From positions 3,847-67,846 of the forward strand of contig NZ_LMSD01000041.1 in assembly GCF_001428045.1 (NCBI RefSeq): DNA of 64,000 nucleotides. Reading direction: 5' to 3'. The notes beneath the pieces were generated by a model. That model saw only the letters and a list, made by a program, of their open reading frames with translations, ran no database searches and had not been told where the DNA came from. This DNA comes from Paenibacillus sp. Soil750. GTDB taxonomy: Bacteria; Bacillota; Bacilli; Paenibacillales; NBRC-103111. Position 1 is the stretch's first letter; each line of letters starts with the position of its first letter. Shown in pieces: positions 1 to 64,000 of this stretch. Made by a program: the position numbers and the translations under genes.

Positions 1-54
1 ACTTACGTTGAAGTTTCGTATCTAGTTTTCAAGGCGCAAACAAACGCTTTGACT

Positions 55-172
55 GTTTGGTGATGATGGCGGAGGGGACCCACGCGTTCCCATCTCGAAC
101 ACGACCGTTAAGCCCTCCAGCGTCGATGGTACTTGAACCGCAGGGTTCTGGGAGAGTAGAACGTTGCCAAGC
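55..172 (+). rRNA. rrf: 5S ribosomal RNA
   Basis: This is the 5S rRNA of the large ribosomal subunit. The sequence reads through the standard 5S landmarks: a GGTGATGATGGCGGAGGGG-like 5' arm, the CCCATCTCGAACACG loop and the GGGAGAGTAGAACGTTGCCAAGC 3' part that pairs back with the 5' end. The 54 bases in front look like the usual 23S-5S spacer with its processing-stem sequence, so the 23S gene should lie just outside the window. The ends are set by the terminal stem and may be off by a base or two. Confidence 0.95.
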
Positions 173-174
173 AG

Positions 175-199
175 AATACCCCTAGTGGGTATTTTTTTT
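175..199 (+). terminator. Hairpin with T-run after 5S rRNA
   Basis: AATACCC and GGGTATT flank a five-base loop and are followed by a run of eight T. It sits directly after the 5S gene and before the tRNA cluster. It could end rRNA transcription or act as a partial terminator or processing hairpin, since the tRNA genes follow closely with no obvious promoter of their own. Confidence 0.6.
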
Positions 200-228
200 G
201 CCGCCTTTCGAGGAGTTAATGCAAATAT

Positions 229-302
<74 letters not shown>

Positions 303-351
303 CTTATTCCTTAGCAGCACGTTTTTATATATGATGATTGATAGACCATTT

Positions 352-425
352 GGCGGCGTAGCTCAGCTGGCTAGAGCGTACGGTTCATACCCGTAAGGTC
401 GGGGGTTCGAGCCCCTCTGCCGCTA
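352..425 (+). tRNA. tRNA-Met (CAT anticodon), elongator type
   Basis: A cloverleaf with acceptor GGCGGCG pairing with TGCCGCT (G-T at both ends), T-loop GGTTCGAGCCC and anticodon CAT at 386-388. The first base pair is not the C-A mismatch typical of initiator tRNA, so an elongator tRNA is preferred. A CAT anticodon could also be lysidine-modified tRNA-Ile2, which sequence reading alone does not exclude. Confidence 0.9.
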
Positions 426-436
426 CTTATTATTTT

Positions 437-528
437 GGAGAGATACCCAAGTGGCTATAAGGGGACCCTCTGCTAAGGGGTTAGACTGCGTAAGTGGTGC
501 GAGGGTTCGAATCCCTCTCTCTCCGCCA
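437..528 (+). tRNA. tRNA-Ser (GCT anticodon)
   Basis: A class II tRNA with a long variable arm. Acceptor GGAGAGA pairs with TCTCTCC, the anticodon GCT is at 472-474, and CCA is encoded at 526-528. Confidence 0.95.
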
Positions 529-546
529 TCTGTATATACGTAATAA

Positions 547-622
<76 letters not shown>

Positions 623-699
623 TATTACCCAAAAAAGTGAAGTGAAGCTTTGTAGCAACACCGAATACTTTTTTGCGGCCCGGTAAAGCTTTTTAACGT

Positions 700-781
700 G
701 GAGGCTTAGTGAAGTGGCTAAACACGGCAGACTGTAAATCTGCTCTCTTCGAGTTCGGTGGTTCGAATCCATCAGCCTCCA
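700..781 (+). tRNA. tRNA-Tyr (GTA anticodon)
   Basis: A class II tRNA with acceptor GGAGGCT pairing with AGCCTCC, a long variable arm, and anticodon GTA at 734-736. Confidence 0.95.
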
Positions 782-791
782 TCTCCTACAA

Positions 792-863
792 TGGGGATTA
801 GCCAAGCGGTAAGGCAACGGACTTTGACTCCGTCATGCCAAGGTTCAAATCCTTGATCCCCAG
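792..863 (+). tRNA. tRNA-Gln (TTG anticodon)
   Basis: A cloverleaf with acceptor TGGGGAT pairing with ATCCCCA, T-loop GGTTCAAATCC, and anticodon TTG at 824-826. It is the last intact tRNA of the cluster. Confidence 0.95.
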
Positions 864-877
864 TTCTTTTTTCATAA

Positions 878-915
878 GTCATTAGCTCAGTTTGATAGAT
901 CACCCGTTTTGTACA
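878..915 (+). pseudogene. Possible remnant of a tRNA gene (5' half, tRNA-Lys-like)
   Basis: The stretch GTCATTAGCTCAGTTTGATAG follows the 5' half of a tRNA-Lys (acceptor CATTA, D-arm AGCTCAGTT). After it the sequence no longer offers an anticodon stem, T-arm or acceptor 3' strand, and it soon runs into a terminator. It lies where the next tRNA of the cluster would be. I infer a decayed or deletion-truncated tRNA. The match is short, so chance resemblance is possible. Confidence 0.45.
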
Positions 916-929
916 AGTTGCAAACAATG

Positions 930-957
930 AAGCCTTGATATAAGGCTTTTTTTTTTG
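930..957 (+). terminator. Rho-independent terminator of the tRNA cluster
   Basis: AAGCCTT and AAGGCTT form a 7 bp stem with a five-base loop, followed by about ten T. It closes the rRNA/tRNA transcription unit. Confidence 0.85.
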
Positions 958-1084
958 TTTTTTTATAATAGTTTTAAGTAGAAAACCTGAATCAAGCCTA
1001 TACTTTTCACCTTATGCAAATTAGTTGTTTGGATCCTACTATTAAGGACTTGGACAACACTGTTTCTCTAGACCCACACGTATT

Positions 1085-2020
1085 ATGTCGAGTATGATTG
1101 TCTTCGACATGGATAGTGAGGTGGAAAAAATAGAAAATTTATATGAGGACATCAAGCAAGGTGAAAAAGGTGCTTGGTTAAGTATTATTGCTTATATATG
1201 CTTATCAGCTTTAAAATTAACCATAGGCTACATAACCAATTCCGAAGCGCTTTCTGCGGATGGCTTAAATAACGCTACAGACATTATTGCATCAATTGCT
1301 GTTCTAGTCGGGTTGAAAATATCACGAAAACCACCTGATAAAGACCACAGATATGGTCATTATCGAGCTGAGACGGTAGCCGCTTTAATCGCTTCTTTTA
1401 TTATGTTTGCGGTAGGAATTCAGGTTTTCTATCAAGCATTTATTAAGTTTCGTTCTCTGAGTATCGAATCTCCCGATATGGTTACCGCATGGACGGCTGC
1501 TTTTTGTGCGATTGTCATGTACTTTGTATATGTATACAATGTTCGTCTGGCAAGGAAAATAAATAGTAATGCCATGATGGCAGCAGCACAAGATAATCGA
1601 TCGGATGCGTTTGTCAGTATTGGTGCCTTTATTGGTATTGTTGGTTCTCAATTTGGTCTACCTTGGCTTGATACATTAACAGCTTTACTTGTCGGAGTTA
1701 TTATTTGTAAAACAGCGTGGGATATTTTCCGAGATTCTACTCATGCTCTTACGGATGGGTTTGATGATGCTGAGCTTCAAACCATTAAACAAACCATTCG
1801 TGACGTCCCCGGGGTGGAGAAGGTCATTGATATCAAAGCCCGTATCCATGGAAACAATAAACTAGTCGATGTGACCATTGGTGTAGACCATGAGCTTAAC
1901 GTAAGCGAAAGCCATGACATTACCGAGCATATTGAAAATCGAATTCATGAACTTCATAACATATCGTATGTGCATATTCACATAGAACCTATTGAGGTAT
2001 CAAGTAGTCAAGAAAAATAA
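1085..2020 (+). CDS. Cation diffusion facilitator (CDF) metal efflux transporter
   Basis: This is a membrane exporter of divalent cations (probably Mn2+, perhaps Zn2+ or Fe2+) working by proton antiport. The 311-residue protein has the CDF layout: about six membrane segments between residues 30 and 210, then a cytoplasmic metal-binding domain. TM2 carries the ADGLNNATD motif (D59, D66) and TM5 carries QDNRSD, both normal metal-site segments. The second membrane block and the KPPDKDHRYGH loop resemble the Bacillus MneP/MneS manganese exporters, which is why manganese is favoured. No clear ribosome-binding site lies before the ATG at 1085. The next ATG at 1109 is equally weak, so the start is uncertain. 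No operon partner is evident. Confidence 0.88.
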   Translation: MSSMIVFDMDSEVEKIENLYEDIKQGEKGAWLSIIAYICLSALKLTIGYITNSEALSADGLNNATDIIASIAVLVGLKISRKPPDKDHRYGHYRAETVAALIASFIMFAVGIQVFYQAFIKFRSLSIESPDMVTAWTAAFCAIVMYFVYVYNVRLARKINSNAMMAAAQDNRSDAFVSIGAFIGIVGSQFGLPWLDTLTALLVGVIICKTAWDIFRDSTHALTDGFDDAELQTIKQTIRDVPGVEKVIDIKARIHGNNKLVDVTIGVDHELNVSESHDITEHIENRIHELHNISYVHIHIEPIEVSSSQEK

Positions 2021-2024
2021 TCAG

Positions 2025-2040
2025 AGTGACTTATCTCACA
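2025..2040. promoter_or_regulatory. Putative Fnr box upstream of the DoxX-like gene
   Basis: AGTGACTTATCTCACA matches TGTGA-N6-TCACA at nine of the ten half-site positions. It lies about 70 bases before the start of the next gene. Fnr binding is inferred because an Fnr homologue is encoded 4 kb away and better palindromes of the same kind occur in this block. Confidence 0.55.
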
Positions 2041-2098
2041 TACACGGCCATCTCTTCGACCTATAATGAATTCATAAAGGACGAAGGAGATGGTTGAA

Positions 2099-2623
2099 AT
2101 GATGAAATGGGTAAGGGAAAATAATTACGCTGCAATACTTCTGACAATCATTCGTTTATATGTTGGTTGGGAATGGATGATAGCGGGATGGCACAAAATT
2201 ACTGGTGACAAAGCTTTCGACGCTGCAGGTTATCTGAAAGGAGCCATCGCTAAACCTGTTCTAGAAAGTGGTACGACGGACCTGGTTTATGCGAATTATG
2301 TGGCTTTTTTGAAAAATGTCGCACTTCCGCATGTCGGGTGGTTTAATGTTCTAGTTCCTTGGGGTGAACTCTTAGTTGGTGTGGGGTTACTGCTCGGTGC
2401 GTTGACAACGACGGCGATGTTCTTCGGCTTACTGATGAACTTCATGTATATGTTTGCCGGCACGGTTAGCTCGAATCCATGGTTAGTGCTCCTCGGGTTC
2501 ATTATTTTAGCAGCTGGGGCGAATGCCGGGAAGTTTGGTGTGGATCATTTGATTCTTCCGTACCTGCACAGATGGTTTGATAAGCTATTAGAGGTATGTC
2601 ATTTAAAGACGAAACTCAGATGA
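2099..2623 (+). CDS. DoxX family membrane protein
   Basis: A small four-helix membrane protein of the DoxX/DoxD family (about 174 residues). Family members are linked to quinone- or thiol-dependent redox chemistry, but most are uncharacterised. Visible features are a first helix with RLYVGWEWMIAGWHKI, the central VPWGELLVGVGLLLGA segment typical of DoxX, and a final helix with LGFIILAAGANAGKFGVD. The ATG at 2099 is preferred because the GAAGGAG ribosome-binding site (2083-2089) is nine bases before it. The upstream ATG at 2090 abuts that site. The Fnr-like palindrome just upstream suggests expression under low oxygen, in keeping with the respiratory genes that follow. A terminator follows, so it is probably monocistronic. 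Confidence 0.85.
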   Translation: MMKWVRENNYAAILLTIIRLYVGWEWMIAGWHKITGDKAFDAAGYLKGAIAKPVLESGTTDLVYANYVAFLKNVALPHVGWFNVLVPWGELLVGVGLLLGALTTTAMFFGLLMNFMYMFAGTVSSNPWLVLLGFIILAAGANAGKFGVDHLILPYLHRWFDKLLEVCHLKTKLR

Positions 2624-2656
2624 GCTCTACTTCTGCTTCCATGTTAAATAGTTGAT

Positions 2657-2703
2657 AAACCTATTCCTTTTCCAGTTATTGAGAGGGGGATAGGTTTTTT
2701 TGT
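2657..2703 (+). terminator. Rho-independent terminator
   Basis: AAACCTATTCC pairs with GGGGATAGGTTT, followed by seven T. It ends the DoxX-like transcript. Confidence 0.8.
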
Positions 2704-2714
2704 GTTTATTGCAG

Positions 2715-2730
2715 TGTGACATTTTTCACT
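2715..2730. promoter_or_regulatory. Putative Fnr box upstream of mobA
   Basis: TGTGACATTTTTCACT matches TGTGA-N6-TCACA at nine of ten positions. It is 60-75 bases upstream of the mobA start, a normal activator distance. Assigned to Fnr by motif and context. Confidence 0.65.
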
Positions 2731-2789
2731 TACAGATGATCTTTTTTGGACTAAAGTGACAGGTACATGATGTAGAAAAAGGAGAAGTG

Positions 2790-3395
2790 ATGGGTATGCT
2801 TTCAGGAGTTATTTTGGCTGGTGGAGCAAACCGTCGAATGAACGGAGAGCTGAAGGCATTGCTGCCATTTGGGGGAAAGCCGCTCATTGTCAGGCAGCTA
2901 GATTGTATGAGGGAAATATGTGATGAGTTGATTGTTGTAACGAATGATCCTAAGCCTTATCTAAACATAGTAGATCGTTCGGTACGGATTATTACGGATT
3001 TTTTCAGGGGACATGGGTCGCTTGGAGGCATGCATGCGGCATTATCCCTAGCTAAACATACTTCCGTCTGGGTCGTCGGGTGCGATATGCCCTTCTTATC
3101 CAGCTCAGCTGCTCAATTGTTATTGCAAAGAAAACAGGATGGATTTGAAGCCGTTGTCCCCTTGGTGGCAGGTAGGGTGCATCCCTTGCACGGTATTTAT
3201 GATCGCGCTTGCGCGTCCCACATCGGACGTCTCTTACAGCAAGGGCAAACCTCGGTATCCGCACTGCTGAACCATGTTTTTTGGAGTGAGCAAGGGGATC
3301 GTTTTTTGATTGAACATGGCATTGACTTGAGGTTTGTTTCTCAGATAAAGACGTTGGAGGATTACGAGATCATGAAGCACATGGATATGCAGTGA
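2790..3395 (+). CDS. mobA: Molybdenum cofactor guanylyltransferase (MobA)
   Basis: MobA attaches GMP from GTP to molybdopterin, giving the dinucleotide cofactor used by nitrate reductases and similar enzymes. The nucleotide-binding signature LAGGANRRM near the N-terminus, the following GGKPLI, and the metal-binding VGCDMPFLS motif near residue 100 are all visible. The length (about 201 residues) is normal. The signature loop has one residue more than the usual RMGxDKAL form, so it is slightly divergent. AGGAG at 2780-2784 supports the ATG at 2790; the ATG at 2796 is a possible alternative. The Fnr-like box upstream fits a role in anaerobic nitrate respiration. No molybdoenzyme is encoded in the window. 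Confidence 0.9.
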   Translation: MGMLSGVILAGGANRRMNGELKALLPFGGKPLIVRQLDCMREICDELIVVTNDPKPYLNIVDRSVRIITDFFRGHGSLGGMHAALSLAKHTSVWVVGCDMPFLSSSAAQLLLQRKQDGFEAVVPLVAGRVHPLHGIYDRACASHIGRLLQQGQTSVSALLNHVFWSEQGDRFLIEHGIDLRFVSQIKTLEDYEIMKHMDMQ

Positions 3396-3429
3396 AAGTA
3401 ACGAATTGTTCATGATTCCGATTGGTGAT

Positions 3430-3445
3430 CGTGATAAAAGTCACT
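3430..3445. promoter_or_regulatory. Putative Fnr box upstream of the cytochrome oxidase operon
   Basis: CGTGATAAAAGTCACT contains GTGA-N6-TCAC, the inner eight bases of the Fnr consensus. It lies about 65-80 bases upstream of the first oxidase gene. The outermost base of each half-site deviates, so it is weaker than the others. Confidence 0.5.
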
Positions 3446-3508
3446 GTAAGCGACGTGTTATTTTCATAAAATAAGTGCAAGACGTTTACATCGTAGGGGG
3501 TGATTGGT

Positions 3509-3664
3509 ATGAATGGTCATCACAAGCATACACACGCATCTGAGCGAACAGAGCATAAGCCAGAGCCTTCCTTGCGGGGTACATTTGCCTCGGTGTTGGT
3601 TGTAGGACTCTTCTTAGTAATCAGTTGGGTCGCTGTATTTCTTCTTTTTATATCTAGACAGTAA
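3509..3664 (+). CDS. Cytochrome c oxidase subunit IIa (small ba3-type subunit)
   Basis: A 51-residue single-helix subunit of a ba3-type terminal oxidase. The N-terminus is His/Thr/Glu-rich and hydrophilic. It is followed by the SLRGTFASVLVVG segment and a hydrophobic helix ending in LLFISRQ, the recognisable pattern of the subunit 2A family. It begins at an ATG after GTAGGGGGTGATT and ends 13 bases before the subunit II gene, so the three oxidase genes form one operon. In this family the helix replaces the missing first transmembrane helix of subunit II. The gene is small and easily missed. Confidence 0.85.
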   Translation: MNGHHKHTHASERTEHKPEPSLRGTFASVLVVGLFLVISWVAVFLLFISRQ

Positions 3665-3677
3665 AGGGGATTCGCAT

Positions 3678-4148
3678 ATGCATATCCATAAACTCGAAAA
3701 AATCTGGTTAACCATTGGAATCGTCATGTTGTTTGTCTTTCTAGGCGTGCTAGGGGTATCTGCATTCGCTATGGGAGCCAAGCCGCCAAGTGCGCACCAT
3801 CATCAGATTGATCCTTCTAAGGTGTCGGAAACTGCGCCTTTTGATAAGCCAGGGCTTCATCCAATCGGCAACAATGCCTATGAGGCGGTCATGACTGCAT
3901 TTACGTTTGGTTATGCACCGGACAAAATGGAGGTCCCAGTGGGGGCAACAATTAACTTTGTCGTGACAAGTCAAGATGTGGTACATGGCTTTGCTATTCC
4001 GGGTACGAATGTAAATATGATGATTGTTCCGGGCGAAGTTAGTCATGTTAGTCACACGTTTACGAAGCCAGGTGAATACCTGATCCTGTGCAATGAATAT
4101 TGCGGCGGTGCACACGAGTATATGAAAACAACGATTATTGTTAAATAG
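3678..4148 (+). CDS. Cytochrome c oxidase subunit II, ba3 type
   Basis: This subunit carries the CuA centre that takes electrons from cytochrome c. The 156-residue protein has a single N-terminal membrane anchor (about residues 8-32) and an outward-facing cupredoxin domain. The CuA ligands are complete: H103 in VVHGFAIPG and C138, E140, C142, H146 and M149 in the CNEYCGGAHEYM motif. One helix instead of the usual two is characteristic of ba3-type enzymes and explains the preceding subunit IIa gene. The subunit I gene follows after a short gap. Confidence 0.93.
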   Translation: MHIHKLEKIWLTIGIVMLFVFLGVLGVSAFAMGAKPPSAHHHQIDPSKVSETAPFDKPGLHPIGNNAYEAVMTAFTFGYAPDKMEVPVGATINFVVTSQDVVHGFAIPGTNVNMMIVPGEVSHVSHTFTKPGEYLILCNEYCGGAHEYMKTTIIVK

Positions 4149-4177
4149 CCTAGATGCCAAGAAAGGTGGAAGACCGC

Positions 4178-5842
4178 ATGAGAAGTGAACTTACCCAGAA
4201 GTTGACTCCTAAATTTGATCTCAAGGATGGCAAATTGGTTGTCGCCCATGTCCTTGTGGCATTCATTGCGCTGCTCATCGGTGGAATTGCAGGACTGCTG
4301 CAGACAATGGTGAAAAGCGGAACGATCAAATTACCCTATAACATCGGCTATTACGAGCTGCTGACAGCTCACGGAGTATTGATGGCCATCGTGTTTACAA
4401 CGTATTTTATCATCGGCTTTATTTATTCTGGTGTCTCCTATACGCTTGGCGGCAAACTGCTTCCGGTGGTTCATCGTATGGGGTGGGCTGGATTTGCCCT
4501 CATGACTGCGGGGACCGCACTTGGCGTTGCGATGGTGTTAACGGGGAAGGCAAGCGTTCTATACACGTTCTATGCGCCAATGAAGGCGTCCCCTTATTTT
4601 TATATCGGATTAGCCTTACTTGTGGTAGGGAGCTGGATAAGTGGTTGGGGGATTTTCTATCAATATAAATATTGGAAAAGGACGCATGAAGGCAAGCTGT
4701 CTCCACTATTCGCTTTTATGTCAGTTGTGACTTTTCTGATGTGGCAAATCGCAACCATCGGGGTTGCGGCAGAGGTGTTGATTCAGCTAATCCCTTGGTC
4801 TTTCGGTTGGGTGGAAACGATTAATGTGATGCTCAGTCGCACGTTGTTCTGGTACTTCGGCCATCCGTTGGTGTATTTCTGGCTAATGCCCGCGTATATG
4901 TGTTGGTATGTGATCATTCCCAAGATCATCGGCGGTAAAATTTACAGCGATGCGCTCGCGAGACTTTCCTTTATTCTCTTATTACTATTCTCGATTCCGG
5001 TAGGCTTTCACCATCAATTAATGGAGCCAGGTATCAGCTCTTTTTGGAAATACTTGCAGGTTATCTTGACCTTTATGGTGGTTGTGCCATCGCTGATGAC
5101 GGCATTTTCATTATTTGCAACCTTTGAGTTGAATGGACGTGCGCTTGGGGCAAAAGGGCTATTTGGCTGGGTGAAAAAGCTGCCTTGGAAGGATGTGCGA
5201 TTCTTCGCACCCTTTATGGGAATGCTCATTTTCATACCTGCTGGTGCAGGCGGTTTAATTAATGCCAGTAATCAAATGAATGCCGTTGTGCACAACACAT
5301 TATGGGTAACCGGACATTTTCACCTGACAGTGGCGACGAGTGTAGCACTTACGTTCTTTGGGATTACCTATTGGTTACTGCCCGCTGTTACTGGGCGTGT
5401 GTTGACGCCCCGCATGCATACATTAGGGATTATTCAAACGATCATCTGGTGTGTGGGTATGTTCCTCATGTCAGGTGCTATGCATATAGTCGGATTGTTC
5501 GGCGCACCAAGGCGGACCGCTTTCACAGACTATGAAGGAAGTGCAGCAGCAGCGGGCTGGGTGCCGTATTACGTGTTCATGGCAATTGGTGGAACAGTGT
5601 TATTTCTCGGTGTCCTGCTTATGGTCTATAATGTCATTGCCTTGTTGTGTGCCCCAAAAGGGGAGACGGAGTATCCAATTGCTGAAGCGATGGAATCAGC
5701 CGAGGCAACGCCAGCCTATTTGGATCGTTGGCGGATATGGATCACGGTATCGATTCTTCTAATCTTGTTTGCGTACACGATTCCGCTGATGGATATGATT
5801 GTGAATCCGGCACCTGGTTCGAAAGGGTTTATTACTTGGTAG
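4178..5842 (+). CDS. Cytochrome c oxidase subunit I, ba3 type
   Basis: This is the catalytic subunit of a B-family haem-copper oxidase, which reduces oxygen to water and pumps protons. The roughly 554-residue protein has 12 or more membrane helices. Ligand motifs are visible: the haem His in LTAHGVLM, the CuB His and cross-linked Tyr in GHPLVYFWLMPAY, the His pair in GFHHQLMEPG, and the two haem His in GHFHLTV. The ATG at 4178 is chosen because AAAGGTGG precedes it by eight bases; the ATG at 4154 has no such site. No subunit III or haem-synthesis gene follows. ba3 enzymes usually have high oxygen affinity, which fits the Fnr-like site upstream. Confidence 0.94.
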   Translation: MRSELTQKLTPKFDLKDGKLVVAHVLVAFIALLIGGIAGLLQTMVKSGTIKLPYNIGYYELLTAHGVLMAIVFTTYFIIGFIYSGVSYTLGGKLLPVVHRMGWAGFALMTAGTALGVAMVLTGKASVLYTFYAPMKASPYFYIGLALLVVGSWISGWGIFYQYKYWKRTHEGKLSPLFAFMSVVTFLMWQIATIGVAAEVLIQLIPWSFGWVETINVMLSRTLFWYFGHPLVYFWLMPAYMCWYVIIPKIIGGKIYSDALARLSFILLLLFSIPVGFHHQLMEPGISSFWKYLQVILTFMVVVPSLMTAFSLFATFELNGRALGAKGLFGWVKKLPWKDVRFFAPFMGMLIFIPAGAGGLINASNQMNAVVHNTLWVTGHFHLTVATSVALTFFGITYWLLPAVTGRVLTPRMHTLGIIQTIIWCVGMFLMSGAMHIVGLFGAPRRTAFTDYEGSAAAAGWVPYYVFMAIGGTVLFLGVLLMVYNVIALLCAPKGETEYPIAEAMESAEATPAYLDRWRIWITVSILLILFAYTIPLMDMIVNPAPGSKGFITW

Positions 5843-5887
5843 GGAACAGGGGAAGGCCATCACACGGCAGCAAAGGAGGGGATTTGT

Positions 5888-6430
5888 ATGGTCATTAATT
5901 CCACAATGGCTATACTAGGAATCGCATCTTCAAACCCAGTGGAGCTTGAATATGCGACAGATCGGTTAGTGGCAGAGCACGAAGAATTGAGGAGCCGACT
6001 CAAGATGATTGAAGCGGGGGCGAAGGAAGTCATTCTTGTGGATGACCCCGTAAGGGGAGTGGAGTTGGTTCAAGATCTCAGAAAGCAGACTTCTTTATTT
6101 GTGAAGGTGTTGGAGCGACATTCGGAATGGGAAGAGCATGATTTATTTCCGTTCCTGTCAGGATACTTTCATCGTGAATCCGTACCCTCTATTCTCCCTT
6201 CTTTTTGGGTACTTGAAAAAGATCATGAACTGGGTATGTCATTTATCGAATCCTTTCAAGAAATGAGTAAGGTAGTAAGACCTACCGCAGGCCAAAAGCA
6301 ATTAGCCGAAGCGGCAGGCCATCTCGTGCAGGCATGCCTAATATTAAACGACCATTTGACCATGGAGGAACAGCTTGTTTTTCCTTTAGCAGAGAAAGTG
6401 CTGACAGATTTAGAATCTTTTTTTTCATAA
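5888..6430 (+). CDS. Hemerythrin-like (HHE domain) protein
   Basis: A cytoplasmic four-helix protein of about 180 residues with spaced metal-ligand motifs: AEHEELR, ERHSEWEEHDLFP, EKDHELG and NDHLTMEEQLVFP. Their H/E spacing is that of a di-iron hemerythrin-like domain. Such proteins bind oxygen or NO or repair iron-sulfur clusters; which applies here cannot be seen. A strong AAAGGAGGGG site precedes the start. It lies 45 bases after the oxidase operon and is probably co-transcribed, and it is convergent with fnr. The context suggests a job in oxygen or nitrosative stress handling. Confidence 0.8.
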   Translation: MVINSTMAILGIASSNPVELEYATDRLVAEHEELRSRLKMIEAGAKEVILVDDPVRGVELVQDLRKQTSLFVKVLERHSEWEEHDLFPFLSGYFHRESVPSILPSFWVLEKDHELGMSFIESFQEMSKVVRPTAGQKQLAEAAGHLVQACLILNDHLTMEEQLVFPLAEKVLTDLESFFS

Positions 6431-6456
6431 GATAGCATGGAGGTAAGTGACTGAGC

Positions 6457-7173
6457 TTACATGCGGCATATTTCTACGGGGCAGTTTTCGCAGTGGCAGA
6501 CTTCACGGAGGTAGGTCACATTCTTAATGACAATTAGCCCATGATTAAATTCAACAGCATCTTCCTTCTTCATATCGCTTAACATGCGATTGACGCTTTC
6601 TCGAGTTGCCCCTATCATATCAGCCATTTCCGAATTGTTAATCTTATAGTTAATGTGGATATGGTCACCTTGGGGGACGCCATACGAATTACTTAACCGT
6701 ATTAATAAGGAACAGAGCGCCCCTGGCTTACCGTACATCATTAAATCGCGAAATTTCGTTTCTGTCATACGGTGCATAAGTCCCATCCATTTCATAAATT
6801 CAATAGCGAGGTCTCCGTGCTGCCATAGCAGGACCTCGAGATCTTTGCGCTGAATGACACCAAATTCACAATCCTCGGTCGCTTCGCTACTAAAGCTCTG
6901 CAAAGAGTTCTGAAACGGATCGATCTGACCGAATAAATCACCTGTTTGATGAAGATATAGAATGAAGCTTTTGCCATTTTCGGATAGCTTGGTGATCCGC
7001 ACGCCGCCATGGATAACGTAATACAAGCGATCTGCGAGATCGCCCTCTCTGAACAAGAAATCTCCCTTCGCTGCGTGTCTCCGATACATGATGCTTTGCA
7101 GTCTTTCGAAATTATCTGCAGAAAAGAAATTCATTATGCCCGTAGCAGGTGCTTTCGTATCCTTCAAAACCAT
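6457..7173 (-). CDS. fnr: Fnr-type oxygen-responsive regulator (Crp/Fnr family)
   Basis: A global regulator of the oxic/anoxic switch. It has an N-terminal cyclic-nucleotide-like beta-roll and a C-terminal winged helix-turn-helix (EMADMIGATRESVNRML). The C-terminus holds CHCENCPVEIC. The last three cysteines have the spacing Cx2Cx4C known for the [4Fe-4S] ligands of Bacillus subtilis Fnr, unlike the N-terminal cysteines of E. coli FNR. The start at 7173 (238 residues) is chosen because GAGGAG lies nine bases before it; an ATG 13 codons upstream has no ribosome-binding site. A perfect Fnr box lies about 110 bases upstream, suggesting autoregulation, shared with the divergent nre operon. Confidence 0.93.
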   Translation of the reverse strand: MVLKDTKAPATGIMNFFSADNFERLQSIMYRRHAAKGDFLFREGDLADRLYYVIHGGVRITKLSENGKSFILYLHQTGDLFGQIDPFQNSLQSFSSEATEDCEFGVIQRKDLEVLLWQHGDLAIEFMKWMGLMHRMTETKFRDLMMYGKPGALCSLLIRLSNSYGVPQGDHIHINYKINNSEMADMIGATRESVNRMLSDMKKEDAVEFNHGLIVIKNVTYLREVCHCENCPVEICRM

Positions 7174-7279
7174 AGGGACCAACTCCTCGACGTTCGTTAT
7201 TATCTTTATCATAACGTCTTTGGTTCATGTTGGTTATCGGGGGTTATACTGATCTTTGACGGAAATAATCCCTATCTTC

Positions 7280-7295
7280 TGTGAGGAAAATCACA
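7280..7295. promoter_or_regulatory. Perfect Fnr box between fnr and nreA
   Basis: TGTGAGGAAAATCACA is an exact TGTGA-N6-TCACA palindrome in the intergenic region shared by the divergent fnr and nreA genes. It could serve either or both promoters. Confidence 0.8.
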
Positions 7296-7334
7296 GCATA
7301 AATCAGCATTCCCCTAGTGATTTAGTAAGGAAAT

Positions 7335-7363
7335 CCTGATAGGGAAATCAGGGTTTTCCCTGA
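7335..7363. promoter_or_regulatory. Overlapping dyads upstream of nreA, possible NreC site
   Basis: CCTGAT-N6-ATCAGG (7335-7352) overlaps TCAGGG-TTTT-CCCTGA (7348-7363). The second has the form AGGG-N4-CCCT, resembling the GC-rich palindrome reported for staphylococcal NreC. It lies about 80-105 bases before nreA. Autoregulation by the response regulator is an inference. Confidence 0.45.
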
Positions 7364-7440
7364 CTTACAAGACGGATACAAACATCTACAATGATAAGTA
7401 AGAAAATTCTGTACTGCTGCGTCGAAACGGAGGGGCCCGA

Positions 7441-7896
7441 ATGGTAATAGACGATACAACTTTGTTCATAGAATTAGAACGATTGCGAAGCTTGACGTCA
7501 TGCGATTTCGTGGCAATTGCGCCTCTTCAAGAGCATGTCGGGCGCGACCGTTGGCAATATGTCATAGGCAACAGTAATGATCGATATCAACAAATGCGAA
7601 TCAAAAAAGGCCAAGGATTAGCTGGCTCGGCTCTGCGTTTAGGCAGATGGGTGAAGCTCGATGATACCCATCCTAAGCATCAGCAAGAAAGACTCCATTG
7701 TCCGCTCATGCTTGCAGAACAATTGCAGGCGGCGGCGGTATTTCCGCTCGTGCCTAACGCTAGCTCACAGATCAAGGGCTTGCTTTTCATCGGTAAACGA
7801 GAGCAAACCAGATTTGAACACGGCGAGTTGCTAGCGGTCCAAGATACCCTCGACACATTGGCGTCCTATCTCTCCGCGGTTGAGGCGAATGTATAA
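7441..7896 (+). CDS. nreA: GAF-domain protein, NreA-like nitrate receptor
   Basis: A 151-residue single-GAF protein. In staphylococci NreA binds nitrate and inhibits the kinase NreB when nitrate is absent. Here the gene starts an operon with a response regulator and a PAS histidine kinase, which is the main support for the name. Visible GAF features are the KKGQGLAGSALRLGRWVKLDD segment and the AAAVFPLVP strand. GGAGGGG precedes the ATG by a few bases. Residues of the nitrate pocket cannot be judged without alignment, so the ligand remains an inference. Confidence 0.78.
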   Translation: MVIDDTTLFIELERLRSLTSCDFVAIAPLQEHVGRDRWQYVIGNSNDRYQQMRIKKGQGLAGSALRLGRWVKLDDTHPKHQQERLHCPLMLAEQLQAAAVFPLVPNASSQIKGLLFIGKREQTRFEHGELLAVQDTLDTLASYLSAVEANV

Positions 7897-7920
7897 GTCG
7901 AAAAAATCGATTCGACTTAT
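7893..7920. repeat. Inverted repeat overlapping the nreA stop codon
   Basis: ATAAGTCGAA and TTCGACTTAT form a perfect 10 bp stem with an eight-base loop, beginning one base before the nreA stop codon. There is no T-run, so it is more likely an mRNA stability or processing hairpin, or an operator, than a full terminator. It separates nreA from nreC by about 95 bases. Confidence 0.6.
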
Positions 7921-7990
7921 AGCCGTCCGAAGCTGCCCTTACGGGGATTCATTTATTTTGTTATGATGGGACTAAAAGGGGGAGAGTACG

Positions 7991-8641
7991 CTGAAAATTC
8001 TTGTGGTGGATGATCACGCTGTAGTTAGATCCGGCCTAATGATGCTGCTTCATGGCAAGCATAACATGGAAGTCGTCGGGGAAGCTGCTGACGGTGAAGA
8101 GGGGATTGGGGCGGCTCAACTGCTGAAGCCGGATGTGGTCTTGATGGACCTGAACATGCCAGCTGGCATGGATGGGCTAACTGCGACAACGGAGCTGCGG
8201 CGATTGATGCCTGATTTAGCTATTCTGATATTAACGATGCATGACGATGATGAATACTTATTTAGAGCCATTCACGTTGGCGCTTCTGGATACATTTTGA
8301 AAAGTGCACCGCACGAGGAGTTATTGACAGCGATCCGCTCTGTTGCTGAGGGAAATGCCTATCTATATCCAACGGCGACGAAGCGGCTCATGAATGAATA
8401 TATAGAACGGTTGAAGCAAGGCGAGAATGTCGACACGTTCGGGTCACTTTCGGAACGGGAACGGGAAGTTCTGGCTTTAATCGCCAAAGGATTCTCCAAT
8501 AAGGAAATCGCGGAACAATTGATCATTAGCGTTAAAACCGTGGAATCACATAAAAGCAACGTCATGGAGAAGCTAGGCTTGAAGACAAGACCGGAGTTAG
8601 TGAAATATGCGGCGAAGAAAGGATTGTTGAACTTTGAGTAA
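7991..8641 (+). CDS. nreC: NarL/LuxR-type response regulator, NreC-like
   Basis: This transcription regulator is phosphorylated by the downstream kinase. It has a receiver domain with the acidic pair DD near the N-terminus, the phospho-acceptor Asp in [14 protein letters not shown] and the conserved Lys in YILKSA. It ends in a LuxR-type helix-turn-helix ([22 protein letters not shown]). The start is unusual. An in-frame TAA at 7973 and the lack of ATG, GTG or TTG before 8003 leave GTG 8003 or CTG 7991. Only CTG gives the full first strand (KILVVDDH) and sits six bases after the GGGGGAG site, so CTG is chosen. The gene overlaps the kinase gene by eight bases. Confidence 0.88.
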
Positions 8642-9749
8642 GGATTTGAACCGGGAATACCCGGAAGTCATCGGCGAAAATGTAACGGAATTGTTAAATC
8701 GTCTTGATGAACATATCACGGACTCGTTGTTTCAACAGAATTTGAGACAGTCGCTTAAACAGTTAGCCAATGTTAAATTTGCTCTCGATGAATCCTCAAT
8801 TGTAGCGGTTACGGACCATAAAGGAAAAATTCAATATGTGAATGATAAATTTTGCGAAATTTCCAAGTATGCGCGAGATGAGCTTCTCGGTTTAGACCAT
8901 CGGATTATTAATTCCGGTCATCATGGGAAAGACTTCATGACCGACTTATGGCGAACGATTTCTTCGGGGCATGTATGGCGTGGCGAGATAAAAAATAAAG
9001 CCAAAGACGGCAGCTATTATTGGGTAGACACAACGATCGTTCCTTTTGTCGATAATCAGGGTAACATTCATCAATATCTGGCTATTCGAAATGAAGTCAC
9101 GCAACTTAAACGGGTAGAAGAAGAGCTTCAGTTGATGATGTCTCAGGTGATGCAAATTCAAGAGGAAGAACGAAGAAAGTTTTCCCGCGAGCTGCATGAT
9201 GGAATTGGACAAAGCTTATTCTCCTTGTTGATCCAGATGGATCGACTTATCGGCGAAGGCGAGACGGATCAGACGGAACTAACGCGGCTTCGGCAACATG
9301 TAACTGGAATCATTGAAGAGGTTCGGAGTCTGGCTTGGCAAATCCGTCCTTCTGTTCTGGACGATCTAGGCGTCATACCTGCTATTCGTACGTATATTGA
9401 GAATTTCACGGACCACCATGGTATACGGGTAGAGCTGAATAGCCATTTGCGCAGACGGCTTGGAGCCCTTGAAGAAACCACCATCTATCGTGTCATACAA
9501 GAAGCGCTTACGAATATTGCTAAATATGCGGGAGTATCAGAGGCAAGTGTTGCCGTTAAAGAGACGGATGGCTTTGTCGTGGTTCGAATAGCAGACCAAG
9601 GTCAAGGATTTGCCAGAAACAGCAGTGCCAAAGGTGTAGGCCTGTTTAGTATGGAAGAGCGGGCAAAGAGTATTGGCGGCAAGGTCACAATTGACTCTGT
9701 CGTGGGAGAGGGGACTACGGTGACATTGATGGTTCCCATGAAGATATAA
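8634..9749 (+). CDS. nreB: PAS-domain sensor histidine kinase, NreB-like
   Basis: A soluble histidine kinase of about 371 residues: a PAS domain (roughly 45-155), a HisKA_3 helix with the phosphorylated H188 in [11 protein letters not shown], and a C-terminal ATPase domain (N-box [10 protein letters not shown]-box [12 protein letters not shown]). In Staphylococcus, NreB senses oxygen through four PAS cysteines holding an Fe-S cluster. Here C74 is the only cysteine in the entire protein, so that mechanism is not possible. The start is TTG, overlapping the stop of the regulator gene by eight bases, which indicates translational coupling. The operon order is A-C-B rather than the staphylococcal B-C arrangement. 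Confidence 0.88.
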
Positions 9750-9792
9750 AAGGATGTGCCTCCTTGTTTCTAAAGGAGGCATGTCCTTTTTT
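9749..9792 (+). terminator. Rho-independent terminator of the nre operon
   Basis: AAAAGGATGTGCCTCC pairs with GGAGGCATGTCCTTTT, followed by T residues. Confidence 0.85.
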
Positions 9793-9808
9793 AGTTCTAT
9801 TATAGCCC

Positions 9809-9824
9809 TGTGACATATGTCACA
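9809..9824. promoter_or_regulatory. Perfect palindromic Fnr box
   Basis: TGTGACATATGTCACA is a fully symmetric 16-mer and an exact TGTGA-N6-TCACA site. It lies about 57-72 bases before the small zinc-ribbon gene and is the strongest Fnr-type site in the window. Confidence 0.8.
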
Positions 9825-9880
9825 GAGAACATGCTGAAATAGGAGTACATTTTAAATATATGATGAGGAGTTGAAGATAA

Positions 9881-10078
9881 ATGATCACTTGCGAACAGTG
9901 TGGTAAGACGAATGGGTCAAGAAAGATAGGCAACAGTTGGGTCTGTGGGGACTGCAAAATAGGTGAAGTCAAAACGATTCTTCTGAACAAAGCGGGCAAA
10001 GTTACGATGGTTAAAGAGAAGATAGTGGGCTATGAATGCGATGAAGAATCATTGTCCAGAGATCATAAAGTTGAATAA
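9881..10078 (+). CDS. Small zinc-ribbon protein of unknown function
   Basis: A 65-residue cytoplasmic protein with two CxxC knuckles (C4/C7 in CEQC and C22/C25 in CGDC), the layout of a zinc ribbon or rubredoxin-like fold. The remainder is basic, then acidic at the C-terminus. I do not recognise a named family. It is preceded by GAGGAG and by a perfect Fnr-type palindrome, so expression under low oxygen is likely. The chemoreceptor gene follows after about 60 bases with no terminator between, suggesting co-transcription. It could be a metal- or redox-sensitive accessory protein; no function is assigned. Confidence 0.7.
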   Translation: MITCEQCGKTNGSRKIGNSWVCGDCKIGEVKTILLNKAGKVTMVKEKIVGYECDEESLSRDHKVE

Positions 10079-10141
10079 AAGATTCATTAGAAATGAGACG
10101 CATGCACGGATTACATTTTGTCGAAACGAAGGTGCTCATTC

Positions 10142-11413
10142 ATGAAGTTGAGTTTAGTCAAAAAAATTGTAGTTGGTATTGTCATTGTTTCTATCGTCAC
10201 CTATGGCTGCAGTGCGCTATTTATTTTCTATTTGAAAGACATTATTGCGCCAAGTATGGCAGATTGGCTATACCTCTCTATCATTATGCTGCTCGGCATT
10301 TTTTGGACAGGATTATTGGGTTGGTTTGGCGCCACCTGGTTTACCAAACCACTTCTCCGATTGACGGATGCCGCAAACGAAGCTGCTACCGGTAACTTAC
10401 AAGTGGAAATTCCATTTTACCATTCGAACGACGAAATACGCTTACTTAGTGGATCCTTTGAGAAAATGATTGGAAATTTGCGGCAAATGATTACGGATAT
10501 ATCGGCTAGTGTTTCGTTTACGGACAGTCATGCCGGCGTATTACGGAGTGGTATGGAACAGGCAGCCCTACAGATTGAACTCACAGCCGGCGCTGTAGAA
10601 ATGATATCGAACGGTGCATCGGAGCAAGCAGCATCTACGCAAGGAACGTTGACTGCGGTGGTGCAGATTAAACAAGCTGCAGATGAAATTGGCGCCAAAG
10701 CAGGAGATTCGCAGTCCATTTCGCGAGAAACGTTGAAAACCATTAAAGAGAGCGAAGTTATCGTACGTTCACTCGTACAAGGTCTGCTGAACTTAGCTAA
10801 TTCCAATCTGGAATCCATTGGCGTCGTCAGGCAGTTACACGATAATGCGAAGGAAATCGGACATATAACCCGAGTCGTTGGCGATATTGCAGAGCAAACG
10901 CACTTGCTTGCCTTAAATGCTTCCATTGAAGCAGCAAGAGCAGGGGAGCATGGTGCAGGTTTCATGGTTGTAGCTGGGGAAATTCGAAAACTGGCTGAAC
11001 AAAGCGCCAGGGCGGTGAAGGATATCGACCAGTTGACCACACGGATTGAATTGGATGTAGCGGGAGTAGTAGAGAAAATAACCGATCAAGAACAGCTCGC
11101 AAGCCGTGAAGTTGGCAAGGGAGAGGAAGGAAAGAAGGCACTGAATCAAATCAACAAGGCCGTTTTGGAAACGGCACAAACGGTTGAGAATATTGTAGGT
11201 TGTGTGACGGATCAGATTCAGAAGATTGGAAGTGCCTTAATCAAAACGAACGAAGTGGCGGTGATTGCATCTCAGATTTCAATGGAGACGAAACATGTAT
11301 CGATGTCCGTTCAAGAACAAATGGCTGTTATGGAAGAATTATCTTCATCTTCGGAAATGTTGCGATGTCAGGCTGATCTGTTGAAATCCAAAATTAATGT
11401 TTTCCAAATATAA
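10142..11413 (+). CDS. Methyl-accepting chemotaxis protein with minimal sensor region
   Basis: A chemoreceptor that would signal to CheA. From the ATG at 10142 it has two closely spaced membrane helices (about residues 8-30 and 38-62), a HAMP linker beginning with [19 protein letters not shown], and the long coiled-coil signalling domain. The tip motif there is [33 protein letters not shown]. The loop between the helices is about ten residues, so there is no external ligand domain; sensing must occur within the membrane or cytoplasm, or through a partner. GAAGGTG before the ATG at 10142 supports that start over an upstream TTG. The upstream Fnr box suggests a role in oxygen- or redox-guided movement. 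Confidence 0.88.
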
Positions 11414-11440
11414 AAATTGGATTAAAGGAAGTTGAAATAG

Positions 11441-11477
11441 AAAAGCCATGAAATTCAAATTGAATTTCATGGCTTTT
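11441..11477. terminator. Bidirectional terminator
   Basis: AAAAGCCATGAAATTCAA and TTGAATTTCATGGCTTTTT form a long near-perfect stem, with A-run and T-run on either side. It serves the two convergent genes. Confidence 0.88.
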
Positions 11478-11488
11478 TGTGAATTGTT

Positions 11489-12574
11489 TTATTTTCTAAT
11501 GTTGAAGCCGATAAAAGCTTTTGTGTTGAAATCAAACACAGCAGTCAACGGTCCAAGAAGCTCATCTTGGTCTGTTTTGTAAGTAACCGTCACGACATTG
11601 CCGTGCGCAGCTTGCACGTCTGCGAGCAATTTCTTTTGCTCGTCAGTGGAAGGCAATACGCCTACTTCGTTAGAGGAAACGATTTGAACAGCTGCTTCGT
11701 CTTGTTTCGTTGTAATATGGGAAGCTTGCTCTTTCACTTGTGCCCATGCTAAGTTGCGGTATTCCTGCGCTGCCTCTGGGGACATTTTCGGCGTGCCGAT
11801 TACAGGTGATTGAGTCTGAACGACGAGAAGGAACACAGGGCTTTGCGGAGGTAGGCTTTTCGTTTCAATTGGACCGTAGTAGGCTTTTACTTTCGTGCCA
11901 GCTTTCAGGTCTTCCCATTTCACGGATTCACCTTGCGAAGTCATAACGCGAGTTTCTTTACCGCCATTAAGTACCAAATTGTCTAATTGAACTTGCCAAC
12001 CATCATCAGTATGTTTCACTTCTTTGATTGTATCTTCCTTAACCAAGCGGTCTGCGTGAACGTTAATGTTTACAGCGTGCGCTTGTCCCGGATAGCTCAT
12101 CGCCATTGCGGGTCCGAACTCGGCGTCGATTTGAGTGCCGGCTTTAAGATCGGCTGCAGCTAGCGTTTTACCATCTAAGCTCTTGATGGTAGTCGATTTA
12201 TCTACGGTTAAAATAACCCATGTGCTGCCGAGCAGCTCGATGCGTGTATTACCGTCTTCCTTCGTCTGTACACTTACGATTACACCGGTTGCAGGCATCA
12301 GTGCAGCTTCTTCAGCTTCGTCAAGCTCGATCTCTTTGTTCGCTTCATCGTAATTCACCGTGTAGCCAAGCTGAGTTGCAGCGTCACGTACAGGAAGGTA
12401 CGCTTTGCCATCAATATAGACAGGCGTTAGCTTGCTGTCTTGTCCGTTAACAACAATCTTTACATCCTTTTGTAAGTAACCTGTAACCTTTTCTACGAAA
12501 TCCTCAGCTCCGACTGCAGCTGTTGTGCCCAGTATCCCAACCAAACTTAATATGACAGTTAATTTTTTCTTCAT
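11489..12574 (-). CDS. Exported copper amine oxidase N-terminal domain protein
   Basis: A secreted protein of about 361 residues. The signal peptide runs from MKKKLTVILSL to about GAEDF. It is followed by a copper-amine-oxidase-N type domain (KIVVNGQDSKL ... DGKAYLPVRDAATQLGYTVNYD), a cell-surface module common in Paenibacillus. The remainder, with repeated beta-strand segments around residues 90-240 and a mostly helical then beta C-terminus, is not recognised. There is no oxidase catalytic domain. AAGGAG nine bases before the ATG at 12574 sets the start. It is probably a wall-associated structural or binding protein. Confidence 0.75.
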   Translation of the reverse strand: MKKKLTVILSLVGILGTTAAVGAEDFVEKVTGYLQKDVKIVVNGQDSKLTPVYIDGKAYLPVRDAATQLGYTVNYDEANKEIELDEAEEAALMPATGVIVSVQTKEDGNTRIELLGSTWVILTVDKSTTIKSLDGKTLAAADLKAGTQIDAEFGPAMAMSYPGQAHAVNINVHADRLVKEDTIKEVKHTDDGWQVQLDNLVLNGGKETRVMTSQGESVKWEDLKAGTKVKAYYGPIETKSLPPQSPVFLLVVQTQSPVIGTPKMSPEAAQEYRNLAWAQVKEQASHITTKQDEAAVQIVSSNEVGVLPSTDEQKKLLADVQAAHGNVVTVTYKTDQDELLGPLTAVFDFNTKAFIGFNIRK

Positions 12575-12711
12575 CTGATAAATCTCCTTCCGATATTTGA
12601 AATGTAGCGTCAATCATGTTGACAATCCATCAGACGGAGGTTGATAGGAATAGGTTGCAGTTGTCCAAAAATTAATGTCGTAAAATATGGCCTGCACACT
12701 ACTTTACAGGG

Positions 12712-12740
12712 TTAACTTGTATAGCCAAACAATGTATAAT
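12712..12740 (+). promoter_or_regulatory. Candidate sigma-A promoter for the fructokinase gene
   Basis: TTAACT (12712-12717) and TATAAT (12735-12740) are separated by 17 bases. The -10 is consensus and the -35 matches TTGACA at four positions. It lies about 50 bases before the gene. Confidence 0.5.
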
Positions 12741-12788
12741 ATGAGATAAAATCGACTTCATAGAAACATTGTAGGAGGAATGGGCATC

Positions 12789-13670
12789 GTGCGTTATGGA
12801 GCCATCGAAGCAGGGGGAACTAAGTTCGTTTGTGGTATCGGAAATGAAGAAGGTATCATTGAGGATCGGATTAGTTTTCCAACGGAACATCCCGAGCAGA
12901 CATTGCAGAAGGTGATTGACTATTTTGCAGATAAAAATGTGACAGCGATTGGCATCGGATCATTTGGTCCCATAAATGTCGATCCAAGCAGCCCCTTATA
13001 TGGTTATATCACAACGACGCCTAAGCCAGGATGGGCTAACTATGATGTATTGGGGAAATTGAGAGAAACTTTCAATGTCCCTTTCGGTTGGGACACGGAT
13101 GTCAATGCAGCTGCTTTCGGAGAAGCCAAATGGGGAGCAGCACAAGGCCTTGATAGTTGTGTCTACTATACGGTTGGTACTGGAATCGGCGTAGGCGTGT
13201 ATATGGAGGGCCGTTTGGTCCATGGACTTGTTCATCCTGAAGGTGGTCATGTCATGATCAGACCGCATGCGGATGATAGCTTTCAAGGGACATGCCCCTA
13301 TCATGGTGATTGCTTAGAGGGAATGGCTGCGGGTCCAGCCATCGAAAAGCGCTGGGGAGTGAAAGGCAGTGAGTTGGCCGTAGACCATCCAGCATGGGAT
13401 TTAGAAGCTTACTACCTAGCACAATCTATTAGTTCCACAATATTAATGATGTCGCCGAAGAAGATTATTTTGGGTGGCGGTGTGATGCAACAAGCGCATT
13501 TATTTCCATTGATTCATACGCATGTTCAGAAGATTTTGAATGGGTACATCCGAACTGAATCCTTATTGGAGAACATTCATAGCTACATTGTGCCTCCTGG
13601 TTTAGGAACGAACTCAGGCTTAAGAGGATCTCTTGCTCTGGGCGTAGAAGCCAAACGTAATCAGCAGTAA
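12789..13670 (+). CDS. ROK family fructokinase
   Basis: A cytoplasmic kinase phosphorylating fructose (or a related hexose) at C6 with ATP. The N-terminal phosphate motif IEAGGTKFVCGIG, the substrate segment WDTDVNAAAFGEAKWG, the TVGTGIGVG loop and the zinc-binding CPYHGDC following HPEGGH are all present. Length is 293 residues, normal for the GmuE/YdhR-type fructokinases. GTG at 12789 is preferred because GTAGGAGGA lies at proper distance; the ATG at 12780 abuts that site. Flanked by a promoter and a terminator, the gene appears monocistronic. Confidence 0.9.
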   Translation: MRYGAIEAGGTKFVCGIGNEEGIIEDRISFPTEHPEQTLQKVIDYFADKNVTAIGIGSFGPINVDPSSPLYGYITTTPKPGWANYDVLGKLRETFNVPFGWDTDVNAAAFGEAKWGAAQGLDSCVYYTVGTGIGVGVYMEGRLVHGLVHPEGGHVMIRPHADDSFQGTCPYHGDCLEGMAAGPAIEKRWGVKGSELAVDHPAWDLEAYYLAQSISSTILMMSPKKIILGGGVMQQAHLFPLIHTHVQKILNGYIRTESLLENIHSYIVPPGLGTNSGLRGSLALGVEAKRNQQ

Positions 13671-13689
13671 AGTTGGTGTGCTCACTAAC

Positions 13690-13720
13690 AATCCCCCAAG
13701 ATTAATTCTTGGGGGATTTG
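13690..13720 (+). terminator. Rho-independent terminator
   Basis: AATCCCCCAAG and CTTGGGGGATT form an 11 bp stem with a seven-base loop, followed by a short T-rich stretch. Confidence 0.8.
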
Positions 13721-13740
13721 TGCTGTCTATCCTATAAAAA

Positions 13741-13864
13741 TGCAAAAGAGCAACCTTTTCGATCGAATGAACCCCTCGAATTTGAAATGCGTGCGAAAGT
13801 GTAACTATTTCTGCCATTATGCCCCCTTTTAGCACCTTATCGGCCCAAAAGGAGCTCTTTCGCA
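13741..13864. repeat. Dispersed ~124 bp inverted-end repeat, copy A
   Basis: The element begins with TGCAAAAGAGCAACCTTTT and ends with AAAAGGAGCTCTTTCGCA, imperfect terminal inverted repeats. A second copy lies at 34151-34273. The cores (13783-13816 versus 34191-34225) match at about 31 of 35 positions. The left end of this copy is the exact reverse complement of the right end of copy B (19 of 19). It lies in the otherwise gene-free gap 13721-13996 between two genes. No target-site duplication is obvious. It may be a small non-autonomous mobile element or a structured intergenic repeat. Confidence 0.7.
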
Positions 13865-13996
13865 ACCAGCTGTTTTCACCGAAAATAGATGCCCTTTTGC
13901 ATCTTTGCCCTAGAGATCGCACGCTTACTGCTGCTGATTCGATGCAGAAGCCTATTGTTGCGGGGATGACAGCAGGTCCGATCAAAGGATAGCGTG

Positions 13997-14572
13997 CTAG
14001 TTATATGAAACGGCTTCATACATTGGACGGTTGTTCAAGTGGCTCCGATATAGTGTAATTCCTTGAGAATTCCACGCTAGGCTTTCATTATGCTGAGAAG
14101 AGGGCACAGGATAATCACGCAACGTATTTCGGTCAAAAGGTGCCGTACCCGTATAGTTACGCGCAAGCGTCAAATGTGGGTGAAAGTTCCGCTCTTCAGG
14201 GGTAAAGCCAAGTGGTGTGAGTGCGTCAGCTACCCGTTGCTGTAAGTTATGAAGTTCTGTTAAGTCGCCGCCGACACCAGCCCACAGCACAGATGGGTGG
14301 GTCGGCCGACCAAATAAGCCCAGGGATTCCACACGCAGCGAAAGAGGAGTAGATCGCGCGGATATCTCTTGCAGCGTATGTGTAAGGAGAGAGACACGGT
14401 CTGATTGTGTATCTCCTAGAAACTGCAGCGTAATATGCAGATCTTCATGATGGACCCATTTGCGAAATGGTAGATATGGTTGGATTTCAGCCATCCAATC
14501 ATTAATTGCAAGCTTAGTTTCTGACGGGACGGGCACAGCAACAAATAAACGCACATGATGATTTGGATTCAT
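13997..14572 (-). CDS. thpR: RNA 2',3'-cyclic phosphodiesterase (ThpR / LigT)
   Basis: A 2H-family phosphoesterase of 191 residues that opens 2',3'-cyclic phosphate ends of RNA and was first named 2'-5' RNA ligase. Both catalytic HxTx motifs are present: H46 in HITLQFLG and H133 in HPHLTLAR. The N-terminal RLFVAVPVP strand is typical. GGAGGTGA lies seven bases before the ATG. Neighbours give no functional hint. Confidence 0.92.
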   Translation of the reverse strand: MNPNHHVRLFVAVPVPSETKLAINDWMAEIQPYLPFRKWVHHEDLHITLQFLGDTQSDRVSLLTHTLQEISARSTPLSLRVESLGLFGRPTHPSVLWAGVGGDLTELHNLQQRVADALTPLGFTPEERNFHPHLTLARNYTGTAPFDRNTLRDYPVPSSQHNESLAWNSQGITLYRSHLNNRPMYEAVSYN

Positions 14573-14830
14573 ACAAGTTCACCTCCATCATCGTTAGTAT
14601 GAGGTGGTTCCAGCCATTTCATTCCATTGTCATACTGGAGATACCAATGAACAAAAATCTGGGAGAAATTTTACAAGAACCGAGGCCATTGGAGGCCCAA
14701 GTGCACTCCCTATCTGTACCTGCCGCCTTGTTGTAAAGCGATCCCATTCATAGTTAAAAAAAAGAATAAATAATCATAAATTCAGGAAATACACATACCG
14801 TTGGAGTAGGAATAGGGAGGTGTGTTTGTT

Positions 14831-15634
14831 ATGATCCAACAGGCGTTGTTCGAACATCGGTTTTGGCTTCAAATATTGGGAGATCACGCTAGGTTTATTT
14901 TTAATGCCTTATCACCGAAAGAGACCAAAGAAATTGAGATGGCCCATCAATTTATCACCCAGTTCGATCAGCTTCTACATCTGGCAAGACGACCTGATGC
15001 ACCTACAAGAATCAATGATTTGAATAAGCAAGCTTATGAATTAACCATGAACCTACGGGGGTTCAAACTAAGCTTGTTGGATCAGATGTTAGTGGGGAAA
15101 ATTAAAATGGGGCTTGTACCAACCTTTATTAATCATATGGTCAATGAGCTTGAAGAATATTTGAAAATTCTTGTTTCGCTCTTAGAGGGAAAGCCAGTGC
15201 CTATTTATGTCCCTCTTCACCATCATTTACTCTGGCTGCCAGATGCTGCAGGACATGCGGCTTCTATTGCTATGGAGTTAGATGCAGTTGAAAAACGATT
15301 AATAAAGAGAAGTGAACAGTTCGAGCAACATTTCAATGCGTTTTATTTAAAAGCGATTGAATTATCCGGGTATACACGTACTATGAGAACAACCTTCCCA
15401 GCATTGTCCAGATTTCATAGCGATGTGAATTTGGAGATGTCTATATTTATGTCTTTCTTGCTAGAGCTTGAAACTATAGATTTAAGTGCAGAGTTGCTTA
15501 GCCGATTAAACCCGCTTGTACCCGATCATATGTATCGAGAAGAATGCTATTATTTATTAAAGCTTTCGCAAAGCGGAGCTTCTGTTACTGTGATGGAATG
15601 CGATCCAACCAAACCAAGAGTTGAAGCGAAATAA
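14831..15634 (+). CDS. DUF2935 family protein (ferritin-like fold)
   Basis: A helical cytoplasmic protein of about 267 residues made of two similar halves. Each begins with a long helix carrying His/Glu (FEHRFWLQILGDHARFI at the start and a second set around HHHLLWLPDAAGHAASI and RFHSDVNLEMSIFMSFLL). This is the DUF2935 pattern, a metal-binding four-helix family found in spore-forming Bacillota, without a known activity. GGAGGT ten bases upstream supports ATG 14831 over a GTG three codons earlier. Followed by two small unrecognised genes. Confidence 0.8.
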   Translation: MIQQALFEHRFWLQILGDHARFIFNALSPKETKEIEMAHQFITQFDQLLHLARRPDAPTRINDLNKQAYELTMNLRGFKLSLLDQMLVGKIKMGLVPTFINHMVNELEEYLKILVSLLEGKPVPIYVPLHHHLLWLPDAAGHAASIAMELDAVEKRLIKRSEQFEQHFNAFYLKAIELSGYTRTMRTTFPALSRFHSDVNLEMSIFMSFLLELETIDLSAELLSRLNPLVPDHMYREECYYLLKLSQSGASVTVMECDPTKPRVEAK

Positions 15635-15703
15635 CGAATAAGGTTAGAAAATATCCTCATAATACAGCTGGAAGTCGATTTTTGGAAAAGGAGGATAAAA
15701 ACG

Positions 15704-15835
15704 ATGACATCAAATAGAGGACAGCAAGGAGCTCATGGCACTGGACAAATTGTTGAGCAACTGAACAATCAAGCAGAAGCCGCGGAGCAAATTAGCATAA
15801 ACTTCTCCAAAATTAAAAGGCTTACTCCTGCATAA
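15704..15835 (+). CDS. Small 43-residue protein, unrecognised
   Basis: The reading frame starts at an ATG eight bases after a very strong AAAGGAGG site. It encodes a 43-residue polar, Gln/Asn-rich protein (MTSNRGQQGAHGTGQ, then an amphipathic EQLNNQAEAAEQI helix and a basic end). I do not recognise a family. The size, polarity and location in a spore-former raise the possibility of a small spore or sporulation protein, but nothing in the sequence proves it. Confidence 0.5.
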   Translation: MTSNRGQQGAHGTGQIVEQLNNQAEAAEQISINFSKIKRLTPA

Positions 15836-15986
15836 TTCTTTTATACGAAAGCGAAAGCGCGAGGAAAGCGTCCCCCGGGTTTTTATGTGATTTCTGGGAA
15901 TAAACTTTATCATCATTACCCATAATAATGGCACAACTTGGAGGATCTTTGTCAAAAGGAATTGAAGGAAGTAAGGAGCACTGTAA

Positions 15987-16079
15987 ATGAAAAAAATAAT
16001 GATTCCCAGTTCTATTGTTTGTTTGAGTATAGCAACTGCCATTTCGTTTCCTGTTTACTTCGCGCTTAAAGGGCGATGA
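15987..16079 (+). CDS. Small 30-residue membrane peptide, unrecognised
   Basis: A short frame with AAGGAG eight bases before the ATG, encoding MKKIMIPSSIVCLSIATAIS and ending KGR: a charged start, one hydrophobic helix and a basic tail. A 13-codon frame starting TTG at 15949, itself after GGAGGATC, ends in an ATGA overlap with this start, which would couple translation. It could be a small membrane protein or a toxin-like peptide. A terminator follows. Function is unknown. Confidence 0.4.
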   Translation: MKKIMIPSSIVCLSIATAISFPVYFALKGR

Positions 16080-16120
16080 AATTCAAAGACGAATCGTAAC
16101 TAGAGTTTAAAACAACACCA

Positions 16121-16152
16121 AAAGGCTGCCGGAAATAATCGGCAGTTTTTCT
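16121..16152 (+). terminator. Rho-independent terminator
   Basis: CTGCCG and CGGCAG, extended by flanking A/T pairs, enclose an eight-base loop and precede five T. It ends the preceding small-gene transcript. Confidence 0.75.
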
Positions 16153-16206
16153 TTATGCTCATTCTCAGACCGAAACAAGACTGGAGGATCCCTCTTTTTA
16201 AAATAA

Positions 16207-16263
16207 TAGTTGCAATAGCATCCTATTCAGCATATGATGAAATTAGTTGCAATAGCATCCTAT
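16207..16263. promoter_or_regulatory. 20 bp direct repeats upstream of the MarR gene, likely operators
   Basis: TAGTTGCAATAGCATCCTAT occurs identically at 16207-16226 and 16244-16263, 37 bases apart start to start. Each contains the imperfect dyad GTTGCAATAGCATC. The second copy ends 18 bases before the MarR start codon. MarR proteins usually repress their own operon through sites placed like this, so they are called as autoregulatory operators by inference. Confidence 0.6.
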
Positions 16264-16281
16264 ATAAAGGGGGGAAGTAAT

Positions 16282-16746
16282 ATGAGTCACCAATGGAGTC
16301 CTAATAACGAAGGTATACCAACTGAATCACATGGCCAATACATCTCAGCGATTTACCGCCATATGCAGATAGCGATCTCAGCCGAGTTGGCACCATATCG
16401 CATCGGAAGCGGGCAATATATTTTTCTAATGGCGATCGCGTTTGGGCAGCCCATTACGCAGAAAGCGCTGAGCGAAAAGCTGCTCATTGATAAGACAACA
16501 ACCGCGAAAGCCATTTCCAAGCTAGAAGCAGAAGGTTATGTACGGAGGGAAGTCGATACCTCTGACAACCGCTATCAGTTGTTATATTTGACGGAAGCGG
16601 GACGTGATGTGGTACCTAAGGTACAGGAAGCTCTGGCTCGCGTGAAAAACAAAACCAGGAAAGGTATAAACGATGAAGAGTATGACTTGGTGGTAAACCT
16701 CCTGAAAATCGTGCTTCACAATCTGACTGAGCAGGAGCAGGAGTGA
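16282..16746 (+). CDS. MarR family transcriptional regulator
   Basis: A winged-helix regulator of about 154 residues. It has the MarR layout: an N-terminal dimer helix, the HTH (ITQKALSEKLLIDKTTTAKAISKLEAEGYVRRE) and the wing DTSDNRYQLLYLTEAG. The ATG at 16282 follows GGGGGGAAG by six bases. The VOC protein gene starts 38 bases downstream and is probably in the same operon. Duplicated sites immediately upstream suggest autorepression. The inducer is unknown. Confidence 0.9.
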   Translation: MSHQWSPNNEGIPTESHGQYISAIYRHMQIAISAELAPYRIGSGQYIFLMAIAFGQPITQKALSEKLLIDKTTTAKAISKLEAEGYVRREVDTSDNRYQLLYLTEAGRDVVPKVQEALARVKNKTRKGINDEEYDLVVNLLKIVLHNLTEQEQE

Positions 16747-16784
16747 TCGGAAAAGGGCAAATAACTGTGAGGAGGATGTAGAAG

Positions 16785-17150
16785 ATGAAAGCTATTCCTT
16801 TTATTGTGGTGGAAAATTGCAAGGATGAAATCAAGTACTATCAGAGCGTTTTTGGTGGTGAGATCACGATTTTGCGCAAGCAAGGAGAAGAAGTGCTTAA
16901 CGCGGACCTACATGTCGAGGGGGCAATCCTTAAGTTTGCGGATACACTAGCGGCAAAGCCAATCATGAAAGGCGATTACGTGAGAGTGTTTGTGACGATC
17001 GAGAGAGAAGAAGCGTTCCGAACCATCTACGGAGAGCTTGCCACAGGTGGGGCTATTAACGTGGACATGTATGAAGCGCCGTTCAACGGACTGCTGGCCA
17101 TCGTAACTGATCGAAACGGTGTGTGCTGGGTGTTGTCATTTTATCGATAG
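16785..17150 (+). CDS. VOC family protein (glyoxalase/PhnB-like)
   Basis: A 121-residue single-module protein of the vicinal oxygen chelate superfamily, with two beta-alpha-beta-beta-beta units: AIPFIVVENCKDEIKYYQSVFGGEI, and the closing strands LAIVTDRNGVCWVLSF. The pattern is that of the PhnB/YjdN group, whose members rarely have proven activities; some give resistance to small toxic molecules. AGGAGG precedes the start. Co-transcription with a MarR repressor suggests an inducible detoxification role. Confidence 0.8.
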   Translation: MKAIPFIVVENCKDEIKYYQSVFGGEITILRKQGEEVLNADLHVEGAILKFADTLAAKPIMKGDYVRVFVTIEREEAFRTIYGELATGGAINVDMYEAPFNGLLAIVTDRNGVCWVLSFYR

Positions 17151-17156
17151 TATACC

Positions 17157-17193
17157 AAGAAGCACATTCATCTTGCGAATGTGCTTCTTTTTA
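17157..17193. terminator. Rho-independent terminator
   Basis: AAGAAGCACATTC and GAATGTGCTTCTT form a 13 bp stem followed by T residues. Its symmetry would also serve the convergent GH93 gene. Confidence 0.85.
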
Positions 17194-17211
17194 TTGCAAC
17201 AGCCACTATAC

Positions 17212-18723
17212 CTAATTAGCTACTAGCTGCCACAACTGATTCGTCCCCCCGTTATCACTCCACTGCACAATCGTACTTCCGTCATTGAGCGAACCTTGGT
17301 ATACGTCCAATAGCTTGCCGCTGTTGCGGTTCACGATTTTATAATAGCTGCCGGATGGAACCAGCGACCATTGGAATTCATTCGTGCCGGTTTCATTCCA
17401 TTGCAGAACAGCTGCACCATCAGCCGTTGAAGATTGCGATACGGCAAGTGCTTTGCCCGTTTTGACATTAAATATTTTTTTGTATCCGCCGCCGGCATCC
17501 ACAAGCTGCCACTTCTCAGGATTCGTACCATCGTACGTCCACTGGATGGCATTAGCACCGTTTACGGTGTTGCCTGCGCCTATAGCCAATACCTTGCCGC
17601 TTTTCACGTTGACTAGTCGATAGGAACCAGTTGCAGACGGTACGTACATGTCTGCATACGTTATCGCATTCTTATGACTGAAGTCTCCGCCATTGGGAAT
17701 GAATAAACGGCCATTACTTAATTGCAGCAATTGTCGATTATAGGAGCCGCCGATGGGCGTTCCCATTGAATCCCAGGTACCAGTTCCATCCGTTTTAGAA
17801 TTGATGTAGATATCTGGGCTCGCATAGGAATTGGCTACAATTCTTCCATCACTTAGTACAGTAACAAATGGACTTCCCGAGTTGCCAAGGAAATAATTCG
17901 TGGTGACGCTATTCCAACCCGTTTCGGCATTTGTATTGATCTTGTAAGCACATGGATATGAACCATTACTTAATCCAACTTCAAATGTCATAATAAAATT
18001 GCCATTCGCCATTTTGGCAACAATCGGCATCCCAGGACGTGTAACAGCATCTGGCCACACCACATCATTAACGACAGAACTCCAATTCACGCCGTCTGTC
18101 GTTGTTTGATGCACAAGTGTTTGGGCATGCGCGGGATCACGTTCATCGGAGTAGTAGACGATCAGCTTATTATTTTCGACAAGCAACCACGGTTCCCAAA
18201 CAGGATCGGCCCCAACCGCATTGGCGCCGGCTGTCGTTATGGTGCTGACAAATGTCCATGTCCGTCCAAGATCCGTACTCTTGTACATTTCCAATTTGGT
18301 GGCCGACATATCACTCGGCGTGGCATCTCCAACAGCAAGTAAAGTACCTGCAGCTAAGCTGCCTATGGCTTGAGGAAGCTCGATCAGCTGAGGGCAGTTC
18401 TGCATGCCCCAACCAGGACCATCTACCGTATTGCTGACATCGCCAACTTTTGCCCAGGACAGTCCGTTATTAGTGCTTTCATAAATGGGGAATGTAGGTA
18501 TTCCGGTCGTTCTGTTCTCCCAAGTGGTGTACATTTTCCCATTGTTGGTACCGCTGTGTGTGAGTTGAACGGTTCGAGGTGATAAAGCGCCATAAGCGGG
18601 CGCACTCGCTGGCGATGTGTACATGGTCAAGGGACCATAAGCACTAACAGATGTCACCATCGTTACGAGCATAACGAGAAAGAGAAGTAATGAAACAACG
18701 GTACGTTTTGCATTTTTTTTCAT
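17212..18723 (-). CDS. Secreted GH93-like exo-arabinanase with ricin-type lectin domain
   Basis: An exported enzyme of about 503 residues. After a signal peptide (to about VSAYG) comes a six-bladed sialidase-like domain to about residue 375, with repeated Asp-box-like stretches (STNNGLSWAKV, STDLGRTWTFV, TTDGVNWSSV) and the segment WEPWLLVENNKLIVYYSDERDP. This recalls glycoside hydrolase family 93, whose members release arabinobiose from linear arabinan. The C-terminal ~125 residues are a ricin-B beta-trefoil (CBM13-like) with three repeats ending in WQLVD, WSLVP and WQLVA. Start by GGGAGGA ten bases upstream. It is divergent from a sugar importer. Confidence 0.78.
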   Translation of the reverse strand: MKKNAKRTVVSLLLFLVMLVTMVTSVSAYGPLTMYTSPASAPAYGALSPRTVQLTHSGTNNGKMYTTWENRTTGIPTFPIYESTNNGLSWAKVGDVSNTVDGPGWGMQNCPQLIELPQAIGSLAAGTLLAVGDATPSDMSATKLEMYKSTDLGRTWTFVSTITTAGANAVGADPVWEPWLLVENNKLIVYYSDERDPAHAQTLVHQTTTDGVNWSSVVNDVVWPDAVTRPGMPIVAKMANGNFIMTFEVGLSNGSYPCAYKINTNAETGWNSVTTNYFLGNSGSPFVTVLSDGRIVANSYASPDIYINSKTDGTGTWDSMGTPIGGSYNRQLLQLSNGRLFIPNGGDFSHKNAITYADMYVPSATGSYRLVNVKSGKVLAIGAGNTVNGANAIQWTYDGTNPEKWQLVDAGGGYKKIFNVKTGKALAVSQSSTADGAAVLQWNETGTNEFQWSLVPSGSYYKIVNRNSGKLLDVYQGSLNDGSTIVQWSDNGGTNQLWQLVAN

Positions 18724-19062
18724 GAATGTGAGTCCTCCCGATTTTAAGTTAAAAGAAGTTTTTCTCAACTTTGCTGCCTAGTCTACAATTTCATTCCTTC
18801 CCTTCAAGATTTTTGTTAAGCGCTTACAAACAAATATGATACGCTACGCCCAGTACATGAAACATGTAGTAGCTTTACTGAATCATGGAATATTTTTACT
18901 TCTAGCAAAAGATTTACGCGAGGACAGATTTGTGTTTGTATGTAGAACAAGAGTAGTAAAAAGATTCTATCTTTTAGTAAAGCGATTACATTCTTCGACA
19001 GCGGCTAAAATCGTATGATATGACATGTAAGCGGTTTATAAATAGCGGGGAGGCAAAAGAAA
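18724..19062. promoter_or_regulatory. Divergent promoter region with cre-like sites
   Basis: This 339-base gap separates the GH93 gene from the importer. GTTAAGCGCTTACA at 18815-18828 (TGTAAGCGCTTAAC on the other strand) and TGTAAGCGGTTTAT at 19026-19039 each match the CcpA cre consensus TGNAANCGNWNNCW with one mismatch. AGTAAAGCGATTACA at 18976-18990 is a weaker relative. They imply carbon catabolite repression of both directions. No gene is seen in the rest. Confidence 0.55.
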
Positions 19063-20403
19063 ATGAAGATGTTTAGAAAAATAACGAGCTTGGGTGTAGC
19101 TGCCATTTTGACGGTAACGCTTACTGCGTGCGGAAGTACGAAAAGTGATAGCGGGCAACCAGCAGGTTCCAACTCGCCGAAATCAACTGCGGCTGCCGCG
19201 GTTGAGAAAATCAAGATCTCCATGTGGTCGCAGTTCTCCGACCCTAACTCCAAAGACGGTGGCTTTATCGGCTTCTACAAAGCGTTGGATGCGACAAAAG
19301 CTAAGTTTCCTAATGTAGAAATTGAACATACGGGGATTGGTGGAGAAGCCTACAAAACCAAGATCAAAACAGCTTCAGCCGCCAATGAATTGCCAGATAT
19401 TTTCTTCTCATGGGGCGGAGGTTTCGCACAACCGTTTGTCGCAGGCAACCGAATTTTACCCTTACAGGACCTTGCCAAGGATGGAACAATAGACAAGCTC
19501 GTCCAGGGAACGACGGACAACTTCACATTCGACAATAAGCTGTACGGACTTCCGACAAACATTGCAACGGCGAACCTTTACATCAACACTGAGCTGTTCC
19601 AAGCAGCAGGCGCCAAAGTTCCTGCCACTTGGGAGGATTTACTAGCAGATATTAACCTTTTAAAAGCTAAGAACATTACGCCAATCGCACTAGGGGCAAA
19701 AGACAGATGGCCGGCGATGTTCTGGAACTCCATTTTGGACATCCGCATGGGCGGAACCGCTGCCGTTAACGCAACTTTGAATAAGACAGCATCCTTCGAT
19801 ACGCCGGACTTTCAGGCCGCAGGCCGCAAATACAAAGAGCTGATTGATGCCAAGGCATTCGGGGAAAATCCACTAGGGACTTCCTATGATGAGTCGATCA
19901 ATATGTTCTTAACGGGCAAAGCCGCTATTCTTTATATGGGCGCTTGGGTGAACGGACAGATCAATGCACCGGATTCTGCGGTCAAAGGTAAGGTTGATGT
20001 GGTAAAATTCCCGACAATTTCAGGCGGGAAAGGCAATGCCGATGAATGGCATGGCGGCTCTGGCGAAAGCTTTTTTATCAATAAAGATGTGAAAAATAAA
20101 GAGCGTGTGTGGGAAGTGTATAAATACTTCATGGAGACGATGGCTAAGGAAGTGTACCTTGCTGGTTCAGGTTCCTCCGCATGGAAAGGCGATCTTGGCG
20201 ACACCTCGAAAGTAGATCCGCTTGCTGTGAAAATCGGCCAACTTTCTGCGAAAGCAACAGGATTCTCTTACTGGTGGGATCAAATGTTGTCTGGTAATGA
20301 TACCGAGTCCATGTTCGGTTCACTGATGAAATTCACAGCTGGCAAGGTAACGCCAGAAGAATTCACCAAAGAACTGCAAAGCAAAATCAATCCTGGCAAA
20401 TAG
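19063..20403 (+). CDS. Sugar ABC transporter substrate-binding lipoprotein
   Basis: An extracellular solute-binding protein (family 1) of 446 residues. The signal peptide ends at the lipobox LTAC, then a Ser/Gly-rich linker and a two-lobe binding domain (KIKISMWSQFSDP ... DIFFSWGGGFAQPF ... NKLYGLPTNIATANLYINTELFQ). It delivers a sugar or oligosaccharide to the two permeases encoded next. Arabino-oligosaccharide or another pectin-derived sugar is the best guess from the divergent GH93 gene. No ATPase gene follows, so a shared MsmK/MsmX-type ATPase is presumably used. Confidence 0.92.
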   Translation: MKMFRKITSLGVAAILTVTLTACGSTKSDSGQPAGSNSPKSTAAAAVEKIKISMWSQFSDPNSKDGGFIGFYKALDATKAKFPNVEIEHTGIGGEAYKTKIKTASAANELPDIFFSWGGGFAQPFVAGNRILPLQDLAKDGTIDKLVQGTTDNFTFDNKLYGLPTNIATANLYINTELFQAAGAKVPATWEDLLADINLLKAKNITPIALGAKDRWPAMFWNSILDIRMGGTAAVNATLNKTASFDTPDFQAAGRKYKELIDAKAFGENPLGTSYDESINMFLTGKAAILYMGAWVNGQINAPDSAVKGKVDVVKFPTISGGKGNADEWHGGSGESFFINKDVKNKERVWEVYKYFMETMAKEVYLAGSGSSAWKGDLGDTSKVDPLAVKIGQLSAKATGFSYWWDQMLSGNDTESMFGSLMKFTAGKVTPEEFTKELQSKINPGK

Positions 20404-20426
20404 AGACGAAAGAAGTCTAATCGAAG

Positions 20427-20456
20427 AAACTGGCGGAAGGCAGCTTCCGCCAGTTT
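20427..20456 (+). repeat. Intra-operon stem-loop after the binding-protein gene
   Basis: AAACTGGCGGAAG and CTTCCGCCAGTTT form a perfect 13 bp stem with a four-base loop and only a weak T stretch. Hairpins in this place commonly protect the binding-protein mRNA or partly terminate, giving more binding protein than permease. Confidence 0.75.
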
Positions 20457-20476
20457 GATTAGGGGGAGGGAGAACC

Positions 20477-21376
20477 ATGCAACAAGTGTTTGGCGATAAG
20501 AAAGCCATAGCCGTCTTCGTACTTCCTGCGCTAATCTTGTTCCTACTCGTAGGTTTCGTCCCTATCGTTCAATCCGTGTATTACAGCATGTTGGATTGGA
20601 ACGGCATCGGGCAAGGGAAGTTTGTGGGATTGGCGTTGTACAAAGATTTGTTCATTACCGATACGTATGATATGCAATTTCTTCATTCTGTTTGGAATAC
20701 GTTGTACTTGGCCATTTTGTCGGTAGGCTTGCAGATTCCGTTTGCTTTCATTCTTGCCTTAATTCTTGCGAGGGGCATTAAAGGAGAGAAGTTTTACCGG
20801 ACCCTATTCTTTATCCCTGTCACGATTTCGTCCGCCGTCATCGGACTCATGTTCGTATCGATTTTGAATCCAAACTACGGTGTGTTGAATGTCATATTGG
20901 CGCAAATAGGACTAGAAGGATGGAGGAACGATTGGCTAACGAATGAGAAAACTGCCCTATCGAGCATCATGCTGCCGGCTGTGTGGCAGTGGGTTGGTTA
21001 TTACATGCTTCTGATGTATGCAGCGATAAAAGGTATTTCTGAAGAGATGTTTGACGCAGCCAAAATTGATGGGGCGTCCAAATGGCGCTCGACGATTTCA
21101 ATCGTAATCCCATTAATAACGCCGATTTTGAAGGTATGTATCGTATTTGCCATTATTGGTTCTCTGAAATTTTTCGATTTGACCTTTATCATGACGAACG
21201 GCACCTCGGCACCAGCGACGGATGTACCCAGCACGTTAATGTACACAACAATCTTCAAGCGAAATATGTACGGGTATGGAAGTGCAATGGCGGTGTTTAT
21301 GGTGGTGGAATGTCTTGTTATTTATATGGGGCTGCAGTGGTTATTTCGAGTACGAGGAGAGGGGACTAACAAGTGA
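20477..21376 (+). CDS. Sugar ABC transporter permease (MalF/UgpA type)
   Basis: A membrane permease of 299 residues with six helices. The EAA loop is MFDAAKIDGASKWRSTISIVIPLI, the ATPase docking site. It is preceded by GGGGGAGGG, and its stop overlaps the GTG start of the next permease in a GTGA overlap, so the two subunits are translationally coupled. Confidence 0.93.
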   Translation: MQQVFGDKKAIAVFVLPALILFLLVGFVPIVQSVYYSMLDWNGIGQGKFVGLALYKDLFITDTYDMQFLHSVWNTLYLAILSVGLQIPFAFILALILARGIKGEKFYRTLFFIPVTISSAVIGLMFVSILNPNYGVLNVILAQIGLEGWRNDWLTNEKTALSSIMLPAVWQWVGYYMLLMYAAIKGISEEMFDAAKIDGASKWRSTISIVIPLITPILKVCIVFAIIGSLKFFDLTFIMTNGTSAPATDVPSTLMYTTIFKRNMYGYGSAMAVFMVVECLVIYMGLQWLFRVRGEGTNK

Positions 21377-22212
21377 TACTGACTCGAAAATGGCATAACA
21401 CGAACCTTATTCTTCAACTTTTTCTTGTTATTTTTGCCATCATTCAATTTTATCCGCTGCTTTGGCTCGTGTTAACCTCATTCAAAACCAATATTGAAAT
21501 CACCGGAAGCAATGTCATGGGACTGCCTTCCAAGTGGATATTTGCCAACTATCAATACGTCTTTGTGGGCTCCAAGCTGGGCAGGAATTTCTTGAACAGT
21601 TTCTTATACACTGGCATAACGGTAATCGTTTCAGGGTTGTTAGCAGCAATGGTATCGTATGCGGTCACTCGAATGAGATGGAAGTTTAGTAAACTTGTAC
21701 TGGCCTTATTTATGTCGGGGCTGATGATTCCTGTACATGCTACCTTGCTGCCTATCTTTCTTATTTTAAAACAAACCCATCTGTTAAATACGCCATGGGC
21801 GTTGATTATCCCTTATACGGTGAACGCGATACCTCCCGCTATGTTTATCATGGTCGGATTTTTTACGAGCCTCCCTCGGGAGTTGGAAGAAGCTAGCGTC
21901 GTTGACGGGTGTAATATTTATCAAGTGTTTTTCAGAATTATGCTGCCTTTGATCAGACCAGCTCTTGTTTCGGTATCCATCTTTACCTTTTTGGCTGCCT
22001 GGAACGAATTAATGTTTGCCACTACATTTATCAATAGTAACAAACTCATGACGATTACGGTTGCGATTAATTCCCTGCGGGGGCTGCATACGACAGAGTA
22101 TGGTCCGATCGCAGCGGGCATGGTTATTGCGACGATTCCTACGATTATTTTGTATGCTTTCTTAAGCGATCAAGTTCAGAAGAGCATTGTCGCGGGCGCA
22201 ATTAAAGGCTAG
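21373..22212 (+). CDS. Sugar ABC transporter permease (MalG/UgpE type)
   Basis: The second permease of the importer, 279 residues, with six helices and the EAA loop LEEASVVDGCNIYQVFFRIMLPLI. GTG start overlaps the preceding stop. Together with the binding protein it forms a CUT1-type carbohydrate importer. The histidine kinase gene begins about 85 bases downstream. Confidence 0.93.
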   Translation: MILTRKWHNTNLILQLFLVIFAIIQFYPLLWLVLTSFKTNIEITGSNVMGLPSKWIFANYQYVFVGSKLGRNFLNSFLYTGITVIVSGLLAAMVSYAVTRMRWKFSKLVLALFMSGLMIPVHATLLPIFLILKQTHLLNTPWALIIPYTVNAIPPAMFIMVGFFTSLPRELEEASVVDGCNIYQVFFRIMLPLIRPALVSVSIFTFLAAWNELMFATTFINSNKLMTITVAINSLRGLHTTEYGPIAAGMVIATIPTIILYAFLSDQVQKSIVAGAIKG

Positions 22213-22299
22213 TGAACGCTGCACGCATGGTATACTAAGTGGAGGAACGATAGAAAGTGTGTAGATAGGCCTAGAATCAGACAGAAGGTGGTTTATGTG

Positions 22300-24051
22300 G
22301 TGAAATTCGCCAAAATAAGAACACAAATGATAGCCTATTATATCCTTTTACTATCGGTTTCTCTGCTGATCAGCGGCGTCTTGTATCAACGCTTTAATCG
22401 AAGTCTAATCGACGGCAAGATTGCGGAAGTGTCCGAACAAAGCTTAAATGCGATTCAATCCAATATGAATTCGTTGTTCGATAACGCTTCGAAATATTCC
22501 CAAAGGGTTATCGCTAGCAGCACCGTCCAGGAGCTCCTTAAGACGGACTTCACTTACGATGGATTCGTGGCTTCGAACTCGAGTATCCAGAAGGTGTTAA
22601 ATGAGATTTTCCTCGCAGAGTCTAATGTAGCCTCTGTTTATTTGTTTCGCAATGATGATTTGTATTATTCACTGGAATTTCAGAAGCTTGGCCTGCATAT
22701 AGCAAGCATTAAATCAGCCCCTTGGTATCAGGAAGCCATTAACAGAAACGGTGGTTCGATATGGCGAATCAATGCAGGCGGAATCTTAAATACGCAGGTA
22801 AAAGGGGAGCAATATCTCTCTTTAATCCGTGTCGTGAATGATCTGAATACGGCCCAACCGATTGGCATGGTGATGATTAACATTCCATTAACCCAGATTA
22901 AAAAGCCTTACGAACATACAATTGATGGCAAGAAATACGATCTCATGGTGGATCGGGATGGCGCGCTCGTGATCGATTTTGAGAATCCTGAGCTGCAGCA
23001 GTTCACAGAATCGGAGGAGTTCCGGTCACATGCTTCAGGAAGCTTCATCCAAACAATAGCCAATCATCGTTACATCTTCGATAAAATGGAGGTTAGCGGC
23101 TGGCGTTATGCAACCGCATTTTCGATGAGTGACTGGCCGAATCCGTACAAGGCTGTGAATCGGGTTCTCTTTCCGATCGTCGTGTTTAATGTTGTTTTTA
23201 TTTTCCTTGGGTTTATTTGGATCACCCGATCTATTATCCATCCAATATTGAGCTTATTAAAATCGATGAGAAAAGCGGAGACAGGTGATTATCAGGAAGT
23301 TCTGCTTAATCCGAATTCCAATGAAATTCGCCAACTTCAAGATCGGTATAATCGTCTGCTCACAACGATCCAACAATCAATGGAGCGCGAGAAAGAGGAG
23401 CAGTCGCAGCGGCGAAAGCTTGAACTTCATATTCTTCATCAGCAAATTAAACCGCATTTTCTATACAATGCCTTGGAATCAGCGGGATATTTGTCATTGG
23501 CTGGAGAGAGGGAAGAAACCTACCGTCTGATCTCTGCGTTAGCGCAATATTACCGCTTGAGTCTGAGCAAAGGGAATGAAATCATTTCGCTCAAAGAAGA
23601 GTTCGATATTGCCAAGAACTACTTGACGATTCAGCATATCCGCTATCCTGATATGTTTACCGCTGTTTATGATTTGAGCGATGAGCTGCACGCTTATCCC
23701 GTTCCCAAGCTTACCCTGCAACCGCTTGTGGAGAATGCCCTGTACCACGGCATCCGGCCGATGGGGCAGCAGGGAGTGATTACTGTCTCGGCCGTGATCT
23801 CAGGCAGATCAGTCATTTTGTCCATTCAAGATGATGGCATAGGCATCTCGGAGGATAAGCTTGATTCGATGAATGAGGAACAGCTTATTCATAATGCCGC
23901 CAGCTTCGGATTGCGTGGAACGATAACGAGACTTAAGCTTTTTTACGGAGACGGCATGTCCTATACAATTGGCAGTTCACCAGGAAATGGAACGAAAATC
24001 GAAATTGAAATACCCTATCTGGAGGACACTCAATGGAACATGGAAGGATAA
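22300..24051 (+). CDS. YesM-type sensor histidine kinase
   Basis: A membrane kinase of about 584 residues that senses an extracellular signal, usually sugar availability, with the help of a binding protein. It has one N-terminal helix (about 8-30), an external dCache-like domain to about 280, a second helix (SDWPNPYKA then a hydrophobic segment), HAMP, then the His_kinase domain with LHILHQQIKPHFLYNALES and the ATPase motifs LVENALYHGI and DDGIGI. GTG 22300 is chosen because GAAGGTGG is eight bases upstream; GTG 22297 and 22288 are alternatives. The next gene overlaps by 19 bases. Confidence 0.9.
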   Translation: MKFAKIRTQMIAYYILLLSVSLLISGVLYQRFNRSLIDGKIAEVSEQSLNAIQSNMNSLFDNASKYSQRVIASSTVQELLKTDFTYDGFVASNSSIQKVLNEIFLAESNVASVYLFRNDDLYYSLEFQKLGLHIASIKSAPWYQEAINRNGGSIWRINAGGILNTQVKGEQYLSLIRVVNDLNTAQPIGMVMINIPLTQIKKPYEHTIDGKKYDLMVDRDGALVIDFENPELQQFTESEEFRSHASGSFIQTIANHRYIFDKMEVSGWRYATAFSMSDWPNPYKAVNRVLFPIVVFNVVFIFLGFIWITRSIIHPILSLLKSMRKAETGDYQEVLLNPNSNEIRQLQDRYNRLLTTIQQSMEREKEEQSQRRKLELHILHQQIKPHFLYNALESAGYLSLAGEREETYRLISALAQYYRLSLSKGNEIISLKEEFDIAKNYLTIQHIRYPDMFTAVYDLSDELHAYPVPKLTLQPLVENALYHGIRPMGQQGVITVSAVISGRSVILSIQDDGIGISEDKLDSMNEEQLIHNAASFGLRGTITRLKLFYGDGMSYTIGSSPGNGTKIEIEIPYLEDTQWNMEG

Positions 24052-25628
24052 AGGCTATTGCTGTTGATGACGAAGTCAATCCAAGAAAGATCCTGCAAGT
24101 TCTCCTAGACTGGCATTCCCTTGGCATTGAATTTGTAGGGGAGGCTGCCAATTGCAACGAAGCGCTGGATTTGATTGAAGCGGTAAGGCCGAATATCGTC
24201 TTTACTGATATTAATATGCCATACATGGATGGATTGGAGCTTGCGAAGCTAATCAGAGAAAGAGATCCGTTCATTAAGGTTGTGATTCTCACGGCGTATC
24301 CGGAATTTGAATATGCGAAGCAAAGTGTGAAGATCGGTGTCCATGATTTCTTGTTAAAGCCTCTACAACCTGATGTATTGAGAAAGCTGGCTATTGATTT
24401 AAAAGATGTGATCGAGAAAGAAGCAGCCCATTGGCAGGAATATCGCAAAATACAGTCCGAGCTTCTGGAGAATACCCAAGAGCTTAGAGAAAAATTTCTA
24501 ATGGATCTACTCGTAGGCACTACCTCAAATGGTGAGCAACTCCATCGGAGGTTTGACTACTTTTTTGGTGAATCGTTTCGAGCTTGCTGCTCCGTTGCTG
24601 TACTCGATTTTCAGAGCGAGCCGAACGTTGAAGAAGAGCGAAGGCTGAACCTCAGCATAGGCTGCAAAAGAGCAGTTGAATTTCTCGTGCAAGAGCGCGA
24701 GGGGATTCATGTTCTGCAAGACAATGGCGGACGCATCGTGATGATTAGCTGGGAGCAAGCAGTTGAGTTGGAGGCCCTCGGCGAACAGTCCATTCGCATC
24801 ATTAAGGATAAGCTGAATTGCCAAGCAACTGTAGGGGTTGGAGGCGTTTGCGACAACCTGCTTCGTGTGAAACATAGCTACAAGGAGGCCCTTGAAGCGC
24901 TGCGCTATGGCAAACTATTTGGCGGAGACCAGGTCATCTCATTTGGAGAAGATATTCGCCTGGTTAATTATTCCACAGATCTGAAGCTATCGGATACGGA
25001 AGAAATCATTTTTTTTATTAAAACGGGACTCAAAGAGCAGGCTGTTAAATCCATTGATAAGCTTTTTCGTTCCTTAGCCTCTGCGCCGAATGAACACATG
25101 TACTCGCTCGGTGTCCATTTTATTTCGATGCTGAATCTGGCCATGTCGGAGTTAGGTTTTACGCAATTGCGGTCGAGCTTGTTGAATGGCGCCGTCTATA
25201 ATCGCATGTTTGGTTGCCGTACAACGGGTGACTTGAGTCAATTGTTGTCCAAATTGGCAGAAGACGCGGCGGATTATGTGCAGGGTACGCGAATGAAGAA
25301 AACAAACCAGATTGTTCACGATGTTTTGTCCTATTTGACTGATGAATTTCGAAACTCTGAAGTTTCGTTGGGCTCTGTATCCCAGAAGTTTCACCTCAAT
25401 TCCAGTTATTTAAGCCGTATTTTCAAGCAGGAAGTAGGTCAGGGTTTCACGGATTATTTGCTTAAGCTGCGGATTGATGAAGCCGTTAAGCTCATGAACG
25501 AAGCGGACTGGAAAGCGTATCAGATCGCGGAGAAGGTGGGGATTAAGGATCCTTATTATTTCAGCCACCGCTTCAAAAAAGTAACGGGCGTTTCGATTCA
25601 AGAATATAAACGAACCTCACAGATATAG
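24033..25628 (+). CDS. YesN-type response regulator with AraC output domain
   Basis: A response regulator of 531 residues. The receiver domain (DDE near residue 11, phospho-acceptor Asp in VFTDINMP, LLKPL) is followed by a middle region of about 300 residues and a C-terminal AraC DNA-binding domain (VSLGSVSQKFHLNSSYLSRIFKQEVG ... IAEKVGIKDPYYFSHRFKKVTG). It partners with the kinase encoded immediately upstream and most likely controls the importer, GH93 and perhaps the convergent GH42 gene. Confidence 0.92.
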   Translation: MEHGRIKAIAVDDEVNPRKILQVLLDWHSLGIEFVGEAANCNEALDLIEAVRPNIVFTDINMPYMDGLELAKLIRERDPFIKVVILTAYPEFEYAKQSVKIGVHDFLLKPLQPDVLRKLAIDLKDVIEKEAAHWQEYRKIQSELLENTQELREKFLMDLLVGTTSNGEQLHRRFDYFFGESFRACCSVAVLDFQSEPNVEEERRLNLSIGCKRAVEFLVQEREGIHVLQDNGGRIVMISWEQAVELEALGEQSIRIIKDKLNCQATVGVGGVCDNLLRVKHSYKEALEALRYGKLFGGDQVISFGEDIRLVNYSTDLKLSDTEEIIFFIKTGLKEQAVKSIDKLFRSLASAPNEHMYSLGVHFISMLNLAMSELGFTQLRSSLLNGAVYNRMFGCRTTGDLSQLLSKLAEDAADYVQGTRMKKTNQIVHDVLSYLTDEFRNSEVSLGSVSQKFHLNSSYLSRIFKQEVGQGFTDYLLKLRIDEAVKLMNEADWKAYQIAEKVGIKDPYYFSHRFKKVTGVSIQEYKRTSQI

Positions 25629-25629
25629 A

Positions 25630-25664
25630 AAAGGAACCAGTGCTTAGCGCATCGGTTCCTTTCT
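25630..25664. terminator. Bidirectional terminator
   Basis: AAAGGAACC and GGTTCCTTT flank a loop of about 15 bases, between the convergent response regulator and beta-galactosidase genes. Confidence 0.7.
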
Positions 25665-25666
25665 CA

Positions 25667-27727
25667 TTATAGTTCCAAAACCTTCACACCATAAGGAGCT
25701 ATCTCCAGCTCCCCCATACCAACCCGTTCACCCTCCAACAAGTCTTCCAGCTCCTTCAGTAGATTAGCTTTGACTGGTTTGTCGGTGTAGTTCAGGATAA
25801 AGGCAAACCGGCGATCCCGTTTCACGCGGATGGCAACCTCCACCTCAGACGGCAGCTCCGCCCAACCTGCGGTAGCAGGCTGCAGCCCAAGGCGGCGGAT
25901 CAACCCATCCGCTACCTCGCGGCTGAACGCGGCCCCGAAATAATAGGCTTCGCCGCTGCCATATGGGTTGCGGGTAAGCGCCGGTTTGCCTGTATAGTAG
26001 TCGCCGTCAAACAAGGCTAGTGTCTGTACGTTCTCGTTCTCTGGATGGAGAATGTCGTTGAACAGACGTGCAGGCGTACTGGCGTCGTCTCCACCATCGA
26101 TCCAGCGCAAGTTCGGTGTCGCCGCTTTTTTCAGGACGAACGTAAAGTCTTCCACAGTTATGCCGCACAGTTCTGCGATGAGACCCGGGAATGGCGTCAT
26201 TCGGCAATGCCCGCATTGGTCTTTATAACCGGATCGGGCTCCAAAAATAAGCTTGCCTCCTGCAGCTGCATACTGCTTAAGCAGCTCGGCCGTTTCCTCC
26301 GACATAATGGCTGGATGTGGGTAGATGAGCACCTTGTAACGAGCTAGGTCATCTAGGGTAGTCTTATTTTGCACATACAAATAATCGTAAGGGATATGGC
26401 TGAACTGCAGGGCTTTCCCCCAGCTGTATTCACTCTCTCTTGTTAGCGGACCATGATATTGGTCAAGTTCCCCATCCCACTCATTGTCATAATCGTGCAG
26501 AATAGCCGCTTCCGCTGTGAAACGAGATCCGGCAATAACCTCTCCGATTTTCCCCAATTCTCGGCTAATTGTTGCTGCTTCAGCAACCCTTCGGTTGGGA
26601 CGGTTATGGTAATCATTGATCCCATGCCAATAAATTTCGGTGCCAAATGTTGCCGTTCGCCATCTGAAAAACAGGACCATATCCGCCCCGTGAGCAACTG
26701 ATTGATAGGTCCATAATCGCATTTGGCCTGGTTTGGGTGCTGATTGTCCCATTGTGTTCACCCAACCACCAGGACCTGACTGCTGCTCCATAATGCAGAA
26801 AGTGGGTGAGATCGAACGAACCTTGGTGAGTTGGTTGGAATTGCTGCGATCCATGAGCGGATTCTCGCGATCGGCATCGTTCCAAATGGTTGAGAAGTTC
26901 GGATACGAGTCGAAAGAAAAGAAGTCCAACAGTTCATCCGTCATGGCATGGCTATCCAAATGGCCAAACATGCCGTTGGTGGTGACCCACTGTGTTGGGG
27001 CAAGCAGTCGCAAGATGTCTGCCTGTAAACGGGCGAAGGATATGGTGTTATTCGAGATAAATCGCTTTTCATCCAACGCTTGATGAGGGTTAACGGATTT
27101 GGAAGGAGCTGGGCGAGGCAAATGAACTTGCTCCCAGTCCGAGTAGCTCTGATTCCAGAAGACGGTTCCCCAAGCCTCATTTAATGCGTTTAAGGTACCA
27201 TATTTCTCCTGTACCCACTTCCGAAACGCGGCATGATCTGCTTCGGCATAGAAGACATTCACCTCACAGTTAAGCTCGTTGTCGATCTGCCAGCCTACTA
27301 CGCCTGGGTGGTTAGCATAATGAGTTGCCATAGCCTCGGTAATCTTCGCACAATAGTCGCGGTAAATTGGGCTGCTGTAATTGTAGTGACGTCTCAGTCC
27401 GTGCTGATACTGTACACCCTCAAATGTGGCATTCAGGATTTCCGGGTATTTATAGGTCATCCAAGCAGGCGGTGTGGCAGTGGGAGTACCAAGAATGACC
27501 TTCAGTCCATGCTCGTGAGCAAGATCAATTGCGCGGTCGAACAGATCAAAGGCGAATACCCCTTCCTCTGGTTCGAAGAAATTCCATGCAAACTCACCCA
27601 TCCGTACGATGGTAAAGCCGATTTCTCGCATTCTCCTATAATCGTCATCCCACATAGCCTCTGGCCACTGCTCAGGGTAATAGCATACGCCTAGATCAAA
27701 TTTCTCTCCCGGAATGGTCTTTTGCAT
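25667..27727 (-). CDS. GH42 beta-galactosidase
   Basis: A cytoplasmic glycosidase of about 686 residues splitting terminal beta-galactosides, often galactan fragments. The N-terminal TIM barrel begins LGVCYYPEQWPEAMWDDD. The acid/base is E151 in GWQIDNEL and the nucleophile E314 in CIMEQQSGPGGW. A trimerisation domain and a small beta domain follow. There is no signal peptide. The ATG at 27727 is preferred: it has GGGGA about ten bases before it, while the ATG six codons upstream has none. It is divergent from an AraC regulator, its probable activator. Confidence 0.93.
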   Translation of the reverse strand: MQKTIPGEKFDLGVCYYPEQWPEAMWDDDYRRMREIGFTIVRMGEFAWNFFEPEEGVFAFDLFDRAIDLAHEHGLKVILGTPTATPPAWMTYKYPEILNATFEGVQYQHGLRRHYNYSSPIYRDYCAKITEAMATHYANHPGVVGWQIDNELNCEVNVFYAEADHAAFRKWVQEKYGTLNALNEAWGTVFWNQSYSDWEQVHLPRPAPSKSVNPHQALDEKRFISNNTISFARLQADILRLLAPTQWVTTNGMFGHLDSHAMTDELLDFFSFDSYPNFSTIWNDADRENPLMDRSNSNQLTKVRSISPTFCIMEQQSGPGGWVNTMGQSAPKPGQMRLWTYQSVAHGADMVLFFRWRTATFGTEIYWHGINDYHNRPNRRVAEAATISRELGKIGEVIAGSRFTAEAAILHDYDNEWDGELDQYHGPLTRESEYSWGKALQFSHIPYDYLYVQNKTTLDDLARYKVLIYPHPAIMSEETAELLKQYAAAGGKLIFGARSGYKDQCGHCRMTPFPGLIAELCGITVEDFTFVLKKAATPNLRWIDGGDDASTPARLFNDILHPENENVQTLALFDGDYYTGKPALTRNPYGSGEAYYFGAAFSREVADGLIRRLGLQPATAGWAELPSEVEVAIRVKRDRRFAFILNYTDKPVKANLLKELEDLLEGERVGMGELEIAPYGVKVLEL

Positions 27728-27869
27728 GAGTAATAACATCCCCATTTCTATGGATATAGTATTTTTTTGTTATTTCAATCTCTTTATGTATTCATTATAT
27801 TTCTTTATAATATTATGTATATAACATCATTTTGCGACATGTATCAGATTTTTGCGTTTTGGAGGGCAC

Positions 27870-28700
27870 ATGCGAATTCATTATGTATTACCGGAGCCAA
27901 TGTATAAACACTACACGGCGTATCCGGATATGATAGGTCAATATGCAGATTTCCCCGAGCATCAGGAGTGGCGGTTTAAGGGTCAGCTGCAACAAGCTAA
28001 TTTGCATATTGTGTTAGGTGGTAAAGGTTATGTCAAAGCGAATGGGAAGGAATTTACCCTGGAGGCAGGGCAAGGTTTCTATTACGGGGCGGGCCTTGAG
28101 CAGGAGTATCGAACAGATGCGAACGATCCATGGCAAGTATTTTGGGTACACCTTGCAGGTGAGGGGCTCGACAGGTTGTTGAATGATCAAGGTACTTCAG
28201 CTGTTTGGCTGTTTACGTATAGGGATGTACCCAAGCTCGAACAATTGACCGGAGACTTATTGGATTTGGCATCCCCATATGATCGGAACGAGGTGCATTT
28301 GGCCGTAAAGCTCTATGAACTACTTGCTGAGCTTGCCTTACGCGCGGAGACGCATGGAACAGTAACCATACTGGATAAGCGCGCACGGATGAGAGAGGTC
28401 GCCGAATATATTCGTACGCACTGCACGAAACCGCTAACTCTCCTGCAGATGGCCGAGCAGGCAGGCTTTAGTACCTACTATTTTAGTCGAATGTTTCACG
28501 AAGTGATGGGACGCACACCAGTCGTGTGGCTGTTCGAAAGTCGTCTTGTTGTAGCTAAACAACTGCTCATGTCTACCGAATGGACGATTAAGCAAGTAGC
28601 AGAGCATGTCGGATTTTCCCAGAGCAGTTACTTTATTGCGCGCTTCCGAGAGCATACCGGAATGACGCCACAGGAGTATCGGCGGCTGTACAGCACGTAG
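27870..28700 (+). CDS. AraC family regulator, probable activator of the GH42 gene
   Basis: A 276-residue regulator: an N-terminal cupin-like sugar-binding domain (about 1-150; HIVLGGKGYVKANGKEFTLEAGQGFYY) and a C-terminal double HTH (LLQMAEQAGFSTYYFSRMFHEVMG and IKQVAEHVGFSQSSYFIARFREHTG). GGAGGG lies shortly before the ATG at 27870. The divergent layout with the beta-galactosidase gene over about 140 bases is typical for a dedicated regulator. Confidence 0.9.
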   Translation: MRIHYVLPEPMYKHYTAYPDMIGQYADFPEHQEWRFKGQLQQANLHIVLGGKGYVKANGKEFTLEAGQGFYYGAGLEQEYRTDANDPWQVFWVHLAGEGLDRLLNDQGTSAVWLFTYRDVPKLEQLTGDLLDLASPYDRNEVHLAVKLYELLAELALRAETHGTVTILDKRARMREVAEYIRTHCTKPLTLLQMAEQAGFSTYYFSRMFHEVMGRTPVVWLFESRLVVAKQLLMSTEWTIKQVAEHVGFSQSSYFIARFREHTGMTPQEYRRLYST

Positions 28701-28889
28701 GTTTCCTATGTCCACTGAGCTTTATCTCCTAAAGAGCATTAATAAGTAGCAAAGTATGGGATAATCAACGTCACCACTACATGTATGCGCTTTCATCAAC
28801 TACCAAAGTCAAATAAGCAAAAATTAAAGGCGAATCTACGTTTTACATTCGATAAAGAACGGCGTAAGATTCATTACGACAAGTTGATT

Positions 28890-29070
28890 TTTTGTGAAAA
28901 GAAACCACTTAATTCCCAGTAGGGAAACGGGGGAACCAATCGAAGCCGTTCAAGCAATACTTGGCTTCATGGGGTGAATCCTGATGCTCGCAAGCATTAG
29001 GTAGGACGCTCTCAAGTCCGAATCCGACAGCTAACCTCGTAGGTGTATTGAGAGAGAACCGCACACTCGC
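28890..29070 (+). ncRNA. Cyclic-di-AMP riboswitch (ydaO/yuaA class)
   Basis: The leader contains, in order, the conserved blocks of the ydaO/yuaA aptamer: GGGAAACGGGGGAACC, then TGGGGTGAATCC, GGTAGGACGC, AAGTCCGAATCCGACAGC and TAACCTCGTAGG, with hairpins between them (GAAGCC...GGCTTC; TGATGCTCGCAAGCATTA; CTCTCAA...TTGAGAG). Binding of c-di-AMP normally favours the downstream terminator and switches the gene off. It sits about 100 bases before the ABC ATPase start. The exact ends are estimated. The region 28701-28889 before it should hold the promoter but shows no gene. Confidence 0.92.
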
Positions 29071-29083
29071 CTTCTTATGTGAA

Positions 29084-29127
29084 GAAGTCCGAGCGTAGAG
29101 ATTCTCTATGCTTAGGGCTTCTTTTTG
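29084..29127 (+). terminator. Riboswitch expression-platform terminator
   Basis: GAAGTCC pairs with GGGCTTC and AGCGTAGA with TCTATGCT inside it, followed by five T. It lies between the c-di-AMP aptamer and the ABC transporter genes, as expected for transcriptional control. Confidence 0.88.
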
Positions 29128-29176
29128 CTTGTCTTTCATCTAAAAAATAACATATATGTCATAAGGAGGATGTACG

Positions 29177-30061
29177 ATGCATGCCATTGAAATCAACAAT
29201 CTGACCAAAACCTATGGGAACGCAAGAGGGATTACCGACGTTAGTTTTACGATCGAAGAAGGGGAAATCTTTGGGTTTATTGGACCGAATGGGGCAGGGA
29301 AATCAACGACGATTCGAACGCTGCTGTCTCTGATTTTTCCCATAAGCGGCAGTGCCAAAATTTTCGGGAAAGACTGCATCCAGTTTGCACCAGAAATTAA
29401 GAAAGAGATCGGGTATTTACCGTCCGAGGTGTTCTATTATGACAACATGAAGGTGATCGACCTACTCAAGTATTCGGCCAGCTTTTACAAGAAGGATTGC
29501 ACCAAGAGAATCAAAGAGCTTGCTGAAATCATGGATCTAGACGTTACGAAGAAAATTGATGATCTATCTCTGGGGAACAAAAAGAAAGTGGGCATCGTTC
29601 AAGGGTTGCTGCATGATCCTAAGCTCATTATTCTGGATGAACCGACAAGTGGACTGGACCCGCTCATGCAGCAGAGGTTTTTCGAATTGCTCGAACAACA
29701 GAATCAAAGAGGAGCTACGATTCTTTTTTCCTCTCATATATTGAGTGAAGTTCAAAGATTATGTGATCGAGTCGCGATTATTAAGGAAGGCAGGATTGTA
29801 ACGGTTGAGAAAATCAGCACGTTAAAAGAAAACAATTTTAAGCGATTTAAAGTGGATACGGCACAAGCGCTTGATCCTAACTTTTTCAAAATGACCGGGG
29901 TCAATAACATTGATGTCCAAGGCCAGACGACGAGCTTCTTATTTAAAGGCAACATTAATCAAGTCATGCGAAAGATTGCTGAAATCGAAATTGATAATCT
30001 GTGGATCGAAGAGCCTGATTTAGAGGAGATCTTTATGCACTACTATGAGAAGGAGGCTTAA
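29177..30061 (+). CDS. ABC transporter ATP-binding protein (ABC-2 / BcrA type)
   Basis: The cytoplasmic ATPase of a three-gene ABC-2 transporter (294 residues). Walker A is GPNGAGKST, the signature LSLGNKKKVG, Walker B LIILDEPTSGLDP and the H-loop SSHIL. The C-terminal ~80 residues form the regulatory extension common in BcrA/NatA-like exporters. AAGGAGG precedes the ATG. The gene follows the c-di-AMP riboswitch, so the transporter would be lowered when c-di-AMP is high. Its substrate is unknown; ions, osmolytes, antibiotics or wall components are all possible. Confidence 0.93.
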   Translation: MHAIEINNLTKTYGNARGITDVSFTIEEGEIFGFIGPNGAGKSTTIRTLLSLIFPISGSAKIFGKDCIQFAPEIKKEIGYLPSEVFYYDNMKVIDLLKYSASFYKKDCTKRIKELAEIMDLDVTKKIDDLSLGNKKKVGIVQGLLHDPKLIILDEPTSGLDPLMQQRFFELLEQQNQRGATILFSSHILSEVQRLCDRVAIIKEGRIVTVEKISTLKENNFKRFKVDTAQALDPNFFKMTGVNNIDVQGQTTSFLFKGNINQVMRKIAEIEIDNLWIEEPDLEEIFMHYYEKEA

Positions 30062-30067
30062 AGCGGA

Positions 30068-30865
30068 ATGAATATATACCTTCATGAATTGAGAGCTTAT
30101 CGGAAGTCCACGATTACGTGGACGTGCTCCTTAATTGCGGTCATCGTTTTATTCCTATCCCTTTTTCCTTCGGTTTCTAAGGATTTTGCTGAGTTCTCTA
30201 AGGTATTAGAGGGGTATCCCGAAGGTGTCAGGAAAGCTCTTGGTATTCAAATCGAAACGTTCGGTACCCTACTCGGATTCTATGTGTACATCTTTATGTA
30301 CATTACGCTTTGCGGAGCCATTCAAGCCATGGTTCTGGGAACGTCAATACTCTCGAAAGAAATGCGTGAGAAAACAGCAGACTTTCTACTTACAAAGCCC
30401 GTAACACGTACGAAAATAGTCACTTCCAAGCTATTAGCGGCTGTTACTTCCTTAGTTATTACCTGCGTGATCTATATCGCTGCAGCTTATCTAATGGCGC
30501 TTCAAGTAAAAACGGTCGATTTTGATGTGAGCACATTTCTATTAATTTCCTTCACGTTGCTGTTTATCCAGCTGATGTTTCTTGCTATAGGATTCATCAC
30601 TTCGGTCGTGTTTTCTAAAATGAAAGCCGTGTTATCCGTCAGTCTGGGTACGGTGTTTGCCTTTTTCGTTATCGGAATGATCGTTGCCGTAGATGGGGAG
30701 GGGGCCAAACGGTATTTCTCGCCATTCAAATACTTTAATGGGACATACATGCTTGAGCATGCTAGCTATGAAGCCTCTTATATCATTGCAGCCATCGCGA
30801 TTATCGTTGCTTCGATTGCGGCAAGCTACTTCATCTACACGAAAAAGGATGTTCATGCCGTATAA
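30068..30865 (+). CDS. ABC-2 type transporter permease
   Basis: A 265-residue membrane protein with six helices. It begins with a cytoplasmic lead (MNIYLHELRAYRKSTITWT) and contains the REKTADFLLTKPVTRTKIVTSK segment characteristic of ABC-2 permeases. It starts seven bases after the ATPase stop and precedes a related permease, so the pair likely forms a heterodimeric channel. Confidence 0.92.
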   Translation: MNIYLHELRAYRKSTITWTCSLIAVIVLFLSLFPSVSKDFAEFSKVLEGYPEGVRKALGIQIETFGTLLGFYVYIFMYITLCGAIQAMVLGTSILSKEMREKTADFLLTKPVTRTKIVTSKLLAAVTSLVITCVIYIAAAYLMALQVKTVDFDVSTFLLISFTLLFIQLMFLAIGFITSVVFSKMKAVLSVSLGTVFAFFVIGMIVAVDGEGAKRYFSPFKYFNGTYMLEHASYEASYIIAAIAIIVASIAASYFIYTKKDVHAV

Positions 30866-30890
30866 ATGCGGGTGAGAGGGGGAATAACCA

Positions 30891-31685
30891 ATGAATATTT
30901 TTTGGCGAGAAATGAAGACGTTTCGGAAATCGATGATTTTTTGGAGTCTAGGGCTTATCTTTCTAATCGCAAGCGGCATGAACAAGTATCAAGCAACAGC
31001 AGCGAACGGACAGATAAATGATCTTATGGCGGAAATGCCGAAGTCACTCCAAGTGATTATGGGTGGCGGCGCATTAGATTTATCGAAGGCTAGCGGTTAT
31101 TTTGGCATCTTGGTCCTATATTTCTTGTTAATGGCAACGATCCATGCGGCCATGCTGGGCGCCAATATCATCGCGAAGGAAGAGCGGGATAAGACGGCAG
31201 AGTTTTTATTCGTGAAGCCTTTATCCAGAAACCAAATCATCACTTGGAAGCTGCTAAGCGCTTTCGTGAACATTGTTATTTTTAACCTCGTGTCATGGAT
31301 TTCGAGCATGTTGATTGTTGGGGCATATAGCAAAGGCGAGGCGGTCAACGGTGATATCTCCATCGTCATGCTGGGTATGTTTATTTTGCAGCTGCTCTTT
31401 CTAGTCATCGGAACATCCATTGCAGCCGTTTATCGAAATTCCAAAAAAGCATCCTCGCTATCAACGGGCATCATGCTCATTACGTTTATCTTATCCATTG
31501 CCATTGATTTCAACGATAAGCTGGCATTCTTGAAATATGTAACCCCATTTAAATTTTATGAGGCGAAGAATATTATGTATGGCGGTGGATTCGATGCCGT
31601 GTTTGTCATCATTTCGGTAGTTGTCATTGCCTTATTGACGGTTGTTACGTATGTTTCCTTTCAAAAACGAGATTTGCACGTCTAG
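30891..31685 (+). CDS. ABC-2 type transporter permease (second subunit)
   Basis: A paralogue of the preceding gene, 264 residues and six helices, with the parallel motif RDKTAEFLFVKPLSRNQIITWK and a similar start (MNIFWREMKTFRKSMIFWS). The similarity implies a local duplication. A strong terminator follows, ending the riboswitch-controlled operon. Confidence 0.92.
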   Translation: MNIFWREMKTFRKSMIFWSLGLIFLIASGMNKYQATAANGQINDLMAEMPKSLQVIMGGGALDLSKASGYFGILVLYFLLMATIHAAMLGANIIAKEERDKTAEFLFVKPLSRNQIITWKLLSAFVNIVIFNLVSWISSMLIVGAYSKGEAVNGDISIVMLGMFILQLLFLVIGTSIAAVYRNSKKASSLSTGIMLITFILSIAIDFNDKLAFLKYVTPFKFYEAKNIMYGGGFDAVFVIISVVVIALLTVVTYVSFQKRDLHV

Positions 31686-31690
31686 AGACT

Positions 31691-31741
31691 AGAAAGACCT
31701 TCACCCTATCCAGAGCTGGATGCGGGCAAAGGTCTTTTCTC
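31691..31741 (+). terminator. Rho-independent terminator of the ABC-2 operon
   Basis: AGAAAGACCTT pairs with AAGGTCTTTTCT around an inner TATCCAG/CTGGATG stem. Confidence 0.8.
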
Positions 31742-31771
31742 ATTTAATGGGATTAATAATAAAATAATAGC

Positions 31772-33922
31772 TTATTTCTTCAAATCCAAACGCACATCGC
31801 GACCATCGTCTTGTACAGATAACTCTTTACCAGCAGCCTTCAGGGAATTGACGTGATTTACCCATGCGTCTAGCATGATGGCGCCATCTTTCCAATCCTT
31901 CACTTCACCGAATACCGTAAAGCCATCGCCGCTGCCTGTAGCCATGAAATCATTGGTTGTCACTTTGAACGTACGGTCTGTATTAAACTTGCCATCCACA
32001 TAGATCGGAGTGCCATCTACTAAAGTAATTTTGGAATATTTCTCACCAAGTGGCTTTGTGTTATCCCATTCTACCTTCAAACCTGAGAATTGAATGGCTG
32101 GAAGACTTGTATACTTGTCTGTAACTTCGAGCGCTTTTTTAATTTGTGCAGCAGTCATCGTACCCGTTACATTGTAATTGCCAAAAGGGAGTACTTCAAA
32201 CATTTCGCTATAGGTTAGCTCACCTTTGTCAATATCCGTGCGAATACCGCCAATATTCGTGAAAGCAATATCGGATTTCTCAGAAGCGCGCATCGCATCT
32301 GTGATGCTGTTGCCTAACTGTGTTGCACCGTCGCGGTCAGCCCCACCATTAGCAGCAAAACGGAAAGATTTACGATTAAGCTGCTCTGCAACTACGACTT
32401 CCACTTCGCCGGATTTGCCTGAGATTTTGGCTTTATAGTCTTCAACCGTTTGGTGAATTTTCGGGTCGGCCGTCGTTAAGTTCGTATAGGTCTCGAGCAA
32501 GCTTGCATTGGAGGAAACGACTTGCTTTGTAGTTTTGTCTACGAACAGTTGAATGTGTCCAACCGCATATAGCCAACTTTGAGCTTCAACAACAGGGATG
32601 CCATTCACAATACCGGCAACGCGCATATGGGAGTGACCACCAACAATGGCATCTAGGGTACCATTGCCAGTACCTTTTGCAAGATCAGCAAGCTCACTGA
32701 TAATTTCAGCAGACTTTTGGTTTTGCTCACCTGGCAGGTGGGAGGTAACCATGATGATATCGACGCCTTTCGCGCGAAGCTCATCTGACAATTCTTTCGC
32801 CAAAGGAACTGGATTTACAAAGGAAAGGCCTTCGATGTTCGTTGATTTCGTTGTTGTTTTCGTTTGAGGCGTTGCGAAACCGATGATGCCGATTTTCAGG
32901 CCATCTTTTTCAATAATGACATAAGGCTGTGTCCAGTCGACACGTTTGCCGGTTTGATCATCAATAATATTAGCCCCGAGAATAGGGAATTTAGCCTTCT
33001 TAATATTGTCGATCAGAACGTCACGGCCGAAGTCGAACTCATGATTTCCGATAGCCGCAGCATCATATTGCACTTGCGCCATTGTATCCATTACGGATTG
33101 ACCATTCGTTGTATTGGAAATTAGTGTACCTTGCCAAGCGTCACCGCCGTCAACAACAACCGTTCCTTTGGGATTGACAGCACGGAAATCGGACACGATA
33201 CCGCCGAATGTTTCGATACCGCCTTGACCTTGATTACGCTTTTTATCGAAGCCGACTTCGATTTTTCCGTGAATATCGTTCGTTGTTAAAATATCAACCA
33301 CTTTAAATAGAATAGGCTTAAGCGCCTTAGCTACTTCATCACGTGTGACTTCAGCAGTAGGGTTGAAATTACCATCGAGAGTAGGAGTGAAAATTCCGCT
33401 AATGACGGCATAAGCGACATAAGGGCGGGAATCTTTGGCGATTGAAGTGGAGTCTTTGAAGTAATTCAACACATTCTCGTTTACTTGTGGCAGTTTGCCG
33501 CCAGTAACAACTTTCACGATTAACTCGGCAAGCTCTTGACGCGTCACGGCAGCATTCGGATGAAACGTACCATCAGCAAAACCGCTAATTAGTTTAGCTG
33601 CAACGGCATTCGCAACAGCTTGTTTTTGCCAAGTCGCAAGGTCCGTGAACGTAACAGTACTAGGATCAGCACTTTGCAGCTTAGCTGCACGGTTAATCAT
33701 CGTTACCACTTCAGCGCGAGTAGCGGCATTTGCACCACGGTAGTCTGTATCTCCGTAGCCCTCTACAATACCGTTATCAATGGCAAGACGCATATCTGTT
33801 TTCATTGAAACAGGTGAAGTTGGTGTGGTTGTTTCGGCAAATGCTAGGCTGCTAGCGAAAGAACCAGTGAGAACGGTTACAAGCGCAAGCGCAGTAAGGC
33901 GAGTAGTGAATGTTTTTTTCAT
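31772..33922 (-). CDS. SLH-anchored 5'-nucleotidase / cyclic phosphodiesterase
   Basis: A secreted wall-bound metallophosphoesterase of about 716 residues. A signal peptide (to about LAFAE) precedes three S-layer homology domains (residues ~45-205; each with the GYGDTDYRGANAATRAE or GFADGTFHPNAAVTRQE type motif). The catalytic UshA-like domain has TNDIHG, GGDAWQG, GNHEFDFG, THE segment SHLPGE and GGHSH. The C-terminal 5'-nucleotidase domain has NIGGIR and TNDFMATGSGDGF. It would release phosphate and nucleosides from external nucleotides. AGGAGG-type site upstream. The promoter should lie in 33923-34044. Confidence 0.93.
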   Translation of the reverse strand: MKKTFTTRLTALALVTVLTGSFASSLAFAETTTPTSPVSMKTDMRLAIDNGIVEGYGDTDYRGANAATRAEVVTMINRAAKLQSADPSTVTFTDLATWQKQAVANAVAAKLISGFADGTFHPNAAVTRQELAELIVKVVTGGKLPQVNENVLNYFKDSTSIAKDSRPYVAYAVISGIFTPTLDGNFNPTAEVTRDEVAKALKPILFKVVDILTTNDIHGKIEVGFDKKRNQGQGGIETFGGIVSDFRAVNPKGTVVVDGGDAWQGTLISNTTNGQSVMDTMAQVQYDAAAIGNHEFDFGRDVLIDNIKKAKFPILGANIIDDQTGKRVDWTQPYVIIEKDGLKIGIIGFATPQTKTTTKSTNIEGLSFVNPVPLAKELSDELRAKGVDIIMVTSHLPGEQNQKSAEIISELADLAKGTGNGTLDAIVGGHSHMRVAGIVNGIPVVEAQSWLYAVGHIQLFVDKTTKQVVSSNASLLETYTNLTTADPKIHQTVEDYKAKISGKSGEVEVVVAEQLNRKSFRFAANGGADRDGATQLGNSITDAMRASEKSDIAFTNIGGIRTDIDKGELTYSEMFEVLPFGNYNVTGTMTAAQIKKALEVTDKYTSLPAIQFSGLKVEWDNTKPLGEKYSKITLVDGTPIYVDGKFNTDRTFKVTTNDFMATGSGDGFTVFGEVKDWKDGAIMLDAWVNHVNSLKAAGKELSVQDDGRDVRLDLKK

Positions 33923-34044
33923 GTGTTAAAAATTCCTCCTATATATTAATAGAACGATGGTTAATAAGTTCGTCTTTTAGTATAAAGGAAATGCTAGATT
34001 TTGAGAAGTAAAGAAATTATTAACTATTTTAGGGAGGACAAACA

Positions 34045-34088
34045 AAATAAAGAGGGTCCCAAAAGCCATGAATGTGGCTGGGCCCCTC
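34045..34088 (-). terminator. Terminator for the GH105 gene (minus strand)
   Basis: GAGGGTCCC and GGGCCCCTC with inner AGCCA/TGGCT form a strong hairpin. On the minus strand it is followed by CTCTTTATTTTG, so it serves the GH105 transcript. The remainder of the 33923-34150 gap shows no gene. Confidence 0.6.
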
Positions 34089-34150
34089 GGACGATATTCC
34101 TTGAAGTCACCTTGTTGGTGGCGTGAATTTAGCTGTGAGGCGTGCAAAAT

Positions 34151-34273
34151 TGCAATCGTGCAACCTTTTTTACCAGATTGATGGCGCTATCTGAAATGCT
34201 TGCGAAAGTGCAACTATTACTGCCAGGAATCATCTATTTGGCTCTATTCGGTCCAAAAGGTTGCTCTTTTGCA
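34151..34273. repeat. Dispersed ~124 bp inverted-end repeat, copy B
   Basis: Second copy of the element at 13741-13864. It starts TGCAATCGTGCAACCTTTTT, has the conserved core TGAAATGCTTGCGAAAGTGC at 34192-34211, and ends AAAAGGTTGCTCTTTTGCA. Length (123) and spacing of core to ends agree with copy A. It ends about 20 bases from the stop codon of the GH105 gene. Confidence 0.7.
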
Positions 34274-34292
34274 CTAATTTCTCTATGTTCTA

Positions 34293-35432
34293 TTAACGGG
34301 ACGCCTCTTGCGCCGCTAGGCTCATTTCCACGCACATAAGGATAAATGCGCCAGCGCCGTGCAAATCGTTCTCACTTGTAGGACGCGCGATGTAGTGGGC
34401 GTAGTCTCCGATTCCTGTACCGATACAGATCTGGCCAATGATCACATGACCGTTCTCATCAAACTTCAGCGTATCAATAACCCCTTGATAGCCCTTCCAC
34501 GCATAGGTCAAATATGTAGGATCCAAATAACCGAATCGCACGGCTTTGGCAATAGCATGCACATACAAAGCGGTGCAGGAGTTTTCCAGCCAATTATCCG
34601 CCATGTCACCTTTATCCACAACTTGATACCATAAACCTGTGGCAGCATCTTGGAATGGGATCAAGGCCATGAGCAAATCTTGCAGAATGCTCGTTAATTC
34701 AGCTTTATCTTTGTGGTCCGCAGGAAGGTACTCGAACATTTCCAGCAAAGCAACAGGATACCAGCCGATCGCCCGTCCCCAGAATTCTGGTGCTAAGCCT
34801 GTTACAGGATCAGCCCAAGCAGCAGCTTTAGTTTCATCCCATCCATGATACAGCAGGCCGGTGTTAGGGTCCTTGGTATGCTTTTCCATGAGAATAGCTT
34901 GATAGGTCATCATGTCAAAATACGCGGCTTCGTCGAAGGTTTTACCGAACTGCGTAGCAATCGGTCCCGCCATGTATAAACCGTCTAGCCACATTTGATT
35001 CGGATAACGCTCCTTATGCCAGAAACCGCCGGATGGATTGGTTTTCCATGCTTTTAAAAGGGGAACCAGTGTATATAAAGCTTTCTTATATCGTTCATCG
35101 CCAGTTTTCTCATACAGATTAAAGAGCAGCACGCCAGGCTGAATATCATCCAGCTCTTCCGGATTGTAATTCTTGATGCTGCCGTCAGCGAGGATCTGGC
35201 TGTCCACCCATCGTTTGATATACGTGTAGTATTTATCGTCGTTCGTTTCCCGCCAGCACTTCTCCATACCGGAAAGAAAGACGCCTTGATGATAGTGGAA
35301 ACGGTCCGGAGGAAGCTGTTCGGGTTCAAATTTGGCCATTAACGCTTCGCACGCTTTCTCCGCCCATTGGATGGGAGTCAGTACTTCTTGTGTGGTGTTA
35401 TTGATTTGGATGTTGTTTTCGGAAGTTTGCAT
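34293..35432 (-). CDS. GH105 unsaturated rhamnogalacturonyl hydrolase
   Basis: A cytoplasmic enzyme of 379 residues that removes the unsaturated uronic acid left by pectin lyases. The alpha/alpha barrel carries family motifs: FHYHQGVFLSGMEK, DDIQPGVLLFNLYE, MWLDGLYMAGP with its Asp, the EFWGRAIGWYPVALLEM segment and WLENSCTALYVHAIAKA. There is no signal peptide, so the substrate is imported. It resembles YteR/YesR of Bacillus. A divergent AraC regulator lies 150 bases away. Confidence 0.94.
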   Translation of the reverse strand: MQTSENNIQINNTTQEVLTPIQWAEKACEALMAKFEPEQLPPDRFHYHQGVFLSGMEKCWRETNDDKYYTYIKRWVDSQILADGSIKNYNPEELDDIQPGVLLFNLYEKTGDERYKKALYTLVPLLKAWKTNPSGGFWHKERYPNQMWLDGLYMAGPIATQFGKTFDEAAYFDMMTYQAILMEKHTKDPNTGLLYHGWDETKAAAWADPVTGLAPEFWGRAIGWYPVALLEMFEYLPADHKDKAELTSILQDLLMALIPFQDAATGLWYQVVDKGDMADNWLENSCTALYVHAIAKAVRFGYLDPTYLTYAWKGYQGVIDTLKFDENGHVIIGQICIGTGIGDYAHYIARPTSENDLHGAGAFILMCVEMSLAAQEASR

Positions 35433-35582
35433 CTTCGTTTATTCCTCCTTCAATCTACTAAGCTTATCTTAGCAGAGGAAAATGTACATTTTTTGCGGAA
35501 ATACGTAATTTCTTCTTATATCTTGCAGGATATGAGGAGAGGCGTATAATAAATGGCAAACGGAGTGAAAGGTGAGTAGAAC

Positions 35583-36419
35583 ATGGAAGATTTTCAATTC
35601 GATAACGGAAAAGGTTCCTTCTCCGTATCTTATCGCAAAGCGTTAAGTCACAATATGCCGGTTAACCATTTTCACAGTACCTACGAAATCTTCTATTTGA
35701 TGTCCGGCAAACGGACGTTTTTTATAAAGGACAGGACGATGATCATCGAAGAAGGGGATGTCGTCATCATCTCCCCGAATATCCTTCATCGGACCACCAA
35801 TACGGAAATGCCGAAGCATGAGCGGCTCATTGTGAATATTCATGAGAGCCAGATGTCCTCGATGAATGATGCCTACCGGGACATCTTTCAGCCCCTTTTT
35901 GAGCATGCCTACTTAATCATAAAATGTCCGCTGCAAGACAAGCTTGCTATCGAGTCGGTTGCTCAAAGCATCATGCAGGAGATGCAGGAAAAGAGGCCTG
36001 GCTTCGAGATGTTTGCGCAGACGTTGGTGTTGCAGCTACTCATTATTTGCTGTCGTCATGTTAAGCAGAACGCGATAGAGCCATTGGATACACCAAGCCC
36101 TATGTATGAAAGAATCTTAGAGGTTGTTCGTTATATGAACACCCATTACATGCAGGATCTGCCGCTGCATCTGTTGGCGGAGAAATTTTATGTAAGTCCC
36201 TATTATCTAAGCCGATTTTTCAAAGAAGCGACGGGGTTTACGTTCGTGGAATATTTGAATAGTGTCAGGATTAAGGAAGCGAAAAAGCTCCTGGAGCAAA
36301 CATCGCTAAAGGTGAGTCTGATTGCCAGAAAGGTTGGCTTCGGCAGTGTGACGCATTTTGGCAGAGTGTTCAAATTGGTGACGGGACATGCCCCGTTGTA
36401 TTATAGGAAGGACAAATAG
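35583..36419 (+). CDS. AraC family regulator with cupin domain
   Basis: A 278-residue regulator, with an N-terminal cupin (NHFHSTYEIFYLMSGKRTFFIKDRTMIIEEGDVVIISP) and a C-terminal double HTH (LPLHLLAEKFYVSPYYLSRFFKEATG; VSLIARKVGFGSVTHFGRVFKLVTG). By divergent position it probably controls the GH105 gene in response to an imported pectin fragment. Confidence 0.9.
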   Translation: MEDFQFDNGKGSFSVSYRKALSHNMPVNHFHSTYEIFYLMSGKRTFFIKDRTMIIEEGDVVIISPNILHRTTNTEMPKHERLIVNIHESQMSSMNDAYRDIFQPLFEHAYLIIKCPLQDKLAIESVAQSIMQEMQEKRPGFEMFAQTLVLQLLIICCRHVKQNAIEPLDTPSPMYERILEVVRYMNTHYMQDLPLHLLAEKFYVSPYYLSRFFKEATGFTFVEYLNSVRIKEAKKLLEQTSLKVSLIARKVGFGSVTHFGRVFKLVTGHAPLYYRKDK

Positions 36420-36431
36420 GAAATGATCAGT

Positions 36432-36467
36432 GATAAGAGGAAGGGGCTAAGCCCGCCTCTTATTTTT
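36432..36467. terminator. Bidirectional terminator
   Basis: GATAAGAGG and CCTCTTATT with an inner GGGCTAAGCCC hairpin, then a T-run. It lies between convergent genes and overlaps the stop codon of the acyltransferase gene. Confidence 0.85.
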
Positions 36468-38538
36468 TTGGATCTAACTTACTCATAGCATTAACAGCAT
36501 CTAGAATAAGTTTGGAGTAAGCTTCAGCTCCTTTAACTGTTAAGTGGACACCATCACTGACAAACCAATCTGGCTTATTTGCACTAAAGGAATACCAGTC
36601 GACGAGTTTAACATTCGCATGCCCTCTACTTACACTTGTCAAAGTACCATTTACTACATACTCCCATTTTTTGGGCACACGTGTATTGATGAGAATAATT
36701 TTGTGGTTTTCTCCAATCATCTCGATCAGAATATCAAGCTGTTCTGATGTGAAAGGTCCATTCGTACCGAGGTGAATGATGACAATCCGACCTAACGTGT
36801 TATCGGCTTTGAATTGCTTGATCATGTCAGGAGCTTGCGACAGTTGCCGACTGACTTTCCCGTCTACGGTAATCCCTGGAATCATTTTCTCTAAAACCGG
36901 AGCAGCGCCCAGCATGACGGAATCCCCGATAGCTGTAACGCTTTGGGTTAACAGAACAGGGTTATTAGCGCCAGAAGCGTTCACCGGGGCAGAGCTTGTC
37001 GATGCAATTGAATTCTCAGCTTTAGGCGATACCGTTGGGGCAGGGCTGGTGAGTATAGCTGGATTCTCAGCTTTAGGTACTGTCGGGACGGGGCTTGTCC
37101 GTGCAGTTGAATTCTCAGCTTTAGGTGATGCTGTCGGTGCAGGGCTTGTCGTAGCAAGCGAATTTTTACCTATAGGTGTAGATGTCGGGACAGGGCTTGT
37201 CAAACCTGGCAATTGATTAACGTCAGGAGTTGTAGTCAGGACATCACTCGTTAATTCGGGTGATTGACCCGCAGGCGAGGCAGTCCCAGCTAATCTCGTC
37301 AAACTTTGTGAAGAGAATATGCTCAAATTCATAATGTTGGAAACGCAGATCAGCATAAGTATGACAAGCGGTACGGTTCTAACTAAGAACTTAAATGGAT
37401 GTTGCTTTGTCATCCCATTCAACTGAAGTTTGACGATTTTGGACCAAATGCTCCAATCACCAGTTCGAAAAGGGGTTTCAATAAAGGAGTAGGACCAAGC
37501 AGCTAATCCGATACTGAGCGCGAGCTGAATCATTAGGAGAAAGTAGCTGGTATCCGTAGTAGGACTAGTCGGATTCGTTATGACGATCACAGGATAATGC
37601 CAAAGGTAAATGGAGTAAGACCGTTTACCGATCCAACGTAGAGCCTTCCAACCGAGAATTTTGCTAACCAAGCTAGATGGGCTTGCTGCCGCTGCAATAA
37701 CGAAAGACGATACCAAGGAAAGGATGAGCATACCACCTGTGTACAGCGATGGATCGTATTCTCCGGTTCGCATAAACATGTAGATGACAACCAATAGTCC
37801 AATCACACCCGTCATATCTATCCAGAAACGATGTTTGCGTAAGTTAGGGTCAACAAGTTTACTACTTGGCCATATAAAAGCAAGGGATGCACCGATCAAG
37901 AGTCCGAACGCCCTTGTGTCCGTTCCGTAATATACCCGGCTGGGGTCCGTGCCAGGTTCATATAAAAGCACCATCGCGACGAAAGAAAGGATGGCTCCAG
38001 CGAGTGTAAGTAAAACAAACTTACCGCGTGTTGGGTTAAAGAAACGACTCAAGCCAATGACAAGCAGCGGCCATATCAAATAAAATTGCTCTTCAATGGC
38101 AAGCGACCAAAGATGCCCTAGAGGCGAAGGAGGTCCGAAGCTCTCGAAGTAAGAGATGTGGTGAAAAATATTGTACCAGTTGCTTGTATATGTTAAAGCC
38201 GACCAAATATCCCCCTGTATGGAAAATAACCTCGGGATATTCGTAACTGCTAGATAGACGGCAATAGCAATTATCATAGTCACCATTGCAGGAAGCAATC
38301 TGCGGATGCGACGAATCCAAAACCTTTTTAGATCTATACGTTGTTTATTCTTGCGCTCTTCAATCAGCATATCCGTAATCAGGTAACCGGAGAGTACAAA
38401 AAATACACTTACTCCTAAGAATCCCCCTGAGGCCCATCCCCAGTTGAGATGATAGCTAATTACAGCAAGAACCGCGAGCGCCCTGATCCCATCCAATCCA
38501 GGCATATAAAGCCGATGATTTTTTTTGATTTCCTTCAT
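36460..38538 (-). CDS. OatA-like acyltransferase with extracellular SGNH domain
   Basis: A membrane O-acyltransferase of 692 residues, probably acetylating peptidoglycan or another surface glycan. The N-terminal acyltransferase-3 domain has about ten helices with the catalytic His region (GLDGIRALAVLAVISYHLNW). A Pro/Thr/Ser-rich linker (about residues 430-515) leads to an SGNH esterase-like domain with the Ser in AIGDSVMLGA and the Asp-x-x-His DGVHLT. This is the OatA architecture of Gram-positive bacteria, in which acetyl groups pass outward and are placed on MurNAc. The substrate here is not proven. Confidence 0.9.
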   Translation of the reverse strand: MKEIKKNHRLYMPGLDGIRALAVLAVISYHLNWGWASGGFLGVSVFFVLSGYLITDMLIEERKNKQRIDLKRFWIRRIRRLLPAMVTMIIAIAVYLAVTNIPRLFSIQGDIWSALTYTSNWYNIFHHISYFESFGPPSPLGHLWSLAIEEQFYLIWPLLVIGLSRFFNPTRGKFVLLTLAGAILSFVAMVLLYEPGTDPSRVYYGTDTRAFGLLIGASLAFIWPSSKLVDPNLRKHRFWIDMTGVIGLLVVIYMFMRTGEYDPSLYTGGMLILSLVSSFVIAAAASPSSLVSKILGWKALRWIGKRSYSIYLWHYPVIVITNPTSPTTDTSYFLLMIQLALSIGLAAWSYSFIETPFRTGDWSIWSKIVKLQLNGMTKQHPFKFLVRTVPLVILMLICVSNIMNLSIFSSQSLTRLAGTASPAGQSPELTSDVLTTTPDVNQLPGLTSPVPTSTPIGKNSLATTSPAPTASPKAENSTARTSPVPTVPKAENPAILTSPAPTVSPKAENSIASTSSAPVNASGANNPVLLTQSVTAIGDSVMLGAAPVLEKMIPGITVDGKVSRQLSQAPDMIKQFKADNTLGRIVIIHLGTNGPFTSEQLDILIEMIGENHKIILINTRVPKKWEYVVNGTLTSVSRGHANVKLVDWYSFSANKPDWFVSDGVHLTVKGAEAYSKLILDAVNAMSKLDPKK
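37005..37205. repeat. Tandem repeats encoding the acyltransferase linker
   Basis: Four degenerate units of about 50-60 bases encode variants of SPAPTxSPKAENS on the minus strand (for example GAATTCTCAGCTTTAGG recurs three times on the plus strand). They make a flexible spacer between membrane and SGNH domains. Such repeats can change in number between strains. Confidence 0.7.
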
Positions 38539-38707
38539 GTTGTTAAATCCCCCAATGTGTCAATTCCTGAAAACAATACTTCTTAGACTGTGTTCTACTT
38601 CTAGCAGTTCAAAAAGAAATAAAGTTTTTTTCTTTTAGTTGGATTTGGATGATCTAGACATGAAATCGATGATATAAGTGATAATCGGATCGTGGACAAT
38701 CCCAGAA

Positions 38708-38833
38708 ATGAAATCACTGATGGCATCAATTGGTGGACAAATTGCCAATATCTCCGAAGAGGCGCTCGACGAATGTTTCCGTCAATTTTATGGACTACTA
38801 CATCATGACTATACGACGGGAGTAGTTAAGTGA
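38708..38833 (+). pseudogene. 41-codon orphan frame, possible gene remnant
   Basis: A short frame (MKSLMASIGGQIANISEEAL ... ending DYTTGVVK) lies in the 590-base gap 38539-39126. It has no ribosome-binding site. Its amphipathic helix pattern looks like the end of a folded protein. I do not recognise it. It may be a remnant of a deleted gene or chance. Apart from the terminator at 38927, the rest of the gap shows nothing. Confidence 0.25.
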
Positions 38834-38926
38834 GCGAAGGTTTGCGCAGCATGAAAGACATCCCCCATGAAAGTGGAAAAAGGAACCCTATACGTTCAAC
38901 TTGGCATGTAATATTTGCAGATAAAA

Positions 38927-38985
38927 AAAGAGAAGAGACCAACCTCAAGTAGTGACAATCTACTTAGGGTTGGCCTCTTCTCTTT
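38927..38985 (+). terminator. Long strong terminator-like hairpin
   Basis: AAAGAGAAGAGACCAACC ... pairs with GGTTGGCCTCTTCTCTTT; the stem is about 25 bp with few mismatches around the loop TGACAAT. It stands apart from intact genes, which supports loss of a gene upstream. Confidence 0.75.
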
Positions 38986-39126
38986 GGAACATCAAGAATA
39001 CTGTTGTTCACCACACTAAACTAACACTCTCACAAACAATTTCTAATAGTAATCTAATAGTCTTCATTTACTATACAGATATAGGCAAAGTAAAACATCC
39101 TTATAACTAGAACGGAGATGGATACG

Positions 39127-39306
39127 ATGGAATCCAAACTTCAGCAGAAAATTGACAGCCTGCGATTCGAAATGATCAATCAAGCAGCGATCAATGGTAG
39201 CCTAACACATGAGAAAGTCGTATCCGTTAGTCAGTTGTTAGATAGATACATTGTGCTATACCAGAAGCTTATCCTCAAAAAGGCAAAATTAAAATTAATT
39301 AGTTAA
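39127..39306 (+). CDS. Spo0E-like aspartyl-phosphate phosphatase
   Basis: A 59-residue two-helix protein. Spo0E-type proteins remove phosphate from Spo0A~P and so delay sporulation. The family core is recognisable: LQQKIDSLRFEMINQA in helix 1 and VSVSQLLDRYIVLYQKL in helix 2, including the SQxLD motif essential for phosphatase action. ATG 39127 is chosen as it lies ten bases after GGAG; an ATG three codons upstream abuts that site. Confidence 0.88.
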   Translation: MESKLQQKIDSLRFEMINQAAINGSLTHEKVVSVSQLLDRYIVLYQKLILKKAKLKLIS

Positions 39307-39328
39307 CTATGGCATTCATAACGATTAG

Positions 39329-39607
39329 CTACTCATTTTGTGGATCTGGAGCGGGTTGTTCTTCGGCTACAGCGACTTCATCATTCGCTTCTTCATTCAC
39401 TTCATTCGTCTCTTCACTTACTTCTACCTCAGAGCTGCCGCTTTCTGTCTCACTTGGAGCTACATGCTCACCCGCAAGTTGTTGAAGCGCTTCTAATCTG
39501 CTGCTCAAGCTCTTAATTCTTTCATCAGCTTGGTTGCTAGCACCAGATAGTTGCTGTGCATGGCGGAGCAAGGATTGTACTCTTTTAATTTCGGCTGTAT
39601 GTGCCAT
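39329..39607 (-). CDS. Small acidic protein with coiled coil
   Basis: A 92-residue soluble protein. The first half is a predicted coiled coil (IKRVQSLLRHAQQLSGA ... IKSLSSRLEALQQLAG). The second half is a strongly acidic, probably unstructured tail rich in Glu, Val and Asn. GGGGAGG lies ten bases before the ATG. I do not recognise a named family. It is convergent with the Spo0E-like gene. Confidence 0.6.
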   Translation of the reverse strand: MAHTAEIKRVQSLLRHAQQLSGASNQADERIKSLSSRLEALQQLAGEHVAPSETESGSSEVEVSEETNEVNEEANDEVAVAEEQPAPDPQNE

Positions 39608-39808
39608 CGTTATGTTGCCTCCCCATAGTCTCGTTCATTTTATCAAACACCAAGGAAAACTATCATCCAAAGAAAAGTGTATACTTTTCTATCTTGTACT
39701 ACAAGAGAAATTAGCATGGCTACCCATGGTATCAATGAGCGAGGATTGAAGAACACTTTTTCTGTCCAAAATAGGAGTAAAACTCTTTCAGACAGATGAG
39801 TGGTGACT

Positions 39809-40651
39809 ATGAAGGACTTAACATTTAAAGCTTTAGCCATAACGAATGAAATCGATTTGAACAAAATTGCCACCTATTGCGGGATTCCCAAAAAATTTAC
39901 GTGGGAACAGCCTTTAAGTTTAAGAGGTGACATTCTTTCTAAGATTCTCCATAAAGATATAGCTGGCTTACAACAAGTGTTTGTGTTTTCTTTCGGAAGC
40001 GTTGTCTTTGTTAATCACCTAGACAAGGGAGAAATAGCTAGCTTCTTGAAGTTTATTCAGACAATTGAACCAGATATCGATCTTCAACATTCAGAGAAAT
40101 ACACGGAAAACTACAGGCTCCACACTGAGCAAATCGCTAACATGGAATTGACTGACAAGTATGTCGTAGTCGCTGAATTTGAGTCCTATTACCCGGAGTT
40201 AATCTCGACAGTCCTTGCAAAATCAGTTGCACTTGAAAAGATTGAGGAACAGCTTGGGAAAATTCATGATAGTCTCGAAATAATGATCGATAGACTTGAA
40301 AAAGGGAAGCTTCGTGTAGGCAACAAAGAATTGGCAAGAACGACAGCTCAAATTGTTCGTCATGAATATAACACCCTTGCGTATATCATGATATTGGATA
40401 AACCTGATTTGACTTGGTCAAACAGCTCTGCGGGCCATTTTTACGATGAGATGATCGAATTTTTTGAATTGAGTGATCGGTTCAAAATTCTTAAAAGCAA
40501 AACGGATATTTTGTATCACATTTTGGAAGGTTTTTCAAACATTAGTCACTCCATCCGAGGCCTGTTCGTTGAATGGATTGTTGTGATTCTCATTGTTATT
40601 GAAGTGGTATTAACGATATTGCAAATCTTAGGTTGGATTCCCTCACATTAA
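39809..40651 (+). CDS. RMD1/YagE family (DUF155) protein
   Basis: A protein of about 280 residues in the family of yeast Rmd1/Sif2. Features are an N-terminal alpha/beta domain (KALAITNEIDLNKIATYCGIPKK ... VFVFSFGSVVFVNH), the central helical region (VVAEFESYYPELISTVLAKSVALEKIEEQLGKIHD) and a single C-terminal membrane helix (WIVVILIVIEVVLTILQILGW). Bacterial members are uncharacterised; the yeast and human relatives are mitochondrial membrane proteins linked to translation. The ribosome-binding site is weak, so the start is uncertain. Confidence 0.85.
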   Translation: MKDLTFKALAITNEIDLNKIATYCGIPKKFTWEQPLSLRGDILSKILHKDIAGLQQVFVFSFGSVVFVNHLDKGEIASFLKFIQTIEPDIDLQHSEKYTENYRLHTEQIANMELTDKYVVVAEFESYYPELISTVLAKSVALEKIEEQLGKIHDSLEIMIDRLEKGKLRVGNKELARTTAQIVRHEYNTLAYIMILDKPDLTWSNSSAGHFYDEMIEFFELSDRFKILKSKTDILYHILEGFSNISHSIRGLFVEWIVVILIVIEVVLTILQILGWIPSH

Positions 40652-40653
40652 CC

Positions 40654-40690
40654 CAAAGCGGCCCCTTCAATGAGGAGGTCGCTTTTTTGC
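40654..40690 (+). terminator. Rho-independent terminator
   Basis: AAAGCGGCC pairs with GGTCGCTTT, followed by T residues. Confidence 0.8.
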
Positions 40691-40753
40691 TTCTTCCTAT
40701 TTTTGTAACAATTCAATAGGAGAAAAGCTATGGTTTATATTATAATAAAAAAG

Positions 40754-40763
40754 ACCGTACGGT
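40754..40763. promoter_or_regulatory. Palindrome downstream of a -10 box, possible TetR operator
   Basis: ACCGTACGGT is a perfect palindrome eight bases after TATAAT (40741-40746), that is around the likely transcription start of the DUF2306 / DJ-1 operon. A TetR gene lies just beyond this operon, so it is the natural candidate to bind here. No identical site was found in front of the TetR gene. Confidence 0.45.
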
Positions 40764-40805
40764 TCGGTTTTTAATTAAAAGCTCCTCCATAGGAAGGATA
40801 AAGGT

Positions 40806-41450
40806 ATGTCCACTAGTAAAAAAGCTTACTTATTCATGTTATTAATAACAGTTGTATTTATCGTGTACGTCTTGTACGCCAACTTCGTTCATGATCCGCA
40901 AGCAACCGTATTTCTAGGCCATAAAGAAACGCTTAAACGAGTTTTACATACGGAAGTCTGGCTGAAAGTGATGAATGTACATGTCATTTTCGCATGTATG
41001 GCTATGCTATCGGGGGCAGCTAATTTCTCAACAGCTATCTTGAAAAAGTATCGTAAATTCCATCGAATGAACGGGTATTTCTACTTGATGTCCGTGGTCA
41101 TCGTTGACGTCACTTCCGGATATATGGCGCCATATGCGACAGGTGGGAAGGCTAGCAGCATGGGGTTTAACTTGATGAATATTGTGTGGCTGGTTATGAC
41201 CATCGTTGCCATCGTAAAGATCAAGAAAAAACAGGTCAATCGACATCGGAAGTGGATGACGAGGAGTTATGCTTTCGTGTTTACGAATCTCACGATTCAT
41301 ACCCTAACTGCGCTGCTCCACGATGGAGTCGGCCTTGCGTATACAACCAGCTACACGATAGCCGTGTACGGATCGATTATCTGTCTCATGCTGGCTGCTG
41401 AGATCGTTATTCGAACTGTTTTTAGAAAACCTAGCACGACAATGATCTGA
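40806..41450 (+). CDS. DUF2306 family membrane protein
   Basis: A 214-residue membrane protein with six or so helices. The His-bearing core KYRKFHRMNGYFYLMSVVIVDVTSGYMAPYATGG and the segment RHRKWMTRSYAFVFTNLTIH are typical of DUF2306, a family with possible haem- or quinone-related membrane function but none proven. A gap of 13 bases to the DJ-1-like gene indicates one operon. Confidence 0.82.
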   Translation: MSTSKKAYLFMLLITVVFIVYVLYANFVHDPQATVFLGHKETLKRVLHTEVWLKVMNVHVIFACMAMLSGAANFSTAILKKYRKFHRMNGYFYLMSVVIVDVTSGYMAPYATGGKASSMGFNLMNIVWLVMTIVAIVKIKKKQVNRHRKWMTRSYAFVFTNLTIHTLTALLHDGVGLAYTTSYTIAVYGSIICLMLAAEIVIRTVFRKPSTTMI

Positions 41451-41463
41451 AGGAGGGACTATT

Positions 41464-42480
41464 ATGCACGTTCAAGTCGTATTATTTGATGGATTCGATC
41501 TCATGGACGCGTTAGCTCCATACGAAGTTTTCGCTGCAGCGGCGATGTATGCGGGTGGAGCCATGACGGTGGAACTAGTGTCAGCAGAAGGGAAACGCTC
41601 GGTACCGAGCGGCATGAAAGGACCTGCGATCGAAGCGCAAGCCGCATTAGATCCGAGCCGCTCAGGTATTATTCTTGTTCCTGGAGGTTCAGGCAAGCCA
41701 GAGGGAGATTCCGAAGATGCCGTTCCTAGTATTCTGAGGTTGGCCATGGAGTCTGATTTAACATCGTTGATGAAACAAGCATTGGAGAATGAGCATATCA
41801 CGGTTGCGACAGTGTGCGGAGGTTCATTGGTGCTTGCCATGGGGGGCCTGTTGGAAGGGCGGAATGCGGTCACGAATCATTTGGGGATGTCTGCCTTAGG
41901 AGCCACGGGTGCAATTCCGATTGAAGCCAGAGTCGTTGAGGATCGACATCGGTTGGTAAGCGGGGGAGGTGTGACATCAGGACTTGATGTAGCCCTGTAC
42001 TTGGTGGAGCGTGAAGTAGGGCCCCAAATCGCATCTGCTGTAGAGAAATTATTTGAGTATGAACGGCGGGGGACGGTGTGGCGTGCACAAGGTATGGTAC
42101 CGATTAACTTCGCAGTGAGTTCAGATCCATCTAGCGAAGATCTGCTTATCCCTTTCGTTGCTGAGACTACCGCTGGAGATTCGATGATAGAAGGCACGTG
42201 GCAAATGATGATCGCAACGCCTATTGGTAAAATGTCCGTCATGCTGCATATTTCCATGAAGGACGGATCCATCTGGGGGACAGCAACACAAGGTGACGAG
42301 GTTGACGAACTCCTTAATCCTACCTGGGACGGTCGTCAAATGACATGGATGCAGAAGGTGAAGAAGCCGATGAGACTGAATTTGAAGTTCGAGGTAACGG
42401 TGCAAGGTGACGTTATGAGTGGAACTGCCAAAGCAGGGATGCTGCCGTCATCGAAGGTTACAGGCAGACGAGTGCACTGA
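41464..42480 (+). CDS. DJ-1/PfpI family protein fused to a C-terminal beta domain
   Basis: The first ~200 residues form a DJ-1/PfpI domain, with E21 in APYEVFAAA and the nucleophile-type C118 in TVCGGSLVLA. The last ~110 residues (from about GTWQMMIATPIGKMSVMLHI to the end) are a separate beta-rich domain with repeated strands (DGRQMTWMQKV, LNLKFEVTVQGD, MSGTAKAGML), a form often seen in lipid- or small-molecule-binding barrels. The fusion is unusual for the family. Function could be a glyoxalase/deglycase, an isonitrile hydratase or a sensor. GAAGGAGG precedes the ATG. Confidence 0.85.
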   Translation: MHVQVVLFDGFDLMDALAPYEVFAAAAMYAGGAMTVELVSAEGKRSVPSGMKGPAIEAQAALDPSRSGIILVPGGSGKPEGDSEDAVPSILRLAMESDLTSLMKQALENEHITVATVCGGSLVLAMGGLLEGRNAVTNHLGMSALGATGAIPIEARVVEDRHRLVSGGGVTSGLDVALYLVEREVGPQIASAVEKLFEYERRGTVWRAQGMVPINFAVSSDPSSEDLLIPFVAETTAGDSMIEGTWQMMIATPIGKMSVMLHISMKDGSIWGTATQGDEVDELLNPTWDGRQMTWMQKVKKPMRLNLKFEVTVQGDVMSGTAKAGMLPSSKVTGRRVH

Positions 42481-42488
42481 ACAAGCGC

Positions 42489-42536
42489 AGAGAAAAACGG
42501 CTGCTAATGAGCCTTGTAGGTCATGAGCAGCCGTTC
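42489..42536 (-). terminator. Terminator of the TetR gene, starting inside its coding end
   Basis: On the minus strand AACGGCTGCT pairs with AGCAGCCGTT, followed by TTTTCT. The 5' arm lies in the last codons of the TetR gene and the 3' arm covers the stop codon region. Confidence 0.75.
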
Positions 42537-43097
42537 AATATGTTGCATGGCATAAGCGACATGACGGTTGTCACGCGTTAACCTGCTGGCCATGATGGCA
42601 CCTTCAATGGTTGAAAAAATAAAAGAAGCCACAGATTCTAACTCTATTTCAGGTTGAAATTCCCCTGTACTCACCCCTTGAGCCAATAAGGATTGAATGA
42701 ATTCCAACATTTGCGTGTAAGCCCCTACAGCATGATCTCGAAGAACAGGAAATGAGTGGTCGCTTTCGACCGCTGTATTTAAGAAAGGGCATCCGCCTTG
42801 AATCGGAGGGTTATGGACGGTATCCCGGTACACATCGCACATGGCTAAAATTTTACCGATTGCCGTGTCCTGAAGTTCGATAGCCGCGGAGAAATGCTGC
42901 CATAAGACTTGTCCAGCGTATTGGAAAGCTTCAATCGCAATGTCGTCTTTGCTGGTGAAAGTGCGATAGATCGCTCCTTTAGTTAAGCCAGTCGCGTCCA
43001 TAATATCTTGCATCGTCGTGCCTGTGTACCCTTTATCATTAAATAGAACAGCCGACTTCTCAATGATGCGGAGTTTCGTTTGTTCACCTTTGCGCAT
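42504..43097 (-). CDS. TetR family transcriptional regulator
   Basis: A 197-residue repressor. The N-terminal HTH (SAVLFNDKGYTGTTMQDIMDATGLTKGAIYRTFTSKDDI) is typical. The C-terminal ligand domain resembles the YxaF/LmrA-like group with CPFLNTAVES. It is convergent with the DUF2306/DJ-1 operon and probably represses it, given the palindrome at that promoter. Confidence 0.92.
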   Translation of the reverse strand: MRKGEQTKLRIIEKSAVLFNDKGYTGTTMQDIMDATGLTKGAIYRTFTSKDDIAIEAFQYAGQVLWQHFSAAIELQDTAIGKILAMCDVYRDTVHNPPIQGGCPFLNTAVESDHSFPVLRDHAVGAYTQMLEFIQSLLAQGVSTGEFQPEIELESVASFIFSTIEGAIMASRLTRDNRHVAYAMQHIERLLMTYKAH

Positions 43098-43218
43098 GGG
43101 GATAATTCCTCTCTAACCAATCTGACCATTTTAGCTCAATTATAACACATCGCAACGCACCTGATTACCCTTTCACCGTTCCCACAGTGACACCCCCACA
43201 TTCTTCCAAAAAAACGGT

Positions 43219-43274
43219 TGCAAACGATTCAAATCCGATGTAAGATACAAATAAGCAAAAAGCAAACGCTTACA
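43219..43274. promoter_or_regulatory. cre-like sites upstream of the glycan operon
   Basis: TGCAAACGATTCAA (43219-43232) and AGCAAACGCTTACA (43261-43274) each match the cre consensus TGNAANCGNWNNCW with one mismatch. A third, TGTAAAGCGCTTACA, lies at 43350-43364. They point to CcpA control in addition to the local LacI regulator. Confidence 0.5.
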
Positions 43275-43284
43275 ATCAATTGTA

Positions 43285-43429
43285 TTAAACCGGTTTAACA
43301 AAGCGGAATAGGAAAGTTCACATCTTAGGAAGAGTACCCGCATAGCTTGTGTAAAGCGCTTACATTTTATTAAAACGGTTTAACTACATACAGGTCAAAA
43401 AAATTTATAATCTTATTAAACCGGTTTAA
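43285..43429. promoter_or_regulatory. Triple LacI-type operator TTAAACCGGTTTAA
   Basis: TTAAACCGGTTTAA occurs at 43285-43298 and 43416-43429 and the one-base variant TTAAAACGGTTTAA at 43370-43383. The first two are perfect palindromes with the central CG step typical of LacI-family operators. Spacing centre to centre is about 85 and 46 bases, so looping between sites is possible. The LacI gene in the same operon is the likely binder. Confidence 0.75.
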
Positions 43430-43522
43430 GGATATTCTGCCTTGGAGGTGAAAGGTACCGATTTTCAATTTAAGCGATAAGGCATAAGGAAGAACAAGTT
43501 TAACATTATGGAGGGGATTGGC

Positions 43523-45484
43523 TTGAAAAGAAGTGGTTTGTTTATTGGGATGATGTTGGTATTTGCAGTTGTTTTTGCGGCATGTGAGAGTGAAAGTGAA
43601 CCAAAAGCAAGCTCAGCAGTGAAAGAAACAACAGGTCCAGTTGCATCAGCGGCTACAAAGATAAGCGGATTCAAAGAAGCCCCGATGTTAGCTAAGCTTG
43701 TTACTGCAGGATCGCTTAAGCCAGTGACAGATCGGATGCCTGTTAAGGAAGATATTATGGTCGAAAAGGTAACGGATGAGATCGGTAAGTACGGCGGAGA
43801 CTGGAAAATGCCTTGGGCAGGACCCAATGATCGCTGGACGGTTGGTGCACCGACCGAGGAGTCGCTCTTCCGTTTTAATAAGGATGGAAGTACGGTTGAG
43901 CCAAACGTTGCCAAAAGCTTTGAAGTGAATAAAGACTCAACGGAATTCACGATCCATTTGAGAAAAGGAATGAAATGGTCAGATGGTATGCCTTTTACAG
44001 CAGATGATGTCCTGTTCTATTGGGAACATATGCTTACGAAAGAAACATTCGGTAAAAAGATTTATGATGCTTACTACTCCATCGATCCTGTATCCGGAGA
44101 AAAGGCATTGGCAACCGTGACTAAAGTGGATGATTATACGTTTAAAATTACTCATAAATATCCTAGCGTACTATTTCTAGAGCGTGTTGCTATTGATAAC
44201 AAATGGTTCTTTGCACCGGCACATTTCCAAAAAACGATCTTACCTGAGTTTGTAGGTGATGCGAAGGCGCTTGAAATTGCGAAGCAATGGGGCTTTGCCG
44301 ATGTGAAATCTTTCTTGGTAGCAACAGGCTATTACGATTGGATTAATCCTCAGATCCCAAACTTAAGACCTTGGGTAGCTAAAAACGATCCGAATAGTGA
44401 TCAATTTATTATGGAGCGTAATCCTTACTATTGGAAAGTGGATAGCGAAGGCAATCAACTGCCTTATATGGACCGTCTCGTAGCAACCAAAGTGCAGGAT
44501 CCAGCACAAAGAGTTCTTGGCGCATTAGCTGGCGATTATAATCTACTTGACTTTGATTTTAAAGATTTCACGGTATTGAAAGAAAATGAGAAAAAAGCTG
44601 GGTTCACTGTCACGCCTTGGACGCAAGCAGCATGGTCGAGTGCGGGTCTTCAATTCAATCAGACTATAGGTGATCCTAATCTGCGTAAGCTTTTCCAAGA
44701 CATTAAATTTAGAGAAGCTGTTTCTGTTGCGGTCGACCGCAAAGAAATTTCAGAAATTGTAACGAACGGCTTAGGAGCTCCTCAACAAGCTTCCGTTCCG
44801 GAAGGCTTGGTTGGCTATCAAAAGGGCTGGGCCGATCAATGGAGTAAATTTGATCCGGCACGAGCGAATCAACTTCTGGATGAAATTGGTTTGACGAAAC
44901 GTGATAAAAACAATTTCCGTTTGAACGCTGACGGATCTGATCTAACGATTACGGTTATTGAGAACACAACGAATACAGCAACTTTCTTGGAATTAGTCAA
45001 AAAATATTATGAAAAAGTGGGTATCAAGGTAGATATCAAAGTTGTAGATGCCGGTACGCATAATGATCTCAAATACGCGAATAAGATCCCAGCAACGACA
45101 GAAAATATTTCGCTCGTCAATGTAGCGTTTAGACCAGATACACTTGTACCGCTGCGCGTATTGACACCATGGCTTGGAAATTATGGCTTGTACACGTCAT
45201 CCAATGGGAAAGACGGCGTTAAGCCGGAAGGTGATATCGCGTTGATTTTGGATTACTGGAATAAAGTTAAATCTTCGACAACCAAGGAAGATATTACGAA
45301 GTGGAGCAATGAAATCATTAAACTCAATCAAAAAAATCAATGGCTGATTGGTTATGCAGGCCCAACACCTAAGCTGATTGTTGCATCTAACAAGATCGGC
45401 AACGTGCCTAAGAATTTAATTTATGCGGATGAATTCCGCAGCTTAGGTCATGGACATCCGTCTCAATTCTTTATTAAACAATAG
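43523..45484 (+). CDS. Family 5 ABC transporter substrate-binding lipoprotein
   Basis: A large extracellular binding protein (about 653 residues) of the Opp/Dpp type. The lipobox is VFAAC. The SBP_bac_5 domain shows LRKGMKWSDGMPFTADDVLFYWEHM, FKITHKYPS and FREAVSVAVDRKEI. In this family, members of this length next to glycosidases usually bind oligosaccharides rather than peptides. The start is TTG at 43523, six bases after GGAGGGG; the ATG at 43508 overlaps that site. It is the first gene under the triple operator. Confidence 0.9.
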   Translation: MKRSGLFIGMMLVFAVVFAACESESEPKASSAVKETTGPVASAATKISGFKEAPMLAKLVTAGSLKPVTDRMPVKEDIMVEKVTDEIGKYGGDWKMPWAGPNDRWTVGAPTEESLFRFNKDGSTVEPNVAKSFEVNKDSTEFTIHLRKGMKWSDGMPFTADDVLFYWEHMLTKETFGKKIYDAYYSIDPVSGEKALATVTKVDDYTFKITHKYPSVLFLERVAIDNKWFFAPAHFQKTILPEFVGDAKALEIAKQWGFADVKSFLVATGYYDWINPQIPNLRPWVAKNDPNSDQFIMERNPYYWKVDSEGNQLPYMDRLVATKVQDPAQRVLGALAGDYNLLDFDFKDFTVLKENEKKAGFTVTPWTQAAWSSAGLQFNQTIGDPNLRKLFQDIKFREAVSVAVDRKEISEIVTNGLGAPQQASVPEGLVGYQKGWADQWSKFDPARANQLLDEIGLTKRDKNNFRLNADGSDLTITVIENTTNTATFLELVKKYYEKVGIKVDIKVVDAGTHNDLKYANKIPATTENISLVNVAFRPDTLVPLRVLTPWLGNYGLYTSSNGKDGVKPEGDIALILDYWNKVKSSTTKEDITKWSNEIIKLNQKNQWLIGYAGPTPKLIVASNKIGNVPKNLIYADEFRSLGHGHPSQFFIKQ

Positions 45485-45499
45485 ATCATTGGTAACGAC

Positions 45500-45528
45500 A
45501 TACTGGGGAAAGTTGATTTCCCCAGTAT
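45500..45528 (+). repeat. Intra-operon stem-loop after the binding-protein gene
   Basis: ATACTGGGGAAA and TTTCCCCAGTAT form a perfect 12 bp stem with a five-base loop and no T-run. It is placed like the hairpin at 20427 and probably sets a higher level of binding protein than of permeases. Confidence 0.75.
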
Positions 45529-45574
45529 ACGTTTCAAGAGAATCATCGAATTAACCGGAGAGGACAGGATCTAG

Positions 45575-46573
45575 ATGCTCCAATATATTTTAAGAAGAAT
45601 CATTATGGTCATACCCGTCGTTTTTGTTATATCCGTAATCGTCTTCTATATCATTCAATTACCTCCAGGTGACTATGTTTCATCGTATGCGGCGAAGATG
45701 TCTGCAGCGGGTGAAGTCATGACACAAGCAGATATTGCTGAAATGAGAGCTGCTTTAAAATTGGATCAACATTGGTTTATTCAATATTTGGATTGGATGA
45801 AAAACATATTCACCGATTTCAACTTCGGATACTCATTTAGCTATAACAAGCCTGTATTGAGCGTGATATCGCAATTTATGGCGTTAACCTTGATCGTTTC
45901 TCTGGCGACGATGGTATTTACGTACGCGGTGGCTATTCCGATCGGGATTTATTGTGCAGTAAAGCAATATTCCATCGGTGATTACATTTTCTCAGCATTC
46001 GGTTTCCTTGGCATGGCTACACCTCACTTTTTAATGGCGATCATTCTCATGTATCTGTCCTACGTATATTTTGGTGATCCATTGTTAGGTTTGTTTTCGA
46101 GTGAATACGCAAGTGCGGCATGGTCGATGGGCAAAATTCTTGACTTGCTGAAACATATGATTATCCCTGTTATTGTCATTGGTTTAGCGAATACAGCAGA
46201 ACTCATTCGAGTTATGAGAGGGCAAATGCTGGACGAATTGAATAAGCCGAATGTGGTGACGGCACGGTCCAAAGGCTTATCGGAAACGAAAATATTACTG
46301 AAATACCCGACGCGCGCTGCGCTCAACCCGATCGTAAGTACCCTTGGATGGTCATTAACGTCCATTTTTACAGGTTCAACGATTACAGCGATTGTTCTGA
46401 ATTTGCCGATTCAAGGTCCAGTCATGTACAACGCATTATTAGCTCAGGATATGTATCTGGCAGGCACGTGGTTATTATTTATGGCCGTGTTAACGGTTGT
46501 GGGAACATTAATTTCGGATATCTTGTTGGCATGGCTTGATCCCAAAATTCGCACGGCATTCAGAGGTGTGTGA
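45575..46573 (+). CDS. Opp-type ABC transporter permease (OppB-like)
   Basis: A 332-residue permease with six helices. The typical N-terminus MLQYILRRIIMVIPVVFVISV is followed by an extracellular loop, and the EAA-type loop is DELNKPNVVTARSKGLSETKILLKYPTRAALNPIV. First of four genes coding for the membrane and motor parts of the importer. Confidence 0.93.
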   Translation: MLQYILRRIIMVIPVVFVISVIVFYIIQLPPGDYVSSYAAKMSAAGEVMTQADIAEMRAALKLDQHWFIQYLDWMKNIFTDFNFGYSFSYNKPVLSVISQFMALTLIVSLATMVFTYAVAIPIGIYCAVKQYSIGDYIFSAFGFLGMATPHFLMAIILMYLSYVYFGDPLLGLFSSEYASAAWSMGKILDLLKHMIIPVIVIGLANTAELIRVMRGQMLDELNKPNVVTARSKGLSETKILLKYPTRAALNPIVSTLGWSLTSIFTGSTITAIVLNLPIQGPVMYNALLAQDMYLAGTWLLFMAVLTVVGTLISDILLAWLDPKIRTAFRGV

Positions 46574-46576
46574 CCT

Positions 46577-47722
46577 ATGAAACCAATAACATCAATAGGA
46601 AATCAAATATCGACCAGATTCAAGCGTCCCAAAAACAACGATGTCTACTACAGCTCACAGTGGCGTCTTATCTATCGCAGGTTGAAAAAACATAAATTAG
46701 CTCGTGTCAGTTTAATTATTTTAGGCTTATTCTACTTAGCTGCGATCTTTGCTCAGTTCATTGCGCCTTATGGATTACAAAGCTACGACAGTAAATATGT
46801 TAATGCGCCTCCTACGAAACTGAGCTTCAAGGACGCGGAAGGCCATTTTCATATGAGACCATTTGTTAATGAGCTCAAATCTGGCAGAGATCCTGTTACA
46901 CTGCGGAAAATGTTTGTGCAGGACGAGAGTGTTCGTCATCCGCTGCGTTTCTTGGTAAAAGGGGAAAGCTACAAATTTCTTGGCTTGATCCCAACGAAAA
47001 CCCACCTATTTGGTGTAGATGAGCCCGGTCGTATCTTTCTTTTCGGTACAGATGGTATGGGCAGAGATTTATTGTCGCGTGTTGTTCTGGGTAGTCAAAT
47101 TTCATTAAGTATCCCGCTCATTGGCGTGTTTATAAGCTTCGTCTTAGGCTTGTTTATCGGAGGCATATCCGGTTATTTCGGTGGATGGATTGACTCTGTT
47201 ATTCAGCGGTTCATTGAAATCATTCGTTCCTTTCCAACGCTTCCTTTATGGATGGCCTTATCAGCTGCCATACCAGCCCGCGTTCCCGTCGTGACCATGT
47301 ATCTGTATATCGTCATCATCTTTGCATTCATCGGTTGGACGGATTTAGCTAGGGTTGCGAGAGGAAAGTTTATATCATTAAAAAATGAAGAATATGTTTT
47401 AGCAGCTAAAATAGCCGGTGTTAGCGACGCTAAAATTATCATAAAGCATCTTTTGCCTGGATTTATCTCCTATTTGGTTGTGGCGACGACACTTGCCATC
47501 CCAGGTATGATTCTGGGGGAGACAGCGATGAGCTTTCTAGGACTTGGCATACGATCTCCTGCGACCAGCTGGGGTGTACTCCTTCAGGAAGCACAGCAAA
47601 TTGAGAACATTGCTTTGTATCCTTGGAAGCTAATTCCACTCGGATTTGTCATTGTTACCGTATTAACGTTTAACTTTCTAGGCGACGGTTTGCGTGATGC
47701 AGCCGATCCATACAAGAAATAA
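46577..47722 (+). CDS. Opp-type ABC transporter permease (OppC-like)
   Basis: A 381-residue permease with a long cytoplasmic N-terminus, a first helix (LARVSLIILGLFYLAAIFAQF), an extended external loop of about 110 residues, and the C-terminal five-helix domain with RGKFISLKNEEYVLAAKIAGVSDAKIIIKHLLPG. The loop with FLFGTDGMGRDLLSRVVLGSQISL is a family mark. It starts three bases after the OppB-like stop. Confidence 0.93.
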   Translation: MKPITSIGNQISTRFKRPKNNDVYYSSQWRLIYRRLKKHKLARVSLIILGLFYLAAIFAQFIAPYGLQSYDSKYVNAPPTKLSFKDAEGHFHMRPFVNELKSGRDPVTLRKMFVQDESVRHPLRFLVKGESYKFLGLIPTKTHLFGVDEPGRIFLFGTDGMGRDLLSRVVLGSQISLSIPLIGVFISFVLGLFIGGISGYFGGWIDSVIQRFIEIIRSFPTLPLWMALSAAIPARVPVVTMYLYIVIIFAFIGWTDLARVARGKFISLKNEEYVLAAKIAGVSDAKIIIKHLLPGFISYLVVATTLAIPGMILGETAMSFLGLGIRSPATSWGVLLQEAQQIENIALYPWKLIPLGFVIVTVLTFNFLGDGLRDAADPYKK

Positions 47723-47745
47723 ACTAAGGTAAGGCGGGGAATGTC

Positions 47746-48801
47746 ATGACATTAAAAGCTGTTATTGATTCACAATCCGAACTACCCTTACTGTCCGTGC
47801 AAGACCTCAAGATTCGTATTCAGATGGATAATGGGGAAATGAGGGCCGTAGATGGCGTTGATTTTGATATAAAAAGAGGGAAAACACTTGGACTGGTTGG
47901 CGAGTCTGGCTGTGGGAAAAGCTTAACCAGCAGAGCTATTATCAGCATTAATCCTAAAGAGTGCGAAACTTCCGGTAAGATTGTGTATCACTCTACGTCG
48001 GAGAAGGAGTTACATGAATTAAATTTGTTATCGCTTGATACAAAGGGGAAACAAATTCGATCCATTCGCGGCCGGAAAATTGCGATGATTTTTCAAGAGC
48101 CGATGACGGCATTTTCACCGATGTATACCATTGGCAATCAGATCATGGAATCGATCCTCATCCACCGCACCAAAGATAAAAAAGAAGCGAAAAAAATCGC
48201 ACTTGAAATGTTAAGCAAAGTGGGCATTTCGGATGAAGCGAAAAGATTTGACCAGTACCCGCATGAATTCTCGGGTGGTATGCGTCAGCGGGCGATGATC
48301 TCCATGGCCTTATCCTGTAATCCGGAATTGTTAATCGCCGATGAACCTACGACTGCGCTCGATGTTACCATTCAAGCCCAAGTGATGGAGCTGATGAAGG
48401 GTCTTCAGAAAGAGTTTGGCATGGCGATATTACTCGTAACGCATGATCTGGGCATCATTGCAGAGATGTGCGATGAAGTAGCTGTCATGTATTTAGGGAA
48501 GATTGTGGAGCAGTCGACCGTAGGCGAAATTTTTAAAAATCCCAAACATCCTTATACCAAAGGCTTGCTCAATTCGATGCCTAAGTTAGCTGGAAATAGA
48601 AATAAACGATTAGAATCGATCGAGGGTACCGTTCCGATGCCAATCGATATGCCTCCGATGTGCGGTTTCTATGACCGATGCAAAGATCGGATTGAAGGGG
48701 TATGCAACAAACAAGCCGTTCCTAAAACGCGAATATCCGATAACCATATGGTTAGATGTTTCCTTTACACGAAGGAAGGTGAGGAGCGTACCTATGTCTA
48801 A
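47746..48801 (+). CDS. Opp-type ABC transporter ATPase (OppD-like)
   Basis: A 351-residue ATPase: Walker A GESGCGKS, signature FSGGMRQRAMI, Walker B LLIADEPTTALD, H-loop THD. The C-terminal oligopeptide/dipeptide extension includes CGFYDRCKDRIEGVC, possibly metal-binding. Its stop overlaps the start of the next ATPase gene. Confidence 0.94.
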   Translation: MTLKAVIDSQSELPLLSVQDLKIRIQMDNGEMRAVDGVDFDIKRGKTLGLVGESGCGKSLTSRAIISINPKECETSGKIVYHSTSEKELHELNLLSLDTKGKQIRSIRGRKIAMIFQEPMTAFSPMYTIGNQIMESILIHRTKDKKEAKKIALEMLSKVGISDEAKRFDQYPHEFSGGMRQRAMISMALSCNPELLIADEPTTALDVTIQAQVMELMKGLQKEFGMAILLVTHDLGIIAEMCDEVAVMYLGKIVEQSTVGEIFKNPKHPYTKGLLNSMPKLAGNRNKRLESIEGTVPMPIDMPPMCGFYDRCKDRIEGVCNKQAVPKTRISDNHMVRCFLYTKEGEERTYV

Positions 48802-49810
48802 ACCTATTTTGAAAGTAAACCATCTAATCAAAAACTTTGAAGTAAAAGACAAAAATAAATTGTTTGCTAGGCCTTCATCCGTTCGTGTGTTGAACGATGT
48901 TTCTTTCGAACTCATGGAGGGAGAAACGCTAAGTATAGTTGGTGAATCAGGCTGTGGGAAAACAACGCTAGGCCGTTGCATCGTGAGGGGAATGAATGCT
49001 TCCTCTGGGGAAGTGATCTACCATACGGAAAGCGATGAGCAAGTTGATTTTCTAGGCCTTCGCGGGAAGGAATTCAAGAAATTCAGGAAAGATATTCAGA
49101 TGATCTTTCAGGATCCGTATTCCTCACTAAGTCCGAGAATGAGTGTGTATGACATTATTTCGGAGCCGTTACTCGCTAATTTTAAGCTAACGAAAGCGGA
49201 GCTGGATGAAAAAGTAACCTTAATCGCTGAGAAAACGGGATTGAATGTCAGCTACCTCAAGCGTTATCCGCATGCCTTCTCTGGGGGACAAAGACAGCGT
49301 ATCGCGATTGCCCGTGCACTTATTTCCAATCCTAGACTCATCGTCTGCGATGAAGCCGTATCGGCCTTGGATGTGTCAATCAAAGCACAAATTATTAATT
49401 TGTTGAAGGATTTGCAGAAGCAGCTTCAGATTACGTATATTTTCATCTCGCATGATTTATCTATCGTACAAAATATTTCTGACCGTGTGGCAGTGATGCA
49501 CTTGGGCCGGATTGTCGAGTTAGCACCTGTGGATTCCCTATTTCAAACGCCTAAGCATCCTTATTCGGAGGCACTTCTGTCAGCCGTACCGGAGCCAGAC
49601 CCGGATTATAAGAAGGACCGAATCATTCTCGAAGGTGAAGTACCGAATCCGGCCAATCCTCCTAGCGGGTGTCATTTCCATCCTAGGTGTATGTATAAGA
49701 CCGACAAATGTGTGAAGGAAGAACCGAAGCTGCAGGATCTAGGCAACAAACATTACGCAGCTTGTCATTATGCTGATCAATTAAACTTAAGAGGTGTCGT
49801 ACATGAGTAA
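48794..49810 (+). CDS. Opp-type ABC transporter ATPase (OppF-like)
   Basis: The second ATPase, 338 residues: GESGCGKTT, FSGGQRQRIAI, LIVCDEAVSALD and SHDL, plus the C-terminal segment with HPRCMYKTDKCVKEEP. Walker B ends CDEAV rather than the usual DEPT, a normal variant in OppF-like proteins. The ATG at 48794 overlaps the preceding stop by eight bases and its own stop overlaps the HAD gene by eight bases, indicating coupled translation. Confidence 0.93.
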   Translation: MSKPILKVNHLIKNFEVKDKNKLFARPSSVRVLNDVSFELMEGETLSIVGESGCGKTTLGRCIVRGMNASSGEVIYHTESDEQVDFLGLRGKEFKKFRKDIQMIFQDPYSSLSPRMSVYDIISEPLLANFKLTKAELDEKVTLIAEKTGLNVSYLKRYPHAFSGGQRQRIAIARALISNPRLIVCDEAVSALDVSIKAQIINLLKDLQKQLQITYIFISHDLSIVQNISDRVAVMHLGRIVELAPVDSLFQTPKHPYSEALLSAVPEPDPDYKKDRIILEGEVPNPANPPSGCHFHPRCMYKTDKCVKEEPKLQDLGNKHYAACHYADQLNLRGVVHE

Positions 49811-50372
49811 ACCAACAACGAAAGATCATATAGCGATTGATCCCAATGCGAAGAAACTGATTGTTTTCCTGGACTGTGGAGATACCATCATTGATGAAGG
49901 AACCGAAATTAGAGATGATCATGATATTGTGATTAAAGCTGATCTGATTCCTGGGGCTGATGTGATGGTGCGGACACTTGCCGAACGTGGCTATATCCTG
50001 GCTCTTGTAGCTGACGGGAGAGCGCAATCGTTCAAAAATATGCTAACAGATCATGGCTTGTATGATTATTTTACCACGATGATTTATTCCGAAACGATTA
50101 AGGACTCAAAACCAAGTCCTCGTATGTTTAAAGCCGCGATGGGCGCGTTAGAACTCACAGAGCAGGACTGCTCAAGAATCGTCATGGTGGGTAACAACCT
50201 AAGCCGAGACGTGAAAGGTGCTAATCAAATGGGGATTACGAGCATCTTCTTGAGCTGGACGTCAAGGTACCCGAAGGTGCATGAAGACGAAAGTCAAAGA
50301 CCTGATTATACCATTAGCAATCCGGTAGATTTAATTGACTTGGTCGAGAAGCTTAATGCACAATTGGAATAA
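49803..50372 (+). CDS. HAD family hydrolase
   Basis: A cytoplasmic HAD phosphatase of about 189 residues, coupled to the importer genes. Motif I reads FLDCGDT: the nucleophile D24 is present but the usual Asp two residues later is Gly26, with D27 next. Motif II (LVADGRAQS), the Lys of motif III (SKPSPRMF) and motif IV (VMVGNNLSRDVKGA) are visible. It probably removes phosphate from a sugar phosphate made in this pathway. Whether the changed motif I alters catalysis cannot be told. Confidence 0.85.
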   Translation: MSKPTTKDHIAIDPNAKKLIVFLDCGDTIIDEGTEIRDDHDIVIKADLIPGADVMVRTLAERGYILALVADGRAQSFKNMLTDHGLYDYFTTMIYSETIKDSKPSPRMFKAAMGALELTEQDCSRIVMVGNNLSRDVKGANQMGITSIFLSWTSRYPKVHEDESQRPDYTISNPVDLIDLVEKLNAQLE

Positions 50373-50406
50373 ATGGATATTGTAACGAAGGGATGTTTAC
50401 CCGAAC

Positions 50407-51453
50407 ATGGCAAAAATTGATGATGTTGCAAGGCTAGCTAAAGTCTCAAAAGGGACAGTTTCCAATGTCTTTAGCCAAAAAAGACCGACAAGCAACGAAG
50501 TCAGAGAGCGTGTGATGAGTGTTTCTAGACAATTAAATTATGTCCCTAATCATACTGCGCGAAGCTTGGTTACCAAGAAAACGATGGCCATTGGCTTAAC
50601 CATACCGCACGGCAGCTTCTTCTTTAGCGCATTTCATACGCAGTTTATCAACGGGGTCATTCTGGAAGCAGCTTATTATGGGTATAGGGTCCTATTAGAT
50701 ATCATTCCTGTACATGAGGTGAAAACGCCATTTTTGACGAGTTATCCGATAGATGGTGCTGTTGTGATGAGGCCTACGGCCAATGATGAACGAATCAACC
50801 TCATGCATATGGGACAGATCCCTTTTGTGACGGTAGGTCATGTGATGAATGAAAACATAGAGCATTCTCCAAGCGTAGATAACGATAATGGACAGATGAT
50901 GTCCAATATTTGCGAGTATTTAGTTGGCAAAGGCCATAAAGATATTATGTTTTTGAATGCGAATGAGCATATGACCGTTTCTATTGACCGAAAAGCTAGC
51001 TTCATTCAAGCCATGAAGGATCGTGGGCTAGACGTGGAGGAGCACATGATTCATCATAAGCCTGAGCTGAACTCAAGTGAATATATGGATTATGGATATG
51101 AAGAGACGATCGATATTCTCGGTAAGCAAAAGAAAACAGTGACCGCAATTATTGCGGACGATGATCGTACCGCATTCAGTGTTCTTAATGCCATTAAGGA
51201 TCTAAATCTTAGTGTACCTGGGGATGTCTCATTATTTGTGATATGCGGAGATAACTCGATGATGGTGCAATCGAACCCGTCTTTGACGAGCATGGATTTG
51301 CAGCCATCTGAATTAGGTGCCCAATCTGTCCGATTGTTAATGCATCAATTAGGTGTTCTGCAAGGTGATTATGATGAAAATATCATTGTTGAAGGCAAAA
51401 TTATAGAGCGAAATTCAGTCTCGACGATTGGTCACGAGGAAGATCGCAAATAA
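50407..51453 (+). CDS. LacI family transcriptional regulator
   Basis: A 348-residue repressor: HTH at the N-terminus (KIDDVARLAKVSKGTVSNVF, hinge YVPNHTARSLVTKKT) and a periplasmic-binding-protein-like ligand domain. It is encoded inside the operon it most likely controls through the TTAAACCGGTTTAA sites at 43.3 kb. The inducer would be a mono- or oligosaccharide derived from the imported glycan. Confidence 0.93.
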   Translation: MAKIDDVARLAKVSKGTVSNVFSQKRPTSNEVRERVMSVSRQLNYVPNHTARSLVTKKTMAIGLTIPHGSFFFSAFHTQFINGVILEAAYYGYRVLLDIIPVHEVKTPFLTSYPIDGAVVMRPTANDERINLMHMGQIPFVTVGHVMNENIEHSPSVDNDNGQMMSNICEYLVGKGHKDIMFLNANEHMTVSIDRKASFIQAMKDRGLDVEEHMIHHKPELNSSEYMDYGYEETIDILGKQKKTVTAIIADDDRTAFSVLNAIKDLNLSVPGDVSLFVICGDNSMMVQSNPSLTSMDLQPSELGAQSVRLLMHQLGVLQGDYDENIIVEGKIIERNSVSTIGHEEDRK

Positions 51454-51463
51454 GGGAGCGAAC

Positions 51464-52561
51464 ATGATGAGTAATAAACAATGGAACGTAGGCATTATTG
51501 GCCTTGGCGGTATCGGCGATTATCATATGAACAATCTTGCGAAAATTCACAATACAAACGTTGTCGCCATCTGTGATGTGAATGCGAAAGCGGTGGAACA
51601 GGTCGGTGAGCGTCTGAATTTGCCAGCTGAGAAGCGATACACGGATTATCGAGCCATCATAGCTGATCCTGACATCGATTTCGTCATTTCAGGCGTATCC
51701 AATAAGTTCCATTGTGACATCTTGAAAGTGGCGATTGCATGCGGTAAACCGATATTTTCGGAGAAGCCTTTTACCCGAACCATGGAGGAGGCGGATGACT
51801 TAATACGGTTGTATGAAGCAAATCCGATACCATGTATGATCGGCTTCTCGTATCGGTATAGACCTTGCTTCCAATATGTGAAGCAGCTCGTTACGGACGG
51901 TGCTTTAGGCCGAATCCGGCATATCGCTGCGCACTATTTGCAAGAGGAAAACGCGCCAATGTTTAATAAGGAATACACGTGGCGATTTAATAAAGAGATG
52001 GCAGGATCCGGCATATTAGCGGATATTGGCTCGCATATGGTGGATGCGGCACGCTTTTTTGTAGGCGAATTTACGCAGGTGTCAGGTATGATGACCACGT
52101 TCACGGATCGCCGATTGGATAAGCGAACAGGGGAGTACGCCGAAGTTGATGTGGATGATTTTACTGGCTTTCAATGTGTATTAGAGGGCGGCGTGATGGG
52201 GTCGTTCTATACCCATAAGAATGCAATTGGCACGGGGAATCAATTCAACGTTACCTTATTTGGCGACTTGGGTACGGTCCGAATGTCAGTTGAAAAGCCA
52301 AATGAGGTTCATTTGACGATCAGATCGGGCGAAAATCTACAACTGACCGAATCTGTCATTCACTTGGATGAGAAATCAATGAAGCCGATGCTGCAGGACT
52401 TTGTAGATTATTTGGAGCAAAAGAACTCTTCTTCGCTCCCGACCATTATCGATGGATACCGTAACCAACAAGTGCTGCAAGCCATCATAGATTCAGCGCA
52501 AGACGGCGTAACGAGAAGCTTATCGCACCATTCGAATGTGAAAAGGGAGGAGCTTGTATGA
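51464..52561 (+). CDS. Gfo/Idh/MocA family oxidoreductase
   Basis: A 365-residue NAD(P)-dependent sugar oxidoreductase with the Rossmann motif VGIIGLGGIGDYH, the EKP motif (FSEKPFTRTMEEA) containing the catalytic Lys, and the alpha/beta C-terminal domain with DIGSHMVDAARFF. It may oxidise a sugar or make/use a 3-keto sugar. ATG at 51464 follows AAGGGAGCG. Its stop overlaps the ThuA-like start (ATGA), so the two act together. Confidence 0.92.
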   Translation: MMSNKQWNVGIIGLGGIGDYHMNNLAKIHNTNVVAICDVNAKAVEQVGERLNLPAEKRYTDYRAIIADPDIDFVISGVSNKFHCDILKVAIACGKPIFSEKPFTRTMEEADDLIRLYEANPIPCMIGFSYRYRPCFQYVKQLVTDGALGRIRHIAAHYLQEENAPMFNKEYTWRFNKEMAGSGILADIGSHMVDAARFFVGEFTQVSGMMTTFTDRRLDKRTGEYAEVDVDDFTGFQCVLEGGVMGSFYTHKNAIGTGNQFNVTLFGDLGTVRMSVEKPNEVHLTIRSGENLQLTESVIHLDEKSMKPMLQDFVDYLEQKNSSSLPTIIDGYRNQQVLQAIIDSAQDGVTRSLSHHSNVKREELV

Positions 52562-53277
52562 TCCGAGTAACGATATGGAATGAATTTCTTCAGGAGCAAA
52601 GAAAAGAAGCGGTAGCTCGGATCTATCCCAAAGGTATGCACGGAGCTATTGCTGATGGCATTCGTCAGGATGGATTTGAAATAAGCTGTGCAACTTTCAA
52701 TGAGCCTGAACATGGGTTAACCCAAGAAAAGCTTGATCTGACGGATGTCCTTATTTATTGGGGACACGTTGAGCATAAGGGCTTTCAAGATATCGTTGTT
52801 GATCGTATATGTAAACGAGTACATGAAGGTATGGGGCTAATCGTACTTCACTCAGGTCATCATTCCAAATTGTTTCGCAAACTGATGGGCACTTCTTGCG
52901 ATCTGCTTTGGAGAGAAGCGGATGAGAAAGAGCGACTGTGGGTTTTGGATCCATCACATCCAATCGTAGAGGGAATAGGACCTTATATCGATTTGGAAGA
53001 GGAAGAAATGTACGGAGAGCATTTCGATATTCCTACACCAGAGGAATTAATCCTTGTCAGTTGGTTTCAAGGGGGCGAAGTGTTCCGCAGCGGATGCACG
53101 TATCGTCGCGGCCAAGGGAAAATTTTTTATTTCCGTCCAGGTCACGAGACGTATCCTACCTACCATAACAAAGATGTGCAGCGCGTCATTGCCAATGCTG
53201 TGAAATGGACAGCCCCGATTCTAAGGGAAAAGACGTTTTACGGGCATCACATGCCGCTTGAGGATATCAAGAAGTAG
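52558..53277 (+). CDS. ThuA-like domain protein
   Basis: A 239-residue protein of the ThuA family (class-I-amidotransferase-like fold), with VTIWNEFLQEQ at the start, VLIYWGHVEHK, GLIVLHSGHHSKLFRKLMG and the GQGKIFYFRPGHETYPTY closing motif. ThuA-type proteins occur with Gfo/Idh enzymes in disaccharide pathways via keto-sugars. Coupled to the oxidoreductase gene by a four-base overlap. The exact reaction is unproven. Confidence 0.9.
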   Translation: MIRVTIWNEFLQEQRKEAVARIYPKGMHGAIADGIRQDGFEISCATFNEPEHGLTQEKLDLTDVLIYWGHVEHKGFQDIVVDRICKRVHEGMGLIVLHSGHHSKLFRKLMGTSCDLLWREADEKERLWVLDPSHPIVEGIGPYIDLEEEEMYGEHFDIPTPEELILVSWFQGGEVFRSGCTYRRGQGKIFYFRPGHETYPTYHNKDVQRVIANAVKWTAPILREKTFYGHHMPLEDIKK

Positions 53278-53295
53278 TGAGCTTATGGCAGATAA

Positions 53296-53324
53296 AGCTT
53301 CTTTCATGGTGAAAGAAGCTGTTT
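53296..53324 (+). terminator. Stem-loop after the ThuA-like gene
   Basis: AGCTTCTTTCA and TGAAAGAAGCT form an 11 bp stem with a three-base loop, followed only by GTTT. It may be a partial terminator that lowers expression of the downstream glycosidases. Confidence 0.5.
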
Positions 53325-53390
53325 GGCTTGCGATTTCAGTCACATTCAAGGCATGGAACTCGCAACTATGATTCTAGGTTGAGGTGAAAG

Positions 53391-54146
53391 ATGATGAAGA
53401 CCTATCCATTACTAACTGCACATACGGGATGTATGGGCACACCTGATAATAGTTTGCTTTCTATAGAAACGGCTTTTCATAGCGGCGCAGATATTGTGGA
53501 AGAAGATATACTAATAACTTCGGATGGGGTCCTTGTGCTTTCTCACGACGACAGCGTTTACTCCGTGGACGGGAGGGCATATAAGATTTCCCACATGAGC
53601 TATGCTGAGTTAAGTAAGCTGGAGATCAAAGCCCATTACGGGTCACCCGGGGAGACCATGCGGATCTTATCGTTGGCGTCGGTTCTGCCTATCTTAAAGG
53701 CTTCAGGTAAGAAAATGAATCTGGATTTGAAATCAGATGCCTGTATAGAACCTGTTTCCCGATTCGTAGAACAAAACGAGTTAATCGATCAGGTCATTCT
53801 TAGCGGGTGTGAGACTTTGCGGGCACAAGCTGTTGACCGTACGAATCCGCGCTTACGCAAGCTGCTGAACGTGGATACGTCCTTATTTCTAATGCTAAAT
53901 GAGAGGGAAGCTGTTCGCATTAGCTGCGAGGACGCCTTGAGCGCAAATTGCTTTGGTCTCAACGTGAACTATCGGATTGTTGGGCCGGAGCTCCTTCAAG
54001 CAGCAGCCCTAAACGAGCTAGAAGTCTACATCTGGACGGTCAACACCGAAGATGAGATGAAGCATTTTATGGAGATGGGTGTTGGGTCGATTACGTCTCG
54101 CAATATTTCGGCTTTGGTGCAAGTAAGGGAGGGAGCTAAAAGATGA
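53391..54146 (+). CDS. Divergent glycerophosphodiester phosphodiesterase (GDPD) family protein
   Basis: A 251-residue TIM-barrel protein of the GDPD family without a signal peptide. The catalytic His pair is kept (H11 in TAHTGCMG and H52 in LSHDD) as are E37 and D39 in VEEDILITSDG. But the phosphate-binding Arg of HRG is Thr12, the PENT motif reads PDNS, and the third metal ligand Glu is D112 (NLDLK). So it is likely active on a different phosphodiester than glycerophosphodiesters. Its stop overlaps the mannosidase start (ATGA), tying it to glycan breakdown. Confidence 0.85.
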   Translation: MMKTYPLLTAHTGCMGTPDNSLLSIETAFHSGADIVEEDILITSDGVLVLSHDDSVYSVDGRAYKISHMSYAELSKLEIKAHYGSPGETMRILSLASVLPILKASGKKMNLDLKSDACIEPVSRFVEQNELIDQVILSGCETLRAQAVDRTNPRLRKLLNVDTSLFLMLNEREAVRISCEDALSANCFGLNVNYRIVGPELLQAAALNELEVYIWTVNTEDEMKHFMEMGVGSITSRNISALVQVREGAKR

Positions 54147-56869
54147 ATTCGAAGCGAACAGCTCATATCATTTCCCATACCCATTGGGATCGAGAATGGT
54201 ATTTACCTTATGAGAAACATCATGTGCGTCTCGTCAAACTCGTGGATGAGCTGCTGAATAAACTGGACCAAGATCCGAATTATCGCAGCTTTTTCTTGGA
54301 CGGACAAACGATTATTCTTGAAGATTACCTGCAGGTCAGACCCGATCAGAAAGAGCGTTTATCCCGTTTGATTCGGGACGGCCGGATTTTGATTGGTCCT
54401 TGGTATATCTTGCAGGATGCATTCTTGACAAGTGGCGAGGCCAACGTAAGAAATATGCAGATTGGTCACCAAGATGCGATGAAATATGGACCTGTTTCGA
54501 AAATTGGCTACTTTCCCGATACCTTTGGGCTGGTAGGTCAGACGCCGCAACTGATGCGGCAATTCGGAATTACGAATGTGTTTTTCGGGCGAGGTGTTAA
54601 GCCAACAGGCTTTAACAACACCGTGTCTGATGGCGATTACGAATCTTCATTTTCGGAATTGACTTGGGAAGGGCCGGATGGATCACAGGTACTCGGCATT
54701 TTGTTTGCCAACTGGTATAACAATGGATGGGAAATCCCAGTTGATCGCGAAGAAGCGAGGGTCTATTGGGACCAGAAGCTGGCGGATGCAGAGAAATACG
54801 CGTCGATGGGCGAATTACTCTTCATGAATGGGTGTGACCATCAGCCAATTCAACTTGATTTGCCTGAAGCACTTCAAGTGGCGCGCGAGCTTTATCCAGA
54901 TACAGCCTTTATTCATTCTAATTTTATTGATTATTTGCAAGCTGCCGAGCGTTCCTTGAACCGTGAGCTTTCCATAATAAAAGGCGAGCTTCGCAGCCAA
55001 CGTACGGACGGTTGGAATACGCTTGTGAACACCGCCTCTGCCCGTGTTTATTTGAAGCAAATGAATCAGGTAGGGCAAGCGATGTTGGAAAAAGTGGCGG
55101 AGCCTTTGGCCGCTTTGGCACATGTCCTTGGAACAAAGGAGAAATATCCGCATCATCTGTTCACCTATGCGTGGAAAACACTGATGCAAAACCATCCGCA
55201 TGACAGTATATGTGGATGTTCCGTAGACGAAGTGCACCGAGAAATGGTGACGCGTTTTGAGAAAAGTCGACACGTGGCAGAGGCCATCATCGACGAAAGC
55301 AAACGAGCCATTGCCGACATGATCGACACATCGGGCTTTGCCAACATGGGAGAAGACACGCTGCCCTTCATTGTGATGAACACATCTGGTTGGGAACGCA
55401 GCGGTGTTGTGAGCATCGAGCTTGATGCCTTGCGTTTGTACTTCCGAGACGGTTACACGCCTGAAGACGCAAGCCGTATCATTCAAGAGATGGATCTTTC
55501 TGGCAGGATACTCATGGATGAACATGGGAATGCCATCCCGTGTACGTTCCAAGATCTCGGACAACAATTTGGTTACGATCTGCCAGAAGACAAGTTCCGT
55601 CAACCTTATTTGTGCCGCAAAGTGAAGCTTCACTTTGAAGCAGAGAATGTTCCTGCATTAGGGCTGAAAGCGTATGCCTGGTTGAAACATGCAAAGGAAA
55701 TGCCAACCTCCTCGTTGCTAGTTGGAGACCGCGTGCTGGAAAATGAGATGCTCAAGATCGAAGTCAGCGCGAACGGTTCATTCAACTTAACTGACAAGAC
55801 AAACGGCCGTATCTATCGGGATCTAGGCATCTATGAGAATTCAGGGGACATCGGCAATGAATATATGTATAAACAGCCGGATGGTGAAACGCCACGAACG
55901 ACCCATGGGGTGGCTGCGCAAATCCGAGTGTTAGAAGATACGCCATATCAAGCATCCATTGAAATTGTACACGATTGGGAAGTGCCTGCATCAGCAGACG
56001 CAATGCTAGAGTCGGAACAGCGCAACTTAAGCTACTTTGGTACGCGAAAAGCACAGCGCTCAACCCACATGGTACCTATGCAGATTCGCACCGTTATCAG
56101 CTTGAGCCGCAGGGGGCAGGGGGTAGACATTACAGCTACCTTCAACAACCAAGCGAAGGACCATCGTTTACGGATGCTCTTCCCAACGGATGTGAACACG
56201 CAGGTTCACCGCGTTGACACGATGTTTGAAGTCCCGCAGCGGGATAATGAGCCTGCTGCCGAATGGCAGAACCCAAGCAATACGCAGCATCAGCAAGCAT
56301 TCGTTGATCTCAGTGAGGCCGGGGCAGGCTTGGTTATCGCCAATGTAGGCCTGAACGAATACGAGATTTTGCGTGATGGTCGCAATACAGTTGCAATAAC
56401 ACTGCTTCGAGCAGTTGGCGAGCTTGGTGACTGGGGGTTGTTCCCAACGCCAGAAGCACAATGTTTGGGGGAACACACCATCCGTATGGCGGTTATCCCA
56501 CATAATGGGGATGGTATTCAGTCGGGCGCTTATGCGGAGGCTTATCAGTTCCAAATTCCATGGACATCCTGCCAGACAGATAACCACCCTGGAAGGATTT
56601 CACCTTCGTTTGCCCCATTCCAGTGGGAAGGCCGAGAGCTGGCATTCTCCTCTTTGAAAATGAAGGAAGGATCGGATGAGCTCTTGCTACGTTGGTACAA
56701 CATGAGCTTCCAAAAGGCTAGCTTGCAGCTTAACTCTCATATTTCGTATAACGAGTTCTACAGGAGTTCAATCAGAGAAGAGCAGGGATCGCGCATCGAA
56801 GCTGAGTCTAATGATCAAATTCAATTGTCAGTTGGCCCATGTGAAATTGTGACGATCGGGATTCATTGA
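54143..56869 (+). CDS. GH38 alpha-mannosidase
   Basis: A cytoplasmic enzyme of 908 residues releasing mannose from alpha-mannosides. The zinc ligands H14 and D16 lie in SHTHWDREWY and the nucleophile D126 in GYFPDTFGLVGQ. The middle alpha-helical domain (HDSICGCSVDEVHREM, with another zinc His) and long beta-sandwich C-terminus are those of GH38 enzymes of the MngB/bacterial type. Length is normal. It is encoded directly before a second GH38-like gene. Confidence 0.94.
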   Translation: MNSKRTAHIISHTHWDREWYLPYEKHHVRLVKLVDELLNKLDQDPNYRSFFLDGQTIILEDYLQVRPDQKERLSRLIRDGRILIGPWYILQDAFLTSGEANVRNMQIGHQDAMKYGPVSKIGYFPDTFGLVGQTPQLMRQFGITNVFFGRGVKPTGFNNTVSDGDYESSFSELTWEGPDGSQVLGILFANWYNNGWEIPVDREEARVYWDQKLADAEKYASMGELLFMNGCDHQPIQLDLPEALQVARELYPDTAFIHSNFIDYLQAAERSLNRELSIIKGELRSQRTDGWNTLVNTASARVYLKQMNQVGQAMLEKVAEPLAALAHVLGTKEKYPHHLFTYAWKTLMQNHPHDSICGCSVDEVHREMVTRFEKSRHVAEAIIDESKRAIADMIDTSGFANMGEDTLPFIVMNTSGWERSGVVSIELDALRLYFRDGYTPEDASRIIQEMDLSGRILMDEHGNAIPCTFQDLGQQFGYDLPEDKFRQPYLCRKVKLHFEAENVPALGLKAYAWLKHAKEMPTSSLLVGDRVLENEMLKIEVSANGSFNLTDKTNGRIYRDLGIYENSGDIGNEYMYKQPDGETPRTTHGVAAQIRVLEDTPYQASIEIVHDWEVPASADAMLESEQRNLSYFGTRKAQRSTHMVPMQIRTVISLSRRGQGVDITATFNNQAKDHRLRMLFPTDVNTQVHRVDTMFEVPQRDNEPAAEWQNPSNTQHQQAFVDLSEAGAGLVIANVGLNEYEILRDGRNTVAITLLRAVGELGDWGLFPTPEAQCLGEHTIRMAVIPHNGDGIQSGAYAEAYQFQIPWTSCQTDNHPGRISPSFAPFQWEGRELAFSSLKMKEGSDELLLRWYNMSFQKASLQLNSHISYNEFYRSSIREEQGSRIEAESNDQIQLSVGPCEIVTIGIH

Positions 56870-56897
56870 TAATTTATAGATATCGGAGGAGAGAACA

Positions 56898-59474
56898 GTG
56901 AGGCAACTAGAGAAGATATATGTTGTTTTTAAAACTCATGTAGACTTGGGTTTCACGGACTTGGCCAGCAATGTCATCTCCCAATATAGAGAAGAAATGA
57001 TGAACGACGTTCTAGCTGTTTGTGAAGACACGATGAAGGATGGACCAGACCATCACTACGTGTGGACACTGCCTGCATGGATGATGAAGGAATGTTTGGA
57101 TACGCCGGATGTGGGTCGTAAGGAACGAATGGAAGCCTTGATTACGAACGGACAACTGCGTTGGCATGGGCTTCCGTTTACGACACATACGGAGTTTTGT
57201 GGCACTGAAGAATATATTAGAGGGCTCTACATCTCAGAAAAGCTTCGGGAAGAATATGGGCACACAGCCATTGCTGCCAAAATGACGGATGTCCCCGGCC
57301 ATACTTGGATGCTGCCTACCCTATTGAGAAATGCAGGCATTGAATTTTTGCATTTGGGTGTAAATGCGTGTTCTTCACCGGTTGATTTACCGCGGTTATT
57401 TCATTGGGAAGGTCCGGATGGCAGCAGAGTCTTAACCTATTATTCCAAGGGGGCCTACGGCACAGACCTGACGCCGCCAGATGACTGGCCATATCCCATT
57501 TGGATAGCGCTGCTGCAAACACAAGACAACTATGGTCCACAGGATGGCTCTGTGGTGCAAGACTTGTTGGATGAGATTGCGAGTAAGTATCCGAATACCG
57601 AGGTGAAAATCGGGACTATGGACGATTTTGCACGCGATTTTGTGGCCAGAGATTATCAGGATATCCCTGTGATTCGCAAGGATTTAGCCGATACATGGAT
57701 TCATGGGATTGGCACCTATCCAGAAGAAGTGTCCCGTGTACGGAGGATGCGCTCGGATATTGCAACACGAGAAAGCTTATCAACGCTCGAGCAGCTGTCA
57801 GGTATAGGAGATAATGATCACAGGCATGCCATAGCGGAGGCTTATGAACATACGCTGCTATTCGGGGAGCATACGTGGGGAATCGATATTAAATCGAATT
57901 TGTTGCCTGGCCGTAACAGCCAGCGCGCTTTTGGGAAAGCTGCAATTCAGAAAGACCGGGCGATATTTCCAGACTCCTATCTTAAGACGGAGGCTTCTTG
58001 GGCCGAACAGACAAATTACGTAGATCAAGCTGAGAAAGCGTTAAGTGAAGTTCAACCTTTTACAACGATAGATTCGAATATCATTGGTGTGTATAACCCG
58101 CTTGCGTGGGAACGACAGCATGTGAAGATCAAGCTTGAGCATCGGAAGCACGGTACACTGACAGATAGAGAAACGAGGGAATCCTACTTCGTTAATGAAA
58201 CTGGCGAGGCCGATATTGGTGAATTACCACCAATGGGGTATCGAACTTTTGAATATGCGGAAAGTACGGTTGACGCTCATTCATCTGCCATCGCAGGGAA
58301 AGACGCGGAGAACGCAATTTTGGAAAACGATGCGATACGCATCGTGGTCAGCATGCAGACTGGCTGTATAACCAGCTTTTATGATAAGCAGAATCAGAAG
58401 GAATGGGCCATAAACGGAAGGTTCGCGCAATACGAATACGATGTTTACGGGAAAGAAGATATCCTGAATTTTGTGAAAACATACAGCTATGATCTCATGG
58501 ATTGGTATGTGAACGATTTTGGTAAGCCAGGTTACCCTAGAATTGATCATAAGCGATATGGGCTTCATCTTGCAGATGTTAAGATCTCGAATGGCGATGG
58601 CTGGGGCAACGTTGAAATTAGTTTCACGACGCCGAACGAAAGTTACGAGGAGTTTGGAAATGGTGAAGCAATCTGCGTATCGATCCGTATGGAAGCCAAT
58701 CAGCCATATGCCGATATGCGAGTGACTGTGCATCGGAAAGCATCTACTGCGTATGCTGAGAGCGGGCATTTCACATTTGCCTTGAACGCGGATCAGCCGA
58801 ACTATCGGTTTCAGAAATTAGGCAGCGTTGTCAATCCGCTTGAAGATATTGAGAAAGGTGCGAATTCACGGCTTCACTGCGCTAGTCAATGGGTTGATGT
58901 GCAGGATGAACAAGTGGGATTAACGATTATTCCCTTCGATACACCGCTATTTTCCATTGGTGAAAAGGGGATTTACCAATATGCCAAAGAAGTGTATGTA
59001 CCTGAACAGCCAAACCTTCATTTCAACTTATTTAACAATCAATGGGGAACGAACTTTCCGCAATGGATCAGCGGTAGTTTCCAATATGCCTTTCGGATTG
59101 TACCTCACGCAGGAGATTGGAAGGCAGGAGGCGTTCAGCAGCTAGCCGCCGAAGCATGCATGCCGCCTCAGGTGACAGCAGGTTGGAAGCCTGAAGGACT
59201 AGCCGGGTATCGTTTCCTGAAAGAAAGCGTAGAAGGGATCCATGTGTTATCCTTCAAAAAAGCGGAGCAAGGTGACGCATACGTCATACGATTCCAAAAT
59301 CTGCTCGATATGCACTTGGCAGTGAAGTTTCCATTTACGGAGTCTCTTGCCGATGTGAAGGAATGTGATCTGGTCGAACGTACGAAGGAAACGAACGTAG
59401 AATTTGGTAGAGATCATTTTGCTGTGACTATGAATCCTTTTGAAATTAAAACGATGAAGCTTTGGTTTGCTTGA
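56898..59474 (+). CDS. GH38-like DUF5054 family glycosidase candidate
   Basis: An 858-residue protein of the DUF5054 family, with a remote GH38 resemblance. Residues 8-21 read YVVFKTHVDLGFTD, placing H14 and D16 like the GH38 zinc ligands, and MTDVPGHTWMLP holds D131 like the GH38 nucleophile. The middle region includes GEHTWGIDIKS. The C-terminal half is beta-rich. No signal peptide. It starts at GTG after a strong GGAGGAGAG site, 28 bases after the mannosidase. I infer a glycosidase for a related but different linkage. Confidence 0.82.
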   Translation: MRQLEKIYVVFKTHVDLGFTDLASNVISQYREEMMNDVLAVCEDTMKDGPDHHYVWTLPAWMMKECLDTPDVGRKERMEALITNGQLRWHGLPFTTHTEFCGTEEYIRGLYISEKLREEYGHTAIAAKMTDVPGHTWMLPTLLRNAGIEFLHLGVNACSSPVDLPRLFHWEGPDGSRVLTYYSKGAYGTDLTPPDDWPYPIWIALLQTQDNYGPQDGSVVQDLLDEIASKYPNTEVKIGTMDDFARDFVARDYQDIPVIRKDLADTWIHGIGTYPEEVSRVRRMRSDIATRESLSTLEQLSGIGDNDHRHAIAEAYEHTLLFGEHTWGIDIKSNLLPGRNSQRAFGKAAIQKDRAIFPDSYLKTEASWAEQTNYVDQAEKALSEVQPFTTIDSNIIGVYNPLAWERQHVKIKLEHRKHGTLTDRETRESYFVNETGEADIGELPPMGYRTFEYAESTVDAHSSAIAGKDAENAILENDAIRIVVSMQTGCITSFYDKQNQKEWAINGRFAQYEYDVYGKEDILNFVKTYSYDLMDWYVNDFGKPGYPRIDHKRYGLHLADVKISNGDGWGNVEISFTTPNESYEEFGNGEAICVSIRMEANQPYADMRVTVHRKASTAYAESGHFTFALNADQPNYRFQKLGSVVNPLEDIEKGANSRLHCASQWVDVQDEQVGLTIIPFDTPLFSIGEKGIYQYAKEVYVPEQPNLHFNLFNNQWGTNFPQWISGSFQYAFRIVPHAGDWKAGGVQQLAAEACMPPQVTAGWKPEGLAGYRFLKESVEGIHVLSFKKAEQGDAYVIRFQNLLDMHLAVKFPFTESLADVKECDLVERTKETNVEFGRDHFAVTMNPFEIKTMKLWFA

Positions 59475-59485
59475 AGCGGGTATAA

Positions 59486-59524
59486 AAGAAACAGACAGCT
59501 GGCAGTAAGCTGTCTGTTTCTTAT
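59486..59524 (+). terminator. Rho-independent terminator
   Basis: AAGAAACAGACAGCT and AGCTGTCTGTTTCTT make a 15 bp perfect stem with a seven-base loop. It ends the long operon from 43.5 kb or its last part. Confidence 0.85.
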
Positions 59525-59689
59525 TGAACATGAATGCAGCACTCAGGAGAGATTGGATGCTCCAATGAGAGATGTACCCTGCCTGCAGCGGTAATTGTAC
59601 GTGGGATACCGCAATTGTACCTAGCTATATCGGAGAGTCCTCCCCTACAATAAGCATAAAGAAAGCGTAATCATTATGGGGGAATTACA

Positions 59690-62005
59690 ATGATGAATGA
59701 AATGAAGCTATGGTATACGCGTCCTGCATCGAACTGGTCACAGGGATTGCCAATCGGAAATGGCCGATTAGGGGCTATGATTTACGGCGGTGTGAAGCAT
59801 GAAACATGGAGCCTAACTGAAGTGACGTATTGGTCAGGGAAAGCAGAACCCATTCGGGGTCACTCTAACAGCAGAGCGGATCTGGATCAAATGAGAGAGC
59901 ATTTTTTTGCCGGCGATTATAGGCGGGGAGACGAGCTGGCGAAGCAGTCACTGCAACCTGAAAAAGGGAACTTCGGTACGAACTTATCGATGTGTGATGT
60001 TCAACTCGCGTTTGACGATCATGGTGATCAGTTGGTTCGAGAGCTTAGGATCGATAAAGCCTGCACGTGGACTTCCTATCAATCGAATGGACATACACGG
60101 ACAAGAGAAGTATGGGCTTCTCATGCAGATGGCATTGTGGGTTCGCGACTATCTAGCGAACAGCCTGGCGGTTTATCTTTAACGATCGGTATCCTTGGAC
60201 GAACAGATCGGTTCACTGCAACTTTAAGCGGTAACGATACGTTAGTTTTTGAAGGGCAAGCAGTAGAAAGCATGCATAGCAATGGAGAGTGCGGTGTACG
60301 CTGCCAAGGTGTACTGAAAGTTATTGCCAACGGCGGTAGTGTGTCCGCAGTCGGTGACCAAATTCGGATAGAAGACGCAGACGATGTGGTGATCTATTTG
60401 GCAGCGAATACCGATTATGGCAGTAGCGATAACGAGTGGATGTTGGAGTCGGCACGCCAAGTTGATGATGCAATGGCCAAAGGCTATGAGCGACTGAGAG
60501 AAGATCACGTGGCGGATTATCAGAGTCTGTACGACAGAGTCCACTTGGATCTAGGTGTAACAGATCAATCGGATCTACCAACAGACGAAAGAATACAGCT
60601 CTTTCTGAAGGGGCAGGATGATGATCCGCACTTATTTGCCCTATTTTATCAATATGGTCGCTATCTAACGATTGCTGGGTCGAGGGCGGATTCGCCGCTG
60701 CCGCTTAATCTGCAAGGAATTTGGAATGACGGCGAAGCCAATCGTATGCAATGGAGCTGCGACTATCATCTGGATATCAACACCCAAATGAATTATTTCC
60801 CGACAGAAGTGAGCAATTTGGCGGAATGCCATCTCCCCTTAATACGATACATTGAGCAATTAGCGGAGAGTGGAAGAGCGGCAGCGAAGCATTTCTATGG
60901 CTGTGAGGGATGGGTTGCGCACGTATTTTCCAACGCTTGGGGATTCGCCTCACCAGGATGGGAAACATCGTGGGGGCTGAACGTCACGGGAGGCTTGTGG
61001 ATTGCCACACATCTTCGTGAGCACTATGACTTCGGCCTCGATTCATCGTTTCTGGCTGAGACAGCGTATCCTGTGTTGAAAGATGCAGCATTATTTTTCC
61101 TCGACTATATGACAGTTCATCCGAAGTATGGCTGGCTGGTGACCGGCCCGTCGAACTCGCCTGAGAACAGCTTCTATATAAATGATCCATTGAGAAGCGA
61201 ATATCAGTTGTCCATGGGCTCCACGCTGGATCAGGTGCTGGTTCGCGATTTATTCGTATTTTGCCTAGAAGCGTCAGAGCATTTGCAAGTGGATGTAGAG
61301 CTGCAACGGAAGCTGAAACAAGCCATCGGTATGTTGCCGCCATTGATGATTGGACGAAGAGGACAATTACAGGAGTGGCTGGAGGATTATGAAGAGGCAC
61401 AGCCTGACCATCGCCACTTTGCTCATCTATTCAGCTTATACCCCGGTAATCAGATAACGCCTGAAGGTACACCAGAGCTCAGCACTGCGGCAAGGGTAAC
61501 CTTGGTGAATCGTATGGAACGTGAAGCGTTAGAGGACGTTGAGTTTACGTTGGCCGCGTTTGCTGCGAATTTTGCCAGATTGCAAGATGGGGAGAATGCC
61601 TATAAGCATCTCACGCATTTAATTGGTAAATTGTGTTTTGACAATTTACTGACCTTCTCGAAGGCAGGGATCGCCGGGGCAGAAACGAATATATTTGTAA
61701 TAGACGGTAATTTCGGCGGTACAGCGGCTATTGCTGAAATGCTGTTGCAAAGTCATGCAGGAGGCATTCACCTGCTGCCAGCACTCCCGGCCAAGTGGGA
61801 CACGGGGATGGTCACAGGCTTGCGAGCAAAAGGGAACGCAGAAGTAGATGTGACTTGGGCGGACGGCCAATTGGTCGAGGCGACCATTAGAGCATTTTCG
61901 CCAGGTCGTGTGCTCCTTCGTTATCAAGACTGCAAGGTTGAAATCGCACTGGAGCCCGACTACACGTACCACATTGACAGCACATTGTGCGTGAAACTTA
62001 TCTGA
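59690..62005 (+). CDS. GH95 family alpha-L-fucosidase-like protein
   Basis: A cytoplasmic protein of 771 residues. The N-terminal beta domain (LPIGNGRLGAMIYGG ... LTEVTYWSG) leads to an (alpha/alpha)6 barrel. Catalytic positions can be placed: E562 in QLQEWLEDYEEAQPDHRH as acid and D672 in VIDGNFGGTAAIAEML as base. The paired Asn motif NIN reads D362-I-N364 here (YHLDINTQMNYFP), and the usual Trp-rich helix before the DGNFGG motif is replaced by EFTLAAFAANFARL. So it may act on a sugar other than fucose, such as L-galactose. Preceded by GGGGGAATT and its own gap. Confidence 0.87.
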   Translation: MMNEMKLWYTRPASNWSQGLPIGNGRLGAMIYGGVKHETWSLTEVTYWSGKAEPIRGHSNSRADLDQMREHFFAGDYRRGDELAKQSLQPEKGNFGTNLSMCDVQLAFDDHGDQLVRELRIDKACTWTSYQSNGHTRTREVWASHADGIVGSRLSSEQPGGLSLTIGILGRTDRFTATLSGNDTLVFEGQAVESMHSNGECGVRCQGVLKVIANGGSVSAVGDQIRIEDADDVVIYLAANTDYGSSDNEWMLESARQVDDAMAKGYERLREDHVADYQSLYDRVHLDLGVTDQSDLPTDERIQLFLKGQDDDPHLFALFYQYGRYLTIAGSRADSPLPLNLQGIWNDGEANRMQWSCDYHLDINTQMNYFPTEVSNLAECHLPLIRYIEQLAESGRAAAKHFYGCEGWVAHVFSNAWGFASPGWETSWGLNVTGGLWIATHLREHYDFGLDSSFLAETAYPVLKDAALFFLDYMTVHPKYGWLVTGPSNSPENSFYINDPLRSEYQLSMGSTLDQVLVRDLFVFCLEASEHLQVDVELQRKLKQAIGMLPPLMIGRRGQLQEWLEDYEEAQPDHRHFAHLFSLYPGNQITPEGTPELSTAARVTLVNRMEREALEDVEFTLAAFAANFARLQDGENAYKHLTHLIGKLCFDNLLTFSKAGIAGAETNIFVIDGNFGGTAAIAEMLLQSHAGGIHLLPALPAKWDTGMVTGLRAKGNAEVDVTWADGQLVEATIRAFSPGRVLLRYQDCKVEIALEPDYTYHIDSTLCVKLI

Positions 62006-62019
62006 ATATCAAGTAGACC

Positions 62020-62062
62020 AAGGCAGCTACAGTCAGTATAAAAGTAGTTGCCTTTCCTTTGT
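62020..62062 (+). terminator. Terminator after the GH95 gene
   Basis: AAGGCAGCTAC pairs with GTAGTTGCCTT, followed by TCCTTTG; the T-run is broken, so it may be partial. Confidence 0.6.
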
Positions 62063-62082
62063 TTATCTAGAAAAAGACATGG

Positions 62083-62114
62083 TATAATAAAATACACTTT
62101 AGATAGCGCTTACA
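62083..62114 (+). promoter_or_regulatory. -10 box and perfect cre site before the AraC-type regulator
   Basis: TATAAT at 62083-62088 is followed by TGTAAGCGCTATCT on the minus strand (62101-62114), an exact match to the cre consensus TGNAANCGNWNNCW. Lying just after the probable transcription start, it would block elongation when CcpA is bound. Confidence 0.65.
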
Positions 62115-62135
62115 AAAATGGGGGGGATAGGGTTC

Positions 62136-64000
62136 ATGCCGAAGTTTTCGCGGTTATTCCGTAAATTTCTGATCTCCTATATCGTGATCTTGGTTATTCC
62201 GAGCATTGCCGGATATATGTCTTACCGTACTGCGATTGCCGTGACGCAATCCGTATCCATTGAGAATAACGTGACACAACTGCGGAAGAGCCAGGATATT
62301 TTGGAACGGAGGATGGCTGAGGTCGAGGGTTTCACGAGGCAACTAGCTCTGAATCAAGAGTTGAGCGTGCTTATGAATGAGAAGGGAATGGATGAGAAGG
62401 TCAATCTGTATGGCATTTGGAAAGTCAATAATGATATTAAAGCATTTAGCCAGACGAATGATTTTTTACAGCAATTTTACATCTATTTAAATAATTACAA
62501 CGTGCTCTTAACCCCAGCATCTTCCTATTTCCAGCCTGAACGATATTATCAGTCCTTCCACTATAAGGACCTAGCCGCAGATGAATGGAAACGAACACTA
62601 TTAGAGCAAACGCACAATAGGGAAATCATACCGCTGAAACCCTTTATCACGAATGGTGTGGAAACCTCTGTGATTACGTATATACAGTCACTCCCGTTAG
62701 ACAGTTTTAGTGGTACCGCACGGGCTACAGTCGTTGTTCTTATTGATGAGAAAGTTATCTCCAGCGTCTTATCAGATCTGAAGGATCAATACGGTGGGTG
62801 GTCTCACATTAGTGATGCGCAAGGGCATACCATAAGCTTACTTGGCATAAATGAATCGGACGCGGCGAAGTTAGCTATTGACACTAGCTTTGATCAAACA
62901 AAAGCAAATCAGTTCTATAACGATGATCTGGTCATTACGATTCGATCCAAAACGACAGGATGGGTATACAGAGCGGGAATCCCAAGACATGTATTAATGG
63001 AAAATGCGAATAAAATCAAATATATTACGTGGTCAGTGACAAGTGCAGCACTTGTGGTGGGATTGTTGGTGGGACTATGGCAAGCTTACCGTAATAGTTC
63101 CCCTCTGCATCGATTGCTGAATGTGATGAAGGAGCAGTTCGGCAAAGATGCCGCTGTGGGACGTAACGAGTATGACTTTCTGCAGGGCAATATCTCGAAT
63201 ATGATTTCTAACAATAAGCGTCTCGAAAATGAATTGAATCGGCAGCTCCCCTTAATTCGGGATGCCTTCTTGAAAAGGCTCATAGCAGGCGAATTCCGAT
63301 CGCTGGAAGAGATTGCGGCAGCGGCCGAGCAGGCGAATACAGGGTTACAGGCCGATACGGGTTACACAGGTATTTTGCAAATTAAAGGGTACTCCGGTAT
63401 GGACAGTGTCGACATTCTTAACGAGTTAAGTGCGGCTCGACTGATTATGAAACAGACATTACACGATCTTGGGTGGCTGGTGCATATGACGGATTTGGGT
63501 GCTGATCGGGTTGTGGTCATTTTTGAAGGGATTGCTTCTGGTGAAGACACGGCGACAGTGAATAAAGAGGTTGAGCGAATTCTGAATGAGCTTGCCGAGT
63601 TTTTATTTATGGAATATAAAATTACGATCATTGCAGCGTTGGGCAATCCCTTTAGCACGATGATGGAGGTCCGACATACGTATGAGCAAGCAACTCAAGC
63701 GCTAGAGTATGCCCTGCACATGAATCGAAAAGGAGTATCATGGTTCTCTGATGCCAGATTGGAAAGTGATACCTATTATTATCCGCTAGATATTGAACTG
63801 CGTTTGATTAGTACGATTAGAGCGGGGGATCTGGACGAAGCGAGCAGGATTCTGGACACAATTCTAGCGCAAAACATTGAAAATCGTGAGCTATCCCTTG
63901 AAATGAAGCATCAGCTTGTTGGGGAGCTGAAAGGTACTTTCCTGAAATTACTTTATCAGAAAACATTCCAGGAATCGGACATTTTCGAGGCAGTGAAACA
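62136..64000 (+). CDS. Membrane-bound AraC-type regulator, N-terminal part
   Basis: The frame starts at an ATG after GGGGGGATAG and is open to the window end, giving at least 621 residues. Two membrane helices (about residues 11-30 and 290-312) flank an external sensory region of roughly 260 residues. A cytoplasmic stretch follows with the segments LKRLIAGEFRSLEEI and TMMEVRHTYEQATQALEYAL that in YesS-type proteins precede an AraC HTH. The HTH itself would lie beyond the window. It probably senses an extracellular sugar signal and controls this locus or one downstream. Confidence 0.85.
   Translation, partial: MPKFSRLFRKFLISYIVILVIPSIAGYMSYRTAIAVTQSVSIENNVTQLRKSQDILERRMAEVEGFTRQLALNQELSVLMNEKGMDEKVNLYGIWKVNNDIKAFSQTNDFLQQFYIYLNNYNVLLTPASSYFQPERYYQSFHYKDLAADEWKRTLLEQTHNREIIPLKPFITNGVETSVITYIQSLPLDSFSGTARATVVVLIDEKVISSVLSDLKDQYGGWSHISDAQGHTISLLGINESDAAKLAIDTSFDQTKANQFYNDDLVITIRSKTTGWVYRAGIPRHVLMENANKIKYITWSVTSAALVVGLLVGLWQAYRNSSPLHRLLNVMKEQFGKDAAVGRNEYDFLQGNISNMISNNKRLENELNRQLPLIRDAFLKRLIAGEFRSLEEIAAAAEQANTGLQADTGYTGILQIKGYSGMDSVDILNELSAARLIMKQTLHDLGWLVHMTDLGADRVVVIFEGIASGEDTATVNKEVERILNELAEFLFMEYKITIIAALGNPFSTMMEVRHTYEQATQALEYALHMNRKGVSWFSDARLESDTYYYPLDIELRLISTIRAGDLDEASRILDTILAQNIENRELSLEMKHQLVGELKGTFLKLLYQKTFQESDIFEAVK

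Follow-up and report, generated by a model that had tools for sequence, protein, structure and literature searches.

The window analysed here, a 64-kb stretch of DNA from Paenibacillus sp. Soil750, raises the question of why a riboswitch of the c-di-AMP class stands in front of an operon for an ABC-2 exporter, and from where such a leader came. The first-pass annotation had remarked that the known targets of this class are mostly transport systems and wall enzymes, which agrees with the ion, osmolyte and amino-acid transport genes and wall enzyme genes named in the parts of the literature drawn on here (PMC9960051; PMC3766115). The answer that we consider quite likely is that a transcriptional OFF riboswitch for c-di-AMP controls the exporter operon, and that it arose by copying of a resident kdp-type cassette onto the exporter operon, most relatives of which follow a TetR gene.

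A c-di-AMP riboswitch before an exporter operon

Covariance search of the whole window gave a full-length match to the c-di-AMP riboswitch family RF00379 (model positions 1-134 of 134) at positions 28896-29061 of the forward strand (89.8 bits, gathering score 38, E-value 1.1e-19); the alignment flags no non-standard pair, and this is the one RF00379 match listed in the window. The strength of this match, together with the z-score of -6.0 obtained for the terminator, bears out the first-pass annotation, which had placed a ydaO/yuaA riboswitch and a terminator before the operon and had named a covariance-model search as a check; the span that it gave, 28890-31685, fits the riboswitch and the three ORFs to within a few bases. 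Within the aptamer, complementarity read from the sequence suggests a probable pseudoknot between CUCUCAA (29009-29015) and UUGAGAG (29048-29054). Two diadenylate cyclase domains are encoded in the window's genome.

On the 3' side of the terminator, a ribosome-binding-site-like AAGGAGG is followed by three closely spaced ORFs of the forward strand, encoding an ABC ATPase of 294 aa (29177-30061), an ABC-2 half-permease of 265 aa (30068-30865; permease 1) and a second half-permease of 264 aa (30891-31685; permease 2). The ATPase (PF00005) and both permeases (PF12679, permease 1 with 83.9 bits) reach the Pfam gathering scores, as is expected of an ABC-2 exporter. The earlier description of a BcrA-type ATPase with two ABC-2 permeases holds for the ABC ATPase and the two PF12679 permeases, while the term BcrA-type is loose, the closest solved relative of the ATPase by sequence being Rv1218c of a mycobacterial efflux pump (E 4.3e-52). 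The ATPase stays below the cut-off in all 25 NCBIfam families listed of the 185 matched, including those of GldA (211.3 bits against 402.6), DrrA (195.2 against 312.45) and PmtA (158 against 350). Regarding permease 2, its predicted fold has its best match in the same mycobacterial Rv1218c pump (8k1m-8k1p), and a sequence search against solved structures gave no meaningful match; a defence-library search matched the ATPase domain of the ATPase and neither permease. The ATPase and the two half-permeases would together form an ABC-2 exporter whose fold class is that of the Rv1218c pump and NosFY. A convergent gene for an SLH-domain 5'-nucleotidase (31772-33922, on the other strand) adjoins the operon.

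The window's genome has eight RF00379 matches, including the exporter leader, and the other seven, whose targets were checked by HMM, precede genes for a LysM-CAP protein, the kdp operon, a KimA-like permease (Pfam AA_permease_2), a DUF348/G5/3D protein, a 3D and Cu_amine_oxidN1 protein, an NlpC/P60 protein, and an NlpC/P60 and Cu_amine_oxidN1 protein. In total 122 leaders were read, comprising 115 of 210 matches in 25 same-genus genomes (among the matches listed), six from P. qinlingensis and one from Robertmurraya, with target classes mostly assigned from N-termini by eye and the labels of leaders L042rs, L119, L162 and L147 assigned by hand. Five of these precede the ABC-2 operon and one precedes a TetR gene with the same operon family; the remaining 116 comprise 26 LysM-CAP, 26 KimA, 15 Kdp, 11 stalk, 10 YabE-type and nine leaders of an unknown protein of ~128 aa, besides smaller classes, and none of them has an ABC ATPase directly behind it. 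A further 60 leader regions were picked among the matches listed in other genomes, 59 of which had an ORF; two of these stand before ABC ATPases, which, read by eye, are of osmolyte-importer type. Thus an ABC-2 exporter follows none of the 175 other leaders (116 of the genus set and 59 from other genomes), which upholds the view that this target is unusual and agrees with the target kinds given in the parts of PMC9960051 and PMC3766115 cited above. A literature search, with the main published target lists outside its reach, returned no report of an ABC-2 exporter behind a c-di-AMP riboswitch. EcsAB, at one point a candidate second ABC target (L005), was rejected, as the stored locus is unoriented, its riboswitch is encoded on the minus strand and the real target is a DUF348/G5/3D protein.

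Conservation and architecture of the leader

The exporter operon is present in five of the 30 same-genus genomes examined, and in all five the riboswitch leader stands directly before the ATPase gene. These five riboswitch-bearing operons are those of the window, P. plantarum, P. qinlingensis (L040, matched to one of the five genomes by its identical coordinates), Paenibacillus sp. Soil766 and P. oryzisoli, and the comparison of the leader in relatives that the first-pass annotation had proposed thus finds the same leader before the same operon, better conserved than its surroundings. The fraction of positions identical in every one of the five is 0.90 for the aptamer, 1.00 for the linker, 0.83 for the promoter and 0.81 for the terminator, whereas the flanking spacers give 0.21 and 0.23, these low five-way values being due partly to alignment breaks, an insertion in L041 and different neighbours; pairwise, spacer identity is 0.24-0.93 upstream and 0.39-0.87 downstream of the leader. 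Aptamer, linker and terminator are conserved despite a dS that reaches 0.96 among the five operons. The dN/dS of the window against its four relatives is 0.02-0.09 over the three ORFs (0.02-0.04 for the ATPase and 0.07-0.09 for permease 1), and the three exporter ORFs are under strong purifying selection.

Regarding the promoter, a sigma-70 site TTTACA-17-TAAGAT with nine of 12 consensus matches is predicted at 28842-28870 (forward strand), with a layout as in the promoters of kdp-type leaders. The loose consensus scan gave this one site against 1.2 expected by chance, and listed nothing else promoter-like between 28600 and 29300 on the two strands. The pattern TTTAC-N15-20-GTAANAT occurs once on the two strands of the window, at the promoter of the riboswitch leader, and is found upstream of four of the five exporter leaders, the fifth (L041) having it before an insertion. 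Among leader classes, the same pattern was detected in 11/15 Kdp, 8/10 YabE, 2/26 KimA and 0/26 LysM-CAP leaders.

The intrinsic terminator of the leader (29081-29126, forward strand) has a stem at 29081-29124 and a U tract at 29122-29126. Its hairpin folds at -26.7 kcal/mol against a mean of -11.7 for shuffled sequences (z -6.0; 0 of 200 shuffles equal or better), the stem shows paired changes between leaders (14 usable rows of 16, L160 and L166 being left out as misplaced cuts), and the element is kin to the terminators of kdp leaders; a simple consensus terminator scan of 28600-29300 found none and did not list this hairpin. Minimum free energy (MFE) folding of truncated transcripts predicts an antiterminator at 29053-29107, in which AGAGAA (29053-29058) of the aptamer's 3' tail pairs with UUCUCU (29102-29107) of the terminator top, enclosing CUCG/CGAG and CUUCUU/AAGAAG pairings (29066-29093). 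This transient structure is predicted in all five exporter leaders and in five of the 11 Kdp leaders nearest to them (see below). By duplex energies, the tail-terminator pairing of the exporter leaders does not exceed that of shuffled tails, of which 54 in 200 reach an energy as low (12 for Kdp and 18 for YabE leaders), so that the antiterminator is no more than suggestive. The MFE structure of the full leader contains the terminator and lacks the aptamer helix P1, in a calculation that ignores pseudoknots, and thermodynamics alone therefore does not demonstrate switching.

Kinship with kdp leaders and the missing TetR gene

In the tree of the 122 leaders, the five exporter leaders form one clade (support 100/98), which joins 11 Kdp leaders in a larger clade of 16 rows (100/98); an aptamer-only tree returns the same 16 rows (98/95). 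BLAST with the platform only gives the same 11 Kdp leaders as the best matches outside the exporter leaders, with E-values of 5e-11 to 2e-4 and the next match at 0.025; with L042 as the query, Kdp leaders are matched at 4e-12 to 1e-5 and the next at 0.007. Behind these 11 leaders, kdpA lies within 6 kb in nine, NCBIfam naming it in L002 and L126 from fragments with scores under the full-length cut-off, and in two (L176 and L204) a KdpB-like ORF with no preceding kdpA was recognised by eye. Four of the 15 Kdp leaders, of other types, are placed elsewhere in the tree.

Promoter, aptamer and terminator thus seem, from the sequence comparisons, to travel together as a cassette, and a kdp-type cassette of this composition was probably copied in front of the exporter operon. 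The tree leaves the fork open as to whether the exporter leaders lie inside or beside the Kdp leaders, so that a common donor leader is possible; the broader distribution of kdp leaders suggests copying in the direction from kdp to exporter.

The relatives of the operon were represented by the best 80 of 81 loci encoding relatives of permease 2, all of which were checked for the riboswitch by motif (the upstream region being absent from L071 and L111), 10 directly by Rfam and 50 through their genomes by Rfam with stricter filters, among the matches listed. The motif was detected at five of the 80 loci, in P. plantarum, P. qinlingensis, Paenibacillus sp. Soil766, P. oryzisoli and Robertmurraya yapensis; Rfam confirms all five and found none at five further loci searched alongside. 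In Robertmurraya yapensis (L067) the riboswitch is real (93.9 bits) and lies upstream of a TetR gene and the operon, and this locus was weighed as an independent case of operon control; it was not counted, as the riboswitch is separated from the operon by a terminator-like hairpin, an ORF of ~20 codons and palindromes resembling TetR operators. The association of riboswitch and exporter is limited to one clade.

A TetR gene of one family precedes the ATPase gene in 55 of the 81 loci formed by the 80 and the window, and operator-like palindromes resembling TGACCA-N-TGGTCA were counted before 36 of 54 TetR genes (a raw count, made without a background). No TetR gene of that family stands beside the operon in the five riboswitch-bearing loci, nor do such palindromes precede any of these five operons, and a search for that TetR in the window's own genome gave a best match of only 33.9 bits. 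In a quick three-protein tree of 80 rows, with SH-aLRT as the sole support measure, the five operons form one clade (100), whose sister (100) consists of nine loci of the Gottfriedia group. These nine are likewise without that TetR and carry a divergent gene of another kind, with a TetR_N domain in L043, the one tested; the riboswitch motif was found in none of them. Because the TetR is missing in the sister group too, its loss may predate the leader. Horizontal acquisition of the exporter operon from a Bacillaceae donor would fit the gene relationships, and loss of the operon elsewhere is a possible alternative. Neither the probable kdp-type origin of the leader nor the missing TetR gene had been raised in the first-pass annotation.

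Proposed regulation and comparison with known systems

The kdp riboswitch of B. thuringiensis is reported as a transcriptional OFF switch, in a setting where c-di-AMP falls on potassium limitation (PMC6488665), and the kimA riboswitch is reported to act by termination and as an OFF switch in Bacillus (PMC9960051). By analogy with the kdp switch of the same class, the exporter is predicted to be expressed when c-di-AMP falls. With c-di-AMP bound, the aptamer would hold its 3' tail, the terminator at 29081-29126 would form and transcription would end short of the ATPase gene; a drop in c-di-AMP, such as accompanies potassium limitation, would free the tail to pair with the terminator top in the predicted antiterminator and allow read-through into the operon. 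The ATPase and the two half-permeases would then assemble an ABC-2 exporter, which would export a compound while the cell is also producing Kdp and KimA. In this small group of soil Paenibacillus the exporter is thus probably induced at the same time as potassium uptake, and the leader may link turgor or wall signalling to export, as had been suggested earlier.

Alternatives to this reading concern the function of the leader as well as its origin. Were the leader a relic, a true aptamer brought in by rearrangement that terminates constitutively and has ceased to switch, the operon would have to run from an unseen promoter; the failure of the shuffle test to support the antiterminator duplex speaks for this, as does the kinship to kdp leaders, which makes a chance carry-in possible, but such a relic is very unlikely given that aptamer, linker and terminator have been kept while dS reached 0.96 and the spacers diverged, that selection on the exporter ORFs is strongly purifying and that the loose scan around the leader shows no second promoter-like site. 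An ON switch, in which c-di-AMP favours read-through and the exporter either counters an excess of c-di-AMP or secretes the nucleotide itself for degradation outside by the SLH-domain 5'-nucleotidase, would draw on the position of that gene, which adjoins the operon in the window and also in L039-L041, where it was recognised by the N-terminus of the following ORF. This is highly improbable, as the Bacillus kdp and kimA leaders are reported as OFF switches (PMC6488665; PMC9960051), and the nucleotidase gene runs on the opposite strand, while in L042 and the remaining loci listed the next ORF (of at least 60 aa) is a different one.

Regarding origin, there may have been no copying at all, the exporter and Kdp leaders going back to a single older leader type, with a riboswitch present from the outset at the ABC-2 operon and lost in other lineages. 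The open fork in the leader tree and the riboswitch upstream of the TetR gene and this operon in Robertmurraya (L067) would both accommodate such a history; it is nevertheless rather improbable, since the motif scan finds the leader at only five of the 80 family loci (with L071 and L111 lacking the upstream region) and at none of the nine sister loci, and the exporter leaders are not closely related to that of L067. The copying of a kdp-type cassette, preferred here, could be extended to a more specific scenario, which we regard as speculative and unlikely: a horizontally acquired exporter was wired into the potassium/c-di-AMP regulon in one step by capture of the kdp cassette, replacing control by a protein repressor, and is co-induced with Kdp in order to remove a toxic cation or amphiphile that enters potassium-starved, hyperpolarised cells.

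An ABC-2 exporter would add a kind of target to the c-di-AMP regulon, the riboswitch class being known and the target unusual. The locus also lets one trace the apparent transfer of an entire riboswitch cassette to a new operon, one whose relatives follow a protein repressor gene, and it makes a physiological question testable, namely what needs export when c-di-AMP is low and potassium uptake is on. Compared with the mycobacterial Rv1218c pump, whose permease we take to be Rv1217c, the window operon has no TetR gene and encodes two half-permeases; the matched chain of the pump has 530 residues, the first half alone aligned, and its permease is only 14% identical to permease 2.

The kdpFABC riboswitch of B. 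thuringiensis, as described in the parts of PMC6488665 used here, shares with the window leader its aptamer family and an intrinsic terminator, and the genus's own kdp leaders are the nearest kin of the window leader; it controls a potassium importer, whereas the window leader precedes an ABC-2 exporter. The ydaO/kimA riboswitch of B. subtilis has the same aptamer family and reportedly terminates transcription on ligand binding (PMC9960051), but its target is KimA, and the KimA leaders of the genus form a clade separate from the window leader. Leaders likewise moving onto ABC transporter genes are described as 'hopping' attenuators (PMC2965389), in a paper whose main text does not name ydaO. 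The TetR-ATPase-permease-permease operons of Neobacillus, Bacillus, other Paenibacillus and Clostridium have a related ATPase and related permeases in the same order, and carry a TetR gene and TGACCA-N-TGGTCA-like palindromes where the window operon has its riboswitch.

Surroundings of the exporter operon

In the window, the exporter operon is convergent with a gene at 31772-33922 (-) encoding a 5'-nucleotidase with SLH and metallophosphatase domains. Judged by the N-terminus of the next ORF, a convergent 5'-nucleotidase also adjoins the exporter operon at three loci of same-genus relatives (L039-L041); at a fourth, L042, the next ORF of at least 60 aa is not a 5'-nucleotidase. A match to the BsrG RNA (99 bits) was detected close to the exporter operon of Robertmurraya yapensis (L067:7253-7502, -).

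Clustered riboswitches and kdp leaders

Among the RF00379 matches listed, two or three neighbouring c-di-AMP riboswitches form same-strand clusters at four places (genome:contig:coordinates), namely G017:C36:247301-247733 (loci L199 and L126), with kdpA downstream, G050:C12:213908-215184, G085:C6:262824-263808 and G088:C9:35299-35754. Behind the kdp leaders L202, L290, L294, L296 and others, the first ORF, located between leader and kdp genes, is cysteine-rich and of ~150 aa, and a Pfam search with a 60-residue piece of it gave no match. The kdp-type leaders L292 (G017) and L297 (G002) are followed by an ORF read by eye as KdpB-like, without a preceding kdpA.

Other genes behind c-di-AMP leaders

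Nine c-di-AMP leaders from the window's genus (L122, L123, L125, L130, L146, L172, L174, L175 and L177) precede a conserved protein of ~128 aa, a 110-residue piece of which had no match in Pfam. Genes named from their N-termini as lysine 2,3-aminomutase-like lie 3' of the leaders L155, L156 (G013), L162 (G022) and L283 (G088), that of L162 reading as a remnant; such an arrangement would bring a beta-lysine osmolyte route under c-di-AMP.
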